A stretch of 39,326 nucleotides of DNA from Phenylobacterium sp. (GTDB lineage Bacteria; Pseudomonadota; Alphaproteobacteria; Caulobacterales; Caulobacteraceae): contig NZ_JAUXZW010000323.1 in assembly GCF_030693805.1 (NCBI RefSeq), forward strand, positions 1-39,326. The letters run 5' to 3'. The stretch's first letter is position 1, and the number at the start of each line of letters is the position of its first letter. Shown in pieces: positions 1 through 39,326 of this stretch. The notes under the pieces are model-generated. The model made no database searches. It saw nothing but the letters and a program-made list of their open reading frames with translations, and had not been told where the DNA came from. The translations under genes and the position numbers were made by a program.

Positions 1-135
1 GCCGGCGCGACCGCCGCTGGTGAGCCGACCGCCACCGGCTCTACGGCGACGCCCGCCGCTGGCGCGGGCGGCCCGGCCGGTCAGGGCCCCGGCGCGCCTG
101 CGCAGGTTCCTGCGAAGACCGCCGCGCCGAACTGA
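1..135 (+). CDS. C-terminal tail of an unknown Ala/Gly/Pro-rich protein (partial)
   Basis: An open frame runs in from the left edge and ends at the TGA at 133-135, giving 44 visible residues made almost only of Ala, Gly, Pro and Thr and ending in KTAAPN. Such low-complexity tails are common on secreted or envelope proteins of GC-rich alphaproteobacteria, but no domain is visible, so I assign no function. It converges on the NlpC/P60 gene with only 8 bases between the two stop codons. The frame could be spurious, because GC-rich DNA often stays open by chance over this length. Confidence 0.45.
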   Translation, partial: AGATAAGEPTATGSTATPAAGAGGPAGQGPGAPAQVPAKTAAPN

Positions 136-143
136 GTCGACGC

Positions 144-977
144 TTAGAGTCGGCGGTACGCCGTCGGCTTGCCTGCGCCCGCTGCGCTGATCCGCGCCAC
201 AGCCTCGGCCAAGGGCTCGATGGCCACGCCCATGTGATGGGCGTTGGCATGAATGATCCGCACCGCGTCCATCAGCATCGCCACATGGCCGCGCCAGAAC
301 ACCAGATCACCACGGCCTAAGTTGTCTGCAGAGATCGCTTCGCCCGCCCGGGCTTGCAGGTCGGTGTCGCGATCCAGGCTGCGTCCGCAGGCGAAGTGCG
401 CGTGCTGGACCAGGGCCGAGCAGTCCAGGCCGCTGGCCTCGCGCCCGCCCCACACATAGGCCGCACCCAAGAGCAGCTCGGCCACGGCGACCGGATCGGC
501 GGCGAAGCGTCCGACGGGGACCAGATGCCGTAATGGGACCCATCCCGCGCCCTCGGCGAAGGCGTAGGTCCCCTCCTCCGCGGTCACCGTCAGCAGTGAA
601 TTGAGGGTGATCGGACCGCTTGGACGTGCGCGGATGGTCGGCTCGCGGAAGGCGTAGGTGTTGCGCGCCGACACCCGATGCGTGGGTGGGTCGCCGCGCG
701 GCGCCAGGGCGGCGGCTTCCACAAAGCCCACATAGCCGTCGCGGCGCGCCTGGCCAAAGCACCAGCCGTCAACTTCGTCGAGGACGTCGAAGTCTTCGCC
801 GAGCAGCAGTTGGTCGACCTGTTCGGCCAGGTCCGAGGCGGCTTTGCGGATGCCGGCGGCCGGTGCGACGCATCGCAACGCGCGCTCGTCCCCATAGGTC
901 CGCGCCTTGATCAAGCCCTCGGCGGAACGCCCCGCCCGGCCATCGCGCTGCAGGATGAAGCGCGCGTCGCCGGTCAT
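144..977 (-). CDS. NlpC/P60 family peptidase with N-terminal SH3-like region
   Basis: A 277-residue protein. The C-terminal half has the NlpC/P60 (C40) layout: an AYVWGG segment, the catalytic cysteine C186 in GLDCSALVQ, a histidine in GHVAML and a third polar residue in IHANAH. The N-terminal half (about 30-160) looks like the bacterial SH3-type domains that precede such peptidases (segments DGWCFGQARRDGYVGFV and EGAGWVPLRHL). The family cleaves cell-wall or cell-wall-derived peptides, typically at D-Glu-diamino acid bonds. The ATG at 977 overlaps the stop of the upstream aminopeptidase gene (ATGA), so the two are translationally coupled. No signal peptide is visible, which fits cytoplasmic turnover of muropeptides (inference). 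Substrate not determinable from sequence. Confidence 0.85.
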   Translation of the reverse strand: MTGDARFILQRDGRAGRSAEGLIKARTYGDERALRCVAPAAGIRKAASDLAEQVDQLLLGEDFDVLDEVDGWCFGQARRDGYVGFVEAAALAPRGDPPTHRVSARNTYAFREPTIRARPSGPITLNSLLTVTAEEGTYAFAEGAGWVPLRHLVPVGRFAADPVAVAELLLGAAYVWGGREASGLDCSALVQHAHFACGRSLDRDTDLQARAGEAISADNLGRGDLVFWRGHVAMLMDAVRIIHANAHHMGVAIEPLAEAVARISAAGAGKPTAYRRL

Positions 978-2356
978 GAGAACCGGTCCCGCACCAGGCG
1001 ATAGAGCGCGCGGATCGCCTGCGCTTCGCCGCCGGCCGGGCGGCCCGGCCTCCCGCGACCGTTCCAGGCGAAGATGTCGAAGTGCGCCCACGGTCCGGCA
1101 GGCGCGAAGCGTTGCAGGAATAGCGCCGCGGTCACCGATCCAGCCTGGGCCCAGGCGTCGGGATCGTTCTTGATGTCGGCGATCTCGGAATCCAAAGCGT
1201 CGGCATAGGGCTTCCATAGCGGCATCCGCCACAAGGGGTCGCCCGTCTGATCCGAAGCCGTCTGGATCTGCTGAGCCAGCACGTCGTCGTCGGTGTAGTA
1301 GGGCGGGATCTCCGGCCCCAGCGCCGCGCGCGCCGCGCCGGTCAGGGTCGCCAGGTCCAGGGTCAAGGCCGGCGACAACTCGGCCGCGCGCGTCAGCGCG
1401 TCGGCCAGGATCAAACGCCCTTCGGCGTCTGTATTCCCCACCTCGATGGTCAGGCCTTTGCGCGAATTCAGCACGTCGCCCGGTCGCATGGCGTCGCCGG
1501 AGATCGCGTTCTCCACCACCGGCGCCAGGATCGCGACCCGCACCGGCAGACCCGCCGCCATGATCATCCGCCCGAGCGCCAGAGCATGCGCCGCCCCGCC
1601 CATGTCCTTCTTCATCAGCCGCATGCCGGCCGAAGGTTTGATGTCCAGGCCGCCGGTGTCGAACACCACGCCCTTGCCGACGATGGCCACCAGCGGCTTG
1701 TCCGCCTCGCCCCATTGCAGCTCGATCATCCTCGGCGCGCGGGCCTCCACGGCCGCCCGACCCACGGCGTGGATGGCTGGATAGTTGGCCTCCAGCAGGC
1801 CCTCGCCGGTGATCACGGTGATCTGCGCGCCGTGGTGGTGGGCGATTTCCCGGGCGATGGTCTCGATCTGCAGCGGCCCCATGTCATTGGCGGGCGTGTT
1901 GATCATGTCGCGGGCCAGGGCGCAGGCGTGAGCCTGCTGGCGCACCTCGGCGACGTCCGCGCCCTCGACGAACAGCCGCGCGTGGTCGCCCACGCCGCCC
2001 TGCTTGTATCGCCCATAGCGATACGCCCCGAGGGCGAAGGCCAGGGCCGCCTGATCGGCGCTCATGCCGGCCGGTGTCGCGGCCAGCCGGTAGTCGCCCG
2101 CCGGAAGCCTGGCGGCCAGGGCGCGCAACGCCATCGGGTCGGCCGATCCGCCAAGACCAAAAAGGACCCGGTCTATGGCGCCCTCGGTGTTCGGGGCGAT
2201 CAGGATCTGGCCGGCCTTGGCCTTGAAGTCGCTGGTCTGCGCATAGCCGGCGAGAAAGGCCTGCCGACCTTCGAGGAAACCGGCCAGTTCGCTTTCCTGC
2301 AATGCATGGACGACGACGGCGCCTGCGGCCGGGGTTTCGACGATGGACTCGTTCAT
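974..2356 (-). CDS. M17 leucyl aminopeptidase family protein
   Basis: A 460-residue cytosolic metallo-aminopeptidase that removes N-terminal residues from peptides. The C-terminal catalytic domain shows the M17 metal and active-site segments VGKGVVFDTGGLDIKPS, MKKDMGGAA and the family signature NTDAEGRL, so all usual ligands appear present. The N-terminal domain (about 1-150) is the shorter, divergent form seen in many alphaproteobacteria; E. coli PepA is about 503 residues. I chose the ATG at 2356 (MNESIVETPAAG) because the in-frame ATG at 2413 would add 19 residues unlike the family and would run into the divergent TPR gene's leader. Its stop overlaps the NlpC/P60 start, suggesting one operon for peptide breakdown. 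Confidence 0.9.
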   Translation of the reverse strand: MNESIVETPAAGAVVVHALQESELAGFLEGRQAFLAGYAQTSDFKAKAGQILIAPNTEGAIDRVLFGLGGSADPMALRALAARLPAGDYRLAATPAGMSADQAALAFALGAYRYGRYKQGGVGDHARLFVEGADVAEVRQQAHACALARDMINTPANDMGPLQIETIAREIAHHHGAQITVITGEGLLEANYPAIHAVGRAAVEARAPRMIELQWGEADKPLVAIVGKGVVFDTGGLDIKPSAGMRLMKKDMGGAAHALALGRMIMAAGLPVRVAILAPVVENAISGDAMRPGDVLNSRKGLTIEVGNTDAEGRLILADALTRAAELSPALTLDLATLTGAARAALGPEIPPYYTDDDVLAQQIQTASDQTGDPLWRMPLWKPYADALDSEIADIKNDPDAWAQAGSVTAALFLQRFAPAGPWAHFDIFAWNGRGRPGRPAGGEAQAIRALYRLVRDRFS

Positions 2357-2441
2357 GCGGCAGACCCGAAGATTATGCTTAACGCTTCCTTCAAGCGGCG
2401 GCCCGATGCTCATCGCGGAACATCAGGAGCCACCCTTTCCC

Positions 2442-3257
2442 ATGTGTCGCATGTCGATCCTTGCCGCAACCGCGCTGATGTTGACGCAGGCGCCGCTGGC
2501 GCTCGCCAAGGAACGCGTCCAACCGCTGCCCGCGACCACCGAGACCGCTGCGCCGGCGCGGCAGAAGGCCACGGCGGAGGAACGGGCCATGGCCCAGCGC
2601 GGCGATCCGCTGGCGCGCGCCACGTTCTGGACCCGTGAAGTCGAACGCGATGGCCGTGACGCGGGCGCAGGCGTCAACCTTGCGCGGGCCATGCGTTCGC
2701 TCGGCAAGTACGACGAGGCGGTCGAGGCGGCCCAACGGGTGCTGCTCATCGAGCCGGATAATCGCGACGCCCTCCTTGAGGTCGCCCGCGCCCATATCAG
2801 CCGAGGCCAGGGTTTCTATGCCGTTGCGCCCGCTCAGAAGGCGGCGGCGCTCGCGCCCAGGGACTGGCGGCCGGTGTCGCTGCTAGCCGTCGCCCTGGAG
2901 CAGGCCAGCCGCGACGATGAGGCTCTCGCCGCGCATCAGAAGGCGATGACGTTGGCGCCGGAAGAGCCGTCGGTGCTGGCCAACTACGCCATGTACCAGG
3001 CCGGGCACGGCCAGATGGCCGACGCTGAACGCATGCTGCGCCTGGCCGCGTCGAAGCCTACGGCCAACGCCTACATCCGCCAGAACCTGGCGCTCGTGCT
3101 GGGGATGCAAGGGCGGCTCGCAGAGGCCGAGAAGCTGGCGCGCCAGGATCTTCCGCCGGAGATGGTGGCGAACAACCTGGCCTATCTGCGCGCGGTCAGC
3201 GGCGCCGGCGGCGTTCCCACGCAACGCTCCTGGGACGCCCTGCGCGCCCAACCCTAA
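2442..3257 (+). CDS. TPR-repeat protein next to the Tad pilus genes (TadD-like)
   Basis: A 271-residue protein with a hydrophobic N-terminus (ILAATALMLTQAPLALA) that looks like a signal peptide or membrane anchor. Tetratricopeptide repeats follow, visible as segments such as LGKYDEAVEAAQRVLLIEPDN and DDEALAAHQKAMTLAPEEPSVLANYA. In Tad systems TadD is a TPR lipoprotein or periplasmic protein needed for pilus biogenesis. Position at the end of the cpa cluster and the TPR fold support that role, but there is no lipobox here, so the call is inference. I chose the ATG at 2442 because AGGAG at 2425-2429 precedes it; ATG 2451 is a second possibility. It converges on cpaH. Confidence 0.7.
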   Translation: MCRMSILAATALMLTQAPLALAKERVQPLPATTETAAPARQKATAEERAMAQRGDPLARATFWTREVERDGRDAGAGVNLARAMRSLGKYDEAVEAAQRVLLIEPDNRDALLEVARAHISRGQGFYAVAPAQKAAALAPRDWRPVSLLAVALEQASRDDEALAAHQKAMTLAPEEPSVLANYAMYQAGHGQMADAERMLRLAASKPTANAYIRQNLALVLGMQGRLAEAEKLARQDLPPEMVANNLAYLRAVSGAGGVPTQRSWDALRAQP

Positions 3258-3278
3258 GCGTGCTCCTGAGGGTTCGAC

Positions 3279-3301
3279 GGGACGACGCAGCGCGCCGTCC
3301 C
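3279..3301. terminator. Hairpin between convergent TPR gene and cpaH
   Basis: Between the two convergent stop codons a near-perfect inverted repeat can fold into a 10-bp GC-rich stem (outer GGGACG/CGTCCC) with one A-C mismatch and a 3-base loop. There is no T-run on either side, so it is at best a weak or bidirectional terminator. The call rests on position and symmetry only. Confidence 0.35.
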
Positions 3302-3311
3302 CACGCCACGC

Positions 3312-4295
3312 CTAGACCGGCTTGGTCGCCATCATGTCGCTGACCTTGATGACCGCCGGGCCGAGAATCACCACGAACAGCACTGGCAGGAAGAACAGGA
3401 TCATCGGCACGGTGAGCTTGGCGGGAAGCTGCGAGGCCTTTTTTTCCGCGCCCGCGATGCGCATGTCGCGGTTTTCCTTGGCCATCACGCGCAGGGCCGT
3501 GCCCAGCGGCGTGCCGTAGCGCTCAGCCTGGATCATCGCGGTGGTCACAGAACGGATGCCCGGATGGTTGGTGCGGCGCGCGAGGCCTTCGTAAGCCTGG
3601 CGGCGCTCCGGCAGGTACGACAGCTCGGCGGTGAGCAGGGTCAGTTCTTCGGCCAGCTCGATGGAGCTTCCGCCGATCTCCTGGCTCACCTTCTGGATGG
3701 CCATTTCGATGGACATGCCGCTTTCCACGCAGATCAGCAACAGGTCGAGGGCGTCGGGGAAGGCGCCGACGATCGACTCCCGTCGCTTCTGGGAGACATT
3801 GCTGATGTAGACGTTTGGCGCGTAGTAGCCGAGCGTCAGACCACCGACCGAGGCGGCGATCTGGGTCAACATCGGCATGCCGAAGTCGTTGATCACGAAC
3901 AGGTAGAACGCCGTCGCCGCGCCGAACACGAACGGCAGCACGAAACGGAAGAAATAGAACATGGTCACCGGGCGCGGCCCGCGGTAGCCGGCCTGGGCCA
4001 GCTTCTCGACGACTTGCGGATCCTCCAGCAGCCGCGACAGCTGCAGCCGTTCGACAATCGTCTTGTGCAGGCCCTCATCGGTCTGGCGCAGCGAGTTCGA
4101 ACTCTTGCTGGCCAGCGCCTCGCGCGACTTGCGCCGCAACTCCTCGCGCCGCGTCGACACCGACTTCAGCCGGGTCTCCAGGGTGGAGCGGATCAGCAGC
4201 GGCTGAGCGATGGTCACGATCGTGGCGAACACCACCACCGCACTCAAGGCGGAGACGATGTTCTGCGGATCGGTGAGAACCTTGACGATGTCCAT
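3312..4295 (-). CDS. cpaH: Tad pilus inner-membrane platform protein CpaH/TadC
   Basis: A 327-residue type II secretion F (GspF/TadC) family membrane protein. An N-terminal membrane segment (about 15-33, ALSAVVVFATIVTIAQPLL) precedes a cytoplasmic charged stretch, a pair of membrane segments (about 110-160), a cytoplasmic helical GspF domain (about 175-285, with AFPDALDLLLICVESGMS and AIQKVSQEIGG) and a final membrane segment (MILFFLPVLFVVILG). With CpaG it forms the inner-membrane platform on which the CpaF ATPase drives pilin assembly. The gene starts 12 bases after the cpaG stop and is the last gene of the minus-strand operon. Confidence 0.93.
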   Translation of the reverse strand: MDIVKVLTDPQNIVSALSAVVVFATIVTIAQPLLIRSTLETRLKSVSTRREELRRKSREALASKSSNSLRQTDEGLHKTIVERLQLSRLLEDPQVVEKLAQAGYRGPRPVTMFYFFRFVLPFVFGAATAFYLFVINDFGMPMLTQIAASVGGLTLGYYAPNVYISNVSQKRRESIVGAFPDALDLLLICVESGMSIEMAIQKVSQEIGGSSIELAEELTLLTAELSYLPERRQAYEGLARRTNHPGIRSVTTAMIQAERYGTPLGTALRVMAKENRDMRIAGAEKKASQLPAKLTVPMILFFLPVLFVVILGPAVIKVSDMMATKPV

Positions 4296-4307
4296 CGGCG
4301 ATCCGTT

Positions 4308-5297
4308 CTAGAGGCGGAAGTTGATCATCTTGCGCATCACGAAGATGCCGATGCTCATCCACGTGATGCCGGCGAGCAGCATCAGTTGGCCGCGACGGTC
4401 AGTGAACAGCACCATCATGTACTCGGGGCTCATCGCGGTGATGAGCGCGACTACGCCGGGCGGCAGGGAGCCGATGATCCAGGCCGAGGCCACCGCCTCG
4501 CCGGACATCGCCTTGATCTTCTCGCGCATCAGCTTACGCGCCCGGATCACGCCGGAAAGGTTGCCGAGGGCTTCGGCCAGGTTGCCGCCGGTCTTCTGCT
4601 GGATGGTCAGCACGATCGAGAAGAACCGCACTTCGGGCGTCGGCATGCGCTCATGCATGCGCTCCAGCGCCTGCTCGACCGAAAGCCCCATGCCGAGGTT
4701 CTCGACCAGTCGACGGAATTCTCCGGCCAGGGGCTCGGCGGTCTCCGCGCCGATGACCCGCAGCGAGTCGTGCACGGGCAGGCCCGATCGGATGCCGCGC
4801 ACGACGATGTCCATGGCGTCCGGGAATGCGGCCGTAAACGCCTTCGTGCGGCGACGGCCCAGGAAGCCTACGACCCAGCGGGGCAGGCCGAACGCCGCAG
4901 CACCGCCCAGCGCCAGCGCGATGATCGGCGACTGGCCCAGCGCAATGACCCCGATCGCAACGACGAAGCCCAGGACGCCGCTGGAGATCCAGAAGCCCTT
5001 GACCTCTCCGCTGAGCCCTGCCTGCTGAAGCCGCGCGCTGAGCGTCAGCCGCAATTTCTTCGCCTGCCGATCCTGATCCTTGAGGGTCTTGAGGATCTGG
5101 CGGCGGCGCTGGTCTGGCCCCGACTGGGCGCGACGGCCACGGCCGCCCTCGGCGGCTTCGCCGCGCCCGACGATGGTCTGAGCGCGTTTCAACGTCCGGG
5201 TCTGCGCGGAGTCCCCGCCGACCAGGACGAATCCGAAGCCGGCGACCGTGACGAAGCACAGGACGGCGGCGAGCAGGGTGAGGACCATCGGGCTCAT
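4308..5297 (-). CDS. cpaG: Tad pilus inner-membrane platform protein CpaG/TadB
   Basis: A 329-residue GspF-family protein, partner of CpaH. An N-terminal membrane segment (VLTLLAAVLCFVTVAGFGFVLV) is followed by a basic, Gly/Arg-rich linker, two membrane helices near residues 105-145, the GspF domain (AFPDAMDIVVRGIRSGLPVH, SIVLTIQQKTGGNLAEALGNLS) and C-terminal membrane segments ending at VMRKMINFRL. The phrase QQKTGGNLAEAL is typical of TadB. The ATG at 5297 lies 2 bases after the cpaF stop and is preceded by GCGGAA, so translation is probably coupled to cpaF. A second ATG three codons on (5288) cannot be excluded. Confidence 0.93.
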   Translation of the reverse strand: MSPMVLTLLAAVLCFVTVAGFGFVLVGGDSAQTRTLKRAQTIVGRGEAAEGGRGRRAQSGPDQRRRQILKTLKDQDRQAKKLRLTLSARLQQAGLSGEVKGFWISSGVLGFVVAIGVIALGQSPIIALALGGAAAFGLPRWVVGFLGRRRTKAFTAAFPDAMDIVVRGIRSGLPVHDSLRVIGAETAEPLAGEFRRLVENLGMGLSVEQALERMHERMPTPEVRFFSIVLTIQQKTGGNLAEALGNLSGVIRARKLMREKIKAMSGEAVASAWIIGSLPPGVVALITAMSPEYMMVLFTDRRGQLMLLAGITWMSIGIFVMRKMINFRL

Positions 5298-5299
5298 GG

Positions 5300-6796
5300 C
5301 TATTCCGCCGCGTCGAGGGCTTCGGCCAGTTCCCGTTCCAGGCCGTAGTAGCGTGCCCGATCCCAGAAGCGCGGCCGTGCGATGCCGGTGGAACGGTGAC
5401 GACCGACCACGCGGCCTTCCGCGTCCTCGCCGGTGATCTCGTAGAGGAATAGGTCCTGGGTGATGATCACCTCGCCTTCCAGCCCCACAACCTCGGTGAT
5501 GTGAGTGATGCGCCGCGAACCGTCGCGCAGGCGCGCGGCCTGGATGATCACGTCGATCGAGCCGACGATCATCTCGCGGATGGTCTTCGAGGGCAGGCCG
5601 TAGCCACCCATCGTGATCATTGATTCCAGACGGCTGATGGCTTCACGCGGGCTGTTGGCGTGCAGCGTGCCCATGGATCCGTCGTGGCCGGTGTTCATCG
5701 CCTGCAGCAGATCGAAGGCTTCAGGTCCACGGACTTCGCCGACGATGATCCGCTCAGGACGCATCCGCAGGCAGTTCCTGACCAGATCGCGCATGGTGAT
5801 CAGGCCCTGGCCTTCCAGATTGGCCGGGCGGGTTTCGAGCCGCACCACGTGCGGCTGCTGGAGCTGGAGTTCGGCGGCGTCTTCGCAGGTCACCACCCGC
5901 TCGGTCGGGTCGATGAACGCGGTCAGCGTATTCAGCAGCGTCGTCTTGCCGGAGCCGGTGCCGCCGGAGATCAGCGTGTTGCATCGGCAGGCGCCCAGCA
6001 CGCCCAGCACGCGCGCGCCTTCCGCACTGATGGATTCGTACTCCACCAGGTTCTTCATCGTCAGCTTGTCCTTCTTGAACTTCCGGATGGTCAGCGTGGG
6101 ACCGTCCAGAGCCAGAGGCGGACCGATGACGTTGACCCGGCTGCCGTCCGGCAGGCGCGCGTCGCAGATCGGCGAGCTTTCGTCGACGCGCCGGCCCACC
6201 TGGCTGACGATCCGCTGACAGATGTTCATCAGCTGGGTGTTGTCGCGGAAGCGCACATTGGTCAGCTGAACCTTGCCGCTGACTTCGATGAACACGCGGT
6301 TGGCGCCGTTGACCATGATGTCGGCGATGTCGTCGCGGGCCAGCAAGGGTTCCAGCGGGCCGTAACCCAGGACGTCATTGATGATGTCCTGGACCAGGTG
6401 ATCCTGCTCGACCACCGACATGGAGACGTTCTTGATCGCCACCAGTTCGGCGACGATGTCGCGGATCTCCTCCGAAGCCGCCTTGGTGTCGAGCTGCGCC
6501 AGTTGCGAAAGGTCGATCGTGTTCAGCAGGGCGTTGAAGATCGTGGTCTTCGTCGCGTGATAGAATTCCGACTGCTCGCGGACGACATTGGTCATCGGCG
6601 TCGGCCCCTGCGCCGACTGCAGTTGTTCGAACGCGAAGGTTGATTTGGGACCGGCGACGGCTGGCGCACGCTCCTTGGGCGGCGGCGCGTCGGTGCGTTG
6701 CGGGCGGGTGGCGATCGCAGGACCACCCTGCGGCGCCGGCGGCGGCGCGTCCTTGACCTTCGGTGTGGCGGGCTCGCCTGGGCGCTTGCCGAACAT
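5300..6796 (-). CDS. cpaF: Tad pilus assembly ATPase CpaF/TadA
   Basis: A 498-residue secretion ATPase of the VirB11/GspE superfamily that powers pilin polymerisation from the cytoplasm. After a Pro-rich, probably disordered first 50 residues comes the N-terminal domain (about 65-260), then the Walker A loop GGTGSGKTTLLN (around 277-288), an Asp/Glu box (CEDAAELQLQQPHVV), Walker B region RIIVGEVRGPEA (around 348-359) and the His box GSMGTLHANS (around 375-384). All key motifs are intact. The gene lies 5 bases after cpaE and 2 before cpaG. Length and motif order match Caulobacter CpaF closely. Confidence 0.96.
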   Translation of the reverse strand: MFGKRPGEPATPKVKDAPPPAPQGGPAIATRPQRTDAPPPKERAPAVAGPKSTFAFEQLQSAQGPTPMTNVVREQSEFYHATKTTIFNALLNTIDLSQLAQLDTKAASEEIRDIVAELVAIKNVSMSVVEQDHLVQDIINDVLGYGPLEPLLARDDIADIMVNGANRVFIEVSGKVQLTNVRFRDNTQLMNICQRIVSQVGRRVDESSPICDARLPDGSRVNVIGPPLALDGPTLTIRKFKKDKLTMKNLVEYESISAEGARVLGVLGACRCNTLISGGTGSGKTTLLNTLTAFIDPTERVVTCEDAAELQLQQPHVVRLETRPANLEGQGLITMRDLVRNCLRMRPERIIVGEVRGPEAFDLLQAMNTGHDGSMGTLHANSPREAISRLESMITMGGYGLPSKTIREMIVGSIDVIIQAARLRDGSRRITHITEVVGLEGEVIITQDLFLYEITGEDAEGRVVGRHRSTGIARPRFWDRARYYGLERELAEALDAAE

Positions 6797-6801
6797 GCGG
6801 G

Positions 6802-8241
6802 CTACTTACGCTTGAAGAAGCTGGAGATCAGGCTGGCCTTCTGGACCGCCGGCGGTTCGCGCCGGCCAATCTGTTGGGCCAGATTGTCGAGCGCTTCGGC
6901 GGCCTTCGACTTGGGGCCGATCTCGGCGATCATCTGACCGTTGTTGGCCGCCTGGCCGAACAGCTTGGCGTCGAAAGGCAGCACCACGGCGGGCGTGATC
7001 CCGAGCGCGGCGCCGAAATCCTTGACCGGGATCTCCGGGCGGCCGGGCAGGCCGACCTGGTTCAGGACCAGCCGGGGCGGCGCATCGTTCGGACGCGCCC
7101 GGCGCACCAGGTCGATCATGTTCTTGGCGTTGCGCAGCGAGGCCAGGTCCGGCGTTGCCACGATCACCAGGTCGTCCGAGGACAGCAGGATCTTGCGCTT
7201 CCAGGCGCTCCAGGCGTGCGGCAGGTCGAGGATCACGAACGGGGCTGCGCCGCGGATCTTGTTGGTGACCTCGTCATAGGCCTCGTTGGAGATCTCGTAG
7301 TCCTGGTCGAGCGTCGCCGGCGCGGCGAACAGCGACAGCCGCTCGGTGCAGCGCGCCATCATGCGGTCCATTAACACCGGGTCCAGCCGGTCGGGCTGGC
7401 TGAGCGCATCGGCCACGCCTTGCAGCGGGTCCTGGTTGAAGTCGAGCCCGGCGGTGCCGAACGGCAGGTCCAGGTCGACCAGGACAGCGCCGATCTGCAG
7501 CCGCTCGGTGATCGAGTGGGCGACATTGTGGGCGATGGTCGAGGAGCCAGAGCCGCCCTTGGCGCCGCAGAACGCCACCTGACGTCCGACGAACGGCGCG
7601 GACGGGTCCGAATAGAGGGTGGAGACAGAGCGGACGATCTGCAGGGCGTTGAGCGGCGGCACCAGGTACTCGCTGACGCCGCGGCGGATCAGCTCGCGGT
7701 AGAGCGCGATATCGTTGGCCGCGCCGATGACCACGACCTTGGTCCCCGGATCGCAGACTTCGGCGAGCTGGTCGAGGCCCGCGAGCAGTTCGCCGGGCCC
7801 GTCCAGGCTCTCAACGATGATCAAAGAGGGCGTCGTTTGGGTCTGATAGGCCTGCAGCGCGCCGGGCAGGCCGCCCGGGCGGATCGTGGTGACCACGCGC
7901 TCCATGCGACGGTCGTTGGACGCGGCTTCCGCGGCTTCGATCACATCGGGCGTGGCGAGAAAGGCGTGGATGGTGATGCGCGGGACCAGGGTCTCACCCA
8001 GCATCGCCTCGGCGCCGGCGATGATCTCGTGCACCGGATTGGGCCGCGGCGCCTCGACCATGGCGGGCATGATCTCAAGGTCGTCGAAGTCGCCAAGGCT
8101 CGAATCCGGCGGCGTATCGGGGGCCGCAGACACGCCCTCGAAGGCGGCTTCATGCCAGCCTTCGTCCGGGGTCGGGGCAAAGTCGTCGTCCGCCTCGAAC
8201 CTCATGTCGAAGGGATCGGGGGCGGTGGATTGAGGCTTCAT
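6802..8241 (-). CDS. cpaE: Tad pilus localisation protein CpaE/TadZ (MinD-like)
   Basis: A 479-residue protein. The first 60 residues are acidic and low-complexity, then a receiver-like domain (about 75-205, with LIIVESLDG and VVVIGAANDIALYRELI) and a MinD/ParA-type domain (about 218-450). CpaE/TadZ proteins sit at the pole and recruit the pilus machine. The P-loop keeps the signature lysine K228 but the usual second lysine is serine: K228-GGSG-S233-S-T. Other nucleotide-binding segments (LVDLDLPFGTAGLDFNQ, FVILDLPHAW) are present, so ATP may bind but hydrolysis is doubtful. I chose the ATG at 8241 (MKPQSTAPDPF); the frame stays open upstream into cpaD and gives no family-like sequence. Confidence 0.93.
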   Translation of the reverse strand: MKPQSTAPDPFDMRFEADDDFAPTPDEGWHEAAFEGVSAAPDTPPDSSLGDFDDLEIMPAMVEAPRPNPVHEIIAGAEAMLGETLVPRITIHAFLATPDVIEAAEAASNDRRMERVVTTIRPGGLPGALQAYQTQTTPSLIIVESLDGPGELLAGLDQLAEVCDPGTKVVVIGAANDIALYRELIRRGVSEYLVPPLNALQIVRSVSTLYSDPSAPFVGRQVAFCGAKGGSGSSTIAHNVAHSITERLQIGAVLVDLDLPFGTAGLDFNQDPLQGVADALSQPDRLDPVLMDRMMARCTERLSLFAAPATLDQDYEISNEAYDEVTNKIRGAAPFVILDLPHAWSAWKRKILLSSDDLVIVATPDLASLRNAKNMIDLVRRARPNDAPPRLVLNQVGLPGRPEIPVKDFGAALGITPAVVLPFDAKLFGQAANNGQMIAEIGPKSKAAEALDNLAQQIGRREPPAVQKASLISSFFKRK

Positions 8242-8252
8242 CGGATCGCGCC

Positions 8253-8939
8253 CTAGTTGATTGCCTTCGAGACAGCGCCGGTGGCGTTGTCGTCCTTTTT
8301 CGTCGCCGTAAGCTCGCCCTTTCGGTACTTGGTCAGCACCTCCATGCGGCGGCCGGCGTCGGCCGGATCCGAGGCGCGCGGGCCAAGCAGGTCCGCCGGA
8401 TTGGCGATCTGGGCCGCCATGTTCGCGGTGATCGAGCAACCGAAGTTCGGCGTCGGCTTGTTGGCGATGGTCCGCGTGATGCTGGGCCAGGACTTGCCGC
8501 ACTCCGGGATTTCGGTGCGATAGCTCAGGTATCCGACCAGCAGCGGCGGGCGCGGGTCGCCCTTGGGATCGTAGCCGACCAGTTCGATCTGATCGGCCGG
8601 CACACCCTGGCCGATCAGGAAGGCGCGGGCGCCCTCGCTCATCCGGTACGCCGCGGCGCCGTCGACGCCGACATGCGGCGCCTGGATGCCGATCATGCCG
8701 CCCTCTTCCGAGCGCCAGCCGGCGACGAGATCCTTCAGCGCTTCGGCCTGGGCCGATGACAGCCCACCGGCGTGGATCGCCAGCCGCACCTCCTCCGGTA
8801 CGGACGAGACCTTCGCCTCGAACTGCTGAGTCGGCGTCAGCGGGTTTTCGACCGCGTCGGGAACAGGGCTGATGCAGCCGCTGAGCACCAAGGCGCTCAA
8901 GCCCGCGGTCGCGATATTCAGGAAGATGTGGCGGGTCAT
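8253..8939 (-). CDS. cpaD: Tad pilus assembly lipoprotein CpaD
   Basis: A 228-residue lipoprotein: the N-terminus MTRHIFLNIATAGLSALVLS is a signal peptide ending in the lipobox LSGC, so acylation is expected at C22. The remainder matches the CpaD family layout, with a soluble domain containing GARAFLIGQGVPADQIELVGYD and PNFGCSITANMAAQIANPADLL near the C-terminus. CpaD is thought to help the CpaC secretin in the outer membrane. The ATG at 8939 lies 5 bases after the cpaC stop; a GTG at 8948 overlapping that stop is an alternative. The gene sits 11 bases upstream of cpaE in the same operon. Confidence 0.9.
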   Translation of the reverse strand: MTRHIFLNIATAGLSALVLSGCISPVPDAVENPLTPTQQFEAKVSSVPEEVRLAIHAGGLSSAQAEALKDLVAGWRSEEGGMIGIQAPHVGVDGAAAYRMSEGARAFLIGQGVPADQIELVGYDPKGDPRPPLLVGYLSYRTEIPECGKSWPSITRTIANKPTPNFGCSITANMAAQIANPADLLGPRASDPADAGRRMEVLTKYRKGELTATKKDDNATGAVSKAIN

Positions 8940-8944
8940 GGCGC

Positions 8945-10534
8945 TCACTCGATCACGTAGCCGTAGGGGCCTTGGTAGGAGGGGGCCGCGGCCGGAGCCG
9001 GCTTGGCCTTGTAGGCGTGGTTGATGCGTCCCAGCAGGACCGTCTCCGGGTCGCTGGCGATCTTGAAGCCGTCGGCGGGGGTCTGCAGCGCCGCGGGATT
9101 GGTCGCGCCCACCAGATAGGGGGTGACGATGATCACCAGCTCGGTCTCGCCCGACAGGTAGTCGCGCGAGCGGAACAGGGTGCCCAGCACGGGCAGGTTC
9201 ATCATCCCGGGCAGGGAATCCAGGTTCTGGCGGGTCTGTTCGCGCAAGAGGCCCGCGATCATCATCGAGCCGCCGGACGGCAGTTCGACCATGGTCTCGG
9301 CGCGGCGAACGTTCAGCGCCGGGATGGTGAGGCCGGGCGCGCCGGATCCGTTGCCGATCGAGAAGGCGCCCTGGGCGGTCAGCTCGGAGACCTCGGTGGA
9401 GATCTTCAGCGAGATCCGGCCGCCGGACAGCACCACCGGGGTGAAGCCGAGGCCGACGCCGAAGGGTTTGAACTCGACGGTCACGCGGCCGTCGTTGTCC
9501 TGGCCGACCGGGACCGGGAATTCACCGCCGGCCAGGAACTTGGCCGACTCGCCCGACACCGCGGTGAGGTTCGGCTCGGCCAGCGTGCGGACCAAGCCGA
9601 CGCGCTCAAACGCCTTAATCATGCTGGTCGCCTGATTCAGGCCAGGGTCGCCAGCGAGGCCGCTCTTGACCGTCGCAGTGTCGGAATTGCCGCCGCTACG
9701 GGAGATGATGTCGCACTGCACGGCCTCGTTGGGAGGCGGATAACCGCAAGGGACCTGCATGACAGGTCCCTTGGTGGAATCGAAGTTCAGACCCCCTGTC
9801 AGGCCGCCGAGCAGCGAGCCATTGACGCCGAAGGTGGCGGACTTGCCGAAGATGAACTGGGGTTCGCCGACCTGATTGAGCACGGCGTTGATGTCGAAGC
9901 CCAGCTGCTTGATCACGCTGCGCTCCATCTCGACCATGCGCACCTTGAGCATCACCTGGTCCTTGCCGGCGATGCCCAGCAGGTTGACCACCTGGTCGTC
10001 CTTGCCGACGCTGGCGCGGGCGATCTGCACCGCGCGGTCGGCGTCGGCGAGGCTCGGCACCTGGCCGGATAGGATGATGCTGTCGTTCATGGCGTCGACG
10101 CGCACGGCGGAGCCCGGCAGCAGCCGGTTGATCGTCTGGGCGGTGGCCGAGGTGTCCTGGTCGACGCGGATGTCAAGCGACAGGATGCGTCGGCCGGCGG
10201 CGTCGAAGAACACCGCGTCGGTCTGGCCGGCGGCGATGCCCATCACATAGATCCGTCGGGGCGTACGCAGCACCGCGTCGGCGACCGTGGGATTGGTGAC
10301 CAGGACGTCGCGGGCGTCGGTGGGCAGCTCGACGATGGCCGACTTGCCCTTGGGCAGCGACAGCGATTGGGCGGCGCCCGCGCCGGCGAGATTGACCCGG
10401 ACCACCGAGGACGCCGCTGCGGCGTCGCTGGACATCGCCAGTCCGGCGTTCTGGGTGACGCTCTGGGCGGACGCCGACATCGGCGCCAGAGCCGCCGCCA
10501 GCAACGCCAGGGGCAGGACGAACTTGCAGATCAT
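8945..10534 (-). CDS. cpaC: Tad pilus outer-membrane secretin CpaC/RcpA
   Basis: A 529-residue secretin that forms the outer-membrane pore for the pilus. It has a signal peptide (ICKFVLPLALLAAALAPMSASA), the pilus-formation N-terminal domain (about 45-125), a BON-like segment (about 130-190, VDAMNDSIILSGQVPSLADADRAV), an N-domain (KVRMVEMERSVIKQLGFD) and the C-terminal secretin domain (about 300-490) with LAEPNLTAVSGESAKFLAGGE, VRRAETMVELPSGGS and VLGTLFRSRDY. The Ala/Pro-rich tail after residue 490 is typical. The start codon overlaps the cpaB stop (ATGA), so the two are coupled. A second protein with the same N-terminal domain is encoded alone at 12891-13304. Confidence 0.95.
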   Translation of the reverse strand: MICKFVLPLALLAAALAPMSASAQSVTQNAGLAMSSDAAAASSVVRVNLAGAGAAQSLSLPKGKSAIVELPTDARDVLVTNPTVADAVLRTPRRIYVMGIAAGQTDAVFFDAAGRRILSLDIRVDQDTSATAQTINRLLPGSAVRVDAMNDSIILSGQVPSLADADRAVQIARASVGKDDQVVNLLGIAGKDQVMLKVRMVEMERSVIKQLGFDINAVLNQVGEPQFIFGKSATFGVNGSLLGGLTGGLNFDSTKGPVMQVPCGYPPPNEAVQCDIISRSGGNSDTATVKSGLAGDPGLNQATSMIKAFERVGLVRTLAEPNLTAVSGESAKFLAGGEFPVPVGQDNDGRVTVEFKPFGVGLGFTPVVLSGGRISLKISTEVSELTAQGAFSIGNGSGAPGLTIPALNVRRAETMVELPSGGSMMIAGLLREQTRQNLDSLPGMMNLPVLGTLFRSRDYLSGETELVIIVTPYLVGATNPAALQTPADGFKIASDPETVLLGRINHAYKAKPAPAAAPSYQGPYGYVIE

Positions 10535-11394
10535 CGGACTGCGACCTCTGTGGAGTTGCCGGCTCGAATGATGTTGACGCTCTGCTCGCGGGCGGCAGGC
10601 CCGCCGCGGCCCGAGGCGCCGCCCACATCGGCATAGGAGCGCAGGGCCAGGATCATCTCGCCCTGGGCCTTGCCACGCGCCAGAACCTCGGCGTCGGACG
10701 ACGGGACTTCCAGGGTGGCGACGGCGCCGACCACGGTCTTGGCGTCGGCCTCCGGCGACGTGGTCTGGTCGATGGCCAGGACTCGCAGGTTCTGCATCAG
10801 GGTCTCGGTGACGAAGGCCTTGGAGCCGCCGTTGTCCTGAGCCCGCGACTGCAGGACGTCGACACGGTCGCCCGGGAGTATGAACCCGCCCGCGCCCGTT
10901 TCGGCGGTGACCGGGATGGCCATGGCGCGCATGCCAGGCTGCAGGACGACGGACAGATATCCGCTCTGGCCCGCCCGCACGACCTTGCGCGCGGTGATCG
11001 GCTCGCCTGCCATCAGGGCTTCCTTGACGATTGCGCCTTCGAACGCCTGCATCGGGCCCTGGCCCATGACCAGGTCGGTGGCGGCGCGGGTCGCGGTCTT
11101 GGCGACCTTGCCGGCGGCGTCCTTCGGCTGCGGCGTTGGCGCCGCGCCGTCGGTGATGAAGTTCGCGTTGAGCGCTTCGATCGGCCAGGCCTGCCAGTTC
11201 AGATCAGCGGGCGTGATGCGCCAGCCGATCGGCAGGTCCTTCTTGGCGACCAACACCTGGGCCATGGGTTTGGAGACAGCAGCGACCGCAACCGGTGCGA
11301 CTGGCTTGGGAGCCATCATGCCGTGAATGAGGAAGGCGAGCGCGACGCCCGCAATCCCGGCGATGGCGATGATGGCTATTCGGACCGCGCCCAT
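10531..11394 (-). CDS. cpaB: Tad pilus assembly protein CpaB/RcpC (SAF domain)
   Basis: A 287-residue periplasmic protein anchored by one N-terminal membrane segment (RIAIIAIAGIAGVALAFLIH). A SAF domain follows (about 45-130: VLVAKKDLPIGWRITPADLNWQAWP, then IVKEALMAGEPITARKVV), then the RcpC/CpaB domain (about 140-265: LQPGMRAMAIPVTAETGAGGFILPGDRVDVL). The family partners with the secretin in Tad pili. An insertion in the SAF domain (about 80-110) is Ala/Pro-rich. The gene is separated from cpaA by 135 bases, long enough for a separate promoter; the downstream genes to cpaH are tightly packed. Confidence 0.93.
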   Translation of the reverse strand: MGAVRIAIIAIAGIAGVALAFLIHGMMAPKPVAPVAVAAVSKPMAQVLVAKKDLPIGWRITPADLNWQAWPIEALNANFITDGAAPTPQPKDAAGKVAKTATRAATDLVMGQGPMQAFEGAIVKEALMAGEPITARKVVRAGQSGYLSVVLQPGMRAMAIPVTAETGAGGFILPGDRVDVLQSRAQDNGGSKAFVTETLMQNLRVLAIDQTTSPEADAKTVVGAVATLEVPSSDAEVLARGKAQGEMILALRSYADVGGASGRGGPAAREQSVNIIRAGNSTEVAVR

Positions 11395-11529
11395 GACCTC
11401 GATTTCCGTCCCGCCTGGCGGGAAATTGGCGATCGCCCCGTCTTTTCGGGGACGTGCGCGACTCGGATGTCCACATTCTGCGGTCGATGGACCTTGGCCG
11501 GTCCATGGTTAACGCCCGCTAAAGGTGCT

Positions 11530-12051
11530 TCAGAAAGCCACGGCCATGAGGTTCGGCAGGGTGGAGTAAGGCAGGGCGGCCAGCGCCCCGATGGCGATGG
11601 CGACGCCGTAGGGCACGCTTTCGCCCGGCTCCACCAGACGGCCGAACCAGGCCGGTCCGCCCGGCAGGAACGGCCGCAGCCAGATCGAACGCAGCATCAA
11701 CAGACTGAGGGCGAGGGCGCCGCCGGCGACCGCCGTGGCGGCGATGAAGATCAGGCAGGCCGGCCACCCCAGCCACAGGCCCGCCGCCGCGAAAAGCTTG
11801 GCGTCGCCGCCGCCGATCCAGCCGAGCGCGAACATCACCATGCCGGCGACGAGCGCGCCCGCGCCGACCGCCGCGTGCAGGCCGATGTCGCCCAGCGGCG
11901 CCCCGACCGCCAATGCGGCTGGCAGGAAAGCCGCCGCCAGCGTGATCGAGATCCAGTTGGGGATGATGTAGCTCGTCAGGTCGCGCAAGCCTCCTACGGT
12001 CACCAGGGCCGGGAACACCATCACCAGGATCATCTGAAGAGCGGGAAGCAT
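11530..12051 (-). CDS. cpaA: Prepilin peptidase CpaA/TadV
   Basis: A 173-residue A24-family aspartic peptidase with six hydrophobic segments. It carries the two catalytic aspartates: D24 in GGLRDLTSYIIPN and D83 in the GxGD-type motif GGGDAK. It would cleave the PilA leaders at Gly-Ala and probably the TadE/TadG-like pseudopilins. It lacks the N-terminal methylase domain of PilD-type enzymes, as is usual for CpaA/TadV. I chose the ATG at 12051, preceded by AAAGG at 8-base spacing; the ATG at 12075 has no good ribosome site. The gene follows pilA beyond a strong terminator. Confidence 0.93.
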   Translation of the reverse strand: MLPALQMILVMVFPALVTVGGLRDLTSYIIPNWISITLAAAFLPAALAVGAPLGDIGLHAAVGAGALVAGMVMFALGWIGGGDAKLFAAAGLWLGWPACLIFIAATAVAGGALALSLLMLRSIWLRPFLPGGPAWFGRLVEPGESVPYGVAIAIGALAALPYSTLPNLMAVAF

Positions 12052-12132
12052 CGTGCGCACCTTTGTCGGCGGCATGCTGCTCGGATTGGGTGAACAGAGC
12101 GTTGCGCCGGCGAACCACGGATCCGCAGACGC

Positions 12133-12165
12133 AAAAAAAGAGCTGCGGCGCTCTCGCGCCGCAGC
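12133..12165 (-). terminator. Intrinsic terminator after the pilin genes
   Basis: A perfect 10-bp stem (12142-12151 pairing with 12156-12165, GCTGCGGCGC/GCGCCGCAGC) with a TCTC loop is followed on the minus strand by seven T residues (A7 at 12133-12139). This is a classic rho-independent terminator. It lies 35 bases past the second pilin stop and before cpaA, so high pilin expression can be separated from the low-level assembly genes. Confidence 0.9.
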
Positions 12166-12184
12166 CCCTGTAATGATGCTTCTA

Positions 12185-12202
12185 TAAGACCCGTAGGTCT
12201 TA
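12185..12202. repeat. Small palindrome covering the pilA stop codon
   Basis: TAAGACC (12185-12191) and GGTCTTA (12196-12202) form a perfect 7-bp inverted repeat with a CGTA loop, and the right arm contains the stop codon of the downstream pilin gene. It lies just before the terminator hairpin and may protect the abundant pilin mRNA or aid termination; this role is inference. Confidence 0.5.
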
Positions 12203-12364
12203 CGGCATGCTGCTCGCGACCTTGTTGAACGTACCGGCGACCTTCGGGCCGAGGGTCGTCAGGGCGCCGACGAGCACCAGCGCGATCAGAGCCGCGATCA
12301 GGCCGTATTCGATGGCCGTGGCGCCGGATTCGTCGTTCGAAAAACGCTTGATGAAGTTGGTCAT
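12200..12364 (-). CDS. pilA: Flp/PilA major pilin, downstream copy
   Basis: A 54-residue prepilin. The leader MTNFIKRFSNDESG is followed by the Flp hydrophobic core beginning ATAIEYGLIAALIA, with E19 and Y20 at mature positions +5 and +6. Cleavage after G14 by CpaA would give a 40-residue mature pilin. Flp pilins of Caulobacter have the same G/ATAIEYGLI junction. AAGGA lies 8 bases before the ATG. It is about 65% identical (35 of 54) to the second pilin gene 59 bases upstream, with which it is probably co-transcribed because the only strong terminator follows this copy. Confidence 0.95.
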   Translation of the reverse strand: MTNFIKRFSNDESGATAIEYGLIAALIALVLVGALTTLGPKVAGTFNKVASSMP

Positions 12365-12423
12365 TGTTGGGGTCCTTTTAGATTAGGCTAGAGATTGAGC
12401 CGCGGCGTTACTTGCAGCGGTGG

Positions 12424-12588
12424 CTAAGGCATTTTGGCGCTGGCGGCATTGAAGGTTCCGCCGATTTTCCCGCTGAGAGTTTGGAGCGCACTGATCAGCA
12501 CCACCGCAATAAGCGCAGCGATCAGGCCATATTCGATTGCGGTCGCGCCCGACTGGTCGTGCATGAAACGCTTCACGAATTTGGACAT
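12424..12588 (-). CDS. pilA: Flp/PilA major pilin, promoter-proximal copy
   Basis: A 54-residue prepilin with leader MSKFVKRFMHDQSG and mature sequence starting ATAIEYGLIAALIAVV, to be cut after G14 by CpaA to a 40-residue subunit. I chose the ATG at 12588 because AAGGAG (12598-12603 on the opposite strand) lies 9 bases upstream and the leader then matches the family; the frame stays open further up but gives no family sequence. The hydrophobic core is identical to the other copy over residues 13-28, while the exposed C-terminal half differs. It is the first gene after the AT-rich promoter region. Confidence 0.95.
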   Translation of the reverse strand: MSKFVKRFMHDQSGATAIEYGLIAALIAVVLISALQTLSGKIGGTFNAASAKMP

Positions 12589-12890
12589 GTGCTCGATCTC
12601 CTTCTGCAGCGAGCAACCGACGCCTTTTGGACATCCGCTGGAAACTGCTCGCCCCCGAATTGAAGCGACTATCGCCTGGCTCACTTAATGTGGAGTAAAC
12701 CTGGAAGTATTCGACAAATTATATATATGGTTTACTTTGATTTACTATTAGGATCGATTAACCACGCCGCGGAAACAGGCCGGAATCGTCGATTTCACAT
12801 TTAAGACTCTCGCGCGCGCAAGGGCGCTGAAGCTTCAGGCTTTGTTGACCATTGCGGCGCATTTTTTGGCCCGAACAATCGGAGCTTCCC
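12589..12890. promoter_or_regulatory. Divergent regulatory region between pilA and the secretin-N-domain gene
   Basis: A 302-base gene-free region. From 12685 to 12765 it is strikingly AT-rich for this genome and contains TTTAC direct repeats (12731 and 12741), a run of alternating AT near 12720 and a TTAACC half-site (12758-12763). A GANTC methylation-type site lies at 12805-12809 and a 12-bp palindrome CTGAAGCTTCAG at 12827-12838. It must hold the pilA promoter on the minus strand and probably that of the 12891 gene on the plus strand. I could not place -10/-35 boxes with confidence. Confidence 0.6.
12685..12700 (-). promoter_or_regulatory. Candidate CtrA-binding box upstream of pilA
   Basis: TTAA at 12685-12688, seven bases, then TAAAC at 12696-12700. 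Read on the minus strand this is TTTA-N7-TTAA, one mismatch from the CtrA consensus TTAA-N7-TTAA. It lies about 97 bases upstream of the first pilin ATG. In Caulobacter crescentus pilA is directly activated by CtrA (established knowledge), so the position is reasonable; binding here is inference. Confidence 0.45.
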
Positions 12891-13304
12891 ATGCGCCGCC
12901 TCGCACTCCTCGCTGTCGCCGCCACCCTCGCAGCCCAGCCTGCCTTTGCGGAAACCTTCGCCGTCCGCCTCGATCAGAGCGCGAGAATCCGGCTGAGCGC
13001 GCCGGCCCGGGACGTGATCGTCGGCAATCCCGGCATCGCCGACGTCAGCATGATCGACTCGCGCAACGTCGTGGTCCTGGGCAAGGCCTACGGCATGACC
13101 AACCTGATCGTCGTCGATCGCGCCGGCCGCACAATCCTGGAGCGCGACCTGGTGGTCACCGCACCGGAAGCCAGCGTCTCGATCTTCCGAGGGCCGCAGA
13201 TGGTCAGCTATGCCTGCAGTTCGCTGTGCGAACGGGTCGGCCCGCCGGCCGCCGCCTCGACGCCGGCGACTTCCGACCCCGCAGCGGCGGCCCCGGCCCC
13301 TTAA
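12891..13304 (+). CDS. Free-standing pilus-formation (secretin N-terminal) domain protein
   Basis: A 137-residue exported protein. The signal peptide MRRLALLAVAATLAAQPAFA is followed by a domain (about 21-105) with the same pattern as the N-terminus of CpaC: VRLDQSARIRLSAPARDVIVGNPGIADVSMIDSRNVVVLGKAYGMTNLIVVD. It then has a Cys pair (CSSLC) and an Ala/Pro-rich tail. No secretin or BON domain follows, so this is not a pore. GGAG lies just before the ATG at 12891. It is divergent from pilA and upstream of the pseudopilin genes, so it probably acts in the periplasm with CpaC or CpaB, but its exact job is unknown. Confidence 0.85.
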   Translation: MRRLALLAVAATLAAQPAFAETFAVRLDQSARIRLSAPARDVIVGNPGIADVSMIDSRNVVVLGKAYGMTNLIVVDRAGRTILERDLVVTAPEASVSIFRGPQMVSYACSSLCERVGPPAAASTPATSDPAAAAPAP

Positions 13305-13364
13305 GCCTCGATTAGCCTGGATCGCGGATACTCACAGCGAAGGCCTTTGGGGGCGAAGCTGGTG

Positions 13365-13952
13365 ATGCCGCGAATTCGCGAACCACGACGACTTTTCCAA
13401 CGGTTCGCCCGCGCCCGGCGCGGCGCGACCGCGGTCGAGTTCGCCCTGGTCTCTTTCCCGTTCCTGCTGCTGTTGTTCGGCATCGTCGAGCTGGCGATGG
13501 TGTTCATCGTCTCGACCACCCTGGAGGCGGCTACCGAGTCGGCCTCGCGCCAGATCCGCACCGGTGAGTTCCAGACCAGCGCCGGCAACACCAAGGCTGA
13601 TTTCAAGCTCCTGGTCTGCACCAAGATGTCGTGGCTTCAGGCGAGTTGTTCGACCGACCTCAGTCTTGATGTGCGCACCTTCGCGACATTCAACGACCTG
13701 GCGAACTACCCGCAACTCAATCCGGCGACCTACAACCCTCTGGATCCGGCCGCCAATTGCTGGTCGCCCGGCGAGCCTACCGACATCGTCCTGGTCCGCA
13801 CGCACTATCAGTGGAAACTGTACACGCCGCTGCTCAACAATGCACTGCAGAACATGGGCGCCGGGTCGAACAAGCGGATGATCAACTCCATCTCCGCCTT
13901 CCGCAACGAACCCTTCAGCAGCACCCTGCCGGTAGGCTCGAAATGTTCCTAA
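13365..13952 (+). CDS. TadE-like pseudopilin
   Basis: A 195-residue TadE family protein. A basic leader (PRIREPRRLFQRFARARRG) precedes the motif ATAVEFALVSFPFLLLLFGIVELAMVF; CpaA would cut after G20, with E25 as the conserved mature glutamate. The rest is a periplasmic domain with three or more cysteines. TadE/TadF pseudopilins are membrane-held proteins needed for Flp pilus assembly. The start is uncertain: the ATG at 13365 fits the family length, but GTG at 13362 and TTG at 13347 are in frame and no strong ribosome site is visible. It overlaps the next gene by 10 bases. Confidence 0.88.
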   Translation: MPRIREPRRLFQRFARARRGATAVEFALVSFPFLLLLFGIVELAMVFIVSTTLEAATESASRQIRTGEFQTSAGNTKADFKLLVCTKMSWLQASCSTDLSLDVRTFATFNDLANYPQLNPATYNPLDPAANCWSPGEPTDIVLVRTHYQWKLYTPLLNNALQNMGAGSNKRMINSISAFRNEPFSSTLPVGSKCS

Positions 13953-14485
13953 CACGCCTCCTCCGAGATCAGCGCGGCGTCTCCGCCGTCGAGTTCGCGA
14001 TGATCGCGCCGATCATGGTGCTGCTTTACCTGGGCCTCGCAGCGCTCACTCTGGTGATGATGGCCGAACGACGCGCCGGCCACGCCGCCTCGATCGTCGG
14101 CGACCTAGTCGCCCAGTCGACGTCGGTGAACGCCGCCACGCTCACCGACATCATCCAGATCGGAACGGCGATCGTCGATCCGGGCGCGCCGTCGGACCTC
14201 AGCATCCGCATCACCAATGTCCAGGCCGACGCCGGCGGCGTGGCCCGCGTGGTGTGGAGCGTCTCGGTCGGAACCGCCCTGCCCAAGCTCGCGCCCAAGA
14301 ACTCAGTCGTCGCCGGCTTCCCGGTGGGCCTGATCGCGGCCAACGAAAGCATCGTCAAGACCGACCTGCGCTTCGACTACGACTCGTTCATCAGCCAGAT
14401 CCTGCCGAACGTCGTGCGCTTCAACGAGACCTACTACCACCGGCCGCGCCGCACCGAGGTGATCGCCTGCGCGGATTGCACCTAG
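13943..14485 (+). CDS. TadE/TadG-like pseudopilin
   Basis: A 180-residue protein with a short leader MFLTRLLRDQRG and the pseudopilin motif VSAVEFAMIAPIMVLLYLGLAALTLVMM; processing is expected after G12, with E17 conserved. The remaining periplasmic part (about 45-180) has no other domain I recognise and ends in EVIACADCT. The start overlaps the end of the first TadE-like gene, so the two are translationally linked and likely act as a pair. Full-length TadG proteins are usually longer and carry a von Willebrand-type domain, absent here, so TadE/TadF-like is the safer name. Confidence 0.85.
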   Translation: MFLTRLLRDQRGVSAVEFAMIAPIMVLLYLGLAALTLVMMAERRAGHAASIVGDLVAQSTSVNAATLTDIIQIGTAIVDPGAPSDLSIRITNVQADAGGVARVVWSVSVGTALPKLAPKNSVVAGFPVGLIAANESIVKTDLRFDYDSFISQILPNVVRFNETYYHRPRRTEVIACADCT

Positions 14486-14500
14486 GGAACCGGGCCTGGA

Positions 14501-15265
14501 TCAGGCGACGGCGTCGGCCAGGCGCTGCACCAAGGCCGAAGGGTCGAACGCGGTCGTTCCCACCCGCTCCACCGGCCGCACGCCGATCAGCGCATTGGTG
14601 AGGAAGGCCGCCGAGGCCGCCTCCAGCTCCACCAGATCTCCATGCGTTTCGATGACTTGAACACCGGCTGCGGCGCTCGCCGCCATCACTCTGGCGCGCA
14701 TGGTGCCCGCCAGCACGCCGCAGGCCAGCGCCGGCGTGAAGATGCGCCCCTCGCGCAGCCAGAAGATGTTCGCCGCCGCAGCGCAGGCCACCTCCCCCGC
14801 CGCATTGAGCATCACGGCCTCGTCGCAACCGCCGCCGCTCGCCTCGCGGCGCGCCAGCACATTGTCGAGATAGGAAAGCGACTTCAGGCGTGAGGTCGGT
14901 GAAGCCGCATTGCGTCGCACCGTACTGACCAACAGACGCGCGGGACCGGCGGGCGCAGGCGCAGGCGCCGCGGTGGCGAACAGCCGCGGCGACGGCGACG
15001 TCAGACGGTCGAGCCCGCGCCCGCCTGAGCCTGCGGTCAGCGTCAGGCGTACGGCGACCCGAGCGTGCGATCCGACACCCGCCAGGCTCGCCTGCATTTC
15101 GGCCTGCGCCCGCCCCCTGTCCAGCATCGGCAGTCCCAGCACCGCGCAGCCCTGCGCCATGCGATCCAGATGCGCGGCGACGCCGACCAGCACGCCGTCC
15201 AACGCCAGGACAGTCTCAAACAAGCCGTCGCCCAGCGTGAGGCCTCGGTCGTCGAGAGGCGTCAT
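14501..15265 (-). CDS. Aminotransferase class IV (4-amino-4-deoxychorismate lyase / branched-chain or D-amino acid type)
   Basis: A 254-residue fold-type IV PLP enzyme. The N-terminus MTPLDDRGLTLGDGLFETVL matches the family opening, the Schiff-base lysine is the one in RLKSLSYLDNVLARREA, and the segment DEAVMLNAAGEVACAAAANIFWLREG followed by TPALACGVLAGTMRARVM is characteristic. The latter resembles PabC and D-amino acid aminotransferases more than IlvE, which is longer. The most likely role is aminodeoxychorismate lyase in folate synthesis, but substrate cannot be fixed from sequence. The gene converges on the TadG-like gene with 15 bases between and is not part of the pilus system. Confidence 0.85.
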   Translation of the reverse strand: MTPLDDRGLTLGDGLFETVLALDGVLVGVAAHLDRMAQGCAVLGLPMLDRGRAQAEMQASLAGVGSHARVAVRLTLTAGSGGRGLDRLTSPSPRLFATAAPAPAPAGPARLLVSTVRRNAASPTSRLKSLSYLDNVLARREASGGGCDEAVMLNAAGEVACAAAANIFWLREGRIFTPALACGVLAGTMRARVMAASAAAGVQVIETHGDLVELEAASAAFLTNALIGVRPVERVGTTAFDPSALVQRLADAVA

Positions 15266-15473
15266 GCGCAGGAATTTCCCTTTAGAAGCTGAACCATGAA
15301 CACGTCGGCGTGTCTCACACCGAGGTGATTGGCCGGTGTTCGATCCCGGGCGCAGTGTCGTCTCACGAACCTGTCGGAGAGGTTCCGTCCCTGAAAGCGC
15401 CCGCCCTGGCCCAACAGCCGCGGCGGGCGCGATCCGTTTGGCGCTCTCGCCCGTCGCCGCACTGGACGGCGGC

Positions 15474-16925
15474 TCATCGGAACGGAGGTTCGTCGAAGCT
15501 GCGCAGCTTGCGCGAATGCAGCCTCGGGCCTTCCTGCCGCAGCAGGTCCATGGTGGCCACGCCGATCTGCAGGTGCTGGCCGATGGCGCGCTCGTAGAAG
15601 GCGTTGGCCTGGCCCGGCAGCTTGATCTCGCCGTGCAGCGGCTTGTCGGAGACGCACAACAGCGTGCCGTACGGCACCCGGAACCGGTAGCCTTGGGCGG
15701 CGATCGTGGCGCTCTCCATGTCTATGGCCACGGCGCGCGACTGGTTGAACCGCAGCGCGCTGGACGAGAAGCGCAGCTCCCAGTTCCGGTCGTCGGTGGT
15801 GACGACGGTCCCGGTCCGTAGGCGTCGCTTGAGCATTTCGCCGGTCTCGCCGGTCACCTGCTCGGCCGCCGCGCTCAGCGCCACCTGGACTTCGGCGATC
15901 GGCGGGATCGGCACTTCCGGCGGCAACACGTCGTCGAGTACATGGTCGTCGCGCAGGTAGGCGTGAGCCAGCACATAGTCGCCGATGGTCTGGCTGTCGC
16001 GCAGGCCTCCGCAATGGCCGATCATCAACCAGGCCTGTGGACGCAACACCGCCAGGTGGTCGGTGATCGTCTTGGCGTTCGACGGACCGACGCCGATGTT
16101 GACCAGGGTGATCCCGCGCCGGTCCGGAGCCATCAGGTGGTAGGCGGGCATTTGGTGACGTCGCCAGGCGGCCGCGGCCACGACGCCCGCCGCATCCGGC
16201 GTCCCCGCGTCGACCAAGGCTCCGCCCGCCGCCGAAAGCGCGGTGTAGGGACCGTCCCCCTGCAGCTGCTCCAGCCCCCAGCGGACGAACTCGTCGACGT
16301 AACGGTGATAGTTGGTGAACAGGATGAACTGCTGGACGTGCTCCACCGGCGTGCCCGTGTAGTGGGCGAGCCTGGCCAGGGAGAAGTCGGTGCGCAGCCC
16401 GTCGAACAGCGCCAGCGGGCGATGGGCCTCCAGCGCCGGGCTCCACAGGCCGTCGGCGATCTCGTCGCCGATCTCGGCGAGCTCCGTGGTCGGGAACCAG
16501 CGCGCGATGGCCGCGGCGTCCAAGTCGACCTGGGCGCTGTCCGTGGCTCCGTCGAGGACATAGGGAAACGGGATCTCCTGGGTGGATCGCCCGACATCCA
16601 GCTCCACCTCGAAGTCCCGCATCAACAGGGTGAGTTGCTCGATCAGATAGTCGCGGTACAGGTCCGGCCGCGTCACGGTCACCGCGTAGCGCCCCGGGTG
16701 GGCCATGCGCGCATAGGAGCGGCCGATCCGCGGATAGGGTTTGCCCACCGGCCAGTTCAGACGCAGTTCTGGATAGGCATAGGCGCCGCTGGCCCGCAAG
16801 GCGGCCTGCGGCGGCCCGCCGCCAGCGAGGAACCGCTTCAGATCGGCGCGCAACGCCCCGACCGATCGCCTGTATTCGTCGTCCAGCCGCGCAACGATGG
16901 CGGCCGCCTGCGCCTCAATGGTCAT
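15474..16925 (-). CDS. amn: AMP nucleosidase
   Basis: A 483-residue protein, almost the same length as E. coli Amn (484). It hydrolyses AMP to adenine and ribose 5-phosphate. The N-terminal regulatory domain spans about 1-175 (RLNWPVGKPYPRIGRSYARMAHPGRY). The C-terminal nucleoside-phosphorylase-like domain starts near 240, with TLVNIGVGPSNAKTITDHLAVLRP, MIGHCGGLRDSQTIGDYVLAHAYLRDDHVLD and AIDMESATIAAQGYRFRVPYGTLLCVSDKPLHGEIK. I chose the ATG at 16925 (MTIEAQ); ATG 16934 is three codons upstream. The frame stays open far upstream over the transporter gene, which is an antisense artefact. It is divergent from the symporter gene. Confidence 0.93.
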   Translation of the reverse strand: MTIEAQAAAIVARLDDEYRRSVGALRADLKRFLAGGGPPQAALRASGAYAYPELRLNWPVGKPYPRIGRSYARMAHPGRYAVTVTRPDLYRDYLIEQLTLLMRDFEVELDVGRSTQEIPFPYVLDGATDSAQVDLDAAAIARWFPTTELAEIGDEIADGLWSPALEAHRPLALFDGLRTDFSLARLAHYTGTPVEHVQQFILFTNYHRYVDEFVRWGLEQLQGDGPYTALSAAGGALVDAGTPDAAGVVAAAAWRRHQMPAYHLMAPDRRGITLVNIGVGPSNAKTITDHLAVLRPQAWLMIGHCGGLRDSQTIGDYVLAHAYLRDDHVLDDVLPPEVPIPPIAEVQVALSAAAEQVTGETGEMLKRRLRTGTVVTTDDRNWELRFSSSALRFNQSRAVAIDMESATIAAQGYRFRVPYGTLLCVSDKPLHGEIKLPGQANAFYERAIGQHLQIGVATMDLLRQEGPRLHSRKLRSFDEPPFR

Positions 16926-17027
16926 GTCGCCCATATAGCCCGCAATCGCGCCGGGTATCGAGGCGGCGGGATGGACGACGCGTGACACACCGGCCACAAC
17001 TGTCGACGACCACTCGGGGACACTTCC

Positions 17028-18278
17028 ATGAATCGCCTGTTCACCTACCTGCTGATCGCCGCCATGGTGCTGGGGATCGGCGTGGGTTGGGCCGCCAACC
17101 AGGGCCTCACCCCCGAACAGGGCAAGGCGTTCGCCGAAACGCTGTCGATCATCACCGATGTCTTCCTGCGCCTGATCAAGATGATCATCGCCCCGCTGGT
17201 GTTCGCCACCCTGGTGGCCGGCATCGCCCACATGGAGGACGCGGCCGCCGTCGGCCGTGTCGGGATCAAGACCATGGGGTGGTTCATCACCGCCTCCATC
17301 GTCTCGCTGAGCATCGGCCTGTTGATGGTGCACCTGCTGCGGCCAGGCGCCGACCTGTCGCTCACCCTGCCCGACGCTCAGACGGCGGGCGCAGCGGTCG
17401 ACGCCTCGAAGTTCACGCTCAAGGACTTCATCACCCACCTGGTGCCTCGCTCGATCGTCGAAGCCATGGCCAACAACGAGATCCTGCAGATCGTGGTGTT
17501 CTCGATCTTCGTCGGCACCGCGGTGGCGGCGATCGACGACAAGGCGCCGGCGGTGCTGGCCCTGGTCGACCAGATCGCCTCGATCATGCTCAAGGTGACC
17601 GGCTATGTGATGAAGCTGGCGCCGTTCGCCATCTTCGCCGCGCTGGCCTCCACGGTGACCACCCAGGGGCTGGAGATCCTGGGGACCTACGCCAAGTTCG
17701 TCGGAGGCTTCTATCTGTCGCTGGCGCTGCTCTGGGGCCTGCTGATCGGCGTCAGCGTGCTGATCGTGGGCCCGCGCGCGCTGAAGCTGATCGCCGCGAT
17801 CCGTCAGCCGGCCCTGCTGGCCTTCTCCACCGCATCGTCCGAGGCCGCCTATCCGCGGACGCTGGAGGAACTGCAGAAATGGGGCGTCTCGCGCCGCGTG
17901 GCGAGCTTCGTATTGCCGCTCGGCTACTCGTTCAACCTGGACGGGTCGATGATGTACTGCACCTTCGCCACCCTGTTCATCGCCCAGGTCTACGGCGTCG
18001 AACTTAGCGTGGGCCAGCAGATCACCATGCTGCTGTTGCTGATGATCACATCGAAGGGCATGGCCGGCGTACCGCGTGCGTCCCTGGTGGTGATCGCCGC
18101 GACCCTCAGCTACTTCAATCTGCCGGAGGCGGGGCTGCTGCTGATTCTGGCGGTGGACCACCTGCTCGACATGGGGCGTTCGGCGACCAACGTGGTCGGC
18201 AACTCGGTCGCCGCCGCGGTGGTGGCCAAGTGGGAAGACCAGATCGAGGAACCGGTCCCTGAGCCTCAGCGGAGCTGA
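17028..18278 (+). CDS. Dicarboxylate/amino acid:cation symporter (DAACS family)
   Basis: A 416-residue inner-membrane transporter of the glutamate/C4-dicarboxylate family (GltP/DctA type). The re-entrant hairpin HP1 is visible as [19 protein letters not shown]7 carries [12 protein letters not shown] (family NxDG motif), HP2 is [19 protein letters not shown] and TM8 is [17 protein letters not shown], with the arginine that in known members contacts the acidic substrate side chain. All core elements are present and length is normal. The exact substrate (glutamate, aspartate, succinate or similar) cannot be told. GGGGA precedes the ATG. A GC-rich hairpin follows the gene. Confidence 0.93.
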
Positions 18279-18303
18279 CGCGGGCGCCTCTTCACCGCCC
18301 GCG
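18279..18303 (+). terminator. GC-rich hairpin after the symporter gene
   Basis: CGCGGGCG (18279-18286) pairs with CGCCCGCG (18296-18303) across a 9-base loop, directly after the symporter stop codon. There is no T-run, so termination is possible but weak. Confidence 0.35.
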
Positions 18304-18361
18304 CAGACTTCCCATATCTGCGGTGATGGGGCGATGGTCGCCCCCATCGAACTGGGAAGCG

Positions 18362-19294
18362 ATGCGCAACCACCTTCGAACCTTCATGCTGTTGGCGGCG
18401 CTGACCGCCGTCTTCATCGGCGTCGGCTATATGATCGGCGGCCCTGCCGGCATGGCGATCGCCTTCTTGCTGGCGGCAGGCATGAACCTGTTCAGCTACT
18501 GGAACGCCGACAAGATCGTGCTGCGGATGTACGGCGCGCAGCCGGTGGAGGCGGATGACGGCCGACCGCTGGTCCGCAGCTTCGTCGCTGACGTCCACGA
18601 ACTGGCTGATGGTGCAGGCCTGCCCAGGCCCAAGGTCTATGTGATCGCCAACGACCAGCCGAACGCGTTCGCCACCGGCCGCGATCCGGACCACGCTGCG
18701 GTTGCGGCCACGATCGGCCTGCTGCAGATGCTCGACCGGCGCGAGGTCCGCGCCGTCATGGCCCACGAACTGGCTCACGTCCGCAATCGCGACACCCTGA
18801 CCATGACCGTCACTGCGACGATCGCCGGCGCGATCTCGGCGCTCGCCAACATGGCCTTCTTCTTCGGCGGTGACCGTGACCGGCCGATGGGGATGATCGG
18901 CACGGTCGCATTGGCGATTTTGGCGCCCATCGCCGCGGCGCTGGTGCAGATGGCGATTAGCCGCAGCCGCGAGTACGAGGCCGATCGCGGCGGCGCGGAG
19001 ATCAGCGGCGACGCTCAGGCGCTCGCCGCCGCCTTGCAGAAGATCGAGTCCTACGCCCGCGGTGTTCCCAACCACACCGCCGAACGCAATCCGGCGACCA
19101 GTCACATGTTCATCATCAACCCGCTGTCCGGCCAGGGCGCGGACAACTTGTTCTCCACCCATCCGGCGACGCACAACCGGGTCGCGGCGCTGATGGAAAT
19201 CGCCGGCGGCGGTTCACCTGCATCCTCGCGGCGCGCCTTGCGCAGGACGACCGCGGTGCCGATCACCGGCCGCCCCCGCGGGCCCTGGGGCTGA
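18362..19294 (+). CDS. htpX: Membrane zinc metalloprotease HtpX
   Basis: A 310-residue M48B peptidase that helps clear damaged membrane proteins. Two N-terminal membrane segments (about 9-25 and 28-45) precede the zinc site H135-E136-L-A-H139; the third ligand is E204 in the EYEAD motif of [16 protein letters not shown]. Further hydrophobic stretches at about 150-165 and 178-195 flank the active site as in E. coli HtpX. The C-terminus ends with the typical [25 protein letters not shown] region. GGAAG lies just before the ATG at 18362; an in-frame earlier start at 18323 would add a non-family extension. Confidence 0.95.
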
Positions 19295-19347
19295 GCGCGC
19301 CGCGCGGACGATTTGCCATCGCTGGGGCTTACGGCCATGCTTGCCGC

Positions 19348-19364
19348 CTTGCCGATCCGGCAAG
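19348..19364 (+). promoter_or_regulatory. Short perfect hairpin just upstream of the aquaporin ribosome site
   Basis: CTTGCCG (19348-19354) and CGGCAAG (19358-19364) form a 7-bp stem with a 3-base ATC loop, ending 2 bases before GGGAGG (19367-19372). It could end htpX transcription or modulate aquaporin translation. No T-run is present; the function is a guess. Confidence 0.35.
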
Positions 19365-19379
19365 TCGGGAGGCGAAAAG

Positions 19380-20111
19380 ATGGTGTCCTTGCCAAAGCGG
19401 CTGTTCGCCGAACTCTTCGGCACGTTCTGGCTGGTGTTCGGCGGATGCGGCAGTGCGGTGCTTGCCGCCGGCTTTCCCGACGTCGGCATCGGCTTTGTCG
19501 GCGTCAGCCTGGCGTTCGGCCTGACGGTCCTGACCATGGCCTATTCGATCGGGCACATCTCGGGCTGCCATCTGAACCCGGCGGTGACGGTCGGATTGTG
19601 GGCCGGCGGGCGTTTCCCGGCCAAGGACATCGCGCCCTATGCGGCGGCGCAGGTCGTTGGCGCAATCATCGCAGCGCTGGCGATCTACTTCATCGCCAGC
19701 GGTCAGGCGGGCTTCACCTTGGCGCCCAACGGTCTGGCGGTGAACGGCTACGGCGAGCATTCGCCCGGCGGCTACAGCCTAGTCGCGGGGCTGACCATCG
19801 AGATCATCCTGACCTTCGGCTTCCTGATCGTGATCCTGGGCGCGACGGATACGCGCGCGCCATCGGGTTTCGCCCCGATCGCCATCGGGCTCGCCCTGAC
19901 GCTGATCCACCTGATCAGCATTCCGGTGACCAACACCTCGGTCAACCCGGCCCGCAGCACCGGGCCCGCGCTGATCGTCGGCGGGCTGGCGTTGCAGCAA
20001 CTCTGGCTGTTCTGGGTCGCGCCGGTCGTCGGCGCGGTGCTGGCCGGATTCGCCTACCGCGCCTTGGCCGAGGAGCCGCGCGCGCCGGCGGTGACCGGCG
20101 AGCCGATCTGA
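19380..20111 (+). CDS. aqpZ: Aquaporin Z (water channel)
   Basis: A 243-residue major intrinsic protein with six membrane segments and both NPA boxes: HLNPAVTVG in the first half and [12 protein letters not shown] in the second. The histidine in [21 protein letters not shown] together with the following T and R gives the narrow water-type selectivity filter; glycerol channels have Gly at the His position. Length is that of AqpZ (about 230). I chose the ATG at 19380, preceded by GGGAGG at 19367-19372; the frame continues 13 codons upstream without family similarity. Confidence 0.95.
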
Positions 20112-20127
20112 GGCCGGCTGGGGAGTC

Positions 20128-21171
20128 CTACTCCACCAGCGAGGCGGACTCCGTGCGCTTGTTCATCAGCAGATCGAACTCCGACCACACGCCGGCCTTG
20201 CCGTCCCATTGACCGCGGGTGGCGGCCTTGGAGTATTCCGTCGAGCGGGCTTCGAAGAAGTTGGCGTGCTCGACGCCCGACAGCATCGACTGCAGCCACG
20301 GCAGCGGGTTCTCCTTCACGCCGTAGGCCTCGGGCAGCGCCAGTTGACGCAGCCGCCAGTCAGCGACGAAGCGGATGTACTGCTTGATGTCGTCCGGGGT
20401 CATGCCCTGGACCTCACCGGCTTCGAAGGCCAGGTCGATGAACCGGTCCTCTAGGCCCACCACGGTCTTGCAGCAGTCGACGATGTCGTCGGCGACGCTC
20501 TTGGTCACCGCGCCGGTCTCGGCGTTGAACGCGTGGTACAGCTTGATGATGCCTTCGCAGTGCAGGCTCTCGTCGCGCACAGACCACGAGACGATCTGAC
20601 CCATGCCCTTCATCTTGTTGTGGCGCGGGAAATTCATCAGCATGGCGAACGAGGCGAACAGTTGCAGCCCCTCGGTGAAGCCGCCGAACATGGCCAGCGT
20701 TCGGGCGATGTCGGCATGGGTCTCGACGCCGAAGGTCTGCATGTAGTCGTGCTTGGCGCGCATTTCCTGGAAATCCAGGAAGGCGGTGAATTCGGAGTCC
20801 GGCATGCCGATCGTCTCGAGCAGCAGGGCGTAGGCCGCGATGTGGATCGTCTCCATGTTGGAGAACGAGGCCAGCATCATCTTCACCTCGGTGGGTTTGA
20901 AGACGCGGCTGTAGCGCTCCATGTAGTTGTCGTTCACCTCGACGTCGGACTGGGTGAAGAACCGGAAGATCTGCGACAGCAGCGAACGCTCACGGTCGTT
21001 GAGCTTGGTCGCCCAGTCCTTGCAGTCCTCGCCCAGAGGCACCTCCTCGGGCATCCAGTGGACCTGCTGCTGCTTCTTCCAGAACTCGTAGGCCCACGGA
21101 TACCGGAACGGCTTGTAGGCATAGGACGGGGTGAGCAGGCCAGGCAGGGCGCGGAGATTGGAAGCGGTCAC
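20128..21171 (-). CDS. nrdB: Ribonucleoside-diphosphate reductase class Ia, beta subunit (NrdB)
   Basis: A 347-residue di-iron protein that makes the tyrosyl radical for ribonucleotide reduction. Metal ligands are visible in TQSDVEVNDNY (Asp), NMETIHIAAY (Glu, His and, five residues on, the candidate radical Tyr), FTEGLQLF (Glu) and RDESLHCEG (Glu, His). I chose the GTG at 21171 (MTASNLRALPGLLTPSYAYKPF), with AGGA 9 bases upstream, because the residues in front of it are not family-like. It has no ATP-cone. The gene has its own upstream region with two NrdR-like boxes and is not directly joined to nrdA; an LpxR-like gene lies between. Confidence 0.95.
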   Translation of the reverse strand: MTASNLRALPGLLTPSYAYKPFRYPWAYEFWKKQQQVHWMPEEVPLGEDCKDWATKLNDRERSLLSQIFRFFTQSDVEVNDNYMERYSRVFKPTEVKMMLASFSNMETIHIAAYALLLETIGMPDSEFTAFLDFQEMRAKHDYMQTFGVETHADIARTLAMFGGFTEGLQLFASFAMLMNFPRHNKMKGMGQIVSWSVRDESLHCEGIIKLYHAFNAETGAVTKSVADDIVDCCKTVVGLEDRFIDLAFEAGEVQGMTPDDIKQYIRFVADWRLRQLALPEAYGVKENPLPWLQSMLSGVEHANFFEARSTEYSKAATRGQWDGKAGVWSEFDLLMNKRTESASLVE

Positions 21172-21229
21172 GGGGTGATTCCTGGAGCGCGGATGGGAAC
21201 GCTGAGGCCTCACGATAGGCCCCGAAAGC

Positions 21230-21276
21230 CGACAACATCTAGCGGCAAGTTGGCGCACCAACCCAACATCTTGTGA
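21230..21276 (-). promoter_or_regulatory. Tandem NrdR-like boxes upstream of nrdB
   Basis: Two 16-base sites share CAACATCT: 21230-21245 (10 of 16 matches to the NrdR consensus acaCwATATATwGtgt as I recall it) and 21261-21276 (12 of 16, CAACATCTTGTG). Their centres (21237.5 and 21268.5) are 31 bp apart, three helical turns, the spacing typical of NrdR operators. They lie 59-105 bases upstream of the nrdB GTG. NrdR represses ribonucleotide reductase genes according to ATP/dATP level. Confidence 0.6.
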
Positions 21277-21297
21277 ATTATCGCCTGGCGGCGAGAT

Positions 21298-22116
21298 TCA
21301 GTGGCGCGGCTTGATCGACAGCGAGAAGGCGACCATCGAGTCGTCGCGGGTCTCCTGACCAAAGATCATGTGCTGGCCTTTCACCTCGCGGTGCACATAG
21401 CCGAGCGAGGTCTGCATGGCGCCGCGGCGATAGCCGATCCCGACGTGGGCGTCGCCGATCAGGGCGCTGGAGGGATCTGTCGACCAGCCGGCGCGGTCCC
21501 AGCCGTCGTCGCTACGCAACATGTTGAGGCCGACGGCGCGTCCGCTGGCGGCGGCGAACAGGTACCAGCGTCCGTGATCGCCAAAGCTGGCGCCATCGCG
21601 AACGCCGATGTCGCCCAGTCGTTGGGCGACGTCGTCGTCGAGCCCTTTGCCCAGTCGCACCACGGCTCCAGCCTCGGCCTGGCCGCCCAGGTTGGACACG
21701 CCGACGCCGGCATGCGGCGAAACATCGAGGTCATAGTCGCCGGCGCCGACGCGCCAGGCGCCGGGCCAGTCCCGCACCACCGACACCTCATAGACCCGGG
21801 CGTCGAAGTCGGCGCGATCGAGATTCAGCGGCAGGCCGCCTGGTGAGCGCAGAACGCCGCCGACGCTGACCCGAACCGAATCGATCGCCGCACCGGCCTC
21901 GCTGAGGTGGAGTGTCGTCGTCTGCGCGCCGCGCCATTCGACCGGGCCATCGGCGACGGTCACTTCGCGAGACATCAGTTGTCCCATGGGATCTTCGAAA
22001 AGGGCGGCGGAGGAATTGACCGCCGTGGTTACGGATGTGGGGGTTTGCGGAGCGGCCATGGCCTGCCCTGCGATCCCTGCTCCCACGGCCAAGGCCGCTA
22101 CGGCCGCCAGCCCCAT
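21298..22116 (-). CDS. Outer-membrane protein, possible LpxR-like (DUF2219) beta-barrel
   Basis: A 272-residue exported protein: the signal peptide MGLAAVAALAVGAGIAGQAMA is followed by a beta-rich sequence. Segments HAGVGVSNLGGQAEAGAVVRLGKGLDDD, RWYLFAAASGRAVGLNMLR and GYRRGAMQTSLGYVHREVKGQ resemble the LpxR-like lipid A-modifying outer-membrane family, and it ends in a strand with SLSIKPRH. It is shorter than typical LpxR (about 320) and I cannot find the usual N-terminal catalytic segment, so enzymatic activity is doubtful. GGGGGAG precedes the ATG at 22116. It lies between nrdA and nrdB with no obvious link to nucleotide metabolism. Confidence 0.55.
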   Translation of the reverse strand: MGLAAVAALAVGAGIAGQAMAAPQTPTSVTTAVNSSAALFEDPMGQLMSREVTVADGPVEWRGAQTTTLHLSEAGAAIDSVRVSVGGVLRSPGGLPLNLDRADFDARVYEVSVVRDWPGAWRVGAGDYDLDVSPHAGVGVSNLGGQAEAGAVVRLGKGLDDDVAQRLGDIGVRDGASFGDHGRWYLFAAASGRAVGLNMLRSDDGWDRAGWSTDPSSALIGDAHVGIGYRRGAMQTSLGYVHREVKGQHMIFGQETRDDSMVAFSLSIKPRH

Positions 22117-22236
22117 CGTCTCTCCCCCTGCCCGGTCAACGCCACAGCTTGGAAGCGATCCTTCCACACACTTCCAACCGCAGGAAGTGCGCATGAGTTC
22201 CAAACCGCAGACGTGTAGCCCCTCGACCGTCCTCGC

Positions 22237-24099
22237 CTACTGACAGGCGAGGCATTCCTCGTAGTCGGTGCGTTCGGTGGAGGTGACAAGCGCCGCGATC
22301 ATTTCGCCGCCTGCGTGCGCCGCGCGCTGCACGGATTTCGAGCGCAGGTAGTAGAGCGACTTGCAGCCCCGCTCCCACGCCTGCCAGTGCAGCATGTGCA
22401 GGTCCCACTTATCGACATCGCCCGGCAGGAAGATGTTCACCGACTGCGACTGGCAGATATCCGGCGTCCGGTCAGCGGCGAGTTCGACCACCCAACGCTG
22501 ATCGATCTCGAAGGCGGTCTTGTAGACATCCTTCTCGTCGGCCGAGAGGAAGTCGAGGTGCTGGATCGAGCCTTCGTTCTCCAGGATCGAGTCCCAGATC
22601 GCCGGCGTGTTGCAGCCCTTCTCGTCCAGCAGGCGCTCGAGATACGGGTTCTTGACCGCGAACGAGCCGGACAGGGTCTTGTGCGTGTAGATGTTGGCCG
22701 GGATCGGCTCGATGCCGGCGCTGGTGCCGCCGCAGATGATCGAGATCGACGCGGTCGGGGCGATCGCCAGCTTGTGGGAGAATCGCTCCATCACTCCCCG
22801 CTCGGCGGCGTCGGGGCAGGCGCCGCGCTCGGCCGCCAGCGTGCGCGAGGCGGCGTCGCAGTGACGGCGCAGGTGCTTGAACAGCCGCATGTTCCACGAC
22901 TTGGCCAGCGCCGACTCGAACGGAACATTCTGGCTTTGCAGGAACGAGTGGAAGCCCATCAGGCCCAGGCCCACGGAGCGCTCGCGCATCGCCGCGTAGA
23001 CCGCAGGGTCCATTTCCGACGGGGCGCGGTCGATGAAGTCCTGCAGCACGTTGTCGAGAAAGCGCATGACGTCTTCGATGAAGGTCGGGTGGTCGCGCCA
23101 TTCCAAGAACTTCTCGGCGTTGACCGACGACAGGCAGCAGACCGCTGTGCGGTCCTGGCCGAGATGGTCGACGCCGGTATGCAGCATGATCTCGGAGCAC
23201 AGGTTCGACTGGCGCACCTTGAGCCCCAGCTCACGCTGATGCTGCGGCATGGCGCGGTTCACCGTGTCGGAGAAGATCAGGTAGGGCTCGCCGGTCTGCA
23301 GGCGGATCTCGAGGATCTTCTGCCACAGCGAGCGGGCGTTCACCTGGCGTACGACTTCGCCGTTCTTTGGCGAGCGCAAGGCGAAGGGCGCGTCGTCGCG
23401 CACGGCTTCCATGAACTCGTCGGTGATGGAGATGCCGTGGTGCAGGTTCAGCGACTTGCGGTTGAAGTCGCCGGAGGGTTTACGGATCTCCAGGAACTCC
23501 TCGATCTCCGGATGGTGGATGTCGAGGTACACCGCCGCCGAGCCGCGTCGCAGGCTGCCCTGGCTGATCGCCAGCGTCAGGCTGTCCATCACCCGGATGA
23601 ACGGGATGATGCCGCTGGTCTGGCCGGCGCCCTTGACCTTCTCGCCGATCGACCGGACGCCGCCCCAGTAGGTGCCGATGCCGCCGCCATTGGAGGCCAG
23701 CGCCACGTTCTGGTTCCACACGCCCATGATGCCTTCCAGGCTATCGGGCACGGCGTTGAGGAAGCAGGAGATCGGCAGCCCGCGCGATGCGCCGCCATTC
23801 GACAGCACCGGCGTCGAGGGCATGAACCACAGGTTGGAAATGTAGTCGTAGATCCGCTGGGCGTGGTCGGCGTCGTCGGCGAACGCGGTGGCGACGCGCG
23901 CGAACATGTCCTGGTAGGACTCGCCCGCCAGCAGATAGCGATCCTCGAGCGTCGTCTTGCCGAAATCGGTCAACTCGGCGTCGCGCGAACGATCCACCTC
24001 CACCTTGCGGACGAGCTGGAGCTGCGGTCGTTCGAACCTGCCGTTCGACCTCTGCGTGCTGTCGGAAACCGTACGGACTACCGCTTCACCGCCGCTCAT
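22237..24099 (-). CDS. nrdA: Ribonucleoside-diphosphate reductase class I, alpha subunit (NrdA)
   Basis: A 620-residue catalytic subunit that reduces ribonucleoside diphosphates. Active-site residues are present: C112 in PISCFLN, N299, C301 and E303 in NLCSE, the partner cysteine in AVCCLSSVN, the radical-transfer pair Y583-Y584 in SLYYLRSK and the C-terminal redox pair in EECLACQ. The N-terminus goes almost directly into the catalytic region (LEDRYLLAGESYQDMFARVA), so the roughly 90-residue ATP-cone of E. coli NrdA (761 residues) is missing. Two NrdR-like boxes lie upstream. The ATG at 24099 is supported by family length. Confidence 0.95.
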   Translation of the reverse strand: MSGGEAVVRTVSDSTQRSNGRFERPQLQLVRKVEVDRSRDAELTDFGKTTLEDRYLLAGESYQDMFARVATAFADDADHAQRIYDYISNLWFMPSTPVLSNGGASRGLPISCFLNAVPDSLEGIMGVWNQNVALASNGGGIGTYWGGVRSIGEKVKGAGQTSGIIPFIRVMDSLTLAISQGSLRRGSAAVYLDIHHPEIEEFLEIRKPSGDFNRKSLNLHHGISITDEFMEAVRDDAPFALRSPKNGEVVRQVNARSLWQKILEIRLQTGEPYLIFSDTVNRAMPQHQRELGLKVRQSNLCSEIMLHTGVDHLGQDRTAVCCLSSVNAEKFLEWRDHPTFIEDVMRFLDNVLQDFIDRAPSEMDPAVYAAMRERSVGLGLMGFHSFLQSQNVPFESALAKSWNMRLFKHLRRHCDAASRTLAAERGACPDAAERGVMERFSHKLAIAPTASISIICGGTSAGIEPIPANIYTHKTLSGSFAVKNPYLERLLDEKGCNTPAIWDSILENEGSIQHLDFLSADEKDVYKTAFEIDQRWVVELAADRTPDICQSQSVNIFLPGDVDKWDLHMLHWQAWERGCKSLYYLRSKSVQRAAHAGGEMIAALVTSTERTDYEECLACQ

Positions 24100-24146
24100 G
24101 ATCGAAAACCTGTTCTATGTTGTAACCGCGTCGAGCCCCCCGCCCG

Positions 24147-24193
24147 ACGCAACATGTTGTGGGCGAAGCACCTGCGCCACCCACATATGGGGA
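24147..24193 (-). promoter_or_regulatory. Tandem NrdR-like boxes upstream of nrdA
   Basis: The first site, 24147-24162, contains CAACATGTTGTG and matches 12 of 16 consensus positions. The second, 24178-24193, contains CCACATATGGGG and is weaker (8 of 16). Their centres (24154.5 and 24185.5) are 31 bp apart, the same spacing as in front of nrdB. They lie 48-94 bases upstream of the nrdA ATG. The shared spacing makes chance less likely, though the second site alone would not be convincing. Confidence 0.5.
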
Positions 24194-24345
24194 CACTTGG
24201 CTAATGACTCGTCAACGGCCGATACGGTCCGTCCCCAGCCTTTTTTCCTCAACGAAAGGTTAACGTCGGCTCTCTCCCCATGAGGATCAAGGGGTTGCGG
24301 GGAAGCGCGGCGGATCGCCTCACAACACTTTGAGTCCATGCAGGC

Positions 24346-27300
24346 TCACGGATCGAGGTTGAGCAGGCCAGGGTCGCCGCCTTGGGCTGCGATGTTCACC
24401 GACAAGGCGCGTTCCACCGCATAGCGAAGCAGGCTGTTGGGTCCGCCAGCCTTGGGCCCAGTGCCCGACAGCCCCTCGCCGCCGAACGGCTGGACGCCGA
24501 CCACCGCGCCGATGATCGACCGGTTCACATAGGCGTTGCCAGCCGGCACGCTCGCCAGCACCTGGGCGGCGAAGCCGTCCAGCCGGCTGTGGACGCCAAG
24601 CGTCAGGCCGTAGCCGGCGGCGACCAACGGCGCGGCCGCGGCGGCGATCTGGGCCGGGTCGTAGCGCACCACATGCAGGATCGGCCCGAACACCTCGCTC
24701 TGCAGGAAGGCGGCGTCCGGGATCTCCGCCAGGGTCGGGCCGAAGAATGTCCCGGCGTGCGGCGTCCCCAGACGGCGAACCACCTTTGCCTGGGCCTCCA
24801 GGCGGGCCAGGTGCGCATGCAGCGCGCCCAGCGCCTCCCGGTCGATGACCGGCCCGATATCGGTGGCGGCATCCGCCGGATCGCCCACCACGAGCGCGTC
24901 CATCGCCTCGGCGATCCCTGAGATCAATCCGTCCGCCGTCTCGTGCGGCGCGAACAGCAGGCGCAGCGCCGAGCAGCGCTGGCCGGCCGATCCAAAGGCG
25001 GAGACCAGGACGTCGTCGATCACCTGCTCGCGCAGGGCCGTGGTGTCGACGAACATCGCGTTGAGCCCTCCGGTCTCGGCGATCAGCGGGACGATAGGGC
25101 CGTCCCGCGCCGCCAGCGCACGGTTGATCGCCCAGGCGGTCTGCGTGCCCCCGGTGAAGGCGACGCCTGCGCACAATGGATGCTGGACCAACGCCTGACC
25201 CACCACGCCGCCATCACCCGGCAGCAGATGCAGGATGTCGACCGGCAGGCCGGCGGCGTGGAACAGGCGCACCGCCGCCGCGGCGATCACCGGGGACTGC
25301 TCGGCCGGCTTGGCGAGCACCGCGTCGCCGGCGGCCAGCGCCGCGGCCACCTGGCCGGTGAAGATCGCCAGCGGGAAGTTCCATGGACTGATGCAGGCGA
25401 ACACCCCCCGCCCTTTCAGCCTCAGGGTGTTGGTCTCTCCGGTCGGGCCCTTCAGCGTCACAGGCGCGTCGAACTGGCGCTCTGCGAGCATCGCGTAGTA
25501 GCGGCAGAAGTCGGCGGCCTCGCGAACCTCCGCGACCCCGTCGGCCAGCGTCTTTCCCGCTTCGCGCACGCACAGCGCCACCAGGTGATCACGGTCGTGC
25601 TCCAGAGCCTCGGCCATGGCGCGCAGCACTCGCGCCCGCGCCGCGCCGCCTTGGGCGTCCCAGGCTGGCTGAGCACCGGCGGCAGCGGCGAAGGCGGCCT
25701 GGATGTCATCGGCGGAAGCGCTCCACGTGCTTGCGACCACCCGATGAGGATCCGCCGGCGAAGACCGCTGCCTGCCCGCGCCCGCGCGCCGCTCGCGACC
25801 GCTGACGATCGGCCCTGCGCTCTCGGGGCTGCGATCGAGCTCGGTGATGGCGCGCGCCAACCGTTCGCGCTCCGCCGCCTGGGTGAGGTCGACGCCGGTG
25901 CTGTTGGCGCGGTCGGGCTGGAACAGGTCGGCCGGAAGCGGAATGCCAGGATGCGGCGCTCCACCGGACGCCTCCACCACCGCGATCGGATCGGCGGCGA
26001 CTGCGGCCGCCGGCGCGTTCGGGTCTGACAGGGCGTGTACGAAGGATGTGTTGGCGCCATTTTTCAGCAACCTGCGCACCAGGTACGGCAGCAGCTGTTC
26101 GTGTTCGCCAACCGGAGCGTAGACCTGCACCGGCAGTGGGCCGTAACGCGCCGTGGCCGCCTCATACAGCGTCTCGCCCATGCCATGCAGGCGCTGGAAG
26201 ACCGGCGTTGTTCCGGCCTGCTCGGCCATGGCGCGCACCGCCGCGACGGTGTGGGCGTTGTGCGTCGCGAACAGCGACCGCAGCGACGGTCCATTCGCCA
26301 GCAGTGCGCGGGCGCAGACCAGATAGGACAGATCGGTCGCCGCCTTGGTGGTGAACACCGGATATCCGGGCTGGCCCGCCACCTGCGCCCGCTTGATTTC
26401 CGCGTCCCAGTAGGCGCCCTTCACCAGGCGGACATGCAGGCTGCGACTACTCTCTTGCGCCAGGCCGTTCACGGCGGCGATCACCCGTGGCGCGCGTTTT
26501 TGATAGGCCTGCACGGCCAGGCCCAAGCCTGACCAGCCGGCTAGTGCCGGCGACGCGGCCAGCCGCGACAGCAGCTTCAGCGATAGAACCAGCCGATCAG
26601 CTTCCTCCGCGTCGATCGTGAGATCGGTTTGACTGTCGGCCGCCTGGCGCGCCAGCCGCTCCAGCCGCGGATAGAGGCCGTCGAAGACCTGGGCTTCGTG
26701 CAGGGCGTCGTAGCGCGACGACAGGGCGGAGAGCTTCACCGACAAGCCGTGCCTGCGGTCGGGCCCGAGCCGGCGGTTCTCCTGCGCAACCCGCTCCAGC
26801 GCACCGGCGTAGGCGGCTTCGTAGCGCTCGGCGTCGCCTTCGGTGCGCGCGCCCTCCCCGAGCATGTCGAACGAACAGACGAAGCCTTCCGCAGCGGCGC
26901 GACCCAGAGCCTGCTCGATGGATCGTCCGAGGACGAACTGTTCGCCCATGATCCGCAGCGCGGCGGCGATGGCGGCGCGGATCACCGGCTCGCCCACCCG
27001 GCCGGCCAGCCGGCGGACGAACGACGGCAGGTCCCGGCGCATCTCCGGATCGGGGTCCACCAGCCGGCCGGTGAGCATCAGGCTCCATGTCGAGGCGTTG
27101 ACCAACAGGCTGTCGGAACGGCCGACGTGGCAGGCCCAGTCGGCGGAGGCGATCCGCTCGGCGATCAGCCGGTCACGCGTGGCGGTGTCCGGCGTGCGCA
27201 GAAGCGCCTCGGCCAGGCACATCAGCGCCAGGCCTTCCTGGGTCGAAAGACTGAATTCCTGCAGGAAGCGCTGCACCACGCCAGCGCGGGAGACCGCACC

Positions 27301-27441
27301 GCGCGTCTCGCGCACAAGGGCCTCGGCCTCGCGGGCCACGATCTGGCGCTCGGACTCATTGAGCGGGGCGGCTGCGAGCAAGGCCCGGGCGGCCTGTCGC
27401 TCGTCCACGAACTTCTCGAGATCGAGGTCGTCCCAGGCCAT
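24346..27441 (-). CDS. putA: Bifunctional proline dehydrogenase / L-glutamate gamma-semialdehyde dehydrogenase PutA
   Basis: A 1031-residue enzyme that oxidises proline to glutamate in two steps. The FAD proline dehydrogenase barrel spans about 90-450 (GLSVKLSALSSRYDA, RLVKGAYWDAEIKRAQVAGQPGYPVFTTKAATDLSYL, RRLLKNGANTSFVHAL). The aldehyde dehydrogenase domain spans about 530-1020, with the general-base Glu in PLIAETGGLNAMF and the catalytic Cys near residue 822 in GSAGQRCSALRLL. The N-terminus has no ribbon-helix-helix DNA-binding domain, so this is the short, non-regulatory PutA. The ATG at 27441 follows GGAG; an earlier in-frame ATG at 27480 would overlap the ompA terminator. Confidence 0.95.
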   Translation of the reverse strand: MAWDDLDLEKFVDERQAARALLAAAPLNESERQIVAREAEALVRETRGAVSRAGVVQRFLQEFSLSTQEGLALMCLAEALLRTPDTATRDRLIAERIASADWACHVGRSDSLLVNASTWSLMLTGRLVDPDPEMRRDLPSFVRRLAGRVGEPVIRAAIAAALRIMGEQFVLGRSIEQALGRAAAEGFVCSFDMLGEGARTEGDAERYEAAYAGALERVAQENRRLGPDRRHGLSVKLSALSSRYDALHEAQVFDGLYPRLERLARQAADSQTDLTIDAEEADRLVLSLKLLSRLAASPALAGWSGLGLAVQAYQKRAPRVIAAVNGLAQESSRSLHVRLVKGAYWDAEIKRAQVAGQPGYPVFTTKAATDLSYLVCARALLANGPSLRSLFATHNAHTVAAVRAMAEQAGTTPVFQRLHGMGETLYEAATARYGPLPVQVYAPVGEHEQLLPYLVRRLLKNGANTSFVHALSDPNAPAAAVAADPIAVVEASGGAPHPGIPLPADLFQPDRANSTGVDLTQAAERERLARAITELDRSPESAGPIVSGRERRAGAGRQRSSPADPHRVVASTWSASADDIQAAFAAAAGAQPAWDAQGGAARARVLRAMAEALEHDRDHLVALCVREAGKTLADGVAEVREAADFCRYYAMLAERQFDAPVTLKGPTGETNTLRLKGRGVFACISPWNFPLAIFTGQVAAALAAGDAVLAKPAEQSPVIAAAAVRLFHAAGLPVDILHLLPGDGGVVGQALVQHPLCAGVAFTGGTQTAWAINRALAARDGPIVPLIAETGGLNAMFVDTTALREQVIDDVLVSAFGSAGQRCSALRLLFAPHETADGLISGIAEAMDALVVGDPADAATDIGPVIDREALGALHAHLARLEAQAKVVRRLGTPHAGTFFGPTLAEIPDAAFLQSEVFGPILHVVRYDPAQIAAAAAPLVAAGYGLTLGVHSRLDGFAAQVLASVPAGNAYVNRSIIGAVVGVQPFGGEGLSGTGPKAGGPNSLLRYAVERALSVNIAAQGGDPGLLNLDP

Positions 27442-27481
27442 GTGCGCTCCGATCCGCAAGCATGCTGGCTCGGAGCACACC

Positions 27482-27518
27482 CAAAAGCAAAGGGGCCCGG
27501 TCTTTCGACCGGGCCCCT
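27482..27518 (-). terminator. Intrinsic terminator after the OmpA-family gene
   Basis: A perfect 12-bp GC-rich stem (27491-27502 with 27507-27518, core GGGGCCCGGTC) with a TTTC loop lies 35 bases after the stop codon of the OmpA-family gene. On the minus strand it is followed by TTGCTTTTGG, which is moderately T-rich. It should separate the porin transcript from putA. Confidence 0.85.
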
Positions 27519-27553
27519 CGCTATTCGGCTAAGCCGTCTTGTCTAAATCGAGA

Positions 27554-28756
27554 TCAGAAGTTGATGTCGATCGTCGAACGACGGTTCAGCGGTTCCTTGA
27601 CGCCGTCGCCAGTGGCGACCGCAGGAGCCGATTCACCCTTCCAGTCGACTTGCAGGGCGGTCTGGGCGACGCCCAGGCCAACCAGCGCATCGGCGACGGC
27701 CTTGGCGCGACGTTCCGACAGGCGGACGTTGTACGCCGGCGAGCCGGAGGTGTCCGCGTGGCCCACCACGACGACCTGGGTCGCACGGCCGGCGCTGGCG
27801 TAGTTGGCGGCTTCCTGAACCACCGTCTGGGCTTCCGGCGTCAGCACGTACTGATCGAACGGGAAGTAGACGATGAATTGCTTGGCCTCATACGCCGGCG
27901 GAGGCGGCGGAGGAGGCGGCGGGGGAGGCGGCGGCGGGGGCGGAGGAGGCGGCGGGGGCGGCGGAGCCGACCCGAACGCGTACCGCAGGCCGAGCGTCAC
28001 CGACTGGTCGCGGTATTCGCCGCGGAACACGCCAGGTTGGATCGGGCCGACAGCGCCGGTCGCGGCGTTCAGGCCAACGCCCTGCAGCTGCAGTTCCGTG
28101 CCGCCGAGCCAGCGGTAGGTCAGGTCGACGTTCAGGCGGTCCGAAGCCTTCCACGCGACGCCGGCGATCGCCTGATAGGCGAGCGCGGTGTCGTCGTCGT
28201 CGAAGCGCATGTTCTGGAACGCCGGGTTCGCCGCCGTGATGGCGCCGGTGATGTTCGAGAACTGGCCAAGAGCGTCAATCTTGACGTGATTGACGCCGAC
28301 GCCAGCGCCGATGAACGGGTTGATCGACGACCCGGGCATGAAGTCCCACAGCACATTCGCCATGCCGGTCCAGGCCGTGATGTCGCCGCTGGGCGAACCG
28401 CAGTTAGGAGCAGCGGCGGTGCGCGTCACGTTGGGCGTGCACAGGCCGAGGATGGGGTTGATCGCGCCGCCGCGGATCGACTCGATATCGCCGGGGCGAT
28501 AGCCGAGTTCCGCTTCCACGCGCAGGTGGTCGGTGAACTGATAACCGAGACGGGCGAAGCCGGCCCAGTCTTCTTCCTGGTTGAAATCCCAGGACAGTTG
28601 GCGACCGCCGATCAGGTCCGACGACGTGCCGTCGATCCCTTCGGGCCAGTGGTAACCGAGATCCACGGCGCCGTACCAGCCGGTGTCTTGCGCGGCTGCG
28701 CCGGACGCGGCGAACACCGCCGCCAGCGCGGCTCCCGCCAGGAGTTTGAACTTCAT
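27554..28756 (-). CDS. OmpA-family outer-membrane protein with polyproline linker
   Basis: A 400-residue protein. The signal peptide MKFKLLAGAALAAVFAASGAAA is followed by an eight-strand-type barrel domain (about 22-260: WYGAVDLGYHWPEG, FARLGYQFTDHLRVEAELGYR, LGLRYAFGS). Then come 23 uninterrupted prolines (27896-27964) and the peptidoglycan-binding OmpA domain (about 295-400: VYFPFDQYVLTPEAQ, VGHADTSGS, YNVRLSERRAKAV, LNRRSTIDINF). The Asp in HADTSG and the Arg in LSERR are the residues that hold diaminopimelate in the family. It ties the outer membrane to the cell wall. GAGGG precedes the ATG and a strong terminator follows, as expected of a highly expressed gene. Confidence 0.95.
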   Translation of the reverse strand: MKFKLLAGAALAAVFAASGAAAQDTGWYGAVDLGYHWPEGIDGTSSDLIGGRQLSWDFNQEEDWAGFARLGYQFTDHLRVEAELGYRPGDIESIRGGAINPILGLCTPNVTRTAAAPNCGSPSGDITAWTGMANVLWDFMPGSSINPFIGAGVGVNHVKIDALGQFSNITGAITAANPAFQNMRFDDDDTALAYQAIAGVAWKASDRLNVDLTYRWLGGTELQLQGVGLNAATGAVGPIQPGVFRGEYRDQSVTLGLRYAFGSAPPPPPPPPPPPPPPPPPPPPPPPAYEAKQFIVYFPFDQYVLTPEAQTVVQEAANYASAGRATQVVVVGHADTSGSPAYNVRLSERRAKAVADALVGLGVAQTALQVDWKGESAPAVATGDGVKEPLNRRSTIDINF

Positions 28757-29249
28757 TATAGGAGCCCTCTTTTGCCCTCAGTGGTGCGGCCGAATGACCT
28801 AACCGCTTATATCAAGGACGAGACATTGCGTAAGTGTCACCGAAGCCACACTTAGCATGCAAATTCTCAGCCCTCACGACGTAACGCTGACAGGCTACAC
28901 TGCGATGCTCGGCACAAGGCGTGCCGCACTGCGGTGTAGATCGCGCGTGTGTCCGTAGCAAGTGGCACGTTCGACCCCTTGCTGCGGCAACCCTTATATT
29001 TGGTCTGACGAGTAGATAGCCGCCCAGCCATTAACGAATGGCTCGCGACGGAGTCCGAAGGCGATCGATCACCTGACGCAAGCCTGAAGACCGGTCTATG
29101 CGCATTGCAGCGCTGCGCCCATCCGACACCTTGCATCATGCGTGACCAGCCCGCCCCACCGTCGTTTAGCCGACGCTGCAACGCACCCGCGAGGTACTGG
29201 TTCCGCGGATTCTTTCCGACCCTCAAAGCCGACGCCAGTCGTCCCTGCG
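28757..29249. other. 493-base gene-free region between ompA-family and Kef genes
   Basis: Neither strand holds a convincing gene: open frames present have no ribosome site and no family-like sequence. The part next to 28756 must contain the promoter and leader of the OmpA-family gene. GC content is visibly lower than in neighbouring genes around 28785-28870 and 28980-29040. I see no tRNA, no clear hairpin with T-run and no repeat. A small RNA cannot be excluded. Confidence 0.5.
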
Positions 29250-31049
29250 TCAGGGGGCCGCACCGGGTTCGCCGCTCTGGCGATAGCGGCGCAGCCGGCC
29301 GCCAAGCGCTTCCGGTCGATTCAGCGACTTGCGCACCTCGTCCCGGCGCTCGTGGATCGAGGCGATGACCAGCCCCATGGGCACGCCGATCTCGACCAGC
29401 AGCGCCTCCGAGAGCTGCAGGCTGGCCTCGATAGTCTCGGGCACGGCGTCGGTGGCGCCTAGCTCGTAGAGGCGTTCGGCCTGGCGCGCGTCGCGGGCGC
29501 GGGCGATGATCTTGAGGTCGGCGCGTTGTTCGCGCGCCAGGCTGACCACGGTCTCCACAGCTTCCGCGTCATCCATGGTGATCACCAGGGCCGAGGCCTC
29601 GCCCAGACCGCAGCGCTTCAGGAACTCGATCCGGGCTGCATCGCCAAAGTAGATCGCGTCGCCGCTGCGTCGGCCGATCTCCACCAGCTTGGCGTCGCGC
29701 TCGGCGGCCACCCAGGGGATCTCGTGTCGATGCAGCATCTCGCCGACCAGGCGGCCCACCCGACCGTAGCCGATCACCAGCACCCTGGGGGTGACCGCGG
29801 GCGCCGTCGACTCGACCGGTTCCTGCGGCAGCTCGCTGGGCGTCACCTTGCGGCCGCCCAGCTTCAAGCCCCACGCCGCCAGCACGGGAATGCTCATCAT
29901 CGACAGCGTCGAGGCGACCAGCACGGTCTGAGCGATGGCTTCGGGAACGATACCGCCGCCGACCGCGGACGACAGGATGACGAAGGCGAACTCCCCGCCC
30001 CCCGCCAGCAGCAACGCCGCCTCGATGGCGCTTTGGCTGGTCAGCCGGAACAACCTCGCCAGCCCGAAGATCACGGTGGTGTTCAGCGCCACCATGCCGA
30101 TCGCCAGCGCCGGGATCAGCAGGGGGTTGGCCGCCAGCGTCGAGAGGTTCAGGCCGATCCCCACCGACAGAAAGAACAGACCCAGCAGCAGGCCCTTGAA
30201 CGGCTCGATGGTGACCTCGACCTCATGCCGGAATTCGGTCTCCGCCAGCAGCAGTCCGGCGATGAACGCGCCGATCGCCATCGACAAGCCGGCGAGCGCG
30301 CTGACCAGACCCGCGCCGATCACCACCAGCAGGCAGGCGGCCATGAACAGCTCTTCGCTCTTGGCGCGGGCGACCGAGCGCAGCATTGGCCGCAGCAACA
30401 GCCGCCCGAACGCCAGCAGCACCAGCACGCCGATGGCGGCCGGCGCGAAGGTCAGCAACAGATTGGGCGACAGTCCCTGGTCCGCGCGGCCACTGGTCAT
30501 CGCGATGGTGATCAGGATCGGAGCCACGGCCAGATCCTGGAACAGCAAGACGGAGAACGTCGCGCGCCCGGCTTGCGAGTGTTGGCGCTTGCGCTCCGCC
30601 AGGATCGGCATGACCACCGCGGTTGAGGACAGCGCCAGCGCCGCCCCGATCGCCGCGGCGCTGGCGACCGACTGACCCATGGCCACGGCCGCCGCGGCGA
30701 TGATGCCGGCGCATAGCGTCACCTGCAGTGCGCCCATGCCGAACACATAACGGCGCAGCAGCCGCAGGCGCTGCCACGACAACTCCAGCCCGATCATGAA
30801 CAGCAGGAACACGACGCCCAGTTCGGCGAGCTGGGCGATCTCGCCCGGGTTGTCGATAGTGACATAGGCGACCCACGGCGCCGCGTCGGACAATGACGCC
30901 AGGCCGTAGGGGCCGAGCAGCACGCCGGCGCCCAGGAAGCCCAGGATCGGACTGACGCGCCAGCGCCGGAACAGCGGCACAATGATTCCGGCGGTCGCCA
31001 GGAACAGCACGACATCCTTGTAGTCGCCTGCCGATACGTGGCCTTCCAT
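29250..31049 (-). CDS. Kef-type monovalent cation:proton antiporter (CPA2)
   Basis: A 599-residue inner-membrane protein with about 12 membrane segments (about 10-390), including GFLGAGVLLGPYGL, the family motif GVVFLLFMIGLELS and ALALSSTAVVMPIL. A cytosolic RCK/TrkA-N domain (about 420-540) carries the nucleotide-binding loop VIGYGRVGRLVGEM and YFGDAARIEFLKRCGL. Such proteins exchange K+ or Na+ for H+ and are gated by nucleotide or glutathione adducts through the RCK domain. Architecture matches KefB/KefC or YbaL; which ion is moved cannot be told. AGGAG lies before the ATG at 31049. It is divergent from the M13 peptidase gene. Confidence 0.92.
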   Translation of the reverse strand: MEGHVSAGDYKDVVLFLATAGIIVPLFRRWRVSPILGFLGAGVLLGPYGLASLSDAAPWVAYVTIDNPGEIAQLAELGVVFLLFMIGLELSWQRLRLLRRYVFGMGALQVTLCAGIIAAAAVAMGQSVASAAAIGAALALSSTAVVMPILAERKRQHSQAGRATFSVLLFQDLAVAPILITIAMTSGRADQGLSPNLLLTFAPAAIGVLVLLAFGRLLLRPMLRSVARAKSEELFMAACLLVVIGAGLVSALAGLSMAIGAFIAGLLLAETEFRHEVEVTIEPFKGLLLGLFFLSVGIGLNLSTLAANPLLIPALAIGMVALNTTVIFGLARLFRLTSQSAIEAALLLAGGGEFAFVILSSAVGGGIVPEAIAQTVLVASTLSMMSIPVLAAWGLKLGGRKVTPSELPQEPVESTAPAVTPRVLVIGYGRVGRLVGEMLHRHEIPWVAAERDAKLVEIGRRSGDAIYFGDAARIEFLKRCGLGEASALVITMDDAEAVETVVSLAREQRADLKIIARARDARQAERLYELGATDAVPETIEASLQLSEALLVEIGVPMGLVIASIHERRDEVRKSLNRPEALGGRLRRYRQSGEPGAAP

Positions 31050-31216
31050 ACGTTCTCCTGCGCCCGACGATGAGCCCTGCTGCCCGCGACGGGTCGCGAA
31101 TCCGCGGCGCCCGCAACCTTCGCCGCAAGAGCGCCCGGGTTCATAACAAAAAAGTCACGAGCCCCCAGCGCCGTGACCGGGGCAAGGTCGCAGCCTCAAT
31201 TTCGCGAGGCTACCCT

Positions 31217-33307
31217 GTGATCAAGGCTGCATTGCTCGTCGCCGCGTCGGCGGGCGCTCTTCTTTCGGCGTTCGACGCGGCGGCGCAAGCCGAGCCCGCC
31301 CGCGCCGCACCCGCCCCCACGACGGCGGCGACCGCCGTCGCCGATCTGTCGAAGGCCCCGCGCATGGGGACCTGGGGCTTCGACCTCACCGGACGCGACA
31401 CCGCCGTCGGCCCGGGCGAGAGCTTCTTCCTCTACGCCAACGGAACCTATCTGAAGCGGACAGAGATCCCGGCCGACCGCTCACGCTATGGCAATTTCGA
31501 CGCGCTGAACGAGCTTTCCGTGAACCGCATGCGCGCGGTGGCGGACAAGGCCGCGGGCGCGCCCTCCGCCCAAGGCGAACAGGCGCTGGTCGGCGCCCTG
31601 TACAAAAGCTTCCTCGACGAGACGAAGGTCGAGGCGCTGGGCGCCAAGCCGCTGGAACAGGATTTGGCCACGGTGCGCACGGCCCGCGACAAGACCGATA
31701 TCGCCCGGTTGATGGGCGCGGCGGTCAAAGGCTTCGGCGGTTCGTTCTTCACCGCGGCGATCTACGACGACGCCAAGGACCCGATGAACTACGCGGTCTA
31801 TCTGGGCCAGGGCGGCATGGGCTTGCCGGACCGGGACTACTATCTGGAGCCCCGGTTCGCACCGCAGAAGACGGCCTATGAGGCCTATGTCGCAGCCATG
31901 CTCGGCCGCATCGGATGGAAGGATCCGCAAGGCGCCGCCAAGGCGATCGTCGCGCTGGAAACGGAGATCGCCAAGGTCTCCTGGACGCGCACCGAACGGC
32001 GCGACGACGAGAAGACCTACAACCCTTACCCGCTACCGGACCTCGTCGCCCTCGCCCCGGGCTTCCCCTGGAAGGCGTACCTCGACGCGGCCGATCTCGG
32101 CGGCGTCCAGCGGGTGATCGCGTCGGAGAACACCGCCTTCCCGAAGATCGCCGCCATCTACGCGGCGACGCCGCTGGACGTGCTGAAGGCCTGGACGGCG
32201 TTCAACGTCGCCGACAACGCCGCGCCCTATCTCTCGAGAGGCTTCGAGCAGGCGCATTACCAGTTCCGCGACAAGACCTTGTCCGGGCAGCCCGAGCAGA
32301 AGCCCCGCTGGAAGCGCGCCGTGAACCTCGTCGACAGCCAGATCGGCGAAGCGCTCGGCAAGGCCTATGTCGCCGCCTACTTCCCGCCGGAGAGCAAGGC
32401 CAAGATGGAGGCCCTGGTCAACGACATCAAAACCGCCATGGGCCAGCGCATCGAGCGCGTGTCGTGGATGAGCCCGCAGACCAAGACCAAGGCGCTCGCC
32501 AAGCTGGCGAAGTTCACCGTCAAGATCGCCTATCCGGACAAGTGGCGCGACTACACCGGCCTCAGTCTGAAAGCCGACGACCTGTACGGCAACGTCGAGC
32601 GCGCAACCGCCTTCGACTGGGCCTATCGCGTCGGGCGCCTGGGCAAGCCCGTCGACCGCAGCGAGTGGGGCATGACCCCGCCGACCATCAACGCCTATTA
32701 CAGCTCGACCAAGAACGAGATCGTCTTCCCGGCTGCGATCCTCCAGCCGCCCTTCTTCGACCCCGACGGCGATCCGGCGATCAACTACGGCGGCATCGGC
32801 GGGGTGATCGGCCACGAGATCACCCACGGCTTCGACGACCAGGGCCGCAAGTCGGACGGCGACGGCCGGCTGAGCGACTGGTGGACGGCGGAAGACGCGG
32901 CCAAGTTCCAGGCCCAGGCCGACAAGCTTGGCAAGCAGTATTCCGCGGTCGAGGTGCTGCCGGGCGCCAAGATCAACGGCGACCTGACCATGGGCGAGAA
33001 CATCGCCGACCTTGGCGGGCTCCTGCTGGCGCTGGACGCGTATCACATCTCGCTGGGCGGCAAGCCGGCGCCGGTGATCGACGGCTTCACCGGCGACCAG
33101 CGGGTGTTCCTCGGCTGGGCTCAGGTGTGGCGCAGCAAGAACCGCGAAGACAGCATGCGCAAGCAACTGGTCAGCGACCCGCATTCGCCGCCGCAGTACC
33201 GGGTCGATCTCCCGGTCCGTAACATTGACGCCTTCTATGAGGCGTTCGGCGTAAAGCCAGGCTCGGCGATGTATGTGGCGCCTGAGGATCGCGCCCGAAT
33301 CTGGTGA
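31217..33307 (+). CDS. M13 (neprilysin-type) zinc metallopeptidase, exported
   Basis: A 696-residue exported endopeptidase. The GTG at 31217 gives a signal peptide (IKAALLVAASAGALLSAFDAAAQA) and follows GAGG at 8-base spacing; upstream in-frame starts add an Arg-rich stretch unlike an export signal. The N-terminal M13 domain starts with WGFDLTGRDTAVGPGESFFLYANGTYLK. The catalytic domain has NAYYSSTKNEIVFPAAIL, the zinc motif HEITH in GGVIGHEITHGFDDQGRKSDGDG, and GENIADLGGLLLALDAY with the third ligand Glu. The C-terminus ends KPGSAMYVAPEDRARIW, as in the family. Likely periplasmic or secreted; substrate unknown. Confidence 0.94.
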   Translation: MIKAALLVAASAGALLSAFDAAAQAEPARAAPAPTTAATAVADLSKAPRMGTWGFDLTGRDTAVGPGESFFLYANGTYLKRTEIPADRSRYGNFDALNELSVNRMRAVADKAAGAPSAQGEQALVGALYKSFLDETKVEALGAKPLEQDLATVRTARDKTDIARLMGAAVKGFGGSFFTAAIYDDAKDPMNYAVYLGQGGMGLPDRDYYLEPRFAPQKTAYEAYVAAMLGRIGWKDPQGAAKAIVALETEIAKVSWTRTERRDDEKTYNPYPLPDLVALAPGFPWKAYLDAADLGGVQRVIASENTAFPKIAAIYAATPLDVLKAWTAFNVADNAAPYLSRGFEQAHYQFRDKTLSGQPEQKPRWKRAVNLVDSQIGEALGKAYVAAYFPPESKAKMEALVNDIKTAMGQRIERVSWMSPQTKTKALAKLAKFTVKIAYPDKWRDYTGLSLKADDLYGNVERATAFDWAYRVGRLGKPVDRSEWGMTPPTINAYYSSTKNEIVFPAAILQPPFFDPDGDPAINYGGIGGVIGHEITHGFDDQGRKSDGDGRLSDWWTAEDAAKFQAQADKLGKQYSAVEVLPGAKINGDLTMGENIADLGGLLLALDAYHISLGGKPAPVIDGFTGDQRVFLGWAQVWRSKNREDSMRKQLVSDPHSPPQYRVDLPVRNIDAFYEAFGVKPGSAMYVAPEDRARIW

Positions 33308-33582
33308 CCCGATTTTAACTGACGCCTTTGTCAAAATTCAACGTCAGGCAAAAATTTGGCCCGCTGCGGGGGATAATCGCAGCGGGCCGAATTCCGAGCA
33401 ATTGCTCATATAGTAGGGCGTTTCCTCCCCGAAACGCCGGAGACGTCAGGACTAGCGCCGTCATGTCTCTCGCAGTTGTGACAAGATGGCAGTTTCGATT
33501 CCGAGTCAACACGGCGACCCGTGAATTGCATGCTATTTCGATGAGATTTTCGCGATAGCGCCAGTCTAGACGTCTCTCGGAC
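33308..33582. other. Structured intergenic region between convergent M13 peptidase and hisG genes
   Basis: This 275-base gap holds three inverted repeats: a 15-bp stem with one U-G pair at 33353-33393, a perfect 12-bp palindrome GAGCAATTGCTC at 33396-33407, and an 8-bp stem GGCGTTTC/GAAACGCC at 33417-33438. No gene on either strand is convincing. The first hairpin probably ends transcription. The rest could be the 3' end of a long transcript or a small RNA. Confidence 0.55.
33353..33393. terminator. Long hairpin terminator between convergent genes
   Basis: AATTTGGCCCGCTGC (33353-33367) pairs with GCAGCGGGCCGAATT (33379-33393), 15 bp including one U-G pair, across an 11-base loop. On the minus strand it is followed by TTTTTGCC, on the plus strand by no T-run. 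It lies 45 bases after the M13 peptidase stop and 190 bases after the hisG stop, so it can end both transcripts. Confidence 0.65.
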
Positions 33583-34551
33583 CTACTTTTTGACACCCGT
33601 GTCATCTTTCAGCCGCGCGATGAGCTGCTCAAATGGAGCGCATCGAAGGTCGAAAACGAAATCGGGCCGAGCAACGGTGACTGGGCCCAGGCCGACGGCG
33701 GTCAACGCGCCGGCGACGGCGGGGATGCGGTCGACACCGACCAGCAGCCCATTGGAACGTCGTGTTGCGCCTTGCGCCACCAGCGTATCGATGACGTCAC
33801 TCGGCGCGTCACCTTGCGGCCAGTCCAACGTGACCGTGCGCAAGGCCGCGGAACGCGCCTCGACGATGCGCAGCAGCCGCTGGGCGGCGTCCAATTGGCG
33901 GTCGCTCCAGGCGATCTGCAGATTGGCCGCGAGCTGGAACTGGCTCTTCAGGATCAGGCCGTCCGCCAGCACCTTCAACCCGTTGGCGTTCAGCGTCGCG
34001 CCAGTGGTGGTGATGTCGACGATGAGCTCGGCGCCGCCCGACGCAGGTGCGCCTTCGGTCGCGCCACCAGACTCGGTTATCCGGTAGTCGGAAACCCCAT
34101 GCCGCGCGAAATAGGCGCGGGTCTGGACCACGTACTTGGTCGCCACCCGCATCCGTCGGCCGGTGCGCGCCAGGAACTCGTGCGCCACTTCCTCCAGATC
34201 GGCCATGGTGTCGACGTCGAGCCAGCTCTTGGGAACCGCGACCACCAGGTCCGCGCGGCCGAAGCCCAACGCACGCAGCATCAGCAGCCGCTGGTCGATG
34301 TCCTGGCCACGTTCGCGCAGAAGATCCTCGCCGGTGATCCCCAGGTGGACTTCGCCAGCGTCGAGCGCATCCGCGATATCGGACGCCGACAGCAGGCGGA
34401 CCTGTACGCCGGGCATGCCCTTCAGGGACGCGATGTAGCCGCGAGAACCACCGACCAGTTGCAGATCCAGCCCGCAGTCGGCGAGCCAGGCCTCGACCTG
34501 CTCCTTCGGGCGCCCCTTGGACGCCACGGCGATGATCAGGGGTTCGCTCAC
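33583..34551 (-). CDS. hisG: ATP phosphoribosyltransferase HisG (extended form)
   Basis: A 322-residue enzyme for the first step of histidine synthesis (ATP plus PRPP to phosphoribosyl-ATP). The catalytic part spans about 1-215: IIAVASKGRPKEQVEAWLADCG, HLGITGEDLLRERG, RVATKYVVQTRAYFARHGV and the PRPP-binding stretch ELIVDITTTGATLNANGLKVL. The last 100 residues (VIDTLVAQGATRRSNGLLVGVDRIP) form an extra domain that short HisG proteins (about 210-230) lack, although HisZ is encoded next door. The GTG at 34551 overlaps the hisZ stop and has GGAGG 6 bases or so upstream. Confidence 0.92.
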   Translation of the reverse strand: MSEPLIIAVASKGRPKEQVEAWLADCGLDLQLVGGSRGYIASLKGMPGVQVRLLSASDIADALDAGEVHLGITGEDLLRERGQDIDQRLLMLRALGFGRADLVVAVPKSWLDVDTMADLEEVAHEFLARTGRRMRVATKYVVQTRAYFARHGVSDYRITESGGATEGAPASGGAELIVDITTTGATLNANGLKVLADGLILKSQFQLAANLQIAWSDRQLDAAQRLLRIVEARSAALRTVTLDWPQGDAPSDVIDTLVAQGATRRSNGLLVGVDRIPAVAGALTAVGLGPVTVARPDFVFDLRCAPFEQLIARLKDDTGVKK

Positions 34552-35684
34552 GCCTCACCTCCAGCAAAGGCGCGCCAGGGGCGGACCATGCAGCCGATGG
34601 CGCGGGTCTGACCGGCGTCGCCCAGCCTGGCCATCAGCCCATCGTAGCGACCGCCGACCGCCAGCGCCCGGTCGGCCCCCAGCGCTTCGCTGCGGATCTC
34701 GAAGGTGAGGCCATCATAGTAGTCGAACGCATGCCCGAGCGCGGTGGCGAAGCGCAGTCGGTCAGTCGGGACCCCCAACGCCTCAAGCGCCCGAAGTCGT
34801 GACTCCCAGCCTTCCATGGCCTGACGGAAACTCGCGCCTGCGGGCTCCGCCGCGGCGCGCGCCAGGGCCAACGCCGAAGCAGGCTCTTCCGACACCGCCA
34901 GAAAGCGACGGATCGAATCGGCCTGGGCATGGGTCAGCGACGGCGCCTCGGCGGCTTGGGCGCGGCGCACCAGCCGCTGGGCGATCTCCGCCGGTCCACG
35001 TCCACCCACCGGCTCGATGCCCGCCAGCGACCAGACCTCTTCCAGCAGTTCGGCGGCCTGGGCGGGCGCGAGCTGCGACAGCATGCCCGTGAGCTGCCCG
35101 CCAGGCGCCGGAGCAGCGTCGCTTCCGGCGCGGGCGAGTTCGGCCTGCATCAGCCGCGGCCGACCGGCGGCGCGCTTCAGCCGCCCGGCCAAGGCCTCAG
35201 GCACATTCATGCCGTCGATGAAGGCTGCGAACAGGCCGACGTCGCCCAACCAAAGCGTCAGGTCCGACCGACCGCCGGCGACCGCACAGCGCCAGGCGAG
35301 CGCGACGGTTTCCGCGTCAGAGCCGATGACATCGGCCTGGGCGACCTCGAAACGCTCGAGCCCGATCTGCAGGAACTCTTCAGGCGTGGTCTCGCCGATC
35401 GCTGCGCGGAAGGCGACCCCCTCGTAGGCGTAGCGACCCGCGGCGACCCCACGCTCCAGGTGCTGTCGCGCGATAGCCACGGTGAAGTCGGGGCGCAGGC
35501 AGGATTCCGCGCCGCCCTCCGATTGAACCACGAACAGACGCGCCCGCATCTGTTCTCCGGCCAGATCGAGCAGCAGGCCCAGCGGCTGCAGGATCGGCGC
35601 GTCGACGGATTCGGCGCCGGCCGCCAGGATCGGCGCGCGGATGGCGGCCAGGGCCTGGCCGGGGACCGCTGGCTCCGCTCTCAC
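34548..35684 (-). CDS. hisZ: ATP phosphoribosyltransferase regulatory subunit HisZ
   Basis: A 378-residue paralogue of histidyl-tRNA synthetase that lacks aminoacylation activity and controls HisG. It resembles the class II catalytic fold (QPLGLLLDLAGEQMRARLFVV, CLRPDFTVAIARQHLE, GRYAYEGVAFRA, TALGHAFDYYDGLTFEI, VGGRYDGLMARLG), with no anticodon-binding domain. I chose the GTG at 35684, which overlaps the hisS stop in the same way hisG overlaps hisZ. The three genes are therefore translationally coupled in the order hisS-hisZ-hisG, seen in other alphaproteobacteria. Confidence 0.92.
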   Translation of the reverse strand: MRAEPAVPGQALAAIRAPILAAGAESVDAPILQPLGLLLDLAGEQMRARLFVVQSEGGAESCLRPDFTVAIARQHLERGVAAGRYAYEGVAFRAAIGETTPEEFLQIGLERFEVAQADVIGSDAETVALAWRCAVAGGRSDLTLWLGDVGLFAAFIDGMNVPEALAGRLKRAAGRPRLMQAELARAGSDAAPAPGGQLTGMLSQLAPAQAAELLEEVWSLAGIEPVGGRGPAEIAQRLVRRAQAAEAPSLTHAQADSIRRFLAVSEEPASALALARAAAEPAGASFRQAMEGWESRLRALEALGVPTDRLRFATALGHAFDYYDGLTFEIRSEALGADRALAVGGRYDGLMARLGDAGQTRAIGCMVRPWRAFAGGEA

Positions 35685-37165
35685 GACGCGGCCCCAAGGA
35701 TGCGGCGGATCTCCGCGACCAGTTGGCCGCGCGGCACGTTCAGCTGGCCCGGCCGCTGCTCGCGCCATGCGGCGTTGTCGGTGACGCCGGCGGATAACTG
35801 GCGGCCCAGATCAAGATCCTTGATGGTCACCGTGCCGGCCTGGAACTCGTCCTCGCCGACGATCACCGCGGCGGGCGACAGCCTGCGGTCGGCGTACTTC
35901 ATCTGCGGGCGCATGCCGGAGGTTCCGAGATAGACCTCGGTCGGTATGCCAGCGGCCCGAAGTTCGCCCGCCATCGCAAAGTAGTCGCCCATCCGGGCTG
36001 CGTCGAAGTTAATGATCACCACGGGCCCGCGGGCGTCCGCCGCCCCGTCGCGACCGGCCGCGCGCAGCGCCGCCGACAACCGCGACACGCCGAACGAGAA
36101 GCCGGTGGCCGGGGTCTGCTGGCCGGTGAACCGCGCCACTAGGTCGTCGTAGCGCCCGCCCCCGCCGATCGAGCCGAAGCGCATAGCATCGCCCTTCTCG
36201 TCCAGGGTCTGCATCAGCAGCTCGGCCTCGAACACCGGGCCCGTATAGTACTCCAGGCCGCGCACCACCGACGGATCGAAGGTCGCGGCCGCCTCGGCCA
36301 CGCCCAGTCCGCCGAGCGCGCGGTCGATGGCGGCCAATTCCTGCAGGCCCGCCTCACCCTCCTCCGAACCGCCGATGACTTGCGACAGGCGGTCCAGCAC
36401 CTGCGAGCGGACGCCGCCGCCGGCTTCGGTGAAAGCGACCACCGAGTCCGCAGCGGCCGGCGCCAGGCCGGCCCCCTTGGTGAAGGCGCCGGATTCGTCC
36501 AGCCGTCCCTCGCCCAGCAACAGGCGCACGCCCTCCGAGCCGAGACGATCGAGCTTGTCCACCGCGCGCAGCACCGCCAGCTTCTGGCCCTCGTCGCGCA
36601 CGCCGGCGGCGGCCAGCACGCCGTTGAGCAGCTTGCGGTTGTTGATCTTGATCACATAGGCGTCGCCCGGCAGCCCCGCCGCGGCCAGACCCTCCACCGC
36701 CATGGCGATGATCTCGGCGTCGGCTTCAGGCCGCGCAGAGCCGACCGTGTCGGCGTCGCACTGGACGAACTCCCGGAATCGGCCCGGACCGGGCTTCTCG
36801 TTGCGCCACACCGGGCCGGCGGCGTAGCGCCTGAACGGCTTGGGCAGGGTCTCCCAGTTCTGCGCGGCGAAACGGGCCAGGGGCGCGGTCAGGTCGTAGC
36901 GCAGGGCGATCCACTGCTCGTCGTCGTCCTGCAGCGAGAACACGCCCTCGTTCGGGCGATCGGCGTCGGGCAGGAACTTGCCCAGCGCGTCGGCGTATTC
37001 GAATGCGCCGGTGTCCAGGGGCTCGAAGCCATAGCGTTCATAGACCGAGGTCACCGCGGCCAGCAGGCGGCGCTCGCCCAGCAGGTCGCGGGCGCGCCGG
37101 TCGTTGAAGCCGCGCGGGGCGCGGGCCTGCGGCCTTGCGGCCGTCTGTGCGGGGTCGTCGGTCAT
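35681..37165 (-). CDS. hisS: Histidyl-tRNA synthetase (alphaproteobacterial type)
   Basis: A 494-residue class II synthetase that charges tRNA-His. The N-terminus has the motif 1 region (ARAPRGFNDRRARDLLGERR), motif 2 reads RRYAAGPVWRNEKPGPGRFREFVQCDADTVG in pieces, and the HisRS-specific segments VRGLEYYTGPVFEAEL and GGGGRYDDLVARFTGQQTPATGFSFGVSRL follow. The anticodon-binding domain spans about 395-494. The motif 2 ending GRFREFVQCDAD resembles eukaryotic enzymes (GRYREFYQCDFD) rather than E. coli GRYRQFHQ, and length exceeds the usual 424. Such enzymes in alphaproteobacteria recognise tRNA-His without the extra G-1 base (established for Caulobacter relatives). The ATG at 37165 is clear. 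Confidence 0.95.
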   Translation of the reverse strand: MTDDPAQTAARPQARAPRGFNDRRARDLLGERRLLAAVTSVYERYGFEPLDTGAFEYADALGKFLPDADRPNEGVFSLQDDDEQWIALRYDLTAPLARFAAQNWETLPKPFRRYAAGPVWRNEKPGPGRFREFVQCDADTVGSARPEADAEIIAMAVEGLAAAGLPGDAYVIKINNRKLLNGVLAAAGVRDEGQKLAVLRAVDKLDRLGSEGVRLLLGEGRLDESGAFTKGAGLAPAAADSVVAFTEAGGGVRSQVLDRLSQVIGGSEEGEAGLQELAAIDRALGGLGVAEAAATFDPSVVRGLEYYTGPVFEAELLMQTLDEKGDAMRFGSIGGGGRYDDLVARFTGQQTPATGFSFGVSRLSAALRAAGRDGAADARGPVVIINFDAARMGDYFAMAGELRAAGIPTEVYLGTSGMRPQMKYADRRLSPAAVIVGEDEFQAGTVTIKDLDLGRQLSAGVTDNAAWREQRPGQLNVPRGQLVAEIRRILGAAS

Positions 37166-37465
37166 GGCGCGCGCTTAGTCCATGCGCCAGGGGCCGGCAA
37201 GCCGCGGCGTCTCAGGTTTGGAGGGGCGTCGAAATCCATCGGATGGTCCAGTCTGCATGGGCGGGCCGGAGGGATGGAGCCTTGCGCGTTCGCCTAAGCC
37301 CCGTCCCAGCGGGCGGGGGGCGAAGCTTGGGAGGTCGCGTCAGCGCATGCGATCCCGGCCGCCCCCGCCGAAGCGGGTCGGATGGTGATGGCCATGATGT
37401 GCGCGCGAAAACATGCGCGCCTCTATAGTCGCGGTTTGTGAAGAAAACGAGTCCCTGGGTTCGGC
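37166..37465. other. 300-base gene-free region between hisS and pgi
   Basis: No credible gene on either strand. It should contain the hisS promoter. A GC-rich interrupted inverted repeat (CCCCGTCCC and GGGCGGGG, about 37309-37328) and GCGCGC repeats (about 37402-37421, spaced by GAAAACAT) are visible. The surrounding sequence (37300-37390) has the look of a degenerate intergenic repeat, but only one copy is in view. Confidence 0.45.
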
Positions 37466-39082
37466 TCAACCCTTCAGGCGCCGGATCAGGGCCGCCGTCG
37501 ATGGATCATGGGACCCGGCGGGCCCGCCCTCCAGTTCGCCCAGCACCCGTCCGGCCAGGCTCTTGCCTAGCTCGACGCCCCACTGGTCGAAGCTGTTGAT
37601 CCCCCACAGCACACCTTCGACGAAGGTCTTGTGCTCATAGAGCGCGATCAACGCCCCCAGGGTCTCGGGCGTCAGCCGCTCCAGCAGGATGAAACTGGAC
37701 GGACGGTCGCCCGGAAAGGCGCGCTGCGGGGCCAGCGCATCGATCTGCGACTGCGCGGTCCCCTGCGCCTGAAGTTGCTGGCGGACATCGGCCTCCGTGC
37801 GACCGACCATCAACGCCTCGGCCTGGGCGACGGCGTTGGCCAGCAGCTTGGCCTGCCGCCCGTCGCTATTGTCGTGGGCGCGGTGGACGGCGACGATATC
37901 CACCGGGATCACGTCCGTCCCCTGATGCAGAAGCTGGAAAAAGGCGTGCTGGACGTTGGTCCCGGGGCCGCCGAACACCGCCGTGGCGGTGGCTTGCGCG
38001 ACGGGCCGGCCCACGGCGTCGACCCGCTTGCCGTTGGACTCCATCTCGAGCTGCTGGAGGAAATCCGGCAGCAGGCGCAGCCGCCGCGCGTAGGGGACGA
38101 CCGCGCGGACGGTGCGCCCCAGGCCGTTGCGGTTGAACACATGCGCCAGCGCCAGCATCACCGGCAGGTTGTCCTCCAGCGGCGCGGAGGCGAAGTGGGC
38201 GTCCATCTGCGCCGCGCCGGCGAGGAAGTGCTGGAAGATCTCGTGCCCAAGCGCGATGGCGCAGGACAGGCCCACCGCCGACCACACGGAGAAGCGCCCG
38301 CCCACCCAGTCCCAGAAGGCGAACACCTGGTCGGCCGGCACGCCGAACGCTTGCGCGACGGCGGGCGCGGCGGACACCGCCACCAGATGGGCGTCGCCAG
38401 CCTCGCCCAGGCTTGCGCGCAACCAAGCGCGGGCGACCTCCGCATTGGCGAGGGTCTCCTGGGTGGCGAAGGTCTTCGAAACCACGACCACCAGCGTCTC
38501 CTGAGCCTTCAGCCCGGCCAGGGCGGCGCTCATCTCCGACGGATCGACATTGGCCGCGAACCGCAGGTCGATGTCCGGCTCGATGGGCGCCAGCGCCTCC
38601 CACACCAGCCGCGGCCCGAGGTCCGACCCGCCGATGCCGATATGCACCACAGCGCGGAAGGGGTGCCCGGCGGCCCCGGCGCGCGCGCCCGAACGGATCT
38701 CATCGACGAACCGCCACACGGCGGCGCGACCGGCGTCGACCAGCGGCGACACCGCCTCCCCCGCAGCCTGGAACCGCGCGCCGGCGGGCGCACGCAGGGC
38801 CATGTGCTGGGCGGCGCGGCCCTCGGAGGCGTTGACCACCTCGCCGGCGATCAGCCGCGTCCGCGCGCCTTCGACGTCGGCGGCGTGGGCGAGGCCGATC
38901 GCGGCCTCGACCCCAGCCTGCGACCAGGGTTGCTTCGACAGGTCGAGGTGCAGACCGGCGGCTTCGAAGGTCAGGCGGTCCAGCCGCGCCGGGTCGCCGG
39001 CGAACAGGCTTTCGATGCGGGACCGCCCGTCGTGGGCGGCGGTGCGGGCGAGCTCGGCCCAGGCGGCTTTAGCGTCGGACAT
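37466..39082 (-). CDS. pgi: Glucose-6-phosphate isomerase
   Basis: A 538-residue enzyme interconverting glucose 6-phosphate and fructose 6-phosphate. Both family signatures are intact: DWVGGRFSVWSAVG and LWGINSFDQWGVELGK. Other typical segments are VHIGIGGSDLGPRLVWEAL (phosphate binding), ANVDPSEMSAALAGL, SKTFATQETL, the catalytic Glu in ESNGKRVD and QLLHQGTDVIPVD (His). Length is as usual (about 550). The ATG at 39082 agrees with the family start. The gene is followed by a 300-base gap before hisS, with which it is probably not co-transcribed. Confidence 0.96.
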   Translation of the reverse strand: MSDAKAAWAELARTAAHDGRSRIESLFAGDPARLDRLTFEAAGLHLDLSKQPWSQAGVEAAIGLAHAADVEGARTRLIAGEVVNASEGRAAQHMALRAPAGARFQAAGEAVSPLVDAGRAAVWRFVDEIRSGARAGAAGHPFRAVVHIGIGGSDLGPRLVWEALAPIEPDIDLRFAANVDPSEMSAALAGLKAQETLVVVVSKTFATQETLANAEVARAWLRASLGEAGDAHLVAVSAAPAVAQAFGVPADQVFAFWDWVGGRFSVWSAVGLSCAIALGHEIFQHFLAGAAQMDAHFASAPLEDNLPVMLALAHVFNRNGLGRTVRAVVPYARRLRLLPDFLQQLEMESNGKRVDAVGRPVAQATATAVFGGPGTNVQHAFFQLLHQGTDVIPVDIVAVHRAHDNSDGRQAKLLANAVAQAEALMVGRTEADVRQQLQAQGTAQSQIDALAPQRAFPGDRPSSFILLERLTPETLGALIALYEHKTFVEGVLWGINSFDQWGVELGKSLAGRVLGELEGGPAGSHDPSTAALIRRLKG

Positions 39083-39177
39083 GGGCGAATGCGTTCCCCG
39101 CTAGGCTGGCGTTTACCATGCGGCGGTAGCAAATGCGGGATTGGAAGTCTCGTTCCTCGGATGGAAGGCGTTCCCTC

Positions 39178-39326
39178 ATGTCCTGCGCAGATCTCGCCGC
39201 GACCGCCGTGCTCTGGCTGGCCGCCGCCACCACCGGCGCCGCGACGCAGGCGCCGCTCAGACCGGAGCCGAGCGCGCTCGCCGGCGCCGTCTCCTACGAG
39301 CCGCTGTTCGCCGACATCGTCGCGCG
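39178..39326 (+). CDS. N-terminus of an exported protein (partial)
   Basis: The right edge cuts this gene after 49 complete codons. From the ATG at 39178 (GAAGG 9 bases upstream) the protein starts with a hydrophobic stretch DLAATAVLWLAAATTGAATQA, which looks like a signal peptide, followed by a Pro/Ala-rich part and YEPLFADIVAR. A second in-frame ATG at 39133 is possible but would put charged residues in front of the signal. The final visible motif recalls the opening of some lytic transglycosylases, but there is too little sequence for a call. Divergent from pgi. Confidence 0.6.
   Translation, partial: MSCADLAATAVLWLAAATTGAATQAPLRPEPSALAGAVSYEPLFADIVA

Follow-up and report, generated by a model that had tools for sequence, protein, structure and literature searches.

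Paired NrdR-type boxes at the separate nrdA and nrdB promoters of Phenylobacterium and upstream of a NrdJ-like remnant

We analyzed a 39,326-nucleotide stretch of Phenylobacterium sp. DNA (contig NZ_JAUXZW010000323.1; hereafter the window), in which nrdA and nrdB, the genes for the two subunits of a class I ribonucleotide reductase (RNR), are each preceded by a pair of 16-bp boxes. We interpret both pairs as canonical NrdR operators, with a probability of roughly 0.93, such that each gene would carry its own promoter and operator. Four lines of evidence underlie this assignment, namely the sequence of the boxes, their spacing, their phylogenetic footprint and the co-occurrence of NrdR; as NrdR operators, the pairs are ordinary. 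The arrangement suggests that an operator, not an operon, holds regulation together, with a textbook repressor acting on both subunits of an essential enzyme even though their genes have become separated. The features are as follows.

20128–21171, minus strand: nrdB, class I RNR beta subunit, 347 aa (NF007186 PRK09614.1-5, 563 bits against a cut-off of 237; PF00268)
21230–21245, minus strand: predicted NrdR box, nrdB proximal, CCGCTAGATGTTGTCG (14.2 bits, other-genera matrix)
21261–21276, minus strand: predicted NrdR box, nrdB distal, TCACAAGATGTTGGGT (19.1 bits, other-genera matrix)
21298–22203, minus strand: LpxR-like outer-membrane protein ORF between nrdA and nrdB (PF09982, E 2.2e-11)
22237–24099, minus strand: nrdA, class I RNR alpha subunit, 620 aa (NF006577, 1024 bits against a cut-off of 620)
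24147–24162, minus strand: predicted NrdR box, nrdA proximal, CCACAACATGTTGCGT (18.0 bits, other-genera matrix)
24178–24193, minus strand: predicted NrdR box, nrdA distal, TCCCCATATGTGGGTG (12.7 bits, other-genera matrix)

The initial annotation had placed the two genes 1 kb apart and the box centres 31 bp apart at both. We confirmed all four 16-mers in place, and the distance from the nrdA stop to the nrdB start, an inferred GTG codon, is 1,065 bp. Within each pair the spacer is 15 bp, setting the boxes about three helical turns apart, and the pairs lie 47 bp (nrdA) and 58 bp (nrdB) from the gene starts. A C and a G nine bases apart are kept in all four boxes; these C/G base pairs are highly conserved in NrdR boxes (PMC9110341). 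No ATP-cone was matched in nrdA, for which Pfam at E 0.001 gave only PF00317 and PF02867. The LpxR-like ORF ends 21 bp from the nrdB distal box, and a lone palindrome within it, CAACATGTTG at 21517–21526, has no partner box.

The repeated spacing had been considered hard to explain by chance, and scoring bore this out. We built a single-box matrix from 112 boxes in 56 of 86 promoters, all from genera other than Phenylobacterium and selected by a spacing of 31/32. With it, the window pairs took the top two ranks (33.3 and 30.6 bits), against 8.9 bits for the next-best 31/32-bp pair in the window and a maximum pair score of 18.1 bits in 200 dinucleotide-shuffled windows. Both still ranked first and second when spacing was left free from 20 to 49. 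Under the same freedom, the best pair fell at 31 or 32 in 64/72 nrdA and 58/72 nrdB promoters of the genus (the exceptions being 8/72 and 14/72) and in 34/44 nrdA and 31/42 nrdB promoters of other genera, compared with about 6% of shuffles. A degenerate pair pattern matched twice in the window and never in 100 shuffles, a result that counts for less because the pattern was designed after the window had been seen. A model search of the window's own genome returned three places below E 0.01, namely nrdB (8.5e-6), nrdA (1.1e-5) and a third locus (0.006), with the next new place at only E 0.6.

The pairs are conserved throughout the Phenylobacterium set, being present at both genes in 79/79 genomes with nrdA and nrdB on one contig. 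The genus search covered 101 genomes, 99 of which had an nrdA match, and 88 nrdA rows were carried forward, one of them (G060) merged from two pieces. In 78 of these rows nrdB lay on the same contig, always on the same strand; 77 of them, with the window itself added, make up the 78 loci scanned, and the last, G077, in two pieces, was scored separately to give the total of 79. The remaining 10 rows, with nrdB on another contig or no nrdB row, were left out of the count; three nrdA and one nrdB among them were inspected, and all have pairs. When the 78 loci were scanned end to end, every nrdA and every nrdB was preceded by one pair, with two weak extra matches in total, and the centre-to-centre spacing was 31–33 bp throughout. 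The 72-row tests above omit six of these loci, which lack a tblastn match to one gene. Model R1 failed to detect the nrdB pair in G071, although this pair scored 19.0 bits with the matrix.

This conservation holds whether nrdA and nrdB are separated by about 130 bp or by as much as 19.5 kb. In G077, nrdB lies 19.5 kb from nrdA and both genes have pairs; in 19 genomes nrdB starts only about 130–300 bp after nrdA, and each gene still has its own pair. A raw gap of 47 bp in G061 reflects an alignment starting before the real nrdB start, and every other small gap, when measured to the usual start, is at least 128 bp. In the phylogenetic footprint, core box positions reached 2.0–2.1 bits, compared with 0.3–0.6 in the spacer and 0.25–0.65 in the flanks, so that the box bases are far better conserved than their surroundings, contrary to an outcome that the initial annotation had named as refuting its proposal. 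Across 68 aligned relative pairs, C4, G13 and C35 are invariant and G44 is kept in at least 90%. The rows of the genus set are related rather than independent, and redundancy was reduced for the column statistics only.

We next turn to the third locus. In a genome search covering this genome and eight relatives, selected because they are closely related or have few contigs, a third pair recurred in 9/9 genomes, upstream of a remnant of a class II RNR (NrdJ), with E-values in the relatives of 7e-5 to 0.105. Other single places at E 0.2–0.85 in G106, G073 and G128 look like chance. The remnant appears to share common descent with NrdJ: by profile it is collinear with Bosea NrdJ (364–747 to 695–1104, E 2e-117; 107–215 to 275–381, E 3e-6), and PF12637 (TSCPD) was found in 4/4 remnants scanned. 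Its frame is open in all eight genomes where it is complete, and none of these eight frames contains the N-x-C-x-E active-site motif, which NrdJ references keep (NPCSEY in Bosea, NPCGEQ in G153 and G106). The last 45 residues hold six cysteines in Bosea and G153 NrdJ and seven in G106; the remnant tail has four in 8/8, with two of six missing, and by alignment the lost two are probably the redox pair. The N-terminal part contains an invariant Cys-x6-Cys. Compared with a 1,233-aa class II NrdJ, the remnant is collinear and retains TSCPD and four tail cysteines, but lacks N-x-C-x-E and two tail cysteines, and most of its barrel is unrecognisable. Judged by dN/dS, its C-terminal part is under purifying selection (0.16–0.36, vs. 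0.35–0.67 in the N-terminal part).

Tentatively, and at somewhat under even odds, we propose that NrdR represses not only nrdA and nrdB but also this conserved, catalytically dead NrdJ descendant, whose operator and TSCPD/zinc C-terminus have been kept. The protein may now play a non-catalytic part in supplying dNTPs; it could, for instance, partner or regulate a class I enzyme that shows no ATP-cone. CCNA_01966, which is annotated as NrdJ in C. crescentus, may be of the same kind rather than a B12-dependent reductase. An unlikely alternative is that the third operator acts on NDUFA12, a complex I gene pointing the other way, the remnant being a bystander or a decaying pseudogene. In the three genomes viewed on both sides, the pair does lie between the remnant and the divergent NDUFA12, the catalytic residues are gone, and the N-terminal dN/dS is comparatively high. 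However, the pair ends about 45–50 bp before the remnant's likely start, near the distances at nrdA and nrdB; the open frames and the low C-terminal dN/dS argue against decay; and NrdR targets are RNR genes. If the proposal of a repressed NrdJ descendant is correct, a class II reductase without its chemistry, but with a repressor and under selection, would constitute an RNR pseudoenzyme, and would bear on whether a B12-dependent reductase is really present in those Caulobacter relatives that are annotated as having one. We found no paper combining NrdJ, pseudoenzyme and ribonucleotide reductase among open-licence PMC papers, and the compared text of Leyn et al. 2016 (PMC5343134) does not mention a catalytically dead NrdJ.

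Part of the genus also carries second, NrdJ-type reductase genes. The initial annotation had wanted nrdJ promoters included in the NrdR matrix, a suggestion that these genes did not support: a pair was present in 0/20 of their upstream regions, where the best 31/32 score was 6.8 bits, and we rejected them as NrdR targets. Rfam at the gathering score found no family in these 20 regions, which represent part of the second reductase matches from the genus search; four of the genes were fetched, all with NPCGEQ, and two of the four were run against NCBIfam.

NrdR itself co-occurs with the operators, being found in 95/101 genus-set and 57/60 family-set genomes. This genome bin (G000) gave no nrdR match, whereas its sister G128 has the gene; we attribute this to an assembly gap, since the only G000 sequence matching the sister nrdR locus lies at two contig ends. 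The G128 NrdR carries D15 and R17, the residues given for NrdR DNA specificity (PMC9110341). Spacers of 15–16 bp occur in three of four bacteria compared, with 25–26 bp in S. pneumoniae, and NrdR proteins bind pairs with spacers of 14–17 bp but also of 24–27 bp (PMC12051234). Because the same proteins bind the longer spacers, spacing alone is no proof; a distance of 31 bp is a usual NrdR geometry and therefore marks NrdR, without being special to the nrdA/nrdB locus here. Autoregulation of nrdR is not general: among 47 nrdR loci the best pairs scored 20.8 (L010), 17.8 (L218) and 15.7 bits (L020), the rest being lower. A comparative-genomics analysis of 186 regulons in 20 regulogs states that NrdR was "never found under autoregulation" (Leyn et al. 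2016, PMC5343134).

The operators resemble those described for S. coelicolor, E. coli and L. monocytogenes, where a pair of palindromic boxes with the C/G base pairs and a 15–16 bp spacer likewise lies upstream of RNR operons (PMC9110341, PMC12051234, PMC12176259); S. pneumoniae also has two palindromic boxes with the C/G base pairs upstream of its RNR operons (PMC9110341, PMC12051234). Unlike in those four bacteria, the alpha and beta genes here have their own pairs, and the boxes are C-rich outside the core. The regulon is of the same kind as the Proteobacteria NrdR regulons of Leyn et al. 2016 (PMC5343134). We found no paper on NrdR in Phenylobacterium among open-licence PMC papers. By analogy with published work on other bacteria, from which we infer the mechanism, a NrdR tetramer loaded with dATP/ATP at high dATP would bind both palindromic boxes, three helical turns apart within each gene's own promoter, kink the DNA and restrict RNA polymerase. 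Through separate operators, nrdA and nrdB would be repressed together, and the repressor would be released when dATP falls.

The two promoters differ in a further element, a CcrM methylation motif present at nrdA only, listed here with the probable −35 of that gene.

24206–24210, minus strand: GANTC (GAGTC), CcrM methylation motif in the nrdA promoter (TTGACGANTC in 76/78 genus nrdA promoters)
24210–24215, minus strand: TTGACG, probable −35 of nrdA, inferred (TTGAC no more than 60 bp from the distal box in 78/78)

TTGAC also lies within 40 bp of the distal box in all 43 scored promoters of other genera. GANTC fused to TTGACG is a feature of the genus, found in 76/78 of its nrdA promoters compared with 5/43 scored promoters elsewhere, where any GANTC within 60 bp occurs in 12/43. 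At nrdB, a GANTC of any kind no farther than 60 bp from the distal box was seen in only 5/78. A RAMA-domain protein, which we take to be CcrM, is present in 39/40 genomes and GcrA in 38/40, both of them in G000. Conservation of the motif at nrdA and its lack at nrdB suggest that control probably differs between the two subunits. The idea that nrdA and nrdB form one regulon thus stands as far as NrdR is concerned, but is too simple in two respects, as the conserved CcrM motif is confined to nrdA and a third gene carries a pair. A motif at the probable −35 would be expected to couple alpha-subunit synthesis to replication fork passage, with nrdB lacking this input. In C. crescentus, nrdA (CCNA_03607) is down in delta-ccrM, is listed as "No" for the GcrA regulon and "Yes" for the DnaA regulon, and has a GANTC within 200 bp in 5/5 species including Phenylobacterium zucineum (PMC3973325 Table 1). 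GANTC in the promoter region is common to both, whereas here the motif is given a place, fused to TTGACG in nearly all of the genus set, and it has no counterpart at nrdB. Such split wiring, with NrdR pairs at both genes and a CcrM motif at one, would offer a clean test of methylation-driven cell-cycle control and nucleotide feedback acting on one enzyme.

Another reading is that the nrdA distal box acts chiefly in the core promoter, as a −10 region that does no more than resemble an NrdR box. It starts 21–24 bp past the TTGAC start, near the expected −10 place, and is the weakest of the four against the NrdR consensus (fewer than 9/16, judged by its absence from the match list). Despite this low score it is strongly conserved in relatives, and part of it, CCCCATATG, is strongly conserved across the genus, in a C-rich form extending beyond the NrdR positions. 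We nevertheless regard this reading as highly improbable, given that the nrdA pair is spaced at 31 or 32 bp in 78/78 genomes and that the window box keeps the C/G positions and scores 12.7 bits in the independent matrix. A dual role of the box, in promoter and NrdR function, is possible and compatible with NrdR. A sigma-70 consensus scan of 21100–24400 found no promoter and identified no −10 for nrdA; at nrdB, a −10-like CTANAW motif lies inside the proximal box in 49/78 genus genomes.

We give least weight of all to the boxes being operators of another regulator of DnaA, CtrA or LexA type: C. crescentus NrdB is reported to be under direct DnaA regulation (PMC3193534), nrdA is in the DnaA regulon as noted above, and DnaA-like sites near nrdB are in excess (15/78 vs. 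1.4 in shuffles), but these sites are scattered in position and the two window promoters contain none with at most one mismatch, full CtrA sites number 15/78 at nrdA and 0/78 at nrdB (raw counts, without a shuffle baseline), and the invariant positions and the 31–32 bp distance match the C/G base pairs and a geometry of NrdR.

Finally, a plasmid collection gave 21 matches to the nrdA–nrdB region, and the five listed are from other genera and fall over the nrdA stretch; four of these five are annotated as alpha subunit, and one is a record without annotation.

We analyzed the nrdA and nrdB promoters of the window, which is the entire contig C195 of a genome bin of 440 contigs (97% complete), together with one further promoter of the same bin:

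22237-24099, minus strand: nrdA
20128-21171, minus strand: nrdB (start inferred)
24206-24215, minus strand: GANTC fused to TTGACG (TTGACGANTC), upstream of nrdA
G000 (own bin), contig C81, 892-939 (locus L420; L412-L419 in other genomes): third NrdR-type pair, before an NrdJ-like gene

The 1,065 bp between the two genes contain an LpxR-like ORF, and the NrdA of G128, the nearest relative among the genomes compared, is 100% identical (rounded). The initial annotation described a pair of NrdR-like boxes before each gene and argued against chance; all four boxes are present, with a centre-to-centre distance of 31 bp in both pairs, and the argument holds. Using an independent matrix built exclusively from other genera (112 boxes, 56/86 promoters), the two pairs scored 33.3 and 30.6 bits, compared with a maximum of 18.1 bits in 200 shuffled windows, and no remaining 31/32-bp pair in the window exceeded 8.9 bits. 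When spacings of 20 to 49 bp were allowed and the NrdR consensus alone was applied, the top-scoring pair had a spacing of 31 or 32 bp in 64/72 nrdA and 58/72 nrdB promoters of the genus, in 34/44 and 31/42 promoters of other genera, and in about 6% of shuffles. A lone NrdR-like palindrome without a partner, CAACATGTTG, was located within the LpxR-like ORF (21517-21526), and several low-scoring box-like matches in an AT-rich stretch (12681-12731) were read as composition.

In all 78 relatives carrying both genes on a single contig, nrdA is followed by nrdB on one strand, at gaps ranging from about 130 bp (measured to the usual nrdB start) up to 19.5 kb. Whole-locus scans placed a single pair upstream of each gene in 78/78 genomes, the window counted in, with two weak additional matches in all; G077 likewise has a pair at both genes. 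Even where nrdB starts only ~130-300 bp past nrdA (19 genomes, G061 by estimate), nrdB retained its own pair. Box bases did not vary like their flanks, the outcome that the initial annotation had set against its proposal, but were conserved above them (cores 2.0-2.1 bits, spacers 0.3-0.6, flanks 0.25-0.65) among genomes that are relatives and hence not independent.

Reported spacers measure 15-16 bp in three of four bacteria and 25-26 bp in S. pneumoniae, and NrdR proteins bind pairs with spacers of 14-17 and also 24-27 bp (PMC12051234). The S. coelicolor nrdRJ promoter has conserved GC pairs at 9/18 and 40/49, 31 bp apart (PMC9110341), and all four window boxes keep these positions. NrdR was present in 95/101 genomes of the genus set and 57/60 of the family set. 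Based on this spacing, the conserved GC positions and the co-occurrence with NrdR, we file the nrdA and nrdB pairs as ordinary NrdR operators, with regulation predicted from sequence. NrdR itself was not found in the 440 contigs of the bin; this likely reflects an assembly gap, since the only matches of the sister's nrdR locus in the bin lie in the terminal parts of contigs C33 and C1. Possible box pairs were seen near the nrdR start at L010 (G041, 20.8 bits) and L218 (G141, 17.8 bits); according to PMC5343134, autoregulation of NrdR has never been found in Proteobacteria. Overall dATP feedback on the class I RNR may be missing or different, as no ATP-cone match was obtained in NrdA or NrdB (20128-24099; Pfam, E 0.001).

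The nrdA promoter carried TTGACGANTC in 76/78 genomes, whereas the motif was absent at nrdB. Its TTGAC begins 21-24 bp ahead of the distal 16-mer, the box farther from the gene; N is G, C or T, and the remaining positions are nearly invariant. A GANTC no more than 60 bp from the distal box occurred in 77/78 nrdA and 5/78 nrdB promoters (8.8 expected for each). In other genera, 43/43 scored promoters had TTGAC, 5/43 had TTGACGANTC and 12/43 had some GANTC up to 60 bp from that box, so the methylation motif looks like an addition to a general -35 element. The genome encodes GcrA and a RAMA-domain protein, which we take to be CcrM-like. The link between nrdA and CcrM is already known, because a ccrM mutant of C. 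crescentus shows reduced nrdA expression and GANTC lies within 200 bp of nrdA in five of five species; C. crescentus nrdA is not listed in the GcrA regulon (PMC3973325). New here are the exact placement of GANTC and its absence from nrdB.

A model built from 68 box pairs, searched against the own genome, returned nrdB (E 8.5e-6), nrdA (1.1e-5) and a third place, C81:897-938 (0.006); no other new match was better than E 0.6. The third place recurred in 8/8 other genus-set genomes searched (E 7e-5 to 0.105), and by the independent matrix its pair was the best of each 4-9.5 kb locus (9/9; 22.9-31.2 bits, spacing 31 or 32). The pair precedes an NrdJ-like gene; in the three genomes examined on the other side as well, a divergent NDUFA12 gene lies there, called by Pfam and NCBIfam in G073 and by the same translated sequence in G128 and G000.

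This NrdJ-like remnant, observed in nine genomes of one genus, spans 801-880 codons stop to stop in eight; a contig end cuts the G000 frame. PRK07562 (NrdJ, 1,222 positions) gave only a partial match in 5/5 scanned (E 1e-101 to 1e-115), and the remnant profile aligns collinearly to residues 275-381 and 695-1104 of a Bosea NrdJ (1,233 aa). The Bosea stretch in between contains NPCSEY at 472; its remnant counterpart is mostly unrecognisable, with faint barrel traces, and N-x-C-x-E was found in 0/8 remnant frames. The remnant tail has four cysteines instead of six. In S. nassauensis NrdJ, two of six cysteines appear to be a redox pair and four are predicted zinc ligands (PMC5704485); judged by alignment, the two missing from the remnant would correspond to the redox pair. 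As dN/dS was 0.16-0.36 in the C-terminal and 0.35-0.67 in the N-terminal part (seven genome pairs), the remnant probably still functions as a protein, without catalysis; any role proposed for it, such as one in dNTP supply, is a guess. Its N-terminal part has an invariant R-C-x6-C (8/8; Cys156 and Cys163 in L414 frame numbering, alignment A2), where Bosea NrdJ has no cysteine by alignment.

Some genomes also encode a catalytic-type NrdJ with NPCGEQ (TIGR02504 in both tested), and the independent matrix found no box pair in 20 upstream regions of these second reductases. C. crescentus CCNA_01966 is called NrdJ or B12-dependent RNR (PMC6538847, PMC5869019). Separately, the window contains an Rfam match to CrfA, a Caulobacter sRNA, at 33348-33471 on the minus strand (65 bits vs. 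a gathering score of 38).
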